Below are positions 1 to 54,015 of a stretch of DNA of 54,015 bases, piece by piece. Source of the DNA: Gammaproteobacteria bacterium (GTDB lineage: Bacteria; Pseudomonadota; Gammaproteobacteria; SZUA-21); contig QILK01000008.1 in NCBI GenBank assembly GCA_003233345.1, positions 1-54,015 on the forward strand, written 5' to 3'. The notes below the pieces were generated by a model. That model was not told the DNA's origin, made no database searches, and saw only the letters and a list, made by a program, of their open reading frames with translations. Numbering within the stretch: position 1 is the first letter of the stretch; each line of letters starts with the position of its first letter. A program made the position numbers and the translations under genes.

Positions 1-84
1 ACGCCTGAAAATGTATTTGAACGTGCTGACAAGGCATTATACGCGGCAAAAAATCTTGGTCGTAATCGCTGTGAACAAGGCTAA
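1..84 (+). CDS. C-terminal end of a GGDEF-domain (diguanylate cyclase-like) protein, truncated by the window edge
   Basis: Frame 1 reads TPENVFERADKALYAAKNLGRNRCEQG*, the typical GGDEF C-terminal 'ADxALYxAKxxGRNR' motif. Confidence 0.8.
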   Translation, partial: TPENVFERADKALYAAKNLGRNRCEQG

Positions 85-289
85 TTCCTGGCAATCAATG
101 ATGCTGGTGGTGTTTGGATAATAACATTAACAAATCGTAATAAGTGTTCGTATAATAATCTAATTTTTCAATATTTTCTAAATATTGTGACAGCTGTATT
201 CTATAATCGTCTGCTGATTAACAGGTGCGAATTGTTATTTTGTTACAATCGCGCGACGCTATAATAGCGGTAAACTTGACGTTATCGCT

Positions 290-612
290 GTGCTTTTAAA
301 AAAGTCTGAAAAAGGTAAAAAACTGTTAGACAAATTACAAAAATTTTGGCCTAAGGTTAAAGGTTCAGAAATTAGTGTCGATAGTGTTAAATATGATCCA
401 AAGGATTTATTGCCAGACGATACCGATGACTTCTTTACTTATCAGGGTTCGTTAACGATTCCAGTTGTAATGAGATTGTCACCTGGTTGCTCCTTAATCA
501 CACAAGTAAAGTATCGGTACAGACTGCAGATAAGGTCACACTTGAATTTGGTCAAAATGTACGGCCATTACAGGATAAAAATAGCCGAAAAATATTAAGA
601 AATAAAGACTAA
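290..612 (+). pseudogene. Small conserved-looking ORF interrupted by a frameshift near 469-472
   Basis: The GTG-start ORF reads ...TYQGSLTIPVV. After about 469 the -1 frame gives a protein-like sequence, NEIVTWLLLNHTSKVSVQTADKVTLEFGQNVRPLQDKNSRKILRNKD*, ending at 612. Confidence 0.5.
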
Positions 613-634
613 CTGGTAATCTCGTTAGTCCGCT

Positions 635-664
635 AAGCAGGATACGGGTGTATCCTGCTTTTCT
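635..664 (+). terminator. Probable rho-independent terminator
   Basis: AAGCAGGATAcgggTGTATCCTGCTTTT stem-loop downstream of the 290-612 ORF. Confidence 0.55.
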
Positions 665-883
665 AAAGGGGGTTTTTTTTCAACCCATTGAAAAATAAGG
701 TATAATTTTATTTTGCTTACAGTATTCAACTGACTTGCAATTGCAGGTATAATTTGTTCGTACATTAGTAATTACTTCTTGCTAATTACATAAAACTTTT
801 CATCGCAGTGTGATTTACTAGAGAAAGTCTGGTGTTTCACGCAGCACAGATTTTAACTTTAAATAATTAATGAGGTTAGTATT

Positions 884-1354
884 GTGGGAGACTCAGATAG
901 TTCTTTTTTCAGAAATTTTTCGATAGTTTTATCGGTTCTTATAGTTATATCAGTTGGTGTTTATGTTTTGGCACAAAGCGTGTCAGAGAAAGATAAATTA
1001 CCCAGAAAAGTTTCCGATGCTAATATTGTTCGCGTAAGTGATGTCGATGTTGTTGCTAAAGAAAAAAAACCGGTAGTTAATGTTGCTGCAAAAGTAATGC
1101 CTCGCGCCAAGACACCTGAAGAATTAGGTGTGGCATGTTTAGCTTGCCATAAAACAGGAGCCGCCCAAGCGCCCAAGCTGACCAGCAAAGAAGACTGGGC
1201 AGCACGCGCAAAGAAAAGCGATGTTGATGCTATGGTTAAAACCGTTATTAAAGGTAAAAAGGGTATGCCTCCTAAAGGCGGTACAACTTTAAGTGACGCG
1301 GAAATTAAACAAGTCGTAGAGTATATGTTAAAACAGGCTGGTGTTAGCAAGTAA
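884..1354 (+). CDS. Cytochrome c5-like monohaem protein, membrane anchored
   Basis: N-terminal TM helix, CLACHKTG haem motif and distal MPPKGG ligand region. Confidence 0.85.
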   Translation: MGDSDSSFFRNFSIVLSVLIVISVGVYVLAQSVSEKDKLPRKVSDANIVRVSDVDVVAKEKKPVVNVAAKVMPRAKTPEELGVACLACHKTGAAQAPKLTSKEDWAARAKKSDVDAMVKTVIKGKKGMPPKGGTTLSDAEIKQVVEYMLKQAGVSK

Positions 1355-1379
1355 CGACCTGGCAAGGTAAGCACGAAAA

Positions 1380-1403
1380 GGCCGCAGCAGCGGCCTTTTT
1401 TTT
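1380..1403 (+). terminator. Rho-independent terminator after cytochrome c5
   Basis: AGGCCGCAGCAGCGGCCTTTTTTTT hairpin plus T tract. Confidence 0.85.
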
Positions 1404-1832
1404 GCCTGTGAATTTGGGCGCAAGATTATACGTCTATTTCCATATATTTATTGTGTAAGTATAAAGGAATACTAGCATACAAAAGTTATAAGCTGCGGCA
1501 ATGCGAGGTAAGTGAAATCGCAGCGTATAAATATATATAGATTGTCTGGCTGAAAGTATTTATGATAGATCAAAATATCAGCTAAATGATTTAACTATGC
1601 TATATTTGGGGTATTCGTGGGGAGTTAATATAGGGATATTAAAAGACGGACTGTAAACTATATTACAATTATAACGGTATGAGAATGAAAGGACTATTGA
1701 TATTCGATAGTCTGGAATCAAAGAAATAATATGAATAGCATCATACTTTTCAGCCAGTTTTTTGTGTGTTTGGTGTTTGAACCTTTATTAGAATAACCAC
1801 GACTTATAAGTAACAGATTTTTATTAAATCGA

Positions 1833-1865
1833 TTCAGCTTAAATTCAGGTTAATGTCACTATAGT
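1833..1865 (+). promoter_or_regulatory. Direct-repeat promoter: TTCAG-N6-TTCAG-N11-TATAGT
   Basis: TTCAG at 1833 and 1844 (11-bp period), TATAGT at 1860; upstream of the 1981 gene. Confidence 0.6.
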
Positions 1866-1980
1866 ACACACTATATCGAGGCATTCGCAAGGCAGAGCAT
1901 CGCATTGTAAAGACAGCCATAATAATTGTATAGCTGGATCTGAATCAAAATACCAGACTGGTAATACAAGGAGAAGTCAG

Positions 1981-2472
1981 ATGAACACGTTAAAATATTT
2001 TCCATTACTATTAATATTGTTTGCAACTACTGCATTCAGTTATGATAGACAGACGGAGTCGAGAGCTAAGCAACTAGAGACAAGTTCGTGGCATATGGTT
2101 GATATGATTGCGCGCCGTGTCGGAGACGCTAGATTAACAAGCGATGTTCGCCGATTAGCCCGTGCCGCCAGTGTGCTAAAATTTTCGGCTCGCCGTGGTG
2201 ATTTTAAAAATGTTATTGACAGAGATTTTCATCAGGTCGAGTCGCTGTACAAACATGTGTTCGGTTCATTCACAAATGCGCATTATGCACACCATAGACT
2301 GCACGAGCAATCTGATTTTAGAGCCTTACAGGCAAAGTTTTTTGCATTAAGGGCCTCTATTCAAGGTGTCCCTTACCGTCCACAGCACCAACTACCGCAG
2401 GGTCATACTCATGGCAATCAGCATGGCCAGAGACACGGTAGAGGTCATGGGCATGCAGTAGCACCGCACTAG
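1981..2472 (+). CDS. Small secreted protein with His-rich C-terminal tail; paralogue of the 3602-4006 product
   Basis: Signal peptide MNTLKYFPLLLILFATTAFS, then YDR; tail HTHGNQHGQRHGRGHGHAVAPH; RBS-like 'aaggagaag' upstream. Confidence 0.75.
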   Translation: MNTLKYFPLLLILFATTAFSYDRQTESRAKQLETSSWHMVDMIARRVGDARLTSDVRRLARAASVLKFSARRGDFKNVIDRDFHQVESLYKHVFGSFTNAHYAHHRLHEQSDFRALQAKFFALRASIQGVPYRPQHQLPQGHTHGNQHGQRHGRGHGHAVAPH

Positions 2473-2621
2473 ATTTTTTAAGTTTGTTGTACACCGATGG
2501 TTGGGCGCACTCTCCTAAACGTTCCAAGCCTAGCCTAGCTTGCTCAATCATCGGTTTTTTAATTCCCGCCATATAGATCTATCGTTTTCATTCAAACAGC
2601 TGTTATTAACTTTATACCCGG

Positions 2622-2654
2622 TTCAGGCGATGTTCAGTATCAACTATCTATAGT
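2622..2654 (+). promoter_or_regulatory. Direct-repeat promoter: TTCAG-N6-TTCAG-N11-TATAGT
   Basis: TTCAG at 2622 and 2633, TATAGT at 2649; same geometry as the other two promoters. Confidence 0.6.
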
Positions 2655-2660
2655 GCGCTC

Positions 2661-3110
2661 ATGCTACAACAAACACATCAATCTGTTTTTACCTGCCTTA
2701 AGGCCTTATCCCTTATGTGTTTATTGTTTGTGTCATTCGCGCATGGCGAAAAATCGTCGATTAATATTGATAACTTATTTACTACGCTAGAAATGAACGT
2801 CAGCAAACTCGCCAAAATATCTAGCCAAGCGGACGCCAATGTATTTGCGTCGAGTAAACGTCTACTGCTAAAACTTCGCCATTATCGGGGAGCGATTCTA
2901 ATCAGTAACCGAGAACAGCTCTATCGTAACGAATATTTAAGTTTGTTACTTAGCTACTCTGATTTGCAAAGAAGCGCTAAAAATGCCCATAATTTGTTAG
3001 AAATAAATAGGGTTCGCATTATAATGGAGCAGCTTAGGCGTAAAATTATAGAACTTGAGCAGTTCAGAAACAGCTATCATGGCCCTGAAAATAACATCAG
3101 TACTCTATAG
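2661..3110 (+). CDS. Small secreted helical protein of unknown function
   Basis: Predicted signal peptide (LKALSLMCLLFVSFAHG) followed by a helix-rich, charged sequence; third member of the local cluster by position and promoter. Confidence 0.6.
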   Translation: MLQQTHQSVFTCLKALSLMCLLFVSFAHGEKSSINIDNLFTTLEMNVSKLAKISSQADANVFASSKRLLLKLRHYRGAILISNREQLYRNEYLSLLLSYSDLQRSAKNAHNLLEINRVRIIMEQLRRKIIELEQFRNSYHGPENNISTL

Positions 3111-3463
3111 TCGCCGCGTGAAAAAAGGGCATTGCTATGTCAAGGTTTTATCCAATCTGGCCTGATGGTGGAATTATACATGTGTTTTAAATGAGAATAT
3201 CCTTTTTGCTTGCTTGAACATCATCAAAAAATTAATTAAAATAGCACTTGTTTAGAATAACTTAATAACCATAAACTAATTTACGTTTATTAATGTGTTG
3301 GCAACGCCACTGTTTTTGCACAACTAAGTTATGTAATGTTGCCAATATTTTGTTATTATTGTTCAGCGGGGGTTCAGTTAATATTTCATCTATTTAGCAA
3401 GTAATATTCACCAGAAATAATTTGTTTTTATAGGTAAAAATCAAGCAACTATCGTGAATCTCG

Positions 3464-3496
3464 TTCAGCCTTAATTCAGTTAGGGTTGCGTATAGT
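3464..3496 (+). promoter_or_regulatory. Direct-repeat promoter: TTCAG-N6-TTCAG-N11-TATAGT
   Basis: TTCAG at 3464 and 3475, TATAGT at 3491; upstream of the 3602 gene. Confidence 0.6.
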
Positions 3497-3601
3497 TATA
3501 CATAATAAATTGCCGGACTGTTCAGGGACAAAACTAAAAGTGTTCAGCACTAGTTCAGCGTTTAGGAGCTCTTAATTCATAAACTTTCAGGAGATTTAAA
3601 A

Positions 3602-4006
3602 ATGAGATTGGTAAAAACACTTCCATTATTGTTACTGATGGTAGCCGGATCAGCATTTTCTTATGACCGTGGTCTTTCGTTTAAAGCGAATTCATTGGAA
3701 CGTGCGGCGTACCGCCTTGCACATACGATTCGTCACCGTAGTGGTTACAGCCATGCACATGGTGATGCGAAAAGATTTGCTCGTGAAGTTCGTCATTTCA
3801 AACGTTCAATTCATAATGGTGCAAATTACCACCACTTGAATAGAGATTTTCGGCATATTCGTACTAAGTATAATCGTTTAATGCATAGTGTAAATCGTTC
3901 ACATCGTTTACACCATTCTCGCCATGTTAGCGCCGATATTCGCTCAATGCGACATAAATTCCGCCGTTTGCATGATGAGATACACCATCGGCTAGGCCAT
4001 CATTAA
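3602..4006 (+). CDS. Small secreted, very basic, His-rich protein (about 20 His in 134 aa)
   Basis: Signal peptide MRLVKTLPLLLLMVAGSAFS, then YDR; alignable with the 1981 product (FSYDR, RDF, HHRLH/HHSRH, DxRxxxxKFxxL). Confidence 0.75.
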   Translation: MRLVKTLPLLLLMVAGSAFSYDRGLSFKANSLERAAYRLAHTIRHRSGYSHAHGDAKRFAREVRHFKRSIHNGANYHHLNRDFRHIRTKYNRLMHSVNRSHRLHHSRHVSADIRSMRHKFRRLHDEIHHRLGHH

Positions 4007-4075
4007 TAAGTTTAGTGGACCTAGAGCTGGGGGTGATAGGTTTGCTCCTTGCTCTAGATTTTAATCGAAGTTTTC

Positions 4076-4639
4076 TTAGTGCAAAATCGTATATTTTTCA
4101 AAGCTTGCTAGTTTAGGTAATTGCTTTGCAAAGACCGTTCTAGTCTTAGTCTCGATCTTCGTATTTATTTCAGTATTTTTTGATAGTGTCTCTGAATAAA
4201 AAAACCAACCTTTTAGTTTTTCTGAATATTTAAACGTTGTGCCAAGTTCCCACAAATCTGATACACCGCCAGTATGGTAGATAGAAAAAACGCCTTTCTC
4301 TGTTATCTCTATACCTCCGTATTCACTAAACGATCTATTAATAGCATCGTGTGGAACCACGAGATTTTTATTTTGTGCGACAACAAAAAACTGGTTTTGC
4401 CCGCTTCCGATTAGTATTTTTACAACGCGGTGCGAATATTGTCGGGATTTTTCGTTATCTTTTTTAAGGACTAGAATGACATCTTTGTGGTTATCTTTAT
4501 TGAGATGGCCTACGGTAAAGTCATGGACATGATAACCGGGGGTTGCATAGTTATTGTAATCTTGCTGCTGTGAATTTGAAAAAGTTAAGCCGGGGTTTAT
4601 AATAATAAACTGAAAAAAATAGTAAGCAATATATAACAT
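4076..4639 (-). CDS. Hypothetical exported protein with an FG-GAP/VCBS-like segment
   Basis: Hydrophobic N-terminus; 'DFTVGHLNKDNHKDVILVL' resembles an FG-GAP repeat core. Confidence 0.5.
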   Translation of the reverse strand: MLYIAYYFFQFIIINPGLTFSNSQQQDYNNYATPGYHVHDFTVGHLNKDNHKDVILVLKKDNEKSRQYSHRVVKILIGSGQNQFFVVAQNKNLVVPHDAINRSFSEYGGIEITEKGVFSIYHTGGVSDLWELGTTFKYSEKLKGWFFYSETLSKNTEINTKIETKTRTVFAKQLPKLASFEKYTILH

Positions 4640-4800
4640 TGCGTATCTCCAAGTAATGATTGGAAATTTTTAGAATTTCCGATTCTATTGGTAATGTTAG
4701 AATGGGATTCTGGCATAAAAATGTTCGATTACTGCGGATGTTATTATCAATAAGGTATAAAACAGATGCTTATTAGCAGCAACGTTTGTTGGAATTAGCC

Positions 4801-4847
4801 GGTCACAAGATTTTTTTGAGTGTTACCACTCAAAAAAATTTCTGACC
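4801..4847. repeat. Inverted repeat with T-tract/A-tract arms (family B, short copy)
   Basis: GGTCACAAGATTTTTTTGAGTG ttac CACTCAAAAAAATTTCTGACC. Confidence 0.65.
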
Positions 4848-4915
4848 GTCTCTTGGAGATTTAAATTGTTGGTGAAAGTAGTATTCTTTCTCTTTTATAC
4901 GTTGCAGGGCTAGAG

Positions 4916-5371
4916 CTATTGAGCGTTCTGATTTTTTACAAAGTAATTATCAGGCCATGTGTCAAGTTTATCATTGCGAACGGCGTCAGCAAGGCTATAT
5001 TGTTTTAATTCGTTGATGAAATTTGTGGTGGCTTTGCGTAATATCATTTTTAGCGAGCAAACGCCCTCGATTTTACATTGTGGTCCCGATGAATTAAAGC
5101 AGCCAACCAAGTTGAAATTAGGCTCGACTTGTACGACTAGTTCGCCGATATTAATTTCGTTGGGCGCTTTCCCTAAGCGAATACCACCGCCTTTTCCTTT
5201 TTCTGACTTAATGTAACCAAGGGTTGATAAATTATGCACGACCTTGACAAGGTGATTACGGGAGATATCGTAATACTCCGCGATACTTTTTATGGTGGCT
5301 TTTTTATTATTGTTGAGGTGTAAGTAGATCAAGACCCTTATGGAGTAATCAGTGAATTCCGTTAGGTGCAT
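4916..5371 (-). CDS. nsrR: Rrf2-family transcriptional regulator, NsrR-like
   Basis: MHLTEFTDYSIRVLIYL..., SRNHLVKVVHNLSTLGYI, GGIRLGKAPNEINIGELV and three Cys (C-FNSSGPQ-C-KIEGV-C). Start placed at the internal Met of the listed ORF. Confidence 0.85.
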   Translation of the reverse strand: MHLTEFTDYSIRVLIYLHLNNNKKATIKSIAEYYDISRNHLVKVVHNLSTLGYIKSEKGKGGGIRLGKAPNEINIGELVVQVEPNFNLVGCFNSSGPQCKIEGVCSLKMILRKATTNFINELKQYSLADAVRNDKLDTWPDNYFVKNQNAQ

Positions 5372-6165
5372 TAGCTTGCCCTCCCAGTATTTTGTAGTTC
5401 TGTTTTTGCCTTCTCGACCCACATTTTATTACGCTGCTGCGTGAACTCAGGATCGCCGTTATTTTCATCGATAATTTTTTCAAAGAGGTTTTTGGCGTTA
5501 CCTGTTTTGCCAAGCCGGTTGAGTAGTCGCGCGTAGCGATATTTTGCTTCAGCACCATTATAGTAGTCAGCCAGTATTTGGTATTCTTCCAATGCTTTAG
5601 TGTACTCAGCCAGTTTCTCGAGGCTACGGGCATAAAGCAAGTGTCCCTCTTGCGATTTGAATGCAGGGTTTGTCTGAATAAGTTTTTCGAGAGAGTTACA
5701 GGCGTTTTGGAACTTACCCACCATGAAATAGGCTTCTGCCAGTCCCTGTAGCAACTGCGGATTCGTTCTGTTTTCGCCTAATAGTGATTTGTGAAATATT
5801 AATAGTGCATCGTGTGGTAAATCCTCTGCAATCAATTTTTTTGCAAGACCGATCCGGTATTCAATTGAGTCTGAGTCGTCTAGTTTATCAATAATACCTT
5901 TTAGGCTTGACCTGGGGTCTTGTGGTCGGAACAATTTACCCGTGGTGCGACTAAATTTTCGCCCGCGCTTACTGGTGGGCAGGTAAATAACATAGATATA
6001 AAGTAACACGCCAATGATAGGAACGAATAATACCAAAAATACCCAATTCCAGCCGTGCCCGTGTTTGAGCGCATGTGCGGCTACAAGAAACTGCAGTGAA
6101 AAAATGATGATAGCGATAACGGGCATAGTTTGCGTGTATACGAAAAAAGGAAAACGGTTATCCAA
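5371..6165 (-). CDS. Membrane-anchored TPR protein (two N-terminal TM helices, TPR repeats)
   Basis: N-terminal TM region, then TPR-like repeats; stop codon overlaps the nsrR start (TAATG). Confidence 0.75.
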   Translation of the reverse strand: MDNRFPFFVYTQTMPVIAIIIFSLQFLVAAHALKHGHGWNWVFLVLFVPIIGVLLYIYVIYLPTSKRGRKFSRTTGKLFRPQDPRSSLKGIIDKLDDSDSIEYRIGLAKKLIAEDLPHDALLIFHKSLLGENRTNPQLLQGLAEAYFMVGKFQNACNSLEKLIQTNPAFKSQEGHLLYARSLEKLAEYTKALEEYQILADYYNGAEAKYRYARLLNRLGKTGNAKNLFEKIIDENNGDPEFTQQRNKMWVEKAKTELQNTGRAS

Positions 6166-6222
6166 TAGCCTAAATTATAAGAACCAGTCTACACAAAATT
6201 GCGTGAATAAAACAGAGGAAAA

Positions 6223-8727
6223 TCAGCTGCGTAACTTATTGATCGGCGCGCCTGTGATAGATTGTCTTATTCCTATTATGCCCGCAGCACCAACCCCGAG
6301 ACCGCCAAGCACAGCACCGCTGAGCCATAAGCCAAGATTTGGTGTAAAAGTGATGTTCAGTACATGGGTGCTGACGACATAGGCTGCGACAGTCGCACCC
6401 AATGCCGCTAGTAGGCCAGCCAAAAGCCCGATTATAAAATATTCGAAAAATCCGGAAGCCAGCAAAAATAATTTTTTTGCACCTAGTGCGCGTAGCAAAC
6501 TGTTTTCACGTCCGCGTTCTATACTGGTAGACTGGATTGTCGCAAACAATACAATAAGACCTGAAAATAGCGTAAAAACAAATACATATTCAATAGTGGC
6601 TGCTACCTTTTTAATAATACTATTTATTTGCTCGACCGCAGATCTAATATTAATGATTGTCAGGTTCGGAAAATGCCTGACAATCTTCGTGACTAAGCTA
6701 TTATCGTCACTGGGAATATGAAAACTACTTATCCACGTTTGCGGATAGCGCTGCAACATATCAGGCGGCGCGACGACAAAAAAATTCGGTCGCATTGTGT
6801 CCCAAGCGACTTTGCGTATGCTAGTGACGTTTCCGGACACCGATTGTCCAGCGACAGTATAGGTTAGGGAATCCCCCAGGCGAATGCCCAGAGTTTTTGC
6901 CAGGCCAGATTCAACCGAAAACTGATGGACAGGATTAACAGTAGCATGCCAAAATTTACCTTTAATGATGGTATTTCTATGTTGTAGCTTGCTCGCCGAT
7001 GATAAGTTAAATTCACGAGCAATTAAGCGTTTGGCGCGGTCAGAGGTATAGCTATTAGCGCTGACTGAGCGCTGGTTAATCTTAACCAGGCGAGCACGGG
7101 TCATAGAATAGAATTTAGGTTTAGCGAGGTTGAGGGTCTGGAAGTGCTTTCTGATAAGATCCAGCTGGTTACTTTGTATGTTTATTGCAAATTGGTTAGG
7201 CGCATTTTTGGGGATACGCGATTGCCATTGCTCGATCAGGTCACCACGAACGATTGAAACTAACATGAGTGCCATGATGGCTATTCCAAAACCCGAAATT
7301 TGTATCGCTGTATTCAGCGGGTGCCTGCCAATGGACTTGATACCATGTTTCCATGCGCCGGTACTCATATAGCCGGTAATGTTAGCAAGGGTGACCAGTA
7401 ACCAGGAAGCCAATAACAGAATAAACGCAGCCACACTAACAACAAGCAATAGTCTCCAGGCTAATTGAAAGTCGCCAGCGATAGAAAAAAGCATAATCGT
7501 AATCAAGCTTAAGCCAGTGGCATAAGCAAGATAAATATTTGTGGATATTGGTTCCAGGTTACGTCTTATCACTCTTAGGGGGGAGACGGTCTGTAAACGC
7601 ATTATCGGCGGTAAAGCAAATGCAAACAGTATTAATACACCTGTTAACATTCCCGATATTAACGGTACGATTCCCGGTTGCGGGAGCGATTGGGGGAACC
7701 AGTCCCGAAGGATAAATTCCAGTAAATATTGTGCCAGGTAGCCAAGTAAACAGCCAAATACCCCTGCTATAATGCCTAAAAAAAGCAACTGACGAAGGTA
7801 TAAAGATAAAATAGCATTTTTTTGGGCACCGAGACATCGTAATAGTGCACAATAGTCGAATTGCTTTCTGGCATATCGTTTTGCGGCGATGGCAATCGCA
7901 ACACCCGCCAATAAAACGCTAATAAGCGCTGACAACCCAAGGTAGCGTTTACTCTGTTCCAACGCAGATTTGAATGCAGGGCGAGAGCTTTCCAGACTTA
8001 GCAATTTTTGGTTGGAGGTCTTGTTCGCTAAAAACCAATCTCGAAAAGCGTTAAGTTGGGAATATTTTCCTGCCAATAATAGTTTGTATTTAATGCGACT
8101 GCCTGGTGCAATCAATTTTGTTGCGGCTATATCCTCAAAGGCGATTAGTACTCGTGGGGCGATATTAAAAAACTCGCCGGCTTGATCCGGTTCGAAGACA
8201 ATAATTTTTTCGACTTCAAAAGTTTTGTAGCCAATTTTTATCGACTCGCCAATTTTTAGTCTTAAATCGCCTAATAATTCAGGTGCAATCCAGGCTTTTC
8301 CACGGCCAGGTCTTTTCTTAGTTGCCACGGATAGTGCCGTTGCTTTATTTCTAATTTTTAATGAGCCCCTTAGAGGATAGAGTGATTCTACGGCTTTAAT
8401 GGATACCAGCCGAGATTTATTATTGGCGATAATTACACTCGGAAAAGTTAAAATACGTGTCGATTTAAGTCCGAGGTTTTCAGCTTTTCTACGGCTGGCG
8501 CTGGAGATACTCTCGCTGGATTGAACCGCCATGTCGGCTGCGAGTAAATCAGCGGCGTGGTACGCCATATTTTTACTAACCCGTTCGACAAAAAAGCCTA
8601 TACCGGTAACGCTGCTAACAGAAATAACAATCGCAAAAAACAGTATGCGAATTTCACCGCCGCGCCAATCCCGTAGCAGGTTTCGAATGGGTCGAATCAG
8701 GGGTTTATTCACAAAGCTGGCCTTCAT
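6223..8727 (-). CDS. ybbP: ABC transporter permease, YbbP/FtsX family
   Basis: 834 aa with multiple TM segments and FtsX-like C-terminal domain; adjacent to a ybbA-type ATPase and tesA as in E. coli. Confidence 0.85.
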   Translation of the reverse strand: MKASFVNKPLIRPIRNLLRDWRGGEIRILFFAIVISVSSVTGIGFFVERVSKNMAYHAADLLAADMAVQSSESISSASRRKAENLGLKSTRILTFPSVIIANNKSRLVSIKAVESLYPLRGSLKIRNKATALSVATKKRPGRGKAWIAPELLGDLRLKIGESIKIGYKTFEVEKIIVFEPDQAGEFFNIAPRVLIAFEDIAATKLIAPGSRIKYKLLLAGKYSQLNAFRDWFLANKTSNQKLLSLESSRPAFKSALEQSKRYLGLSALISVLLAGVAIAIAAKRYARKQFDYCALLRCLGAQKNAILSLYLRQLLFLGIIAGVFGCLLGYLAQYLLEFILRDWFPQSLPQPGIVPLISGMLTGVLILFAFALPPIMRLQTVSPLRVIRRNLEPISTNIYLAYATGLSLITIMLFSIAGDFQLAWRLLLVVSVAAFILLLASWLLVTLANITGYMSTGAWKHGIKSIGRHPLNTAIQISGFGIAIMALMLVSIVRGDLIEQWQSRIPKNAPNQFAINIQSNQLDLIRKHFQTLNLAKPKFYSMTRARLVKINQRSVSANSYTSDRAKRLIAREFNLSSASKLQHRNTIIKGKFWHATVNPVHQFSVESGLAKTLGIRLGDSLTYTVAGQSVSGNVTSIRKVAWDTMRPNFFVVAPPDMLQRYPQTWISSFHIPSDDNSLVTKIVRHFPNLTIINIRSAVEQINSIIKKVAATIEYVFVFTLFSGLIVLFATIQSTSIERGRENSLLRALGAKKLFLLASGFFEYFIIGLLAGLLAALGATVAAYVVSTHVLNITFTPNLGLWLSGAVLGGLGVGAAGIIGIRQSITGAPINKLRS

Positions 8728-9388
8728 TGAGCTTAAAACTGCTATCGCAGTGTGAGCTTAGCTCGGTGTCGTGTGTCACCATTACCAGCGTGGTATTGTG
8801 TCTTTTATTTAAATCAAATAGTAGGTCGATAATATGTTTTCCAGTCACTTGATCTAGATTGCCGGTAGGCTCGTCAGCGAATAATATTTTTGGTTGTACG
8901 GCATAGGCACGAGCAATAGCAACGCGCTGTTGCTCACCGCCTGATAATTGACTAGGCATATGCTTGGTTCGTGATTTCAACCCAACATTGATCAGCGCCT
9001 GGCGGGCTTTATTACCAGCATCCTTTTCTCTGGCCAGCTCCAGGGGCAACATGACATTTTCAAGCGCAGTGAGGTGTGGTAATAACTGGAACGACTGGAA
9101 TACAAAGCCGACATTTCCCGCACGCAAGCTAGCGCGTTCGTCTTCATCTAGGCTTTCAAGTTTTTCCGATAAAAGATAGACTTCACCAGAGGTGCTGGTA
9201 TCAAGGCCTGCCATTATGCCCAGCAGTGTAGATTTTCCCGACCCGGAAGCGCCAACAATTGCGACTGACTTACCTTTAGATATAGTGATATTGATATCTT
9301 TAAGTATAATAAGCTCACCCTCAGGGCTGATGACTTGCTTGCCAAGATTGATTGTGTGCACAATAGCATTAGAGGATGCATTACCCAT
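8705..9388 (-). CDS. ybbA: ABC transporter ATP-binding protein, YbbA/LolD-like
   Basis: Walker A GASGSGKSTL, signature LSGGEQQRVAIARA, Walker B ILFADEPT. Confidence 0.9.
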   Translation of the reverse strand: MGNASSNAIVHTINLGKQVISPEGELIILKDINITISKGKSVAIVGASGSGKSTLLGIMAGLDTSTSGEVYLLSEKLESLDEDERASLRAGNVGFVFQSFQLLPHLTALENVMLPLELAREKDAGNKARQALINVGLKSRTKHMPSQLSGGEQQRVAIARAYAVQPKILFADEPTGNLDQVTGKHIIDLLFDLNKRHNTTLVMVTHDTELSSHCDSSFKLNEGQLCE

Positions 9389-10010
9389 GTATAAAAATTT
9401 CCTGATAATAGTTTGCTTAATAATGCCAGTTCAAGTGAAGGCTGACAAGCCTGTCATTATGGTATTTGGGGATAGTTTAAGCGCTGGATACGGGATACCA
9501 TTAAAGAAAAGTTGGGTGAGTTTGTTACAAGCCAGACTGGAGAAAAATAAATATCGTTATAAAGTTGTTAATGCAAGTATTAGCGGTGATACCAGCAGCA
9601 GCGGTTTATCGCGATTACCCACAGCGCTTGTGGTCCACAAGCCGGAAATCGTTGTTCTGGAGCTGGGTGGTAATGACGGGCTTAGAGGACTGCCGATCGA
9701 ACAAACAAAGAAAAATCTGAATCGTATGTTAAAAATACTCAAATCGAAAGATATCAAAATATTGCTAGTCGGTATACGCTTACCGCCTAATTATGGGCCT
9801 GTCTATACGCAAACATTCCAGATGATTTACCAAGATCTCGCGCGTATTCACAAAGTTCATTTGTTGGGTTTTTTATTAGAGGGGGTGGCGGGATACAAAA
9901 ACTATATGCAAGATGATGGTATCCACGCAAATAGCGAAGGGCAGCCTAAAATCAACAATAATATTTGGAAAAAACTAGCGCCACTACTAAATCCGGTTAC
10001 GAAAAAATAG
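9387..10010 (+). CDS. tesA: Acyl-CoA thioesterase I / SGNH-hydrolase esterase
   Basis: GDSLSAGYG block I, GGNDGLRG block III, DGIHAN block V; signal peptide MYKNFLIIVCLIMPVQVKA. Confidence 0.9.
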   Translation: MYKNFLIIVCLIMPVQVKADKPVIMVFGDSLSAGYGIPLKKSWVSLLQARLEKNKYRYKVVNASISGDTSSSGLSRLPTALVVHKPEIVVLELGGNDGLRGLPIEQTKKNLNRMLKILKSKDIKILLVGIRLPPNYGPVYTQTFQMIYQDLARIHKVHLLGFLLEGVAGYKNYMQDDGIHANSEGQPKINNNIWKKLAPLLNPVTKK

Positions 10011-11613
10011 AATTATTACCGTCTGGATTGTCATTGCCGACCTTGTGGAAATTAATAATATTATCATCGAATAACGACGCAACATCAGAAGATTTTGCGC
10101 GGTCGGCTGCGGTTTTCCCTTCCGGGTCTTTTAGGGTTACATTAGCGCCGGCCTTAATTAGATGCGCGGTTGTTATATAGTGGCCGTTGGTACTACTGTA
10201 GATTAGTGCTGTTAATTGATGTTCATCACGGGCATCAATGTCAGCACCTGCTTCAATCAGGGTTTGTACCATTTCTACATTGCCCGACATGGCCGAATAG
10301 ATAAGCGTTGTTTTACCATCGGAATAGGTTCTTAGTAAATCGATCTTATGGCGTGCTAATGTCTTAGCTATTTTTTTAGTTCCCGATACAGCACAATGCA
10401 AGGCGATATCAAATCCCAGTTTATCTTTATGCTCGAGGTTAGTCGAAGCACCTAGCAAAGCACTAATGCATTTTTCACTACGATGTTTAATTGCATTTAA
10501 TAAAGCGGTACGACCATAGCCGTCTTTTAGGTTTGGATCTGCATTGAGGCTAATAAGATACAACAGGTAGTAAGGGTTGTTTTTTTGCGCTGCCAGCATT
10601 AGCGGTGTTTGATTAGCATGATTATAGCCGTTAATATTTGCACCATAGTCTACCAGGAACTTCAAGGTTTCCAGATCGGATTTTTCTTCGATAGCGTAGC
10701 AGAGTATCCAGTCACCAAAATTTGATGGCGTAATATTTTCGGTATTGGCTTGTATCAGCTCCAGGTTTGTTAACGCTTGCATTAATGGCAGACTTTTATT
10801 GCGTATCACCGTTTTTATCATAGAAGTGAACCCTTCTTTATCACGAAAAATATTGGGTTCTAACTGAGTTAGGGCCATCGCCAGTGTTTCCTTGTCTTGA
10901 GCGATCCATTTAGATAATAGTGTAAAGCCGTTACCGTCCGGTTCATTGATATCTAACTTAGCATTGTGTAAAGCATGGAGCACTTCAATGGAGGTGCAAA
11001 AATGTATTAACGGTATGCCTTTGTCGAAAAGTTTTTCACGGTTTAATGGAAACTTAAGAATAGTTTCAATGCTGTCAATTTTATTTAACTTCACGGCTAG
11101 ATATAGCGTATCACTGATTTTATCCAAGTCGTCCAAATTTCTAAAATAGTTTAAAAATATTTCCAGTATGGGTAATTGGTGATACTGAATAGCCTTTTCT
11201 ACCGGCGTCGTATAACCATTTTGCTCGATTGCATGTAACGTGAGCCCTTTAAGCAAAAGACACTCACATACTTTGATTTTTCCTTCGATGACAGCGGTAT
11301 CCAGTAGCGTTGCGCCATAGGAATCCCGGAACTTTATATTAACACCCTGATCAATAAAGTAGCCAATTATATCTGTGTCACCGTCTGTTACCCGGTAGGC
11401 TGTGTGTAGAAACCAGCCGAGTGCGTAACTTGAATTGCTTACTCGTGATTCGCGAAGAATCAGTCGCTTGATCATTTTATAGTCTTGATCGTGAATAGCT
11501 TGGATCAGTTTCTGTTCAGTAGATTTTTGATTGTTGCGATAGTCCGCCAGATGAAAGACATTTTTCAAACCTATTCTTGCAGCTGTCATTAAAGATTGGA
11601 CTTTAGACTTCAT
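9997..11613 (-). CDS. Ankyrin-repeat protein
   Basis: Multiple ankyrin motifs, e.g. NQTPLMLAAQKNNPYYLLYLISLNADPNLKDGYGRTALLNAI. Confidence 0.9.
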   Translation of the reverse strand: MKSKVQSLMTAARIGLKNVFHLADYRNNQKSTEQKLIQAIHDQDYKMIKRLILRESRVSNSSYALGWFLHTAYRVTDGDTDIIGYFIDQGVNIKFRDSYGATLLDTAVIEGKIKVCECLLLKGLTLHAIEQNGYTTPVEKAIQYHQLPILEIFLNYFRNLDDLDKISDTLYLAVKLNKIDSIETILKFPLNREKLFDKGIPLIHFCTSIEVLHALHNAKLDINEPDGNGFTLLSKWIAQDKETLAMALTQLEPNIFRDKEGFTSMIKTVIRNKSLPLMQALTNLELIQANTENITPSNFGDWILCYAIEEKSDLETLKFLVDYGANINGYNHANQTPLMLAAQKNNPYYLLYLISLNADPNLKDGYGRTALLNAIKHRSEKCISALLGASTNLEHKDKLGFDIALHCAVSGTKKIAKTLARHKIDLLRTYSDGKTTLIYSAMSGNVEMVQTLIEAGADIDARDEHQLTALIYSSTNGHYITTAHLIKAGANVTLKDPEGKTAADRAKSSDVASLFDDNIINFHKVGNDNPDGNNSIFS

Positions 11614-11817
11614 ATACGCAGTCTTCCGATTTGCTATTTGTTTGAATCAGGGGATTTCCTGAAAATCAGCAGAAAAATGATTTAAAACTGCTGCTTACGA
11701 AATATCGTAGCATAATTAATCATCAATGGAAAACGATGCGACCAGAAAATGATAAGGTATTACCCATTTGCCGGTAGTTGCCGAAAAAATAATCAGAGGC
11801 CGGCGACTGCTAAAACG

Positions 11818-12420
11818 TTATTGAATTAGCGATTCAACCTCAGCCAACGCAGCACGCTGCATTGGTTTGCTATCTATCGGGCTTAAAGGGCTTTGGCGAA
11901 TATCGTCCTGTGAAAATAATATCAGTTCAACGGGTGTTGCATCAGCTATAAATTTCACCATAGGTTGTTGTGTATATTCGTTTTGGCTTAAGCGGATTCT
12001 GCGTTGTTTTTCCTCAAAAGGCACGCCCGTATCATTTAGGTACAAGCCAACCTGCTCAGTGATATCGCAAAATAAATGCAGCACGACACTGTCATGCTTG
12101 CTAGCAGTACCGGACAAAACATTGCCAACTAATCTTGGGTTAAATTGCTGTAGATACTGCATTGCTCTGATAGCGATTTTACGCAGCTGAACTAACTTTT
12201 TAGGCTGGTCTGCTGAGTCAAAGAGATTAATATGCGCTAATAGCGCAGCTTCGAGTTCCTGGTTTGTAGGCAGGCACTTGGCATCGGAAACCCCCAGTGC
12301 ATTGGCTGCTTTTTGTTTCGCGAGCTGGTAATCACGAATACCTGATTCATAAATTAGTTTCGCGGCATAATCGGCTATTTGCTGTCTTAGCTGTTTTGAT
12401 CGTATTGACTGTTTGGGCAT
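11818..12420 (-). CDS. Conserved hypothetical protein
   Basis: 200-aa ORF with good coding character just downstream of mrcA on the same strand; family not recognised with certainty. Confidence 0.65.
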   Translation of the reverse strand: MPKQSIRSKQLRQQIADYAAKLIYESGIRDYQLAKQKAANALGVSDAKCLPTNQELEAALLAHINLFDSADQPKKLVQLRKIAIRAMQYLQQFNPRLVGNVLSGTASKHDSVVLHLFCDITEQVGLYLNDTGVPFEEKQRRIRLSQNEYTQQPMVKFIADATPVELILFSQDDIRQSPLSPIDSKPMQRAALAEVESLIQ

Positions 12421-12443
12421 TAATTTATGTGTAATCAGGCCTA

Positions 12444-15083
12444 CTAAAAATCATCTTCCAGATCTTCGTAAGGATTATCTTCTTCTTGTGACGGACGAAA
12501 ACCTCTTTTTTTGTTTTCAGGTTTGGTATGCCTGTCAATGGGATCTTCTTTTAGTGTCCGGGCAACAATATCTTTGTCATGGTTATCACTACTGGGTCTT
12601 GAAGGTGTTGTTTGATCTTCAGCGGTTTTTTTAGTGTTAGGCTTTTTGCTGGTATTGGTCTCTAAATCATGGTTATCGTCTTCATACGGATTATCCTGCC
12701 CGGTATCATCTGAATCAACCTGACTTATTTTAGTCGGCTGATATTGGGTGCGGAATGATTCCATGATGCGTTCTTTGGAATAGGGCGCAGCAAGGTCACC
12801 GGTTTTTTTATCGATACTCAGTATAACCATATCTTTAGGCAGTCGAGGTTCCCATACGGGCTGGTTTTTTAATATCACTTTCATAAATTCGACCCAGATC
12901 GGTAGGGCCGCTGTTCCACCATATTCTTTATACCCAAGTGTTTTAACCTGGTCAAACCCGACCCAGACTGTGACCACCATATTTTTACTATACCCGGAAA
13001 ACCAGGCGTCTTTTTGCTTATTTGTGGTACCGGTTTTACCAGCAATATCAGGTCTTCCCAGTACTTTGGCTCCCCTGCCAGTGCCTTTTTTAATGACATC
13101 CTTGAGCATCGAGGTCATTTGATAGGCGATTTGCTCACTGATGATTCGTTTTGCCGGGATTGCGTCCTTTAGTTGTTTATTTCCTGTTGCCGGATCACAT
13201 TTTGGGCAGGCAGTTAACGGTTTTTCCTGAAAACGAACAACACTAGCAATGCCTTCCTTATTTCGCGTTTTTTGCACAATTTTGGTAATAAAATGTGCTT
13301 TCACTTTAAAGCCGCCATTAGCAAACGAGGCGTAACCGGTTGCCAGTTGCAATGGCGAGACGACAGAGGTACCCAGTGCAAAAGATAGGTTTCGCTCCAG
13401 TTGCTTTCGCGGAAACCCAAATTTTTCAGCAAACTTGTGGGCAAAACCCACCGTAACTGTTTGTAAAATTCTGATCGCTACCAGGTTTCGGGATAAATAG
13501 AGTGCTCTACGCATTCTTAATAAGCCCAGTGTGCGCCCATCATCATTGCCAGGTTTCCAATCACTTTCAAGATAGTCTGATTTTAAAACCAGTGGTGCAT
13601 CGTTAAAAAGGCTGGCGGGTGTATAGCCTTTTTCCAGTGCAGAGGCATAGATAAAGGGTTTAAAACTTGAGCCTGGTTGTCGATAGGCCTGGGTGACGCG
13701 ATTAAATTTACTTAAAAAATAATCAAATCCACCAACTAACGCTGTGATGGCACCATTTTTCGGGTTAACGGCAACAGCGGCAGCAGAAACATTAGGAATC
13801 TGCGCTAACCAGCGCTGGTTATTTTCCATAGTTTCAACATAAATGACATCACCGCGTTGTAAGACTTCTTTGGCTGATTTTATTCTTGGACCCAACCGCA
13901 GCTCACCTTCGTATTTTCTAGCCCAAACAATCCCTTTCCAGGGGATAACGATATCGATTCCGTCTTTCAGCGATGCATTGACCGTTTTGCCTTGTACGGA
14001 AGTGACTACCCCAGATTCCAGTCCGCCAATATCCTGGTAGTCTACCAGGCGATTTTCGATATATTTTAGACTGGGATTAACCGGCATTGCTTTTCTGAGC
14101 ACCGGTCCACGATAACCGTGACGCCGGTCATATTGCATAATGCCTTTACGTAATGCTCTTGTCAGTGCTTTCTGGTGTTTTGATATGATGGTGGTGTAAA
14201 TGTTATAGCCATCACTATAGGTGCGACGTTTATACATTTTTTTTGCTTTCTGACGTACCATTTCAGCAATATAGTGGCCCTCGACATTAACCAGCAACGA
14301 ATGTCGATCCGAGCTGATTTCTTCATCCTTGGCTTTTTGGTATTGCTCTTTGGTGACATGCCCAAGATCGAGCATCCGGCCTAACACATAGTTTCGTCTT
14401 AATAGCGCACGCTTGGGGTTAATCACCGGGTTGTACCGGGATGGTGCTTTTGGTAATCCAGCGATCATCGCGATTTGTGCCAGGGACAGCTGTGACAGGT
14501 TGACACCGTAATAGACATTGGAGGCCGCTTGCACACCGTAGGATCGGTTACCTAAATAAATATAGTTAAGGTAACGTTCCATAATCTGTGGTTTGGTCAA
14601 TTCACGTTCGATCTTGAACGCCAGAAATATTTCCAGCAGTTTGCGCTTAAAGGTCTTCTTTTTGGTTAAAAACAGATTACGCGCCAACTGCATGGTGATC
14701 GTACTGCCACCCTGGCCGCGTGTTCCCGTTCTTACCATATTGATAAACGCCCGACTCATGCCCTTATAGTCAACACCGCTATGTTCAAAAAAGCGGTCAT
14801 CTTCAGCAGAGATAAAAGCATTGACTAAGGTTTTTGGAAATTTTGCGTAAGGTAGCGGAATTCGTCTTTTATCACCAAATTCCTGAATCAGTTCGCCTTC
14901 CACGGTATAAACCCGCAAAGGTTCGTCGGATTTTATATTACTTATATTTTTTATGGATGGGATTTCGGATAAAAAATAAATGTAAACACTGCTGCCGATT
15001 ATAAGGGCCAGACTCGTCACCAGCACTGCTACCAGTGAGAAGAAACCGAAAACCCTTAATATTATAGTTACTAATGGATTCAT
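12444..15083 (-). CDS. mrcA: Penicillin-binding protein 1A (bifunctional transglycosylase/transpeptidase)
   Basis: EDDRFFEHSGVD, GGSTITMQLARNLFL (GT51); RQPGSSFKPFIY and KTGTTN (transpeptidase); divergent from pilM as is common. Confidence 0.95.
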   Translation of the reverse strand: MNPLVTIILRVFGFFSLVAVLVTSLALIIGSSVYIYFLSEIPSIKNISNIKSDEPLRVYTVEGELIQEFGDKRRIPLPYAKFPKTLVNAFISAEDDRFFEHSGVDYKGMSRAFINMVRTGTRGQGGSTITMQLARNLFLTKKKTFKRKLLEIFLAFKIERELTKPQIMERYLNYIYLGNRSYGVQAASNVYYGVNLSQLSLAQIAMIAGLPKAPSRYNPVINPKRALLRRNYVLGRMLDLGHVTKEQYQKAKDEEISSDRHSLLVNVEGHYIAEMVRQKAKKMYKRRTYSDGYNIYTTIISKHQKALTRALRKGIMQYDRRHGYRGPVLRKAMPVNPSLKYIENRLVDYQDIGGLESGVVTSVQGKTVNASLKDGIDIVIPWKGIVWARKYEGELRLGPRIKSAKEVLQRGDVIYVETMENNQRWLAQIPNVSAAAVAVNPKNGAITALVGGFDYFLSKFNRVTQAYRQPGSSFKPFIYASALEKGYTPASLFNDAPLVLKSDYLESDWKPGNDDGRTLGLLRMRRALYLSRNLVAIRILQTVTVGFAHKFAEKFGFPRKQLERNLSFALGTSVVSPLQLATGYASFANGGFKVKAHFITKIVQKTRNKEGIASVVRFQEKPLTACPKCDPATGNKQLKDAIPAKRIISEQIAYQMTSMLKDVIKKGTGRGAKVLGRPDIAGKTGTTNKQKDAWFSGYSKNMVVTVWVGFDQVKTLGYKEYGGTAALPIWVEFMKVILKNQPVWEPRLPKDMVILSIDKKTGDLAAPYSKERIMESFRTQYQPTKISQVDSDDTGQDNPYEDDNHDLETNTSKKPNTKKTAEDQTTPSRPSSDNHDKDIVARTLKEDPIDRHTKPENKKRGFRPSQEEDNPYEDLEDDF

Positions 15084-15238
15084 TGCCTAAAGTACTTTCA
15101 ATAGTTGACCGATAACTGACATTGAACATATTCGATATGTGTCAGCTTATAAAGACTATATCCGTATACGGTGAATTACAAGTATACATTTACATTGACA
15201 GTTGTGAATTCGAGCATATTTTTGTCGTATTTAGCTGA

Positions 15239-16336
<1,098 letters not shown>

Positions 16337-16337
16337 A

Positions 16338-16925
16338 ATGGCACATATAAACCTGTTACCTTGGCGCGAAAAGAAACGCAAGGCAATGCAATTCGAATTT
16401 CTGGTCATGTTGGGCTTGGCGGTACTGGTCACTGGTATCACGATGGGCTCGGTTCATTTTTATCATGTTGATCGAACGACTTACCAGAAAAAGCGAATTG
16501 CCTATATTGAAAATAGTATACGCCAGCTCGACAAGCAAATTGCGCAAATAAAGCGGATCGAGAAAACCAGAGAAAATCTCAGAAAACGAATTGAAAAAGT
16601 GCGGGATCTTGAGAGGAATCGTGCTGAAATCGTGCACTTGTTTGATGAAATATCCAAACGATTGCCTGCAGGTGTTTACTTGACGGCCGTTAAACAAAAA
16701 GATAAGGGTATTACCCTTCGAGGTGTATCAAATGATAACAATGATATTTCCACGTATATCACTAATCTGGCATCTTCAGACTGGTTGGAAGGGCTCGATC
16801 TGGATGTGGTTAAACACATTGGCAAGGGTGCGCAACGCAAAAAACGTGTGGGTGAATTTGTGGTGACTGCGGTCCAGAAGTCACCGAAAGATGAACATCA
16901 AAAAGTAGAGGTAGGCCGGCGATGA
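16338..16925 (+). CDS. pilN: Type IV pilus inner-membrane protein PilN
   Basis: MAHINLLPWREKKR hallmark; operon position. Confidence 0.95.
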   Translation: MAHINLLPWREKKRKAMQFEFLVMLGLAVLVTGITMGSVHFYHVDRTTYQKKRIAYIENSIRQLDKQIAQIKRIEKTRENLRKRIEKVRDLERNRAEIVHLFDEISKRLPAGVYLTAVKQKDKGITLRGVSNDNNDISTYITNLASSDWLEGLDLDVVKHIGKGAQRKKRVGEFVVTAVQKSPKDEHQKVEVGRR

Positions 16926-17500
16926 ACTTGGATGATATTAGAGAACTAGACCTGAGTAATATTGGTGGTTGGCCAATGGCGGCCAAGGCGGTAGTCATCG
17001 CTTTAGTCTGTGCCATTATTGTCGGCGCTGCATTTTATCTGGATACCATGCCTCAGCTAGAGACGCGGGATAAGTTGGTGACTAAAGAGCATGAGAAAAT
17101 AAAGGTTCTAAAAATACGCGCCGGTCGTGCCGCAGAACTCGTGCATTTAAAGGTGTTGCTCAAGCAAATGAATCGTGACTTTAAAAAAATGCGATTACGA
17201 TTGCCGACAGATACGCAAGTGGCGGTCTTGCTAGAAAATATTTCGCAAAAGGGCCGGGCTGCCGGGCTTGAGTTTAAATTATATGATCCGCTAAAGGATA
17301 TAGTGCAACAGGATTTTGTAGAGATACCGATAAAAATCCAGGTTGTTGGCTATTATCACCAGCTAGGCCGATTTGTGAGCGAAATTTCTGAATTACATCG
17401 AATTGTAACGTTACATGATATTAATATCCGGCCATTAAAAAAAACGGGCTCTTTATTGGAGATGACTGTCTTGGCTAAAACGTACAAATACCAGGACTAG
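16922..17500 (+). CDS. pilO: Type IV pilus inner-membrane protein PilO
   Basis: Overlaps the pilN stop by 4 nt; LPTDTQVAVLLENISQKGRAAGLEF. Confidence 0.95.
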   Translation: MNLDDIRELDLSNIGGWPMAAKAVVIALVCAIIVGAAFYLDTMPQLETRDKLVTKEHEKIKVLKIRAGRAAELVHLKVLLKQMNRDFKKMRLRLPTDTQVAVLLENISQKGRAAGLEFKLYDPLKDIVQQDFVEIPIKIQVVGYYHQLGRFVSEISELHRIVTLHDINIRPLKKTGSLLEMTVLAKTYKYQD

Positions 17501-17514
17501 GGGTACAGGTAACC

Positions 17515-18087
17515 ATGATCAGCGAAAAAGTTAGCGGGTTATTACAGCGATTTATTATTGTCTTGCCGGTAATGATGTTATTGACCGCATGCAGTCACGA
17601 TATGTCCGGCTTGCAGACAAAAATTAATACCATCGTCAAAGAAACCAAAGGGCATGATATTAAGGCGGCGCCGAAGTATGTGCAGATAGAACCTTATATA
17701 TATAAAGCGACAATACGAGATCCTTTTGTCGCAACTAGGCCGAAACGGCCAGGGCCGATTAATTCGCAAAATGCCAAGCGTTGTAATGGGCCGACGAAAT
17801 TGCTCAACCGCAGTAGAGAATTACTGGAATCATTCCCACTCGATACCTTGCGTATGGTGGGTGTGGTCAGAATAAAAGGGGTTATGTGGGCGTTATTGCA
17901 AACTAAAAGTGGAACAGTTCATCGGGTTCGTGCGGCAAATTATATCGGTCAAAATCACGGGAAGATCGTGGGGATTACCGGTTCTGAGGTACTCGTCAGC
18001 GAAATTGTGGAAAACAAGGGCATTGAATATGAAGAAGATGAATGTCCATACAGGATACGTAAAGCGACATTGGCGCTGAGCAGATAA
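17515..18087 (+). CDS. pilP: Type IV pilus lipoprotein PilP
   Basis: Lipobox LLTAC; RMVGVVRIKGVMWALLQTKSGTVHRV. Confidence 0.93.
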   Translation: MISEKVSGLLQRFIIVLPVMMLLTACSHDMSGLQTKINTIVKETKGHDIKAAPKYVQIEPYIYKATIRDPFVATRPKRPGPINSQNAKRCNGPTKLLNRSRELLESFPLDTLRMVGVVRIKGVMWALLQTKSGTVHRVRAANYIGQNHGKIVGITGSEVLVSEIVENKGIEYEEDECPYRIRKATLALSR

Positions 18088-18106
18088 ACCATCAAGGGGA
18101 CGAGCA

Positions 18107-20233
18107 ATGCTATCTAATATTCTTCATGCCATAGCAAACGATGCAATGGATGCTTTGACGACTAGATCAACTAAAACAGCGAAACGGAAAAATATCATGC
18201 GAACATTTACTGGCTTTTTGTTACTAGTGAGTACTTTGTCAGCAATCGCGGCTTCTAATGAGCTAAGGGATCTGCAAGTATCATCATTGCCAGGCGAAAG
18301 AGTGTTGATCACTCTGGTCATGGCAAAAACGGCTACTAACCCGGTATCATTTACCATGGACAATCCAGCGGGAATAGTCATGGATTTTATTGGTACCCGA
18401 AACCGTTTGCTCAAGCGCAGTCACCGTGTGGCTATTGGACTGGTCAGGGATGTAAAAGTCATTGAGGCCAAAGGTAGAACACGCATGGTGATTAATCTCG
18501 CCAAATTGGTTGCGCATAATATGCGTACCGATGGCAATAAAATATATGTGACGTTGGGTAACGGTACGGAAACTGTTTCTTCTTCAACACAGTCTTATAT
18601 ACGCCCGCGACAAACGGTGAGTAATCACGGAATACGTTCTATCAAGTTTCGACGCGGTGAAAAAGGAGAAGGACGTGTCATTGTGACACTGGATCGATCG
18701 TCCACGGCAATCGATATAAGCGATCGTGGCGGAAAAATCGTGGTAGATTTTGGCAATACACGCTTGCCGGCAAAGCTGGAAAGACGTCTTGACGTCCTCG
18801 ATTTTGCTACCCCCGTCAAGATTATTGATACTTACAAAAAGGGCAGTGGTGCGCGAATGGAGATTACCCCCTTGGGTAAATACGAGCATTTGGCCTATCA
18901 ATCCAATAACGTATATACGATTGAAATCAGACCGATAAAAAAGAAAGCCCTAAAACGCCCAGGTGGTGGAAAGGGTGTTTATACCGGCGACAAATTAACA
19001 TTGAATTTCCAAAATATTAAGGTACGCGCCGTGTTACAAGTGCTGGCTGACTTCACCAAGAAAAATATTATCGTCAGCGACAGTGTAAAAGGCAGTCTGA
19101 CTTTAAGGTTAAAGAATGTTCCATGGGATCAAGCGCTGGACATTATTCTTAAGAGTAAGGGCCTGGCAATGCGCAGCGAGCTGAATGTGATCCGTATCGC
19201 GCCAACCGAAGAAATATCGCAAATAGAACAAGCCGAATTAACCGCACGTCGAAAAGCGATCGAACTGGCGCCCATGCATACTGAGTGGTTCCAGATTAAT
19301 TTTGCCAATGCAGAGGATATTGCCAAAACAATTAAAAACAAGAACGCGTCTTTATTATCAGCGCGTGGATCTGCCGTCGTTGATAAACGCACAAATACGC
19401 TTATGATTCATGAAACCACAGACAAACTTAACGAAATACGCGGTCTTATCAAACGCCTGGATATCCCTGTTAGACAGGTGTTAATAGAAGCACGTATCGT
19501 TATCGCCAGCACTGATTTTTCCAAAAATATCGGGGTTAGACTGGGGCTGGCGGGTCGCAACACCATTAACAACGGACGCGATTTTATTACCGCAGGTGGC
19601 CGGCAAAATACCGATGGCACCTTGAGTAACAATCTAATGGTTGACATGGGTGTGAATACGCCAAAAGCAGGCAGGTTTGGCTTTACCATGGGCAGGTTGG
19701 GTGATTATTTGTTACAACTGGAACTTTCTGCCCTGCAGGCCGAAGGTAAAGGTGAAATAGTTTCCAGCCCCAGGTTGGTGACAGCGAATAAGAAGCAAGC
19801 TTTTATCGAGCAAGGCCTTGAAATTCCGTACACGCAATCGACTTCAAGTGGGGCGGCTTCGATACAATTCAAAAAAGCGGTATTATCACTAAAGGTTACA
19901 CCACAAATTACGCCGGATGACCGTATTATACTGGACTTAAACGTCAAAAAAGATGCGGCAAATTTTAGTACCACGTTTAAAGACGGCGTGCCTGGAATCG
20001 ATACGCGGGAAATTAAAACCCAGGTACTTGTCAATAATGGCGAAACCATCGTACTCGGTGGAATTTACGAAGCGACCACTGAGAAAGATATCACCCGGGT
20101 TCCAGTATTAGGCAAAATCCCAATACTGGGGGCGCTATTTCGTGATAAGGCCATTGTCAACAAAAAATCAGAGTTATTGATTTTTGTAACGCCAAAAATA
20201 ATCAAGGATGGATTTAGTAAAGCAATCAATTAA
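18107..20233 (+). CDS. pilQ: Type IV pilus secretin PilQ (true start may be 18197)
   Basis: AMIN-like N-terminus, STN/N0 and secretin domains (VPVLGKIPILGALF). Confidence 0.95.
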   Translation: MLSNILHAIANDAMDALTTRSTKTAKRKNIMRTFTGFLLLVSTLSAIAASNELRDLQVSSLPGERVLITLVMAKTATNPVSFTMDNPAGIVMDFIGTRNRLLKRSHRVAIGLVRDVKVIEAKGRTRMVINLAKLVAHNMRTDGNKIYVTLGNGTETVSSSTQSYIRPRQTVSNHGIRSIKFRRGEKGEGRVIVTLDRSSTAIDISDRGGKIVVDFGNTRLPAKLERRLDVLDFATPVKIIDTYKKGSGARMEITPLGKYEHLAYQSNNVYTIEIRPIKKKALKRPGGGKGVYTGDKLTLNFQNIKVRAVLQVLADFTKKNIIVSDSVKGSLTLRLKNVPWDQALDIILKSKGLAMRSELNVIRIAPTEEISQIEQAELTARRKAIELAPMHTEWFQINFANAEDIAKTIKNKNASLLSARGSAVVDKRTNTLMIHETTDKLNEIRGLIKRLDIPVRQVLIEARIVIASTDFSKNIGVRLGLAGRNTINNGRDFITAGGRQNTDGTLSNNLMVDMGVNTPKAGRFGFTMGRLGDYLLQLELSALQAEGKGEIVSSPRLVTANKKQAFIEQGLEIPYTQSTSSGAASIQFKKAVLSLKVTPQITPDDRIILDLNVKKDAANFSTTFKDGVPGIDTREIKTQVLVNNGETIVLGGIYEATTEKDITRVPVLGKIPILGALFRDKAIVNKKSELLIFVTPKIIKDGFSKAIN

Positions 20234-20251
20234 ATAAAAAATCTACCCTTA

Positions 20252-20292
20252 AGAAAAAACCGCAAGTGAGTTATACTCCTTGCGGTTTTTTT
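20252..20292 (+). terminator. Rho-independent terminator after pilQ
   Basis: AAAAAACCGCAAGtgagttatactCCTTGCGGTTTTTTT. Confidence 0.85.
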
Positions 20293-20344
20293 AATTAGTC
20301 CACTAAAATAGATAACCCGATGTTGACGTTATGATGGCGAACAG

Positions 20345-20884
20345 ATGAGCGAATTTGACAATCATGATCTGCCAGGCAATATTTATTTAGTTGGGCCTAT
20401 GGGATCAGGAAAATCAACGGTTGGTAAACGGCTCGCGCAGGTTCTTGAATATGAATTTGTCGATAGTGATCGGGAAATAGAGCAGAAAACCGGCGTCTCA
20501 ATTAACCATATTTTTGATGTGGAGGGAGAGGTGGGATTCAGGAAGCGGGAAGAAAGCGCCATTCGTACATTGACCAAAAAGACGGGATTTGTACTGGCAA
20601 CTGGCGGCGGGTCTATTTTAAGCGCAAAAAACCGTCATTTGCTTAATAATACCGGTTTAGTGATTTATTTAAAGACCTCTGTGGAGGCTATTCTTGAGAG
20701 AACCAGTCGGGATAAAAATCGCCCATTATTGCAAACGGAGAATCCACGAAAAACGCTGCAAAATTTGATGCAGCAGCGTGAGTCCCTGTATCAGCAGGTA
20801 GCTCACTATACCATTGAAACAGATAATAAAAATGCTACCACGGTGGCAGACGAGATCGTCGATAGTATTGGTAAGACTAATTGA
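20345..20884 (+). CDS. aroK: Shikimate kinase
   Basis: NIYLVGPMGSGKSTVGKRLA; FVDSDREIE; ATGGGS. Confidence 0.95.
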   Translation: MSEFDNHDLPGNIYLVGPMGSGKSTVGKRLAQVLEYEFVDSDREIEQKTGVSINHIFDVEGEVGFRKREESAIRTLTKKTGFVLATGGGSILSAKNRHLLNNTGLVIYLKTSVEAILERTSRDKNRPLLQTENPRKTLQNLMQQRESLYQQVAHYTIETDNKNATTVADEIVDSIGKTN

Positions 20885-20954
20885 TCCATAAACACGGTGT
20901 ACACTACTTGCGAACAGGTAGCACGCACCCACTAATTGCGGGATAATATCTGCT

Positions 20955-22061
20955 ATGAATGATCAACTTATAGTCAATCTTGGTGATCGTAGTTATCCGA
21001 TATTTATTGGTGAAAACTTATTGCAAAAGCCTTCTTGCTTTGACCCTTATATATCTGCTTCACAAATTGTTATCGTCACCAATGAAACTGTTGCTCCTTT
21101 ATATCTGCACAAGTTGATGGCGACCCTTAAGCACTATCAGCCAGAAACAATTGTATTAGCCGATGGCGAGCAGTACAAAACACTAGAGACGGCCAACCAG
21201 GTTTATACCCGGTTACTGCAGCTAAAGGCTAATAGAACGATTACATTGATCGCGCTCGGTGGCGGCGTTATCGGTGATATCACCGGTTTTGTTGCCGCTA
21301 CTTATCAAAGGGGTGTTAATTTTATCCAGGTACCAACGACACTACTGTCGCAAGTCGATTCTTCGGTCGGGGGTAAAACGGGCGTAAATCATTCGCTTGG
21401 TAAAAATATGATAGGCGCATTTTATCAACCGAAATGTGTCGTCGCCGATATCAGTACTTTAAAAACCCTGGAGCCAAGGCAGTTTAGTTCAGGTTTGGCT
21501 GAGGTCATTAAGTATGGTTTGATACGTGATTATTCGTTTTCACAATGGCTGCAGGATCATATGCAAAAATTACTCGATCTGGATGCGCCTAGTCTTATGA
21601 CGGCGGTTAGAAGATCATGTGAAAACAAGGCGGCAGTTGTCGCCGATGATGAAAAAGAAAAAGGCCAAAGAGCATTGCTGAATCTGGGGCATACATTTGG
21701 CCATGCTATCGAGACTGCCACCCACTACAAAAGTTGGTTGCATGGTGAAGCGATTGCGGCGGGTATGTTTATGGCAGCACGGTTATCTTGTGACCTTGGA
21801 TGGATTAATGAGGCGGATGTTAAATGGGCGGAAAATCAGTTATTGGCCGCCAATTTGCCCGTCAGGCCACCACAAAATATTACTACCGAGAAATTTCTGG
21901 CGTTAATGTCGGTGGATAAAAAGGTGTTGGATAATAAACTTAGATTGGTTTTACTCAAAGCACTTGGTAGTGCAGTTGTTACAGATTCTTTTGGTATGCC
22001 GGTGCTTGAAAAACTGCTGGATAGTATTGAGCGAATCAGCGAAAAGGAGTGGGTGAGGTAA
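20955..22061 (+). CDS. aroB: 3-dehydroquinate synthase
   Basis: ALGGGVIGDITGFVAATYQRGVNFIQVPTTLLSQVDSSVGGKTGVN. Confidence 0.97.
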   Translation: MNDQLIVNLGDRSYPIFIGENLLQKPSCFDPYISASQIVIVTNETVAPLYLHKLMATLKHYQPETIVLADGEQYKTLETANQVYTRLLQLKANRTITLIALGGGVIGDITGFVAATYQRGVNFIQVPTTLLSQVDSSVGGKTGVNHSLGKNMIGAFYQPKCVVADISTLKTLEPRQFSSGLAEVIKYGLIRDYSFSQWLQDHMQKLLDLDAPSLMTAVRRSCENKAAVVADDEKEKGQRALLNLGHTFGHAIETATHYKSWLHGEAIAAGMFMAARLSCDLGWINEADVKWAENQLLAANLPVRPPQNITTEKFLALMSVDKKVLDNKLRLVLLKALGSAVVTDSFGMPVLEKLLDSIERISEKEWVR

Positions 22062-23215
22062 TGAAGAAAACCCTGGCATCTTATGCCGCATCGGACAAAA
22101 ACTCACGCGGTCGAATTCATCCCGAAAAATCACCCGCACACCGAAGTGAGTTTCAGCGCGACAGAGATCGCGTTATTCATTCGGCGGCTTTTCGTCGCCT
22201 GGAATATAAAACACAAGTTTTTGTCAATCATGAAGGTGATCTTTATCGAACAAGATTGACACACTCGATCGAAGTGGCACAGATAGCACGCTCAATTGCC
22301 AGGGCGATGAGATTAAATGAGGACCTGACAGAATCCATTGCCTTGGCACATGACCTTGGACATACTCCTTTTGGGCATGCCGGACAGGATGCGCTTAACG
22401 CATGCATGCATGACTATGGTGGTTTTGAACATAATTTGCAGTCATTGAGGGTTGTCGACGAGTTGGAAGAGAAGTATGCTGATTTTTCCGGCCTGAACTT
22501 AACCTTCGAAAGCCGGGAGGGGGTTCTCAAGCACTGTTCAAACACCAATGCAAAGAAACTAGGGGCAATAGGTAAACGATTTATTAAGAAACAAAACCCG
22601 AGCCTGGAAGCACAGCTTGTCAATTTGGCGGATGAAATAGCTTACAACAGCCACGATGTTGACGATGGATTGCGTGCAGGACTTATCACGATGTCGCAAC
22701 TCAATGAGGTTGTTTTATTTGAAAAGCAATATAACAAAGTCATCAGTAAATACCCGGATCTCGGGCAACGCAAGGTCATTCATGAAATTGTGCGCCGTTT
22801 GATAAATGCCCAGGTAGTCGACTTAATTGAAAATAGTATGAGCCTGATAAAGGAAAGCGACGTAAAGGACATTGAGGAAGTTAGAAAATTTAAATCACCC
22901 CTTATCCAGTATACCGATAAGATGCGAGAACAGAATCTGGAATTAAAACAGTTTTTGCGCAAAAATTTATATACACATTATAAAGTATTGAGAATGTCGA
23001 CCAAGGCCGATACCGTTATTAAAGAAATGTTTTCCTTGTTTTTTCACCACCCAGAGTTGTTACCGGAAGAATTTGGCGCTAGTGCAAAGGCTTGTATGCA
23101 TGAGCAGGATGCGATTGGCTGCGCCAGGGTTGTTGCCGATTATATCGCCGGTATGACAGACAGATATGCAATAGAAGAGCATGCAAAGCTATTTAATCCG
23201 TCACACTCCAGTTAA
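22061..23215 (+). CDS. dgt: dGTPase-like HD-domain deoxyguanosinetriphosphate triphosphohydrolase
   Basis: RDRDRVIHSAAFRRLEYKTQVF, RLTHSIEVAQIARSI, ALAHDLGHTPFGHAG; start overlaps the aroB stop (TAATG). Confidence 0.92.
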   Translation: MKKTLASYAASDKNSRGRIHPEKSPAHRSEFQRDRDRVIHSAAFRRLEYKTQVFVNHEGDLYRTRLTHSIEVAQIARSIARAMRLNEDLTESIALAHDLGHTPFGHAGQDALNACMHDYGGFEHNLQSLRVVDELEEKYADFSGLNLTFESREGVLKHCSNTNAKKLGAIGKRFIKKQNPSLEAQLVNLADEIAYNSHDVDDGLRAGLITMSQLNEVVLFEKQYNKVISKYPDLGQRKVIHEIVRRLINAQVVDLIENSMSLIKESDVKDIEEVRKFKSPLIQYTDKMREQNLELKQFLRKNLYTHYKVLRMSTKADTVIKEMFSLFFHHPELLPEEFGASAKACMHEQDAIGCARVVADYIAGMTDRYAIEEHAKLFNPSHSS

Positions 23216-23221
23216 GCTGAT

Positions 23222-23473
23222 ATGCGTATTTATATGCAACTGGGGATGACTGATAACAAACCACCCAAATTTTGTTCGCTGCATTTGCAAGAGGATCTGC
23301 TGGGAGGCTGGAGCCTGGTTCGGGAAAGCGGTATTCAGGGGTCATACGGCAAAGTGGTTAAAATGCATTATGGTGACCATCAGAGTGCGCTGGAAGCTTT
23401 GGTAGAGGTCCGTGGTGCTTATATCGACAAAGGATTTAGAGTGGTTTTTGCCCAGGGGGAAAGCCAGGGATAA
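23222..23473 (+). CDS. Small WGR-domain-like protein (start may be 23246)
   Basis: GGWSLVRESGIQGSYGKVVKMHYGDHQSALEALVEVRGAYIDKGFRVV resembles a stand-alone WGR fold. Confidence 0.6.
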   Translation: MRIYMQLGMTDNKPPKFCSLHLQEDLLGGWSLVRESGIQGSYGKVVKMHYGDHQSALEALVEVRGAYIDKGFRVVFAQGESQG

Positions 23474-23650
23474 ATATATAAAAAACAGCCCGATAGGCTA
23501 AAACTTGAGGTGTGGCAACGGATGGGATATATTGCCCTAAGATCAATTGTAACTAGAAAAATCAGGGATTTGGATAATACTATCATTCTTTAATCCTGGA
23601 AAAATTTCTTAGTTTTTCACCTATTTAACTCGTACGGAATTTATTGTTAT

Positions 23651-25129
23651 ATGTCAGATAAGGTGGCCAATCTGGATGCATCGCATCGCGCCATGTCTTT
23701 TATTCAGTTACTGGGACTGAATGCAGATCCGTTTGCCGATGGTGTCAATAACAAGTCTTATTATCAAAGTGACGAGTCTCTCGATAATCAAAACTTAGTG
23801 ACCAGCCTGGTTGAAAACACCCGGCAAATGTCAGTGATTGTGGGTGCGCCAGGCAGTGGTAAGACAACGTTTCTTGCCCGGTTAGCACAATGTTTGCAGA
23901 ACGGCCCAGCGGTTTTACCAGCACAGACCGGTGTCTATTTTCAACTGGAATCTTTACGATCCGCTATTAGCGCCTGCCTGGCGATAGAGAGTGATAGCCA
24001 GAAATCGCTGGTTGCCAGACTTGTCGCTGACAATGTGCCCAGAGTTTTGTTAATCGATGATGCACATGATTTGTCCGCATCCTGTTTGGATTTACTGGTC
24101 ACACTTAATGAAGAAAGCAATGGTTTATTACGGCCAATATTGTTGGCGAACCCGAGTATCAATAAGTATTTGAACCAGCGTCAAAGTCGGATTATCCCGG
24201 GTGGCAATGCACATATCCTGCATTTACGCCCACTTAGTCAGGTTCAAACCGCAGCGTATATCGAAAATCGTTTGCACGCTGTCGGATTGTGTATACCGTT
24301 TAGTCTTACTGATGTTGATTTATCCAGTATTTATCGAGACTCAGGTGGCTTGCCAGGCGAGATTAACATAAAAGCTAAACGGCTATTTATTTCCCGTCAG
24401 TTCATCATTGGCTTGAGTCGAATGCTGGGGAATGAAGTCGAGACTAAAATACTGATACCGAGATTGCGCTGGGTCAGTGGGTTGATCGCAGTCCTCATAA
24501 GTGTTGGACTGGTTGCCGGTTTGGGGTGGGGTGTTTACACTCATTTTATGGATAATCGACCAGTAGAGCGGGTGGTAAAGAGTGAAAAAGCTACCTTAAA
24601 TGGGACGTTAAAAAAACCAGAGAATCTTATTCCAAGCCGTCCACAGGAAAAGTCGACTGGCAAAACTGTGCTGGTGATAAAAAAACCGGTGACCCAAAAA
24701 ATTGTCGTTATAAAAGGTAAAGCCCAGTTATTATCTGTTGCCAAAAGCAAAAAACGAAAAACATTAACGCCCCCTGCATTAATAAAGTCAAACGTGAAAG
24801 CCTCTTTGGGCAACAGACGCTGGGTGATGGATCAGGAGCCCAGCTATTTTACGATTCAACTATTAAGCGTAAGAAAAAAACGAACGATTAAACGTTATGT
24901 AAACACACACCGATTAGCTCAGCGTACCGGCAATTACAAGGTAAGTTTTAAGGGCAAGCAATGGCAGGTATTAGTGTATGGCGTGTTCCGCACCAAAAGC
25001 GAGGCCAAAGCACACCTGCGTAAATTGCCCGATGATGTGCGCCGTGATCGGCCGATGGTCAGGAACTTATATTATGTACAACGAGAAGCAAAAAATCGTG
25101 TTATCGTTAGAGCCAATGCTAGGCTATAA
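23651..25129 (+). CDS. DamX-like AAA ATPase / TM / C-terminal SPOR-domain protein
   Basis: P-loop VGAPGSGKTTFLARL, LLIDDAH, TM segment, C-terminal SPOR (YFTIQLLSVRKKRTIKRY...); located downstream of aroKB. Confidence 0.85.
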   Translation: MSDKVANLDASHRAMSFIQLLGLNADPFADGVNNKSYYQSDESLDNQNLVTSLVENTRQMSVIVGAPGSGKTTFLARLAQCLQNGPAVLPAQTGVYFQLESLRSAISACLAIESDSQKSLVARLVADNVPRVLLIDDAHDLSASCLDLLVTLNEESNGLLRPILLANPSINKYLNQRQSRIIPGGNAHILHLRPLSQVQTAAYIENRLHAVGLCIPFSLTDVDLSSIYRDSGGLPGEINIKAKRLFISRQFIIGLSRMLGNEVETKILIPRLRWVSGLIAVLISVGLVAGLGWGVYTHFMDNRPVERVVKSEKATLNGTLKKPENLIPSRPQEKSTGKTVLVIKKPVTQKIVVIKGKAQLLSVAKSKKRKTLTPPALIKSNVKASLGNRRWVMDQEPSYFTIQLLSVRKKRTIKRYVNTHRLAQRTGNYKVSFKGKQWQVLVYGVFRTKSEAKAHLRKLPDDVRRDRPMVRNLYYVQREAKNRVIVRANARL

Positions 25130-25190
25130 ACAGCGGCAGTCCGAATCAGGTTTAATATAACCTACTAAGCAAACTAAACACTGGGATATT

Positions 25191-26255
25191 ATGTCTTCAC
25201 TTAAGAATGATCGCTTTATTAAAGCCCTGTTAGGGGAGGCAGTAGACCGGACACCCGTATGGGTTATGCGACAGGCTGGACGGTATTTACCGGAGTATAG
25301 GCAAATACGTGAGAAGGCTGGCAGTTTTATGAATTTGTGTCAATCACCTGAATTAGCTTGTGAGGTAACATTACAGCCATTGGAGCGTTATCCGCTGGAT
25401 GCAGCCATATTGTTTTCAGATATACTCACTATCCCCGATGCGATGGGATTGGGTTTATATTTTATCGAAGGAGAAGGTCCGAAGTTCAAACGACCGGTCA
25501 CCAGTGAAGCCGATATAGAAAAATTAACGGTGCCTGATCCGGGCGTCGAGTTAAAGTATGTTATCGATGCGGTAAGTCTCATTAGAAAAGAATTAGACGG
25601 GCGTGTACCACTCATAGGCTTTACCGGCAGTCCCTGGACTATTGCGACTTATATGGTTGAAGGGGGCAGTGCAAAATATTTTTCCAATACCAAAGCGCTT
25701 ATGTATGATCGGCCGGATTTAATGCATAAATTATTGCAAAAAAATACCGATGCAATTGTTGCTTACCTAAATGCTCAAGTCGAGGCTGGGGCACAGGCAT
25801 TAATGATATTTGATACTTGGGGGGGCATGTTAACAACCCGGGATTACCAGGATTTTTCACTTGCCTATATGCAGCAGATACTTGATCGGGTCACCAGACA
25901 AAGTGAAGAGAGTAAAGTACCCATCGTGTTATTCACCAAAGGTGGTGGTCAGTGGCTGGAAATGATGGCGGCCAGCGGATGTGATGCGATCGGTCTGGAC
26001 TGGACGATTGATATTGGTACGGCGAGAAAAAGAGTAGGCGATAAAGTAGCGTTGCAGGGAAATATGGATCCTTGTGTACTCTATGCATCGCCTGAGCGAA
26101 TCAAAGAAGAAGTTGCGGCGATACTAAAAGATTTTGGTCATGGCAGTGGCCATGTATTTAACCTTGGCCATGGTATACACCCAGGTGTGAACCCTGATCA
26201 CATGGGCGCACTGATAGATGCCGTCAAAGAGCTAAGCCCGCAATATCACCAGTAG
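25191..26255 (+). CDS. hemE: Uroporphyrinogen decarboxylase
   Basis: [35 protein letters not shown]; ends ELSPQYHQ with the TAG stop inside the adjacent REPIN. Confidence 0.97.
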
Positions 26256-26405
26256 CCCGGACTTCGCGCAGCGAACGCCGGGGAAAAGAATAGCCGTTTT
26301 AAATTCAATAAAAGCCCTGCAACTTACCGACAGCAAAAATCTTGTGAAAAAGCTTAAATATTCATGTTCGCTTCCCCGGCGTTCGCTGCGCGAAGTCCGG
26401 GCTAC
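26252..26405. repeat. REPIN/BIME-like element copy 1 (about 154 bp, inverted GTAG-headed termini)
   Basis: GTAGCCCGGACTTCGCGCAGCGAACGCCGGGG ... CCCCGGCGTTCGCTGCGCGAAGTCCGGGCTAC. Confidence 0.85.
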
Positions 26406-27621
26406 TTTGTGCGACGCCGGTTTTTTCTGCGGCCTGGATGATGGCTTTTGGGATAGTATCGATTAACCGCGGGTCTAGCGGCTTAGGGATGATATATTCT
26501 TTTCCGAACTCTAGATGAGTTCTGTTATAAGCTTTTAAAACGATTTCTGGAATAGGTTCTTTAGCAAGTTCTTTTAGTGCATGCACTGCTGCGATTTCCA
26601 TTTCTGTATTGATACAACTGGCACGAGAGTCGAGTGCGCCGCGGAAAATAAACGGAAAACCAAGCACGTTATTTACCTGGTTGGGATAGTCACTGCGACC
26701 TGTAGCCATAATCAGATCCGACCGACTTGCCAGTGCCAGTGCCGGTCGGATTTCGGGATCAGGGTTGGACAAGGCAAAGACGACTGGGTCATGGGCCATC
26801 GTCTTAACCATGGCCGGGGTAATAATATCGGGCCCGGATACCCCGATCACAACATCGGCATCTTGCATGGCATCGGATAATGTCCGCTGTTTTGTATTCA
26901 CAGCAAATGCCTGTTTATATTCATTCAGATTTTCGCGTTCTGTGTGGATCACGCCTTTGCGGTCGAGCATAAAAATATTATTTTTATTGGCACCCAATGC
27001 GATTAATAGTTTCATCGAGGCAATACCCGCAGCACCTGCGCCGATACAGACAATTTTTGCGTCTGCAATTTTTTTTTGGCTGATTTCCAGAGCGTTTAAC
27101 ATGCCGGCACAAATGATGATCGCGGTACCATGTTGATCATCGTGGAAGACCGGGATATCAAGGCGTTTTATTAATTCACGTTCAATATAAAAGCATTCAG
27201 GTGCTTTGATATCTTCCAGATTGATGCCGCCAAAAGTAGGTGCGATTCGGACAACCGTGTCAATAAACTTATCAGGATCGCTTTCATCAATTTCGATATC
27301 GAAGACATCAATGTCGGCAAAGCGTTTGAACAATACGCCTTTACCCTCCATGACGGGCTTGCTGGCTAAAGCACCTACATTGCCTAAACCCAATACAGCC
27401 GTGCCATTAGTAATTACTGCGACCAAGTTACCTTTTATAGTATACCGATAAGCATTTTGCGGATCTGCTGCAATTTCTCTCACAGGCTCGGCAACACCAG
27501 GAGTATAGGCTAGTGAGAGGTCGCGTTGAGTCTGGCAGGATTTTGATACATTGACGCTAATTTTTCCTGGCGTTGGTTGACTATGATAGGCCAGTGCTGC
27601 TTTTTTCAGGTCTTCGGACAT
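26362..27621 (-). CDS. Malic enzyme (short, single-domain type)
   Basis: LAYTPGVAEPVREIA, VFHDDQHGTAI, GAGAAGIASM; C-terminal [14 protein letters not shown] is encoded by the REPIN. Confidence 0.92.
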   Translation of the reverse strand: MSEDLKKAALAYHSQPTPGKISVNVSKSCQTQRDLSLAYTPGVAEPVREIAADPQNAYRYTIKGNLVAVITNGTAVLGLGNVGALASKPVMEGKGVLFKRFADIDVFDIEIDESDPDKFIDTVVRIAPTFGGINLEDIKAPECFYIERELIKRLDIPVFHDDQHGTAIIICAGMLNALEISQKKIADAKIVCIGAGAAGIASMKLLIALGANKNNIFMLDRKGVIHTERENLNEYKQAFAVNTKQRTLSDAMQDADVVIGVSGPDIITPAMVKTMAHDPVVFALSNPDPEIRPALALASRSDLIMATGRSDYPNQVNNVLGFPFIFRGALDSRASCINTEMEIAAVHALKELAKEPIPEIVLKAYNRTHLEFGKEYIIPKPLDPRLIDTIPKAIIQAAEKTGVAQSSPDFAQRTPGKRT

Positions 27622-27728
27622 TGACTTTCCTTAAAATTATGTTAATAAATCATCTCTGAAGTTTAAACCTTACCCAGTATATTGCATCTATTATGAGTGT
27701 TAATCTAATCTTTTTAACTTGGCAGGCC

Positions 27729-28565
27729 TTAGTGAATAATGTGAATCGAATTTGGATGCCTGATTCTAATATAATAAGATTTTTTTAGGCGGTTTTTGGT
27801 AACATACCCGCCAATCAGAATATTTTTACCGAGTAAACCAAGTGGGTTCTTTTTAAAAAAATAGGGTAAATCGGCATTAACAATTCGCACAGATATTTTT
27901 TGGTGTTTGAAGTTTAGCCAAACCGATTTTTTGCCTCGGTAAGCATTAGTGACTTTTCCGTGAATCAATAGGTACCCGCTGCGAGTGTTACCGGTAAAAA
28001 ATTTTGCGGATCCCGGCGCGTAAAATTGTTGACTCCATAGATTGATTTTATTTTTCATTGCTTTTTTTTGAGCGCGGAAGTAACACTTTTGGTAAGCCAG
28101 ATTAGGTGGAAAGGGTAGGTTATAAGCAAGTCCTCTGGTCAATAAAAATGCTTGTACGTTAGTATCACCGGCAAATAGGTGTGCTAGTAATCGTCCATAT
28201 CGATCGCGCCGTTGCTTTCCATAGACCAGATAGACTTGATTGTTAGATTGCTTGAGTAGTTGGCCTAGTGTTTTTCTTGCCAGCCGTGCCAATGGTTGTA
28301 GATGGGCTACTGGTCGACGTCTGCGGCGCTGATTGGCATAGGCAATTTCCGCTGTATTAATCCCCACCAAGCGTACGGATTGCCCGCTGTTAAGTTTTAC
28401 TGTGTCGCCATCGTAAACCCTCTGCACACTGACACGAATGGCATGAGCAGGTTTATTACATTGATTATGGGAGTATAGAGAGGCAGAAAAACCGGTGTTA
28501 GTAGCGCAAATACCTAAGACGAGTGTATAAATAAAAATATAACGATAATGAGTGGCTATGCGCAC
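27729..28565 (-). CDS. Secreted thermonuclease (SNase)-like protein with C-terminal extension
   Basis: VYDGDTVKLNSGQSVRLVGINTAE, KQRRDRYGRLLAHLF; signal peptide. Confidence 0.85.
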   Translation of the reverse strand: MRIATHYRYIFIYTLVLGICATNTGFSASLYSHNQCNKPAHAIRVSVQRVYDGDTVKLNSGQSVRLVGINTAEIAYANQRRRRRPVAHLQPLARLARKTLGQLLKQSNNQVYLVYGKQRRDRYGRLLAHLFAGDTNVQAFLLTRGLAYNLPFPPNLAYQKCYFRAQKKAMKNKINLWSQQFYAPGSAKFFTGNTRSGYLLIHGKVTNAYRGKKSVWLNFKHQKISVRIVNADLPYFFKKNPLGLLGKNILIGGYVTKNRLKKSYYIRIRHPNSIHIIH

Positions 28566-28631
28566 AGATGATTCCAGTATTAAATGCTCGGGTTAAATCC
28601 CGAAAAAATCCCGAAAAAATAAAGCTAAATA

Positions 28632-28653
28632 AAAGGGGTGAATACACCCCTTA
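28632..28653. terminator. Hairpin, possible bidirectional terminator
   Basis: AAGGGGTGaataCACCCCTT. Confidence 0.45.
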
Positions 28654-28681
28654 TTATCATCTGTGATTAGGGCTTATCGCA

Positions 28682-28891
28682 TTACTTTTTCATACCATAT
28701 TTCTTGCGAAATCTATCAACCCGGCCGCCCGTATCCAGTATTTTTTGTTTACCGGTAAAAAAAGGATGGCATTTGGCACATACTTCAATGCTCAAATTCG
28801 CATCTTTCAACGTCGATCGAGTAGAGAATTTGTTACCACAGCTGCAGGTAACGTCCAATTCAGTATATTCTGGATGTAAAGCTTGTTTCAT
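28682..28891 (-). CDS. rpmE: 50S ribosomal protein L31 (zinc-binding, four-Cys form)
   Basis: [27 protein letters not shown]...[15 protein letters not shown]; start moved to the internal Met. Confidence 0.97.
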
Positions 28892-29071
28892 GGCTATATC
28901 TCTAAAAGGGGCAGATTTTCCTGCGCGCAAAAGGGCGTATATAGTAAGGTGAAAATTGATTTTCTTCAAGTAAAATCGGTGATTTTTGCTACGCCAACAA
29001 TCAGCAAAAGGCGAACGATCAGTATAGTTCACCAAATGCTTGAATGTATACCGGTTTACCGATAGCGATGA

Positions 29072-29455
29072 TTAGTTAATCAGGTCTAACTTGGGAAAGG
29101 TTAGTATAGTTGCGCTTTTTGTAGGGAAACTGATATTAAAATCATCGTCATTCTCAACTGGCGTATAGCCAGTGACACTCTGGAGGTGGTAGAGGGCGTT
29201 CAGTAGGCCATTTTCCCCTTTTACTGAATCCCACATCATTCTCGATATTTCAATACACGCGGCCATCGGTGTTTTAGAGGTACGTCTTATACCGTCTACG
29301 CGCCATTGTAGGCAACGAATGCGCTGCTGTCTTTCTTCTGGCAAATCTTGAATAAAGTCATTAATCACTTGTGCCCGGTGCTGTTCAAAAGCTTCTGGAT
29401 CAGTGTTTGCCAATCTAGACCATTTCTCAAAATCAAAATTATTATTATTTTCCAT
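29072..29455 (-). CDS. DUF3135-like protein
   Basis: DFEKWSRLANTDPEAFEQHRAQVINDFI...LQWRVDG pattern. Confidence 0.7.
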   Translation of the reverse strand: MENNNNFDFEKWSRLANTDPEAFEQHRAQVINDFIQDLPEERQQRIRCLQWRVDGIRRTSKTPMAACIEISRMMWDSVKGENGLLNALYHLQSVTGYTPVENDDDFNISFPTKSATILTFPKLDLIN

Positions 29456-29649
29456 ATTTAAATCATAAAGATTACCTTTAATAAGGTAAGCTTCCCATGT
29501 TGTTATTTATAAAAGTGACACTAACATAAAAGGAAATCTATGTCGCGTTAATGATCACAGAAATGGCTAGCGTGCAAAATGGTCTACTTATTGTACATAT
29601 ATAAACTGTGTTTTATAGCAATTAAAAATTAGGTTTTACGCTGTTTTGC

Positions 29650-29670
29650 TGTGGATAACTGTGTGAATAA
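29650..29670 (-). promoter_or_regulatory. Two adjacent DnaA-box-like 9-mers
   Basis: TGTGGATAA (reverse complement TTATCCACA) at 29650-29658 and TGTGAATAA (reverse complement TTATTCACA) at 29662-29670. Confidence 0.5.
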
Positions 29671-29989
29671 AGTTATAAATAAAGGGCTTCTAAATTCCTG
29701 ATTGGCCTATTTTTAATAAGAATTGCTTAAAAAATACAGCGTTAATTGTAGAAAAGTATTTTAAATTATAGATAAAACAACGAGATATAGATTTCAGCTT
29801 CATAAGCATAAACCGGGTATAATTATTCCAAGTTTTTCATGTGGTTTTTTTGGTGGCTGTGTATATGTTTGAATTAATTGAAGTTGCTACAGCCCGCAAA
29901 GATTAAAAAACCGGCCGATATGAATTAAAATTACGCTGCGATCAAAATACGCAGTTGATTTTATTTACCCCTATTTTAAATAGTGACTA

Positions 29990-30790
29990 ATGAATTTTTT
30001 ATCTGCACACAATATTAAAAGGCTTATTTTATTTCATATACTCGCGCTGGCATTGTTTTTTAGTTGGTGGATCGACGGGGATCTTACTAGGGGTTTATGG
30101 CAACAACTGGATGAAGTGGTTTTTTTTACGCTAAATGGTTTGTTAGCAGACAGCCCTTCTGCGCAACGTTTTTGGGCGGTGGCAAATCACCGTGCATTTG
30201 ACCTGGTGGCAATGACATTGTTCGCCCTTATCTATCTGCATTTTATTTTCTCTGACCGCCAGAAATATATTAATGAACGAATAGGGCTATTTTTCTTTTT
30301 AGCCTTTTTTGTGGTTATTGTTGTGCAGTTATCACATATCCTGTTTAGTAGTCTCGGTCAGCAGGGTTATGACGGTTATAACGGACAAGCAAACGAACTA
30401 CGGCTTAGCCCATCTCGGGTGCTAACACCGGCGCATCTGCTGTCTCAGCTAGTTCCAGATATAAAAGCCAAGGATAGTACCGGAGGAAGTTTTCCGGGAG
30501 ACCATGCGATTGTATTATTTATGTTTTCCGGATTTTTTCTGATATTTATAGGAATCAAAAGAGGTTTGTTGGCGCTATTAATTGCCATTTTGCTTTCCAC
30601 CCCGCGCCTGGTGGCGGGTGCACACTGGTTTACCGACAATTATGTGGGCGGGGTCAGTGTTGTATTAGTAGGGATCGCCTGGCTATATTGCACACCGTTA
30701 AAATCAAAGGCGCTGGTATGGTTTACACCCGTGGGCAAAGTACTGAGCCCGTTATTGCTAAAGCCGCTTAAACGGCTGCATATAATATAG
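29990..30790 (+). CDS. PAP2-family membrane phosphatase
   Basis: Multiple TM helices; GGSFPGDHA and PRLVAGAHWFTDNYVGG motifs. Confidence 0.85.
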   Translation: MNFLSAHNIKRLILFHILALALFFSWWIDGDLTRGLWQQLDEVVFFTLNGLLADSPSAQRFWAVANHRAFDLVAMTLFALIYLHFIFSDRQKYINERIGLFFFLAFFVVIVVQLSHILFSSLGQQGYDGYNGQANELRLSPSRVLTPAHLLSQLVPDIKAKDSTGGSFPGDHAIVLFMFSGFFLIFIGIKRGLLALLIAILLSTPRLVAGAHWFTDNYVGGVSVVLVGIAWLYCTPLKSKALVWFTPVGKVLSPLLLKPLKRLHII

Positions 30791-30791
30791 T

Positions 30792-30946
30792 GTAGCCCGG
30801 ACTTCGCGTAGCGAACGCCGGGGAAAAAAATAGGGTTCGAAATTCAATTAAAACACGAGTATGCGCAAGATAGTCGGTCGCTGACTAAGACGCGGAAGAA
30901 TAGGATGTTCGTTCTCCCGGCGTTCGCTGTGCGAAGTCCGGGCTAC
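30792..30946. repeat. REPIN/BIME-like element copy 2 (about 155 bp)
   Basis: GTAGCCCGGACTTCGCGTAGCGAACGCCGGGG ... CCCGGCGTTCGCTGTGCGAAGTCCGGGCTAC. Confidence 0.85.
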
Positions 30947-32142
30947 TTACCTGCTTCGTCGGGTTTCAAGCTAGATCGCTGGGTGTCGGGCATATAGGAC
31001 AGAAGTGTATTATTTAGAAAGCGTTTTCCGGTCTGGGTTAATTCAAGACTATTTTTGTTGATTTTTACCAGCTCGTTTTTAATGGCGCCAGTAGATGCTT
31101 CGAGCAAAGCTTGGTGACTGAGACCGGTGAACCGGGAAAAATCAATAAATGAAACCACTTTATCAAGCCTGAAGTTATTCATAAGAAACTCAAAAATAAT
31201 TTCTTTTGGGTTCTCTATTCGGGTCTCGGTATAAACTTGATGGCTGCCGCTATGCTGCATATAGTCTTTGGGATGTTTTAATCGTTGTTGCCGGACGATT
31301 GCCCACGGTTCGATAACGCTTAACTTGCTGTGTGCGCCTGCGCCGAGTCCAATATAGTCACCATAACGCCAATAATTGATATTGTGTCGGCACAGCAAAT
31401 CATCACGTGCATAGGCGGATATTTCGTAGCGCTTATAACCATTATTTTCGAGTATTTTTAATCCTTGTAAGCTGATTTCTGCAAGCAAATCATCCGCAGG
31501 TAGTATAGGGGGTTGTTGATAAAAGTGGGTATTGGGTTCCAGTGTTAATTGGTACCATGAAATATGTGTCACTGAAAGTTTAATGGCTTCATAAAGATCA
31601 TTGGCGGCCTGTGCCACCGATTGGCCCGGTAGTCCATACATCAGGTCGAGATTGATATTGGTAAAACCACTATCAAAAGCAGCTACGGTTGCTTCGCGTA
31701 TTTCATTTGCGGAGTGAATTCGACCTAGTTTAGTTAGCGCAGAATCGTTAAAGCTTTGTGCGCCGATAGAAAGACGATTGATACCTGATTGAAAATATTC
31801 CCGATAATGACCACAATCGTAAGTGCCTGGATTGGATTCAAGCGATATCTCGGCAGTATCGACAACACGAAAATACTTGTGAGTGGCATTTAAGATGCGG
31901 TCAATCGACTTGCCTGAAAATAAGCTGGGCGTGCCACCACCAAAAAAAATCGATTGCAAGCAAACTGGATTGTGCTCGGTAGCAAAAGCGCGAATATCCT
32001 TGATAAGTGCGTTAGTATATTCGGTTTCTTGAAAACCATGGTTTTTAGGGTGCGAATTAAAATCACAGTAAGGACATTTTTTTACACACCATGGAATATG
32101 GATATAGAGTGCTGTGGGAGGGATTTGTGAGGATATCTTCAT
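30943..32142 (-). CDS. hemW: HemW-type radical SAM protein (haem chaperone / coproporphyrinogen oxidase-like)
   Basis: ALYIHIPWCVKKCPYCDFNSH; FFGGGTPSLF; stop codon TAG lies in REPIN copy 2. Confidence 0.93.
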   Translation of the reverse strand: MKISSQIPPTALYIHIPWCVKKCPYCDFNSHPKNHGFQETEYTNALIKDIRAFATEHNPVCLQSIFFGGGTPSLFSGKSIDRILNATHKYFRVVDTAEISLESNPGTYDCGHYREYFQSGINRLSIGAQSFNDSALTKLGRIHSANEIREATVAAFDSGFTNINLDLMYGLPGQSVAQAANDLYEAIKLSVTHISWYQLTLEPNTHFYQQPPILPADDLLAEISLQGLKILENNGYKRYEISAYARDDLLCRHNINYWRYGDYIGLGAGAHSKLSVIEPWAIVRQQRLKHPKDYMQHSGSHQVYTETRIENPKEIIFEFLMNNFRLDKVVSFIDFSRFTGLSHQALLEASTGAIKNELVKINKNSLELTQTGKRFLNNTLLSYMPDTQRSSLKPDEAGK

Positions 32143-32318
32143 TGATAGAATTTTCAGAGATTATGATACCGGTTATGGCCCGAATATTGATTACTAAGTT
32201 AGTGGTTGTTTTCTTAACTATCAATTGTACAATATAAAATCGGGGTTGGGGCCTAGAGGTTAGATTAAGATACGCCAGTCAGATCAGAAGAAAGCAAATC
32301 TCTAACGACTAAAACGCT

Positions 32319-32356
32319 ATTGTATCGCTAACAATCTTCAGTTGTATAGCTAACAA
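32319..32356. promoter_or_regulatory. Tandem operator-like repeat TTGTAT(C/A)GCTAACAAT x2, 22-bp period
   Basis: TTGTATCGCTAACAAT at 32319-32334 and TTGTATAGCTAACAAT at 32341-32356; each contains a TTGT/ACAA dyad; just upstream of the GST-like gene. Confidence 0.5.
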
Positions 32357-32387
32357 TACCGGACTAATACAATATAGGACTATTATA

Positions 32388-33065
32388 ATGACAGTGTTAT
32401 ATTCGCAACGAGAATGTCCCTATTCAATGCGTGCTAGGATGGCGCTTATGTATGCGGGGATGTCGTTTGAACTACGCAATATCGACAGTAAAAACTTGCC
32501 AAGCGAGCTAGCGGCACAAAGAAAAAAGGTTAAACTGCCTGTTCTGGAATTGGCTGATGGGCGAGTATTAACTGACAGTCTGGAAATTATGCACTGGGCA
32601 TTGTTACAAAGTGACCCTGATGGATGGATTGATTATGAAATTGATGATCTGGAAGAGATCCAAGGGCTGGTGACGATTAACGATAACTCCTTTGTCCATG
32701 ATGTTATGGGTTATGTTTTTGCTACTGAAAATCAGGATAAATCCCAAAAAGAGTATCGCAAAGATTGCGAACTGTTCCTTGCTGGTTTGGAGCAACATCT
32801 GACCAAGGCGCGATTTTTATTTGCTGACCGGGTATCAATGGCAGACTTTGCCATATTTCCATTTGTTTATCTATTTACCCAGGTGCGTATGGAGTGGTTT
32901 AGAGAAGCACTTTATCCCCATGTATGGCAATGGTTTGACTATCACCAGAATAGTCGATTATTCAAGTTGGTCATGGAAGAAAAACCACTTTGGTGTCATG
33001 GCAGCAATCCACTGATATACCCACAAGCTTTTATTCAGGTAAAAGAAACGGTTGTTTCAGAGTAG
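32388..33065 (+). CDS. Glutathione S-transferase / glutaredoxin-fold protein
   Basis: N-terminal CPYS active-site motif, LPVLELADGRVLTDSLEIM, GST C-terminal fold. Confidence 0.85.
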   Translation: MTVLYSQRECPYSMRARMALMYAGMSFELRNIDSKNLPSELAAQRKKVKLPVLELADGRVLTDSLEIMHWALLQSDPDGWIDYEIDDLEEIQGLVTINDNSFVHDVMGYVFATENQDKSQKEYRKDCELFLAGLEQHLTKARFLFADRVSMADFAIFPFVYLFTQVRMEWFREALYPHVWQWFDYHQNSRLFKLVMEEKPLWCHGSNPLIYPQAFIQVKETVVSE

Positions 33066-33639
33066 CGCATAGCTTTTGTAATGCCTTAGCCCGATGGCTA
33101 ATTCGGTTTTTATGTTCAGCAGTTAATTCTGCGGCAGAACATTTATGATCCGCAACCCAGAATACCGGATCATATCCAAACCCACGGGTGCCTCTGGCCG
33201 TCAATAGAATTTTTCCTTCCCAGTATCCCTGGGCAATGACCGGTGTCGGGTCTTTTGCATGGCGCATAAAGACGATTAAGCATTGAAAGCGGGCAGTGCG
33301 CAAATGATCCGGAATATCTTTTAGTTCGTTAAGCAGTTTTTCCACATTTTGTTGGTCGGTCGCGGTCTCTCCGGCATAACGTGCAGAATAAATACCCGGT
33401 GCGCCATCAAGCGCATCGACCTCCAGTCCTGAGTCATCCGCGATCGCGGGTAGTCCGGTGACTTGGCTGGCGTGTCTTGCTTTAAGAATTGAATTTTCAA
33501 CAAAGCTTAAGCCAGTCTCTTCGACATCGACGATGTTAAATTCTGACTGTGGTATCACCGTCAAATTTATATCGGCGAGGATATTTTTTATTTCCTTTAA
33601 TTTGCCTTTATTACTGCTAGCGAGAACGAGTGTTGACAT
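33031..33639 (-). CDS. rdgB: XTP/dITP pyrophosphatase (RdgB/HAM1)
   Basis: LVLASSNKGKLKEI; ADDSGLEVDALDGAPGIYSARYAG; RGFGYDPVF. Confidence 0.97.
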   Translation of the reverse strand: MSTLVLASSNKGKLKEIKNILADINLTVIPQSEFNIVDVEETGLSFVENSILKARHASQVTGLPAIADDSGLEVDALDGAPGIYSARYAGETATDQQNVEKLLNELKDIPDHLRTARFQCLIVFMRHAKDPTPVIAQGYWEGKILLTARGTRGFGYDPVFWVADHKCSAAELTAEHKNRISHRAKALQKLCATLKQPFLLPE

Positions 33640-33657
33640 AATGAAGACTGGCCCTGG

Positions 33658-34383
33658 TTAGTTTGACAGGCTCTTTTTCTGCATGGCCAATAGTTCAGCA
33701 ATTCCTTTTTTGGCGTATTCAAGCATTTTATTCAACTCATCCTGGCTAAAGGTATGCCCTTCCGCAGTACCTTGGACTTCTATAAACTTATTTTTATCAT
33801 TCATCACCACATTCATGTCAGTTTCTGCGCTGGAGTCTTCAGCATAGTCGAGGTCGAGAATGGCGTTGTCGTTAAAAATTCCGACCGATACCGATGCAAC
33901 CTGACCCAGTAAGGGTGATTTTGATATGAGTTTGTTATCAAGCAAATGTTGCACTGCATCAGCCAGTGCCACATAAGCACCAGTAATAGAGGCAGTTCTG
34001 GTTCCACCGTCGGCCTGTAAAACATCACAGTCGAGTACAATGGTGCGTTCGCCTAGCAAGCTGGTGTCGACGATTGCCCTGAGCGAGCGCCCGATAAGAC
34101 GTTGAATCTCCATCGTCCGTCCACCTTGCTTGCCTCGAGCAGCCTCCCGATACATCCGGCTACCGGTAGACCGGGGGAGCATACCGTACTCAGCGGTTAC
34201 CCAGCCGACTCCTTTGCCGCGCAAAAAACCGGGAGCTTTTTCATCAATGGACGCAGTGCACAATACTTTTGTATCACCAAATTCGATTAATACCGAACCT
34301 TCAGCGTGTTTAGTATAACCACGACTGATGGTTACCTTGCGCATCTCATCCGTTTGTCTACCACTAGGTCTGTCTGCCACCAT
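33658..34383 (-). CDS. rph: Ribonuclease PH
   Basis: [38 protein letters not shown]; internal Met chosen as start. Confidence 0.96.
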
Positions 34384-34451
34384 TTTTTCCTTGTCTAAAT
34401 AATCGCGACCAGTATACCTGCCTATAGGCAAAAAGTGAAAGCAAGTCACCA

Positions 34452-35318
34452 CTATTTATTTTGGATTTCTTTTTTGTACTGATGATAGGCAGACTCAATA
34501 TTTTTTATGGCGACGTCCAGAGCTGATTCGGCTTTCGGGTGTTTTTTTAGGGTAATATTTTTACTAATATTTATGGAGTCCGTCGCCAATTGCTCAACAG
34601 TAAAAGCGACGGCAGTTACATTATCGCTTGCCGGGTAGGCATTTTTCTCAGCCAATTCGGTAAGCGTATCCAAAGACGATCCGAGTTTTCCTGACGACAG
34701 CGACTGGATGATTTGTTCCTCGGTAACCGCAGACCAAAGACCGTCTGAGCAGAGTAGAATGATATCATCTGTTTGCAGTTTGCTGGTTTCGCTGAAGCGT
34801 ATAGGAATCGTTTTCCCCTGGTGTCCCAGACAAGCCGTTACGCAGTTACGCATGGGGTGTTGTGCCGACTCTTTTTCGCTAAGTAATTTTTGACTTATGA
34901 GTTCTTCAATATAGGAATGGTCGCGGGTCCGGGTCAGTAACTTATTTTTTCGATATAGATATAATCGACTATCGCCCGCATGTGCCCAGGTGATATTTTG
35001 TTCGTGTACCAACGCGCACACACAGGTTGTGTAGGGGTTCTTGTTATTATCATCGGATATTTTTTGTATTTCACGGTGAGCGGCGAGAATATTTTGTTGC
35101 AAGTATTTTTTAACGTTGATAATGGGGTAGGTGGTTTTATAAAATATTTCACTCATGACATCGATAAACCGTTGTGCGGCTAACTCGCCGTTAGATCGTC
35201 CACCAAGACCATCAGCCAGCAACAGCAAAACAGCGTTGTGGTTTTTTAATACGGCACAACGATCTTGATTGACAGCGCGATTTCCCAGACGGCTAGATTG
35301 AGAGGTAGTATATTTCAT
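34452..35318 (-). CDS. PP2C-family Ser/Thr phosphatase
   Basis: [27 protein letters not shown]-like motif; ILLCSDGLW. Confidence 0.92.
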
Positions 35319-36268
35319 CGACTTTTATTACCACCCAGACGTTTTTTAATAAGGCCGTTATTGCTGTCTTGTAGATTACCTACATTGCTCGTGGCATCGA
35401 GTATGGGACTTTTTTCGAGCAACTCAGTAATACTTTGCGGCCTTAGCTCCGGGTTAGTTTCCATGCACCAATCGATTGCCTTAAGTAAAAGGTGGTTATG
35501 TTTTTTTGGGTGGCTTTGCGTTAGCGAAATTTCTTTGTCGTCGTCCCGTCGAATTCGAGAATCCTTGGGTGGTTTTCCGGTAATACAGGAATACATCGTT
35601 GCGCCGAGTGCGTAAAGGTCAGTCCATGGTCCGACATAACCGGTTTTTCGGTATTGTTCTATGGGAGCATAACCGACCGTGAAAACCTGGCCCGGTTGCA
35701 GCGTACGACTAAGCTCACGCCGATGTGCTGCACCAAAATCTAATAATAGTGGTCGGCCCCCTGGTCTGATATGTATATTTCCAGGTTTAATATCCAGATG
35801 CAGGTAACCGCTGTCGTGTATTTTTTTTAGCCCGTCAAGCAGTGATGGAAACACCGTTAAAATAAAAAGTTCGCTTAGTGCTGTTTTTCTTTTCTGAATG
35901 TAAGATTGTAAATTTTGACCACTCTCATATTCCATTACCATATAGACAGTATCGTTAGCCTGAAAAAAGCTAATGACATTAACGATGTTTGGGTGTTTGA
36001 GTAAGGACAGAAATTTAGCTTCCTGAAAAAACAAGCCACGTCCAGACTGGAGCATATAAGCTGTCTTTTCCGAGTTTTGAACCACCTTGTAGTCAGGTAA
36101 GCGTTTGGCCAGTGAGGCCGGGAAGTATTCTTTGATGACAACTTTTTGCTTGGTCTCCTGATCAACAGCCAGATAAACAATACTGAAGCCGCCCGAACTA
36201 ATGGGTTTTATTAGTGTATATCGGTCGATATCAGTACGTATTGGCAGACAGTTTTTTAATGATGACAT
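35315..36268 (-). CDS. Ser/Thr protein kinase (Hanks type)
   Basis: Glycine-rich loop ISSGGFSIVYLA, VVIKEY, HLDIKPGNIHI, LLLDFGAA. Confidence 0.93.
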   Translation of the reverse strand: MSSLKNCLPIRTDIDRYTLIKPISSGGFSIVYLAVDQETKQKVVIKEYFPASLAKRLPDYKVVQNSEKTAYMLQSGRGLFFQEAKFLSLLKHPNIVNVISFFQANDTVYMVMEYESGQNLQSYIQKRKTALSELFILTVFPSLLDGLKKIHDSGYLHLDIKPGNIHIRPGGRPLLLDFGAAHRRELSRTLQPGQVFTVGYAPIEQYRKTGYVGPWTDLYALGATMYSCITGKPPKDSRIRRDDDKEISLTQSHPKKHNHLLLKAIDWCMETNPELRPQSITELLEKSPILDATSNVGNLQDSNNGLIKKRLGGNKSR

Positions 36269-36378
36269 ATTGATTGCGCGATTCTAGAGTTAACCATATA
36301 AATTGTATTTAATCCTGATATACTCAAAATCAAGAAAGAGTTAGTAATGCTATCGGCAAATTGAGAAGGTGATTTAGT

Positions 36379-37245
36379 ATGATCCGCAGTATGACCGCTT
36401 ACGCCAGGAGTCAAACCACAGTTGAAATGGGTGATATAACCTGGGAGTTACGATCTTTAAATGCACGTTATCTCGAAGTCCATATGAAACTCCCCGATGA
36501 ATGGCGGCCATTGGAAATAGCGGCCCGGGAAAAACTGGGTAAGGCCCTAAAAAGAGGTAAAATCGAGTGTAATTTTCGTTTTCAGCGTAAAAAAGGTGAG
36601 GCCCCCAATCTGGTTCTAAACCGACCATTAGCGAACAAGCTTCATGAGTTGGCAATGGTGGTAGCGGAAATAGAAAGTGATGCCGGGCCACTTAGAGCGA
36701 TCGATATACTACGTTGGCCGGGTATGATTGTAGAAGAAGAACAGGATGTCACCTCGATAAGCGATGTTGTGCTGCAAGCACTGGATGTGTCAATCGCAGA
36801 ATTAGTCAAAATGCGCGAAAGAGAGGGCAGTCGCTTGCGCAAATTAATTCTGGAACGTTGTGACGGACTGCAGGTTCTCACGGATAAAGCCAAGAAGATG
36901 GCGCCGGACATTAAAAAATTACTGGCAGAGAAAATATCCATCCGGTTGCGGGATCTCAGCGTTAAGGTCGATGACGCCAGGCTTGAGCAAGAGTTGGCAA
37001 TTCAGCTGCAAAAACTCGATGTTGATGAAGAACTGGATCGATTAGGTTGCCATATACAAGAGATTCGCGAGAACCTGGAGGGCAATGGCTCTGTTGGCAG
37101 GCGACTGGATTTTCTGATGCAGGAGTTAAATCGTGAGGCCAATACGTTAGGCTCTAAAGCGGCGAGCGTTGATGTCAGTGGTATCTCGGTAGAGTTAAAA
37201 GTGTTGATTGAGCAAATTAGGGAACAGGTACAGAATATCGAATAA
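36379..37245 (+). CDS. yicC: YicC-family endoribonuclease/stress protein
   Basis: MIRSMTAYARSQTTVEMGDITWELRSLNARYLEVHMKLP; EANTLGSKAA. Confidence 0.95.
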   Translation: MIRSMTAYARSQTTVEMGDITWELRSLNARYLEVHMKLPDEWRPLEIAAREKLGKALKRGKIECNFRFQRKKGEAPNLVLNRPLANKLHELAMVVAEIESDAGPLRAIDILRWPGMIVEEEQDVTSISDVVLQALDVSIAELVKMREREGSRLRKLILERCDGLQVLTDKAKKMAPDIKKLLAEKISIRLRDLSVKVDDARLEQELAIQLQKLDVDEELDRLGCHIQEIRENLEGNGSVGRRLDFLMQELNREANTLGSKAASVDVSGISVELKVLIEQIREQVQNIE

Positions 37246-37286
37246 CCCGCATTCGTGATTTACAGGTGAAACAAAGGAGTGAAATA

Positions 37287-37928
37287 ATGTCTAGTGCGGG
37301 TAAGGTTAGCGGATTACTCTATATAATATCTGCCCCATCAGGTGCCGGAAAAACCAGTCTGGTTAAAGCGTTGCTTGCGTGTGACCAGGATATCGCTGTG
37401 TCGGTGTCACATACGACCCGGTCACCAAGGCCCGGAGAAGTCGATAGCGAGGACTATTTTTTTACCAAGCAAGAAGTGTTTAAGCAGCAAATAGACCAAC
37501 AGGCTTTTATTGAATATGCCGAGGTGTTTGACCATTACTATGGCACTGAAAAAAAACAGGTTGATCGTCAACTGGCTTGTGGTCAGGACGTCATTCTGGA
37601 AATAGATTGGCAGGGCGCACGACAGGTTAGACAGGTTTTCCCGCAGGCTGTTTCCGTCTTTATTTTACCACCGTCGAAACAGGCACTGGAATCGAGATTA
37701 AAAAACCGGGGTCAGGACCATGACGACGTGATCAAGCGGCGTATGCAAGATGCGCAAAACGAAACTTCTCATTACGACGAATACGACTATCTTCTGGTTA
37801 ATGACGACTTTGAACAGGCACTCCAGGAGCTACAGCTAATATTTTCCGCTAATCGTCTCAGGTTGTCTTCGCAGCAGGTTAAACTTCACAGATTAATTTC
37901 AGATTTAATGGACTATTCAACAGATTAA
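37287..37928 (+). CDS. gmk: Guanylate kinase
   Basis: LYIISAPSGAGKTSLVKALL; SHTTRSPRPGEVD; start at internal Met. Confidence 0.97.
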   Translation: MSSAGKVSGLLYIISAPSGAGKTSLVKALLACDQDIAVSVSHTTRSPRPGEVDSEDYFFTKQEVFKQQIDQQAFIEYAEVFDHYYGTEKKQVDRQLACGQDVILEIDWQGARQVRQVFPQAVSVFILPPSKQALESRLKNRGQDHDDVIKRRMQDAQNETSHYDEYDYLLVNDDFEQALQELQLIFSANRLRLSSQQVKLHRLISDLMDYSTD

Positions 37929-38153
37929 AGTAGAATTGATTCTAGGAATCCTCTATTGTGTCTTTAAATTAAAATAGGCATAAAGGGATGTATCATTGGC
38001 CGGCTGATACTTGTGGAGCCAGGTCTTAATACAGCATAATGCAAGAAACTGCCTGTTAAACCTGGGTGCTGGAAATAATTCGTTTATATTCTGTATATTG
38101 TAATCATTTTGACTACCGTTTGCAGAGACTGAAAATAGCTTTTGGAGATAGGA

Positions 38154-38432
38154 ATGGCACGTGTAACAGTAGAAGATTGTCTGGAAAATGTTGATAACCG
38201 GTTTCAACTAGTCTTGGTTGCAAGCAAACGCGCACGCCAGCTGGCATTGGGGCAGGAAGCAAAACTTCCATGGGAGAACGACAAGCCCACTGTTATGGCT
38301 TTAAGAGAAATTGCAAATGGATTGGTAACGCCGAGAGTGTTGGATGAAGATTCATCTGCACAGGACGAGCCAGTCCCCGAGTCTGCTCCTGATTTAAAAG
38401 AAGTTATTGAGTCCATACCTGCAAGTCAGTAG
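38154..38432 (+). CDS. rpoZ: RNA polymerase omega subunit
   Basis: [30 protein letters not shown]. Confidence 0.97.
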
Positions 38433-38549
38433 GCAAACAGTTTAGCGCTTTCCGCTGAATTACAACATTGGTATTAGGCGTATTATTGCACAGAAGCGAT
38501 TTAGGTCGGGCGAATGGCTTGCGGGCTGATAATTTGCGATGTGTAAAAA

Positions 38550-40697
38550 TTGACTGTTAAATCGATCTCAAAATATCCTGATTTTTTTCGAGTAAGCGAC
38601 CTTTGCAGTCTGCTGGAAGTCTATTTATCCGAGGATCACGTCAAAGAAGTTTATCGGGCCTACCTCTATGGTGCAGAAGCGCACGATGGCCAAAGTCGAA
38701 AATCTGGCGAACCTTATATTACTCACCCACTGGCAGTGGCGAAAATTCTTGCTGATTTTCAATTGGATTACCAAAGTATTATCGCCGCAGTCCTTCATGA
38801 TGTTATTGAAGATACCGAGACGCTCAAGGAAAATATTGCCAAGGAGTTTGGGGAAGAGGTCGCTGAACTGGTCGATGGTGTCAGCAAAATTACCCAGATA
38901 AAATTTAATTCTGACGCCGAGGCGCAGGCCGAAAACTTTCGAAAAATGATGTTGGCCATTGTACGCGATATACGCGTAATCATGATAAAGCTGGCAGATC
39001 GACTACATAACATGCGCACTATTGCTGTTATGCCAATCGCTAAAAAACGCCGTATTGCCAAAGAAACGCTAGAAATTTATGTGCCATTGGCAAATCGCCT
39101 GGGTATGAATACCTTGCGTCTGGAGCTGGAAGACCTGGGTCTGAGTGCCTTATATCCATCGCGTGCACGGGTATTAAAAGAGGCGGTACATAAAGCCCGC
39201 GGCAACCGAAAAGAAGTTGTCAAGAAAATTGAGACCAGCATTCGCAGAAGGATGAGCCAGGAAGGGATCAAGGGAGAAGTACTTGGTCGCGAAAAACATA
39301 TTTACAGTATTTATAAAAAAATGAAAACCAAGCAATTGGCTTTTCAGGAAGTATTTGACGTATACGCATTTCGAATTATTGTCGATCGTGTCGATACTAC
39401 TTACCGGGTCTTAGGGACCATGCACAATCTTTATAAGCCTGTTCCAGGAAAATTTAAGGATTATATCGCGATTCCAAAAGCCAATGGTTACCAGTCATTG
39501 CATACCGTATTATTTGGGCCGTACGGTGTGCCGATTGAAATACAGATACGCACGGAAGACATGGAAAAGGTCGCCGAATCCGGCATTGCTGCCCACTGGT
39601 TGTATAAAACCGGGGTTGAAGGTGCCAGCAACCCAGAGGCCAGTGCCCGCAAATGGCTGCATAATGTATTGGAGATCCAGAAAAGTGCGGGTAATTCACT
39701 GGAATTTATTGAGAATGTTAAAATAGATTTATTTCCAGATGAAGTTTATGTGTTTACGCCAAAAGGTGAAATACTGGTATTGGCCAGGGGCGCGACCGCC
39801 GTTGATTATGCTTATGCCGTGCATACTGATGTCGGAAATGGTTGCATAGCTTGTCGTATCGATCGGCGGTTATCACCATTGAGGACAGTGTTAAATACCG
39901 GACAGACAGTAGAAATTATCACCTCAGCAACGGCAACGCCTAATCCGGTCTGGTTGAATTTTGTAATGACAGTAAAGGCGAGAAGCAACATACGCTCGTA
40001 CCTGAAAAATTTGCAAAAAGGTGAGGCGGTTATTTTGGGGCAGCAGTTATTGGACAGAGCCTTGGGTAAGCTGTCGACATCGCTGGCAGATTTTAGAAAA
40101 CGTGATTTAAAGTATTTGGTTAAGGAGTACAAATACAAAAATATCAAGCACTTGTTTATCGAGATTGGTCTTGGAAACCGCTTGGCGCCATTAGTCGCGG
40201 CGAAATTGATTCCCGATGAAGCACGGGTAAAGCGGCGTAAAAACAAGGACGCAAAACCGCTCATGATAAAAGGCACCGAAGGCATGGTCGTCAGTTTTGC
40301 GAAATGTTGTCATCCAATCCCCGGCGATTCCATTGTCGGTTTTGCCTCTACTGGCAAAGGAATTGTGATCCATATTGAAAATTGTAATAATATTGCGGAC
40401 TTTAAAAAGACACCGGATAAGTGGGTCGATGTCGCTTGGGAGCCGGCGACGGACAAGGATTTTTTCGTCGATTTACGCCTTGATGTTTCCAATATAAGGG
40501 GGGTGTTGGCCGTTATTGCGGCGACAATATCGGAAATGGAATCGAATATCGAAAACATTGTTATGGCAGAAAAAGATGGGTTAACGACAACAATGGATGT
40601 TATGTTGACAGTAAGAAACCGACAGCACCTGGCGAGAATTATCAGGCGATTAAGAACGATCAAGGCGATCAGTAAAATAATTCGCCGCAAAGGCTAA
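38550..40697 (+). CDS. spoT: Bifunctional (p)ppGpp synthetase/hydrolase (TTG start assumed)
   Basis: Intact HD box (AAVLHDVIEDT), RelA/SpoT synthetase domain, TGS and ACT domains; gmk-rpoZ-spoT context. Confidence 0.96.
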   Translation: MTVKSISKYPDFFRVSDLCSLLEVYLSEDHVKEVYRAYLYGAEAHDGQSRKSGEPYITHPLAVAKILADFQLDYQSIIAAVLHDVIEDTETLKENIAKEFGEEVAELVDGVSKITQIKFNSDAEAQAENFRKMMLAIVRDIRVIMIKLADRLHNMRTIAVMPIAKKRRIAKETLEIYVPLANRLGMNTLRLELEDLGLSALYPSRARVLKEAVHKARGNRKEVVKKIETSIRRRMSQEGIKGEVLGREKHIYSIYKKMKTKQLAFQEVFDVYAFRIIVDRVDTTYRVLGTMHNLYKPVPGKFKDYIAIPKANGYQSLHTVLFGPYGVPIEIQIRTEDMEKVAESGIAAHWLYKTGVEGASNPEASARKWLHNVLEIQKSAGNSLEFIENVKIDLFPDEVYVFTPKGEILVLARGATAVDYAYAVHTDVGNGCIACRIDRRLSPLRTVLNTGQTVEIITSATATPNPVWLNFVMTVKARSNIRSYLKNLQKGEAVILGQQLLDRALGKLSTSLADFRKRDLKYLVKEYKYKNIKHLFIEIGLGNRLAPLVAAKLIPDEARVKRRKNKDAKPLMIKGTEGMVVSFAKCCHPIPGDSIVGFASTGKGIVIHIENCNNIADFKKTPDKWVDVAWEPATDKDFFVDLRLDVSNIRGVLAVIAATISEMESNIENIVMAEKDGLTTTMDVMLTVRNRQHLARIIRRLRTIKAISKIIRRKG

Positions 40698-40748
40698 ACT
40701 CAGCAAAGCTTAATCTCAAGCTGATTAAAATCAGTAACAGGAAAAAAC

Positions 40749-41132
40749 ATGTCTAAATCTATTATCCTCACAGCACAAGCGCCAAGCGCAATTGGTATCT
40801 ACTCGCAAGCGGTTAAGTCCGGGAATACGGTATATATGTCCGGTCAGATTGCCTTGGACCCGGCGACGATGGAGGTCGTTGGAGAAGCGGATATTGGTCA
40901 GCAGATCCACCAGGTATTTAACAATCTTGCCGCTGTCGCTGAAGCATCTGGCGGGTCCTTAGCGGATATCGTTAAGCTGAATATCTATTTGACGGATTTG
41001 GGGAATTTTCAATTACTTAATGAAATAATGTCACAATATTTTAACGAACCTTATCCGGCACGCGCAGCGGTGGGTGTTGCCGCGTTACCGAAAGGCGTTG
41101 GTGTAGAAATGGATGCAGTGCTTATATTATAG
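40749..41132 (+). CDS. ridA: RidA family reactive-intermediate deaminase
   Basis: [55 protein letters not shown]. Confidence 0.96.
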
Positions 41133-41140
41133 CCTGTCTA

Positions 41141-42184
41141 TTATAGGTCTCCGATTTCCATAGATTGCAAATCACTGGCATGGCTAAATATATGTACCGG
41201 GCAACTTGGCTTGTCGTTGGATGATGCAACATGACCCGTATCGCGAATGAGTATTGCTTTGACATTAAGCGGAAATTTCTTGGCGATCCGGGTGTAAATT
41301 TCCAGGTCGTTTTCACCCGAGTCACCGATGAGTAGCAACGATCTTTGGGGGTAGCGCTGTATAAAATTTTCTATCGCCAGTGTTTTAAAAGTGATGGAAT
41401 TTTGAAATATTTTAAAGAAGCTGCGATCCTTGTAGCGAAAGTGTTTCATGTTAAATGTACCGGCAGGAAATTTTTTGGTCGCTAAAAAATCGACAATTGG
41501 TTTATAAAGCTGCCAAGGGCTTGCAGTCAAATAGTGAAAGTGGGCTTCATAATTTGTTAGCCATTGCTGATATAACTTGGCCATGCCGGGTACCGCAGTG
41601 AATGGCTTTGAGAAGGTGTTGCGTAAGAGTTTAAATTTATTGTTTACATCACTTTGCTTGATAGTATCGTCAATATCAGAGATGATCGTTAAACCATGTG
41701 GTGCGAGAAAGTATATCGAGCCACTTATGCTGGCATGTTCTTGCCCGGTAGCGACTAAATTAAAGGGTATGATCGAGGTGCCATTGCTGTTTAATCGTAA
41801 TGCATTTTCCGGTACCTTTATGATGCTGCGAAAATGTCCGTTAGCATTTGATGCTGCAAGTAAGTATTCGCAGCCACTTAGTTGAATGGTCAACGCCCGG
41901 CCAGATTGATTACCGGTGGCAAACCATTTCAGCCGTGTTTTGAGCAAAGAAGCTGATTCGCTACCGCTAACGGAAAATTGACCAGGTATTTTTTTAAATA
42001 AAGATTGCATTAGCTTCTGAAATTTACTAATAGGTTGGAGATGATGATAAGAATAAATCCAGCCGTGTATTTCGACGTACCAGTTGCTGTCTAGGCCTTG
42101 GTAGGCCGTTCCAGGAAAAAATAGCAGTTCGTCAGTATTCGAAAAATTATTGAAATTGTTTGCAGGGGGCATTTGTTGTTTCAC
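41141..42184 (-). CDS. App1-like phosphatase (DUF2183, HAD-like) protein
   Basis: TIISDIDDTIKQSDV; FHYLTASPWQLY; LLIGDSGENDLEIY. Confidence 0.85.
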   Translation of the reverse strand: MKQQMPPANNFNNFSNTDELLFFPGTAYQGLDSNWYVEIHGWIYSYHHLQPISKFQKLMQSLFKKIPGQFSVSGSESASLLKTRLKWFATGNQSGRALTIQLSGCEYLLAASNANGHFRSIIKVPENALRLNSNGTSIIPFNLVATGQEHASISGSIYFLAPHGLTIISDIDDTIKQSDVNNKFKLLRNTFSKPFTAVPGMAKLYQQWLTNYEAHFHYLTASPWQLYKPIVDFLATKKFPAGTFNMKHFRYKDRSFFKIFQNSITFKTLAIENFIQRYPQRSLLLIGDSGENDLEIYTRIAKKFPLNVKAILIRDTGHVASSNDKPSCPVHIFSHASDLQSMEIGDL

Positions 42185-42282
42185 CGACTAAAATTATTTG
42201 CAAAAACTATCTTACCCAGCCTGCATATCACATAAATACAGGCCAATAATTTTAGATTATAATATGGATTCGAACAGTTATG

Positions 42283-42331
42283 AATGAATTTAAACGGCTG
42301 TTCTTCCCTGGCGTTCGCGGCGAGACTGTGC
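42283..42331. repeat. Decayed REPIN arm next to copy 3
   Basis: TGAATTTAAACGGCTGTTCTTCCCTGGCGTTCGCGGCGAGACTG matches the reverse complement of REPIN copy 1 left arm with several substitutions. Confidence 0.5.
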
Positions 42332-42356
42332 AAGTATTAAATTAAAAAATTAGTAA

Positions 42357-42510
42357 GTAGCCCGGACTTCGCGTAGCGAACGCCGGGGAAAAGGAAAATA
42401 GTTTAAAATTCAATTAAAACAAGCGTAAGGATAAGGCGGTCAATGTTTAACTAAGACGTGGAAGAATAGGATCTTCGTTCCCGGCGTTCGCTGCGCGAAG
42501 TCCGGGCTAC
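42357..42510. repeat. REPIN/BIME-like element copy 3 (about 154 bp)
   Basis: GTAGCCCGGACTTCGCGTAGCGAACGCCGGGG ... CCCGGCGTTCGCTGCGCGAAGTCCGGGCTAC; core close to copy 2. Confidence 0.85.
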
Positions 42511-42537
42511 TGACAAATTTTACCTGGAAATATAGAT

Positions 42538-43512
42538 ATGAATAGTAACGGCCATTTGGTTTTTACCTGGTTTAAACTTGTCTTGCTGGCAACGTTGTTA
42601 ACTGCCTGTGGGTCAGATAAGCAGCAAAGTATCGAGCTTGAGCTACGCCAAGTCATGCCCGACTTGGGTGAAACTTCAGACCAGCCAGTTACTTTAAGAT
42701 ACAAGTATGTTGTCGGTCAAAGTGTCAGGGCTAAAGTTGAAATTTCTGTGAAAAGTCTTTCCCGCTTTGGAGAGCGTTATCAGGAAAATCAAGCCGGGAA
42801 GGCCGGGGAGATCGGAACTAAAATGATTTCTGCAGATATTGAATATAAGGTCAGGTCTGTTGATAATAACAATAATGGCGAAGTATTATTTGCAATTACC
42901 GGTGTGCGCTTTTTCTCAAGCTCTGGAACAGGCCAACATTATTTTAATTCCGATAACAAGCGACTTTCAAAAACAGCAGATATGGCTGTACTAAGTTTAC
43001 TAAAAGAGGCGCCTATCAAGTTAACGATAAGTGAGCTGGGCGAAATAAAGAAACGCGATTTTACCCAGTTGAAACTTAAAGCCAAACAGGCAAATTTGTC
43101 TTATCAATATAAGCAGTTGCACAAAATTGTAAACCAGATTATTAATGAGGTATTTTTACCGTTACCGGAGAAAATAGTCAATATAGGTGCGGTTGTGCCC
43201 GCTGGCAGCGAAATTGTCAATATTTCCGGGCTTAAGGAATATAAGATCAAGCTAATGTATCGTATAAAAGCAGTTTCTAATAACAAGAAACTTGTTTTGC
43301 TGGAGCCAATCGTTGATTTTGATTTAGTAAAAAAGGGCGAAAAAATAAATATTATCGAAAGTAGGCAAAAAACATGGCGACTTTTCGATCTAGAAAACGG
43401 CCGTTTTGCCAGAAGTTCGGCAGATAATAAATATAAGCTAAAGGTTAAATTGCTGGATGCCGCTGCAACGATTGAGCTTAGTTCACAATCTTCTTTTAGC
43501 GTGGTAGATTAA
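42538..43512 (+). CDS. Hypothetical lipoprotein
   Basis: Lipobox LLTACGSD; no family recognised with confidence. Confidence 0.65.
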   Translation: MNSNGHLVFTWFKLVLLATLLTACGSDKQQSIELELRQVMPDLGETSDQPVTLRYKYVVGQSVRAKVEISVKSLSRFGERYQENQAGKAGEIGTKMISADIEYKVRSVDNNNNGEVLFAITGVRFFSSSGTGQHYFNSDNKRLSKTADMAVLSLLKEAPIKLTISELGEIKKRDFTQLKLKAKQANLSYQYKQLHKIVNQIINEVFLPLPEKIVNIGAVVPAGSEIVNISGLKEYKIKLMYRIKAVSNNKKLVLLEPIVDFDLVKKGEKINIIESRQKTWRLFDLENGRFARSSADNKYKLKVKLLDAAATIELSSQSSFSVVD

Positions 43513-43651
43513 GTGAGTTTTAGCTTACAATGGGCAATCATTGCAGTTTTGTGATGAAATGAGATTATTAGCGGTGATATTATAGAACAAGATGCCATCA
43601 ATTATATAAAATGAATATAAACATAATAGTTATGATTATGGAGAAGTAATA

Positions 43652-43972
43652 ATGAACAGAATAGTTATTTTCACTTTGGCTGCCACAGCCGTTTTATTAT
43701 CAGGGTGCAGTTGGGTTAAACTTGATAAAACTGCTCGAAATGTCGCGGTTGTAAAACCTCGTTATGTAAAAGGATGTGAATATCTTGGTATGGTAAGCGG
43801 TAAGGTTTTTACCGGGGCCGCCGGGGTTCAGCGTAGCAGGCGCAAAGTGTCAGAAGAAATTCAAACCATTGCCCGTAACAATGCAGCGTCAATGGGTGGC
43901 GATAGTGTTGTGCCAGCGGGTCGGGTAGCGGAAGGCCGACAAAAATTTAAAGTTTATCGGTGTGGGCGCTAA
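43652..43972 (+). CDS. DUF4156-like small lipoprotein
   Basis: Lipobox LLSGC; C-YLGMVSG...ARNNAASMGGDSVV pattern. Confidence 0.75.
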   Translation: MNRIVIFTLAATAVLLSGCSWVKLDKTARNVAVVKPRYVKGCEYLGMVSGKVFTGAAGVQRSRRKVSEEIQTIARNNAASMGGDSVVPAGRVAEGRQKFKVYRCGR

Positions 43973-43999
43973 AATTAAGCGCAAGCCACTTAGCGTTTT

Positions 44000-44025
44000 A
44001 AAAACCGCCCGAAAGGGCGGTTTGT
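44000..44025 (+). terminator. Rho-independent terminator
   Basis: AAAACCGCCCgaaaGGGCGGTTTGT. Confidence 0.7.
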
Positions 44026-44072
44026 GTTTGTACCCGCTAATCAGCTAAAGTCGATATAGTAAGAGACAAAAA

Positions 44073-45806
44073 ATGTTATTAGAAAATATACTCCAGCAGA
44101 AAAACAGTAAGTGCTTTGTTTTTATTTATGTAATTTTTTTTCTAGTTTTGAGTGTGTGTGCCAATGCTGGAAATAAATCGAAAAAGCACAAGGTCCCCGG
44201 CTATGCGGTTGCAAGTGCGCATCCGTTAGCAACTGCTGCGGGTATAAAAGTCTTAGCATCGGGCGGAAATGCTTTTGATGCAGCAGTGGCTGTGTCTTCT
44301 GTGCTTGCGGTTGTTGAGCCCTATAGCTCTGGCATGGGTGGCGGTGGTTTGTGGCTGCTATATCACGCTAAATCGGGAAAAACCATTATGGTTGATGGGC
44401 GCGAAAAAGCACCAGCCCAGGCGACACGAAACATGTATTTGGACAAGCAAGGTCAATTAATAAAAGGGTTGTCAATCAATGGCGTCCTTTCAGCAGGTAT
44501 TCCGGGACAAGTCGCTGCCTTGGTGCATATTGCTAAAAAATATGGCAAGTTGCCCCTCTCAAAATCCATGCAAGCATCAATTCGATTGGCTGAAAACGGA
44601 TTTAGAATAGACCCGATTTATATTCGCCTGGCAAATTTCAGGCTAAAGAGCTTGCAAAACTCGACTGAGTCAAAAAAAATTCTGTTAGACAATGGCAAAG
44701 TCCCGGCCCCCGGTTATTTGCTGCGACAACGGCAGTTGGCAAATACCTTAAGGCTTATTAGTCGACAAGGTCATAAAGGTTTTTATCAAGGGTCGGTTGC
44801 CAGAAAACTTGTTGATGCGGTTCGATCCGCTGGCGGTATCTGGACACTTGAAGATTTAAAGAACTATAAAATCGTAGAGCGTCAGCCGATCGTTTTCCAA
44901 TACCGGGGTATAAAAGTAACATCGGCATCTTTGCCATCATCGGGTGGGATTGTGCTCGCCGAGATATTTAATATGCTGGAGATACTATCGCCGGCAAAAC
45001 AGAAAAAGGCGCATCTGATCATTGAAGCCATGCGTTTTGCTTATCGAGACCGGGCGCGGTATCTCGGTGATGCTGACTTTGTGAAGGTTGCTGTGAAAAA
45101 ACTTATCAGTAAACAATACGCAAAATCATTGACACAAAAAATTAATCCTAGCCGGGCGACCCCCAGTAGCAGCCTGACTAACTCGGTTTCCGGGTCGGCA
45201 ACAACAAAGCAGGAGTCACGGCATACCACCCACTTCTCAATTATTGACAACACCGGCAATCGAGTGGCAGCTACATTAACGATCAACTACCCTTTTGGGT
45301 CCGGGTTTATTGCTAAAGGCACAGGGATTTTGTTAAATGATGAAATGGATGATTTTTCCAGTAAACCTGGATCGCCAAATGCTTATGGTTTGGTCGGTGC
45401 TGAAGCGAACGCAATTGCTGCCAATAAGAGACCTTTATCAAGTATGTCGCCAACATTTTTGGAAACCGCCGATCGAATTGCCGTTTTGGGGACTCCGGGT
45501 GGCAGTAGGATTATCACGATGGTGATGAACGCGATATTCGGATTTGAGCAAAACCTGGATGCCAAACAAATCGTGGCAAAAAAGCGATACCATCATCAGT
45601 ATCTACCCGATGTTGTTCAATATGAAACCGGCGCATTAACGGTTCAGGAAATAGATAGTTTGCAGAAAAAAGGGCATAAGTTAAAACAGATTCAAGGTGG
45701 TTATGGCAATATGCAAATAATTATTTGGGACAAGCAGAAAAAAACAATTGAAGCGGCCAGTGATCCTCGTGGTATTGGTGCTGCTAAAGTATCAGTGAAT
45801 CAGTAA
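44073..45806 (+). CDS. ggt: Gamma-glutamyltransferase
   Basis: GGNAFDAAVAVSSVLAVVEPYSSGMGGGG; catalytic-Thr region RHTTHFSIID; NDEMDDFS; PLSSMSPT. Confidence 0.95.
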   Translation: MLLENILQQKNSKCFVFIYVIFFLVLSVCANAGNKSKKHKVPGYAVASAHPLATAAGIKVLASGGNAFDAAVAVSSVLAVVEPYSSGMGGGGLWLLYHAKSGKTIMVDGREKAPAQATRNMYLDKQGQLIKGLSINGVLSAGIPGQVAALVHIAKKYGKLPLSKSMQASIRLAENGFRIDPIYIRLANFRLKSLQNSTESKKILLDNGKVPAPGYLLRQRQLANTLRLISRQGHKGFYQGSVARKLVDAVRSAGGIWTLEDLKNYKIVERQPIVFQYRGIKVTSASLPSSGGIVLAEIFNMLEILSPAKQKKAHLIIEAMRFAYRDRARYLGDADFVKVAVKKLISKQYAKSLTQKINPSRATPSSSLTNSVSGSATTKQESRHTTHFSIIDNTGNRVAATLTINYPFGSGFIAKGTGILLNDEMDDFSSKPGSPNAYGLVGAEANAIAANKRPLSSMSPTFLETADRIAVLGTPGGSRIITMVMNAIFGFEQNLDAKQIVAKKRYHHQYLPDVVQYETGALTVQEIDSLQKKGHKLKQIQGGYGNMQIIIWDKQKKTIEAASDPRGIGAAKVSVNQ

Positions 45807-45827
45807 ACCAGGTGACGATAGACGGAT

Positions 45828-46163
45828 CTAGCTATAGTGCTTGGCTTTTTTAACGCCCAGTTTGCGGTTACGAGCCTGCTGTGTGATTACGCCGCGGATT
45901 TGATACTGATTGATCAGTTTAATTTCCGGGTGCTGGTCGTTTAAGGGCACAAGATAAGCTTGCTGTTCGCGAATTTCCAATTTTCGGAAATAAACATCAT
46001 CATCGTAATCGGCGACAACATAAGAGCCGTGGGTGTGCGGGTGGTCAGGATCAACAATAATAATGGCACCATGGAGAAACTCAGGCTGCATATAGTCGCC
46101 ATGAACCATCAGTGCATAGGGTGCCCGACTAGAACATCCGCCTTCATCATGTGAATTATGCAT
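45828..46163 (-). CDS. S24/LexA peptidase-fold protein, without HTH domain
   Basis: ALMVHGDYMQPEFLHGAIIIVDPDHPHTHGSYVVADYDDDVYFRKL. Confidence 0.75.
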   Translation of the reverse strand: MHNSHDEGGCSSRAPYALMVHGDYMQPEFLHGAIIIVDPDHPHTHGSYVVADYDDDVYFRKLEIREQQAYLVPLNDQHPEIKLINQYQIRGVITQQARNRKLGVKKAKHYS

Positions 46164-46231
46164 ACGCTATTATCCTGTTTAATACTTGTTCGGTTGATCT
46201 TCTGATTTAAGCCTATCATAGCTGTAAACGG

Positions 46232-47047
46232 TTATCGTTGACAAGTTGCGCAATAGAAACTGTTACGCTGATTGATACGCTTACTGATTATAGGGTGATT
46301 GCAAACGCGACAGGGTTTGCCTGCCAGGCCGTAAACACAAAGTTGTTGGGAAAAATAGCCTGGTTTTCCGTCTGAATTGCTAAAATCACGTATGGTCGAC
46401 CCGCCTGCTTCGATCGCCAGTTCGAGCGTTTTCTGTATTTGCGTTGCCAGTCTATCATAACGACTACAACTGATTCGGCCTGCCGAACGCAGTGGATGAA
46501 TAGCCGATTTGAACAAAGCTTCATTGGCATAAATATTTCCAACGCCGGCAACGACCTGTGCATTCATGATAAACGATTTGATACATTGTTTTTTGTTGCG
46601 CGACAGATCGTATAGATACTTACCGGTGAATAACTTGTCAAACGGTTCGATCCCAAGGCAAGCTAACAATTTATGTTGTAGTGGATTTTGGTCTGTTAAC
46701 AGGATCGAGCCAAAACGTCGGGGGTCGTTATATCTAACGATCACGCCATTATCAAAACAGATGTCCACATGGTCATGTTTTTCTGCTGCCACGGTGGCAT
46801 CCGTAATTTTTAGACTGCCCGACATACCGAGATGAATAACCAGGCAATGTGAATTTGTTTTTAATAATAAATATTTTGCCCGGCGCTCGACCGACAGCAG
46901 TTTTTGTCCAGGCAGGCATTGGCTTATATCTGCGGTGACGGGCCAGCGCAATGAGGCATTACGAATAATAATCTTTTGAAACTTCTGATTATTAATATGC
47001 GGTTTGATCCCGCGGCGAATGGTTTCAACTTCAGGTAATTCGGGCAT
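46232..47047 (-). CDS. mutM: Formamidopyrimidine-DNA glycosylase
   Basis: MPELPEVETIRRGI; GVGNIYANEALF; C-terminal zinc finger CRVCNHPI...FYCATCQ. Confidence 0.97.
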   Translation of the reverse strand: MPELPEVETIRRGIKPHINNQKFQKIIIRNASLRWPVTADISQCLPGQKLLSVERRAKYLLLKTNSHCLVIHLGMSGSLKITDATVAAEKHDHVDICFDNGVIVRYNDPRRFGSILLTDQNPLQHKLLACLGIEPFDKLFTGKYLYDLSRNKKQCIKSFIMNAQVVAGVGNIYANEALFKSAIHPLRSAGRISCSRYDRLATQIQKTLELAIEAGGSTIRDFSNSDGKPGYFSQQLCVYGLAGKPCRVCNHPIISKRINQRNSFYCATCQR

Positions 47048-47080
47048 GCCCTAGTTTAACAAGTTTTAACGGTTGTCGCA

Positions 47081-48430
47081 CTATTGCTTGTTACGGCTTC
47101 TCCAGCGATAAAAGCCAGCGATGGAAAAAACACTGGGAATCAGCAATATAAATATAAAGGCAAAAATATTTTTGCCACTATTGGATAAACGGAAACTATT
47201 AGTCCCTAATTTTTGCGGGCGCAAAATGGTATTCAAACGTTCATGATAGCTGAGCCAGTTAAACATATTAACACCAAGAAAACGGTTAGCCCCCAGGTAT
47301 AGATGTTCGTTGGACAAAAAGTCGCTATCACCGGTAACAATAATTCGCTGCATGGGTTTATTCTTGCGCTTGGGTGCTTCGATTGCGACAGCAATCGTGA
47401 GAGGCCCGCGGCTATCTGTAGAGCTGCTGTCATATTTTAATGACCCGGCACTGTTTTTACTGTTTAGGTTGGTTTCGTTCCAGTCAGTTACTGCAGAGTT
47501 AACGATTGATGTGACTACCAACGGTGGTTGCTTTATCATTTTCAGGGCCGCGCTGATGGGAAACAGGGCATGAAAACCATTTAGATTGGCAGCGACCGGG
47601 TGGTGATTACCCGAAAACATGGGCTGAACATAAAGCGTTGGTTTTTTATTATTGCTATGACTTACAATCACCCCGGGTAAAAAGCGGATTCCGAGTCTGG
47701 ATGCCAGTCCTGAAAGTCGTTCTTTTGTTCCAGGATCATATAACCATAATAAATTGCCACCACTGTCGAGATAGGATTTTATCGAAGCGACTTCCTTTTC
47801 CTCAAAGTCCCGCCGTGCCCCGGCGATGACAAAGATACTGGTGTTTTTCGGTATAGAGCCGGTTTTAGATAAATCGAGCGCTTGCACATGGAAGTTTCTT
47901 TTTTTAAGGTGTTCGACCAGTTGTGAGTAGCCCTGTCTGCTGTTGCTGAATATGTTTTTTTCAGCATGCCCTTCGCTAAACACAATCCAGATATCTTTCT
48001 TATAAACGAGTTGAAGCAAACTATTGGCAAAGGACTCTTCGTCAAGAAAGCGTAATTTTTTGTGTCGGCCGCCGAGTTCAAGAATGACTTCCTGGGTAGC
48101 GATAACACCGTATTTTTTTGCCAGGTAGAGTTGGTCGGCGTGGTTAACAAAATCAAGTGAAATATTTTTTTTATGTCGCTGAAATTTACGGATAAACTGT
48201 TTTATCTTTGCGCGAACGACACGGGTGTTTGCCGATTCGCCTTTTTTCGCTTGCGTGACGAAGGCAGTGACGGTGATGTTTTCTGGAATCGTCGCTAGAA
48301 TGTTAATCGTGGCAGTGGATAAGGAATTTTTGTTATCCCGTGTCATGTCGATCGAAAAAAACTCGGTGTGACTTGTCCAGCCAAGCACGATAGCCAGCAG
48401 CACGGCAAGTATGACTTTAACCCTGTTCAT
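47081..48430 (-). CDS. GldG-like ABC-associated membrane protein
   Basis: N-terminal TM, DMTRDNKNSLSTATINIL, C-terminal TM; next to ABC permease and ATPase. Confidence 0.8.
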   Translation of the reverse strand: MNRVKVILAVLLAIVLGWTSHTEFFSIDMTRDNKNSLSTATINILATIPENITVTAFVTQAKKGESANTRVVRAKIKQFIRKFQRHKKNISLDFVNHADQLYLAKKYGVIATQEVILELGGRHKKLRFLDEESFANSLLQLVYKKDIWIVFSEGHAEKNIFSNSRQGYSQLVEHLKKRNFHVQALDLSKTGSIPKNTSIFVIAGARRDFEEKEVASIKSYLDSGGNLLWLYDPGTKERLSGLASRLGIRFLPGVIVSHSNNKKPTLYVQPMFSGNHHPVAANLNGFHALFPISAALKMIKQPPLVVTSIVNSAVTDWNETNLNSKNSAGSLKYDSSSTDSRGPLTIAVAIEAPKRKNKPMQRIIVTGDSDFLSNEHLYLGANRFLGVNMFNWLSYHERLNTILRPQKLGTNSFRLSNSGKNIFAFIFILLIPSVFSIAGFYRWRSRNKQ

Positions 48431-49133
48431 ATATGCGCTTGATGCTAATGTGAGACAGAAATAGAAATAACCCAGTCGCCGTACAATAAAAAATTATATC
48501 CGTCGATGTTAGCAAGCCGCGCATAAAATTATTGAGATGTGCAAACAGGGAGAAGGTCAAGAGAATTTGGTCAAGCCATGCGATCCCGGTATTGGTAAAC
48601 AGCTCAATAAACATAAAAAACAGCAATATCAGCAGTGACCCGCCAATGGCGAGAATCGGTATTGTTGTTAAGCTACAGATAAAAAAGCAAATAGCGGTAA
48701 AGCTAATGATGCAAATCAAAGTGCCTATCCAGTAAGCGATAATGGCGGCGTAATCTGCTGAGCTTGCCAGTACGGTACTGAGTGCCATCATTAGCGCTAA
48801 CGATAGTAATAGCGTTAAATAAACACTTACACCGATGAATTTTCCGAAAATAATTTGCCAGCTGGAAATGGGTTTGCTTAATAAAAAAATAAGCGTTTCG
48901 TTTTGTCTTTCCATCGTTAGCGTTTTTACACTTAGTATGGGTACGATAAACAATAGCAAGTAAAGCGATATTTTGAATAGCCAGCTAACAATGTCATTGA
49001 CGTTTTCGCTGTATATTCGCGTAAAAAGCAGATAGGACAAACCCAGTAACAATTGAACGATAGCCAGTATTATCCACGCGGCAGGGGTTTTAAATAAGGT
49101 TGCAATTTCCTGGCGTGCAATCGTTAAGGTCAT
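48417..49133 (-). CDS. ABC-2 type permease
   Basis: Six or so TM helices; ILSVKTLTMERQNETLIFLLSKPISSWQIIFGKF. Confidence 0.85.
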   Translation of the reverse strand: MTLTIARQEIATLFKTPAAWIILAIVQLLLGLSYLLFTRIYSENVNDIVSWLFKISLYLLLFIVPILSVKTLTMERQNETLIFLLSKPISSWQIIFGKFIGVSVYLTLLLSLALMMALSTVLASSADYAAIIAYWIGTLICIISFTAICFFICSLTTIPILAIGGSLLILLFFMFIELFTNTGIAWLDQILLTFSLFAHLNNFMRGLLTSTDIIFYCTATGLFLFLSHISIKRIYEQG

Positions 49134-50113
49134 GGTTGCTTTAGCGCTCTTAGTTTTTCAACAGAATGAACTTTGTTAATGTCACCGTGTTCACTGTCGA
49201 GCATTTTTCCAAAAATATCCTCGAGAGAATCTTCAAAGGGACGAATTTCGACGATTTCCCAGTTTAAGTCAGCTGCTTTTTTCAAAACATTTTTTATAAC
49301 TTGGTTGCGATCATTACTCGTTAACTTAACTGACCCGTTATCCAGGCATAGCGCTTCTGTGACACCGCCAATATTAAGCAACAACTTTTTATCGGGCGCT
49401 GTTGTAAACCGTATGAGAAGATTTTCCTGAGTAGAATGTTTTTTGATTTTGGCTATCGGTCCAAAAAATAACAACCGACCATGATTAAGCATGGCAACTT
49501 TATTACAACAGGCTTCGATTTCTGACAATATATGGCTACAGAGCACGATCGCGCACGATTGCCCCAGCTCCAGAATAAGGTCGCGTATATTTTTGTTTTG
49601 TATGGGATCAAGACCGTCACTAGGCTCATCAAGTAACAGGATATCGGGTTTGTGCAGTATCGCCTGGGCGATATTGGCTCTTTGCATGATTCCTTTGGAC
49701 AAGTTTTTTACCAATCGATTGCTGGCCGCAGACAGATCACATTTGTCTTTCGCCCAGGAAACATTTTTTTTGATCTGTGATTTGTCTAACCCGTATAAAG
49801 TGGCCGCATAGACTAGATTTTCATGTACCGTTAAAATCGGGTTTAGCAGGTTTTTATCCGCTTGGTAACCAATGTGACGGCGCAGTTTTGGCGAGTCGAG
49901 AGAAAAATGCTTGCCCAGTATTTCAATCGAACCGGATGTCGGTTTTTGCAAGCCCGCCAGCATTCTTAACAGACTGCTTTTACCTGAGCCGTTGGGCCCG
50001 AGTAAGCCTAGTATATTACGCCAGGATAATTCCAGGCTAATATTATCAACACCCTTTTCATTAGGGTATTTATAGGTAAGATTATTGATGCGCAACACAA
50101 TATCGGTATTCAT
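49130..50113 (-). CDS. ABC transporter ATP-binding protein
   Basis: GPNGSGKSSLLRML, LSKGIMQRANIAQAIL, ILLLDEPSDGLDP. Confidence 0.92.
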   Translation of the reverse strand: MNTDIVLRINNLTYKYPNEKGVDNISLELSWRNILGLLGPNGSGKSSLLRMLAGLQKPTSGSIEILGKHFSLDSPKLRRHIGYQADKNLLNPILTVHENLVYAATLYGLDKSQIKKNVSWAKDKCDLSAASNRLVKNLSKGIMQRANIAQAILHKPDILLLDEPSDGLDPIQNKNIRDLILELGQSCAIVLCSHILSEIEACCNKVAMLNHGRLLFFGPIAKIKKHSTQENLLIRFTTAPDKKLLLNIGGVTEALCLDNGSVKLTSNDRNQVIKNVLKKAADLNWEIVEIRPFEDSLEDIFGKMLDSEHGDINKVHSVEKLRALKQP

Positions 50114-50211
50114 AGCTTAAACAGGGTTACAACAATAATGCCAGTTCAGCTTGTTAATGAAATAAACTTGTGTTTGCATAGTTCATTAACCAACTAAAAA
50201 TCTGGTGTTAT

Positions 50212-52200
50212 TTGCCAATGAAAATTCTCGGGATCGATACCGGTGGAACGTTTACCGACCTGGTTTATTATGACCATGGTCGTGTCAGTGTGCTTAAAGT
50301 ATTGTCGACACCGGATGCCCCTGAGCAGGCTATTTTTGATGGTATTATGCAAATGGGTGTTAAACTGGGCAGTGATGTTGATATTGTTCACGGTTCAACC
50401 GTGGTAACCAATGCGGTTTTGGAACACAAAGGTGTGCGTACAGCTTATATCGGTAACGGCGGTTTTGCCGATCTATTATCGATCGGCAGGCAGGCGAGAA
50501 AGTCGCTTTATCAATTGCAACCCACGGTATGTCAGCCACCAGTACCCGCTGAATTATGCTTTGAAGCCGATTGTCGCGTGGCGGCCAACGGGGAAATAAT
50601 TACGCCATTGTCAGCAGCAACAATTGACAAGCTGGTGCGGATGATCATGGACAGCAAACCCAGGGCGGTGGCGATCAATCTGCTGTTTTCCTATATTGAT
50701 GGCAGCCACGAAAAGCAAATAGCTGATCGACTTCCCAATTCGATATTTATATCTTGCTCGTCCGAGCTGCTGGCGGAAAGCCGGGAATTTGAACGCGGAA
50801 TAGTTACCTGGCTTAACGCCTGGATCGGACCTATTGCCAATGCCTATTTACAAAAACTGCAAAGCAAAATATTACCGGCAGGATTAACGGTTATGCAAAG
50901 CAGCGGGGGTGCTATTAGCGTTGAGCAGCTAGGCAAAAAACCGGTAAACCTTTTGCTTTCAGGCCCGGCAGGCGGGTTAGTTGGAGCGCAGTATACAGCT
51001 GCAAACAGTCACAAGACCCGGCTGTTGACCTTGGACATGGGCGGTACTTCAACGGATGTTGCCTTAATTGACAAAGATATCAAACTGACATCAGAGGGTA
51101 AAATTGGTGATTACCCGGTCGCGATGCCGATGGTAGACATGCATACTATTGGTGCTGGTGGTGGCTCGATTGCGTCTGTGGACCAGGGCGGTTTACTGCA
51201 TGTCGGCCCTGAATCAGCGGGTGCGACACCGGGTCCGGCGTGTTACGGAAATGGCTCAGGACTGGCGACGGTAACGGACGCTAACCTAATCAGCGGCCGG
51301 TTGCTGGCAGAATATTTTCTCGGCGGCCGGATGATGCTTGACCATGATGCGGCGACCAGTGCCATTCGGTTGGTCGCTGAAAAGCTCGATGCCAGTATTG
51401 AGGAGGCTGCCGAAGGGATTATCAGCATTGCCAACGAACATATGGTCGCTGCGTTAAGAGAAATCAGCGTACAGCGTGGTATCGATCCACGGCCTTTTAC
51501 CTTGGTTTCTTTTGGTGGCGCAGGTGGATTGCATGTCTGTGCATTAGCGGACGCACTCGATATGCAAAGTATCTTGGTTCCGGTACACGCCGGTGTTTTA
51601 TCGGCACTGGGTATGTTGGTGTCACCACGATCCCGACAATTATCCCGGTCGGTTAATGTTGACCTTGATGGATTGACTTTGCCGGGCATTGAAACCGTTT
51701 TTGATCAACTGATAAAGACCGGGAAACAAGAAATGCTCGCGGACGGTGTCAAAGAAATGGAAATGAGCATTCACAAAAGCGCTGATTTGCGCTACCAGGG
51801 TCAGTCCTATTTTATTAACCTTGACTGGCGGGAGCTTTCTGGACTCGAAATTGCTTTCCATAATGCGCACCAGCAACGTTATGGGCATAGATTGGAGCGA
51901 AAAGTGGAATTGGCAACGATACGGGTGAGCCTGGTATCAGCCGCTGCCACTAAAAATTTGCTGGCTGAAAACCTAAAGCTATCACCAAAGAAGCACAATC
52001 GGGTTAGTGACAGTGATAAAACTAAAACCGCGAACGGGGTACCTGTTTACCAAAGACAATCGATAAAGGTAGGTGATTTTATCAATGGGCCAGCATTGAT
52101 AATAGAGGAAGTCGCTACGATATGGATAGAGCGCGCTTGGCAGTGTCGTCTTGATGTGGCCGGCAACCTTTTAATAAAACGGGTTATCAGCAAAAACTAG
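50212..52200 (+). CDS. Hydantoinase/oxoprolinase family protein (HyuA-like)
   Basis: ILGIDTGGTFTDLVYYD; LLTLDMGGTSTDVALI; SFGGAGGLHVCALAD. Confidence 0.92.
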   Translation: MPMKILGIDTGGTFTDLVYYDHGRVSVLKVLSTPDAPEQAIFDGIMQMGVKLGSDVDIVHGSTVVTNAVLEHKGVRTAYIGNGGFADLLSIGRQARKSLYQLQPTVCQPPVPAELCFEADCRVAANGEIITPLSAATIDKLVRMIMDSKPRAVAINLLFSYIDGSHEKQIADRLPNSIFISCSSELLAESREFERGIVTWLNAWIGPIANAYLQKLQSKILPAGLTVMQSSGGAISVEQLGKKPVNLLLSGPAGGLVGAQYTAANSHKTRLLTLDMGGTSTDVALIDKDIKLTSEGKIGDYPVAMPMVDMHTIGAGGGSIASVDQGGLLHVGPESAGATPGPACYGNGSGLATVTDANLISGRLLAEYFLGGRMMLDHDAATSAIRLVAEKLDASIEEAAEGIISIANEHMVAALREISVQRGIDPRPFTLVSFGGAGGLHVCALADALDMQSILVPVHAGVLSALGMLVSPRSRQLSRSVNVDLDGLTLPGIETVFDQLIKTGKQEMLADGVKEMEMSIHKSADLRYQGQSYFINLDWRELSGLEIAFHNAHQQRYGHRLERKVELATIRVSLVSAAATKNLLAENLKLSPKKHNRVSDSDKTKTANGVPVYQRQSIKVGDFINGPALIIEEVATIWIERAWQCRLDVAGNLLIKRVISKN

Positions 52201-52409
52201 CCAAAACTAGTGAGTTCATCTGGGGTGGGCAACATTGAATTAGGCTATACTGGTAACGGCTAGCGAGCTGTTATTTATTTAACCACTATATTTTTCTGGA
52301 CGCTATCCATTGAATGCTATATATTGGGTTCATTATAAATAAAAATAAACGTAACTTATTGTATAGCAACGAAAAATATTTATTTAGCTAACGAAACATA
52401 GGCATTTAT

Positions 52410-53618
52410 ATGATTGATACTATTCTTTATTTTCTAGCCAACGGATTAGCGAACTTTAGTTTAGGTGTGATGGCGATAATTTTATTAGTCTCTGTACAGG
52501 CGACTATTCTCTGTGTCACACTTTATTTACATCGTTGCGAGACTCATCGTAGCATCGATATTCATCCCGTGTTATCGCACCCGATGCGATTGTGGTTGTG
52601 GTTATCGACCGGCATGATTACCAAAGAATGGGTTGCTATCCACCGTAAGCACCATGCGAATTGTGAAACAGCGGAAGACCCTCACAGCCCTAAAATTTTT
52701 GGACTTAAAAAGTTATTACTGGGCGGCTCGGAGTTATATCGAAATTCAGCAAAAGACCAGGACCTACTTGATCGCTATGGTCATGGGTGTCCTGATGACT
52801 GGGTCGAAAATAAAGTTTATACGCCAGGTCGAACGTTAGGTGTATCGATAATGCTGGTCATTAATGTATTAATATTTGGTGCACTTGGTCTTGTTTTTTG
52901 GGCAGTGCAGATGATTTGGATACCGTTTTGGGCGGCGGGTATGATTAACGGTACTGCGCACCATGGGGGTTACCGAAATTTTGAAACGCCGGATCAATCG
53001 ACAAACATCCTGCCCATCGCATTCTGGATAGGCGGTGAAGAGTTACATAATAACCATCATGCTTTTCCAAGTTCGGCAAAATTTTCAACCAAATGGTGGG
53101 AATTTGATATTGGCTGGATGTATATTAAAATTTTATCGTTTTTTAGACTGGTAAAGGTCAAAAAGGTAGCACCGAAAGTTTGTATCGATACGGAAAAAGA
53201 TTTGATCGACCTGGAAACTATAAAAGCGATCGTAGTCAATCGAGTCAATGTCATGGCCAGCTATGCCAAGCAGGTGATTGCGCCGATTGTTAAATCATCG
53301 GTCAACGAACGCGAATCCGATAGAGAATTCAGTGCCAAGAAGGTAAAGTCTTTAATGGTTAAAGAGCATTGTATGATGGATGTCAAATCTGAAGATGATT
53401 TGAATCAGGTCTTGGGTGATAGCCATATGCTGAAGACTATTTATAACTTTCGTATTCAGCTCCAGCAGGTATGGGACCGAGCAGCAACCAACCATGACAA
53501 TCTTGTGCAAGCGTTAAAGGACTGGTGTGTCCGCGCTGAAGAGACAGGTATTAAAGTGTTGCAGGACTTTGCACTAAGCTTGAGAGGGTATACCCAAAAG
53601 GCGCCTGCTACTTCTTAA
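52410..53618 (+). CDS. Acyl-CoA / fatty-acid desaturase with C-terminal extension
   Basis: Three histidine boxes: HRCETH, HRKHHA, HNNHHA. Confidence 0.93.
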   Translation: MIDTILYFLANGLANFSLGVMAIILLVSVQATILCVTLYLHRCETHRSIDIHPVLSHPMRLWLWLSTGMITKEWVAIHRKHHANCETAEDPHSPKIFGLKKLLLGGSELYRNSAKDQDLLDRYGHGCPDDWVENKVYTPGRTLGVSIMLVINVLIFGALGLVFWAVQMIWIPFWAAGMINGTAHHGGYRNFETPDQSTNILPIAFWIGGEELHNNHHAFPSSAKFSTKWWEFDIGWMYIKILSFFRLVKVKKVAPKVCIDTEKDLIDLETIKAIVVNRVNVMASYAKQVIAPIVKSSVNERESDREFSAKKVKSLMVKEHCMMDVKSEDDLNQVLGDSHMLKTIYNFRIQLQQVWDRAATNHDNLVQALKDWCVRAEETGIKVLQDFALSLRGYTQKAPATS

Positions 53619-53643
53619 TAGCTGCTATTGATATGTTTGATCT

Positions 53644-53671
53644 AAAATCCCGCTTTTGCGGGATTTTTTTT
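53644..53671 (+). terminator. Rho-independent terminator after desaturase
   Basis: AAAATCCCGCttttGCGGGATTTTTTTT. Confidence 0.9.
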
Positions 53672-53708
53672 GAATTTGGATTCAGAGCTATTATCCTTTT
53701 TTAGTACG

Positions 53709-53800
53709 CCCCTCTTTCTACGGTCAGTCACAAGTTTTTTTTTCACTCCACACCGTAGCTCAGTCGCGAAAAAAAATCTTCTGACTGACCGTAGAGGGGC
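53709..53800. repeat. Long inverted repeat with T-tract/A-tract arms (family B, long copy)
   Basis: CCCCTCTTTCTACGGTCAGTCACAAGTTTTTTTTTCAC ... GCGAAAAAAAATCTTCTGACTGACCGTAGAGGGG. Confidence 0.75.
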
Positions 53801-53846
53801 TTCCAGTGAATTTGATATTGTTATTCTTCTTTATAAGGGATTTTAG

Positions 53847-53900
53847 TTGAATTTAGGCGGGTTATTTTCCCCGGCATTCGCTGCGCGAAGTGCGGGCTAC
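53847..53900. repeat. Solitary half-REPIN
   Basis: TTGAATTTAGGCGGGTTATTTTCCCCGGCATTCGCTGCGCGAAGTGCGGGCTAC. Confidence 0.65.
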
Positions 53901-53949
53901 GTTGATGGTTTAGGGGCTTTTAGCTGAATTCAATGGAAGCCCGTCATCC

Positions 53950-54015
53950 GCGAGTCAGAAGTTTTTTTCAGCGTCATTACAACCCCAGTTGTCTGCGCTG
54001 AAAAAAATCTTGTGG
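53950..54015. repeat. Family B inverted repeat, right edge truncated by the window
   Basis: CGAGTCAGAAGTTTTTTTCAGCG ... CGCTGAAAAAAATCTTGTGG. Confidence 0.6.

Follow-up and report, generated by a model that had tools for sequence, protein, structure and literature searches.

In Pseudomonas aeruginosa, PhoP sites take the form RTTCAG-N5-RTTCAG (PMC7916210, PMC3156716). The consensus CGTTCAGNNNNNRTTCAG is based on ChIP-seq and gel shifts, together with a site mutation at retS (PMC7916210; see also PMC3156716), and is also written with an optional leading C, i.e., (C)GTTCAGNNNNNRTTCAG (PMC7916210, PMC3156716). When we inspected the sequence of the oprH-phoP-phoQ promoter region of this organism, it revealed the arrangement TTCAG-N6-TTCAG-N6-TTCAG-N6-TTCAG-N11-TACTCT. 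The window considered here, which is the whole analysed stretch of 54,015 nucleotides, contains three promoters with the layout TTCAG-N6-TTCAG-N11-TATAGT, each upstream of a gene for a small secreted protein. A sequence-only reading had not recognized TTCAG as the half-site of any named regulator; it is, however, the half-site of P. aeruginosa PhoP. Judged from the sequence, the three sites are very probably PhoP boxes in class II promoters under the control of a PhoP–PhoQ system encoded on contig C128.

Promoters and genes in the window

All positions of the TTCAG pentamers and TATAGT hexamers reported by the sequence-only reading were correct (Table 1). The second TTCAG is preceded by a purine in all three boxes, and all three, like most sites in the genome, match the RTTCAG-N5-RTTCAG direct repeat of the P. 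aeruginosa type. Furthermore, we could identify two additional TTCAG-N6-TTCAG pairs in the region upstream of the third gene. For the pair within the predicted 5' UTR, a role as repressor box was considered.

Table 1. Positions of promoter elements and genes in the window.
Feature	Position	Strand	Remarks
PhoP box 1, TTCAG-N6-TTCAG	1833..1848	+	Half-sites at 1833 and 1844; spacer ends in a purine, in agreement with the P. aeruginosa consensus
-10 element TATAGT	1860..1865	+	11 nt 3' of box 1
Target gene 1	1981..2472	+	Encodes a basic secreted protein of 163 aa whose tail is His-rich; paralogue of 3602
Intrinsic-terminator-like hairpin with U run	2493..2560	+	Between gene 1 and promoter 2; -23.1 kcal/mol, z -3.7
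PhoP box 2	2622..2637	+	Half-sites at 2622 and 2633
-10 element TATAGT	2649..2654	+	11 nt 3' of box 2
Target gene 2	2661..3110	+	149-aa secreted protein; ATG 6 nt past the -10 element
Extra TTCAG-N6-TTCAG pair	3362..3377	+	5' of promoter 3; imperfect -10 element, TCTATT
PhoP box 3	3464..3479	+	Half-sites at 3464 and 3475
-10 element TATAGT	3491..3496	+	11 nt 3' of box 3
Extra TTCAG-N6-TTCAG pair	3543..3558	+	Inside the predicted 5' UTR of gene 3602
Target gene 3	3602..4006	+	Encodes a basic, His-rich secreted protein of 134 aa; four-helix bundle predicted

The hairpin with its U run separates genes 1981 and 2661, which are therefore probably transcribed separately. Owing to the short distance between TATAGT and the ATG (window 2649-2663), the mRNA of gene 2661 is predicted to be leaderless, and no suitable later start codon would retain the signal peptide. 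The products of 1981 and 3602 are paralogues with 31% identity. Comparison of the 2661 product with this family yielded an hhalign probability of only 10%; by sequence, it may be a very distant member at most.

Two further reading frames lie 5' of the array. A cytochrome c gene is found at 884-1354, and this neighbourhood is kept in a sister genome (L244); a cytochrome resembling its product is a direct target of the motif in another family (L256). A short open reading frame at 290-598 matches a carbonic anhydrase profile in its central part only (141-196 of 254) and is probably a remnant.

The regulator and its distribution

According to the sequence-only reading, the window lacks a response-regulator gene, and indeed none of the OmpR type is listed on contig C3. 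On contig C128, a perfect site precedes an operon for a glycine-zipper protein (PF05433), a His-rich secreted protein, a response regulator, and a histidine kinase, the latter gene being interrupted by the contig end. This site lies 1.29 kb 5' of phoP, where the sister genome has a site with one mismatch; from its presence, the phoPQ operon is predicted to be autoregulated. The best NCBIfam model for the regulator is PhoP, with a score (215 bits) under the cut-off of 336, which also applies to P. aeruginosa PhoP (270 bits). The regulator shares 52% identity with PhoP of P. aeruginosa and 42% with that of E. coli, and its recognition helix (NVIEVFVGRLRKKL) is nearly the same as that of P. aeruginosa PhoP (NVIEVLVGRLRRKL). 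A maximum-likelihood tree placed it within a clade of 34 sequences (support 100/99) that also includes PhoP from both E. coli and P. aeruginosa; the other 31 members are motif-linked regulators or related ones. FeuP, PmrA, QseB, CusR, OmpR, RstA, and the eight other full-length OmpR-type regulators of the host fall outside; the mutual order of these rows is unsure, since several have long branches. For the kinase, the complete sequence from the sister genome was used. Its catalytic core fits PhoQ best (211 bits versus 97 for the next model). The periplasmic sensor domain, however, is long and unlike that of PhoQ from E. coli or P. aeruginosa, and Mg2+ may therefore not be the signal.

We extended the analysis to 141 genomes of the class, most of them the only representative of their family, and counted a genome as carrying this PhoP for best matches down to 51% identity. 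The full pattern occurred in 49 of the 60 genomes with this PhoP and in 3 of the 81 without it (p about 2e-23 by Fisher's test, although relatedness limits the independence of the genomes). Among the exceptions, G029 has a PhoP homologue split across two overlapping frames, G002 is an incomplete assembly with seven sites and no PhoP detected, and G034 is likewise incomplete. In 37 genomes, a site is located upstream of phoP itself, on the same strand and 0.3-1.5 kb away. In other classes of the phylum, the full pattern is rare yet present.

Another OmpR-family regulator with a near-identical site, be it BqsR/CarR-like, PmrA-like, or QseB-like, might drive the promoters instead. The BqsR operator TTAAG-N6-TTAAG differs by one base from TTCAG, its last pentamer contacts RNA polymerase, and upstream pentamers add activity. 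BqsR, our initial candidate, was dropped in view of the exact agreement with both the PhoP consensus and the oprH promoter. We regard control by such a regulator as improbable: every half-site of the window boxes reads TTCAG, the same TTCAG stands in the promoter of P. aeruginosa phoP itself, and the motif-associated regulator of the 37 genomes groups with PhoP and not with the PmrA or QseB subfamilies, both of which lie outside the motif clade (BqsR was not among the sequences of the tree).

The assignment of the window promoters to the class II promoters of a PhoP regulon is supported by the match to the consensus, the presence of PhoP and PhoQ on C128 behind a site of their own, the position of the regulator in the PhoP clade, and the co-occurrence across 141 genomes. 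From these sites with their fixed geometry, a regulator of known phylogenetic identity, and its association with both the motif and its own promoter, we infer signal, phosphorylation, binding, and direction of activation as follows. An envelope or cation signal would activate PhoP–PhoQ, and phosphorylated PhoP would form a head-to-tail dimer on the two TTCAG half-sites, with the downstream one at about -35. PhoP would then recruit sigma-70 RNA polymerase to the -10 hexamer, located exactly 11 nt further on, so that each of the three secreted-protein genes would be switched on separately. The same would hold for about eight further transcription units, among them the glycine-zipper/phoP/phoQ operon.

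Genome-wide sites and regulon content

A genome scan, proposed as a check by the sequence-only reading, covered 3.89 Mb on 274 contigs, with the reversed pattern as control. It returned 27 TTCAG-N6-TTCAG pairs (7 in the control) and 11 matches to TTCAG-N6-TTCAG-N11-TANNNT (0 in the control), and a purine precedes the second TTCAG in all 11. Of the 27 pairs, 11 have TANNNT at a distance of 11 nt, compared to at most 4 at every other distance tested (0 to 39). The proposed class II geometry of the OmpR/PhoB family, with 11-bp tandem half-sites abutting the -35 position and a fixed distance to the -10 element, is thereby borne out. Arrays of four half-sites in 11-bp steps were found on contigs C4 and C12. 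The suggestion of an undescribed regulon dedicated to the three window proteins was not supported: the regulon is most probably that of PhoP, and about 11 promoters with this layout, including that of phoP-phoQ, are scattered across the host genome.

The identical layout could also have been inherited mainly by tandem duplication of one promoter-gene unit, with no regulatory meaning. The paralogy of 1981 and 3602 speaks for this, with 2661 as a possible distant paralogue, and part of the layout may indeed reflect shared ancestry. However, numerous unrelated genes in the host and across the class have this promoter layout, while spacers and flanks differ; as a full explanation, duplication is already refuted by the genome-wide distribution and is very improbable. 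Chance occurrence in AT-rich intergenic DNA, for which the shortness of the half-sites and single loose-pair matches within coding sequence could be cited, is negligible, as none of 100 dinucleotide shuffles contains the exact 33-bp pattern TTCAG-N6-TTCAG-N11-TATAGT, compared to three occurrences in the window, in line with the 11 versus 0 of the genome scan; the pair alone occurs five times, with a shuffle mean of 0.14.

Besides the window genes and the phoPQ operon, the PhoP-type sites of the host precede genes for small secreted proteins rich in His and Gly on contigs C12, C89, and C62. Further sites precede a small lipoprotein gene on C46, a cytochrome c gene on C54, and the gene of a PLD-family protein on C56. 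On C4, the target is a protein of 84 residues that lacks a signal peptide and has the site in both relatives, too. Class-wide, 75 of 91 site-linked genes encode a signal-like N-terminus, compared to 59 of 189 controls. The combination of such an N-terminus with at least 5% His was found for 33 of the 91 and 4 of the 189, and CxxCH in 13 of the 91. The controls are genes after intergenic gaps at other loci, not from the same genomes. Since signal peptides were called by a crude hydrophobicity rule and gene starts were picked automatically in favour of signal-like starts, for controls likewise, the ratios are more telling than the absolute counts.

Two observations on individual targets are added here. 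A small protein without signal peptide, AFxDxxxGxxYxSxxxDGxxAxIHxLDGLP-like (L077:5715-5969, L079, L084, L097, and L277), has the motif in front in five genomes from several families; the host copy has no Pfam match. At L072:2425-4440, a His-rich PhoP-box gene lies directly 3' of a CueO-like multicopper oxidase gene and adjoins copper-efflux-like genes, a neighbourhood hinting at a copper link for this gene.

The window proteins form a lineage-specific family with a predicted four-helix fold. A profile search of 56 genomes found ten members, confined to the three genomes of the host's family, and seven of the ten have a perfect site at most 150 bp away. Of the five profile seeds, three had been found via the motif and the other two come from the window itself, so that independent support for the link between family and motif is smaller than this count; among the five further members, two show a perfect site and another one an imperfect array. 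AlphaFold2, run on the three window proteins, predicted a four-helix bundle for the 3602 product (pLDDT 86, pTM 0.77). Neither the window proteins nor the His-rich targets could be assigned convincingly to a family with Pfam and NCBIfam, and a PDB sequence search gave only weak SRP68 helix matches. The fold search yielded nothing significant (best E 0.43, for a ROP-like four-helix bundle and copper storage proteins), and no function is therefore claimed from the fold. Our best guess is that the window proteins protect the envelope, either through metal cations bound by His or by stabilizing a cation-poor outer membrane.

The regulator itself is already known; what is noteworthy is the content of its regulon in the host lineage and the class. 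That PhoP in related bacteria is a switch mainly for small secreted, often His-rich proteins and periplasmic cytochromes looks new, and our literature search, with incomplete journal coverage, found no report of a His-rich or cytochrome PhoP core. More tentatively, uncultured and environmental Gammaproteobacteria might retain an ancestral, largely undescribed PhoP core regulon of small secreted His-rich proteins, periplasmic c-type cytochromes, and a glycine-zipper outer-membrane protein for a periplasmic metal, redox, or envelope response, of which the Mg2+/lipid A regulons of pathogens would be specialized derivatives. With a 33-bp pattern that has almost no background, PhoP regulons become readable in unculturable genomes, and small secreted families unnamed in databases gain a candidate regulator and a condition (envelope or divalent-cation stress). 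The pattern also suggests that PhoP controls more than the well-known regulons described in pathogens.

Comparison with described systems

The BqsR/CarR operator of P. aeruginosa shares the geometry, the additive upstream half-sites, and the last half-site at -35; it differs by one base in each half-site and belongs to another regulator. FeuNPQ of Sinorhizobium and DbfQRS of Vibrio resemble the C128 operon in that a small periplasmic protein gene lies just before the regulator and kinase genes. However, FeuP, though 52% identical, falls outside the motif clade, and the small protein before PhoP in the host, which had appeared PepSY-like by eye, has no Pfam PepSY match. Upstream of Sinorhizobium feuN (L243:3641), an imperfect TTCAT-N6-TTCAG-N11-TAATGA precedes feuNPQ, which suggests that FeuP may share the PhoP box. 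The closest named regulator (55% identity), on a Cupriavidus metallidurans megaplasmid, has TTCAG-N6-TTCAG 400 bp 5' of its gene, with no TANNNT at N11 (L242:3602).

The enterobacterial PhoP box, a (T/G)GTTTA repeat, has the same 11-bp period, an equal distance to the -10 element, and a homologous regulator with a similar recognition helix. Differences concern the half-site (GTTTA versus GTTCA(G) in the host) and the identity of the regulators noted above. In the E. coli phoP promoter, GTTTA-N6-GTTTA-N12-CATAAT reproduces the window geometry if the sites are read in the GTTCA register, shifted by one base. The agreement with P. aeruginosa PhoP applies to TTCAG at 11-bp steps, the purine before the second TTCAG, N11 to TANNNT, arrays of up to four half-sites, the site at the phoPQ operon, and a small envelope protein as the first gene of this operon. 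The described targets in P. aeruginosa are oprH, pagP, arn, slyB, and lipid-related genes, whereas the host sites precede genes for small secreted His-rich proteins, cytochromes, a PLD-family protein, and a glycine-zipper protein, under a kinase with a different sensor domain.
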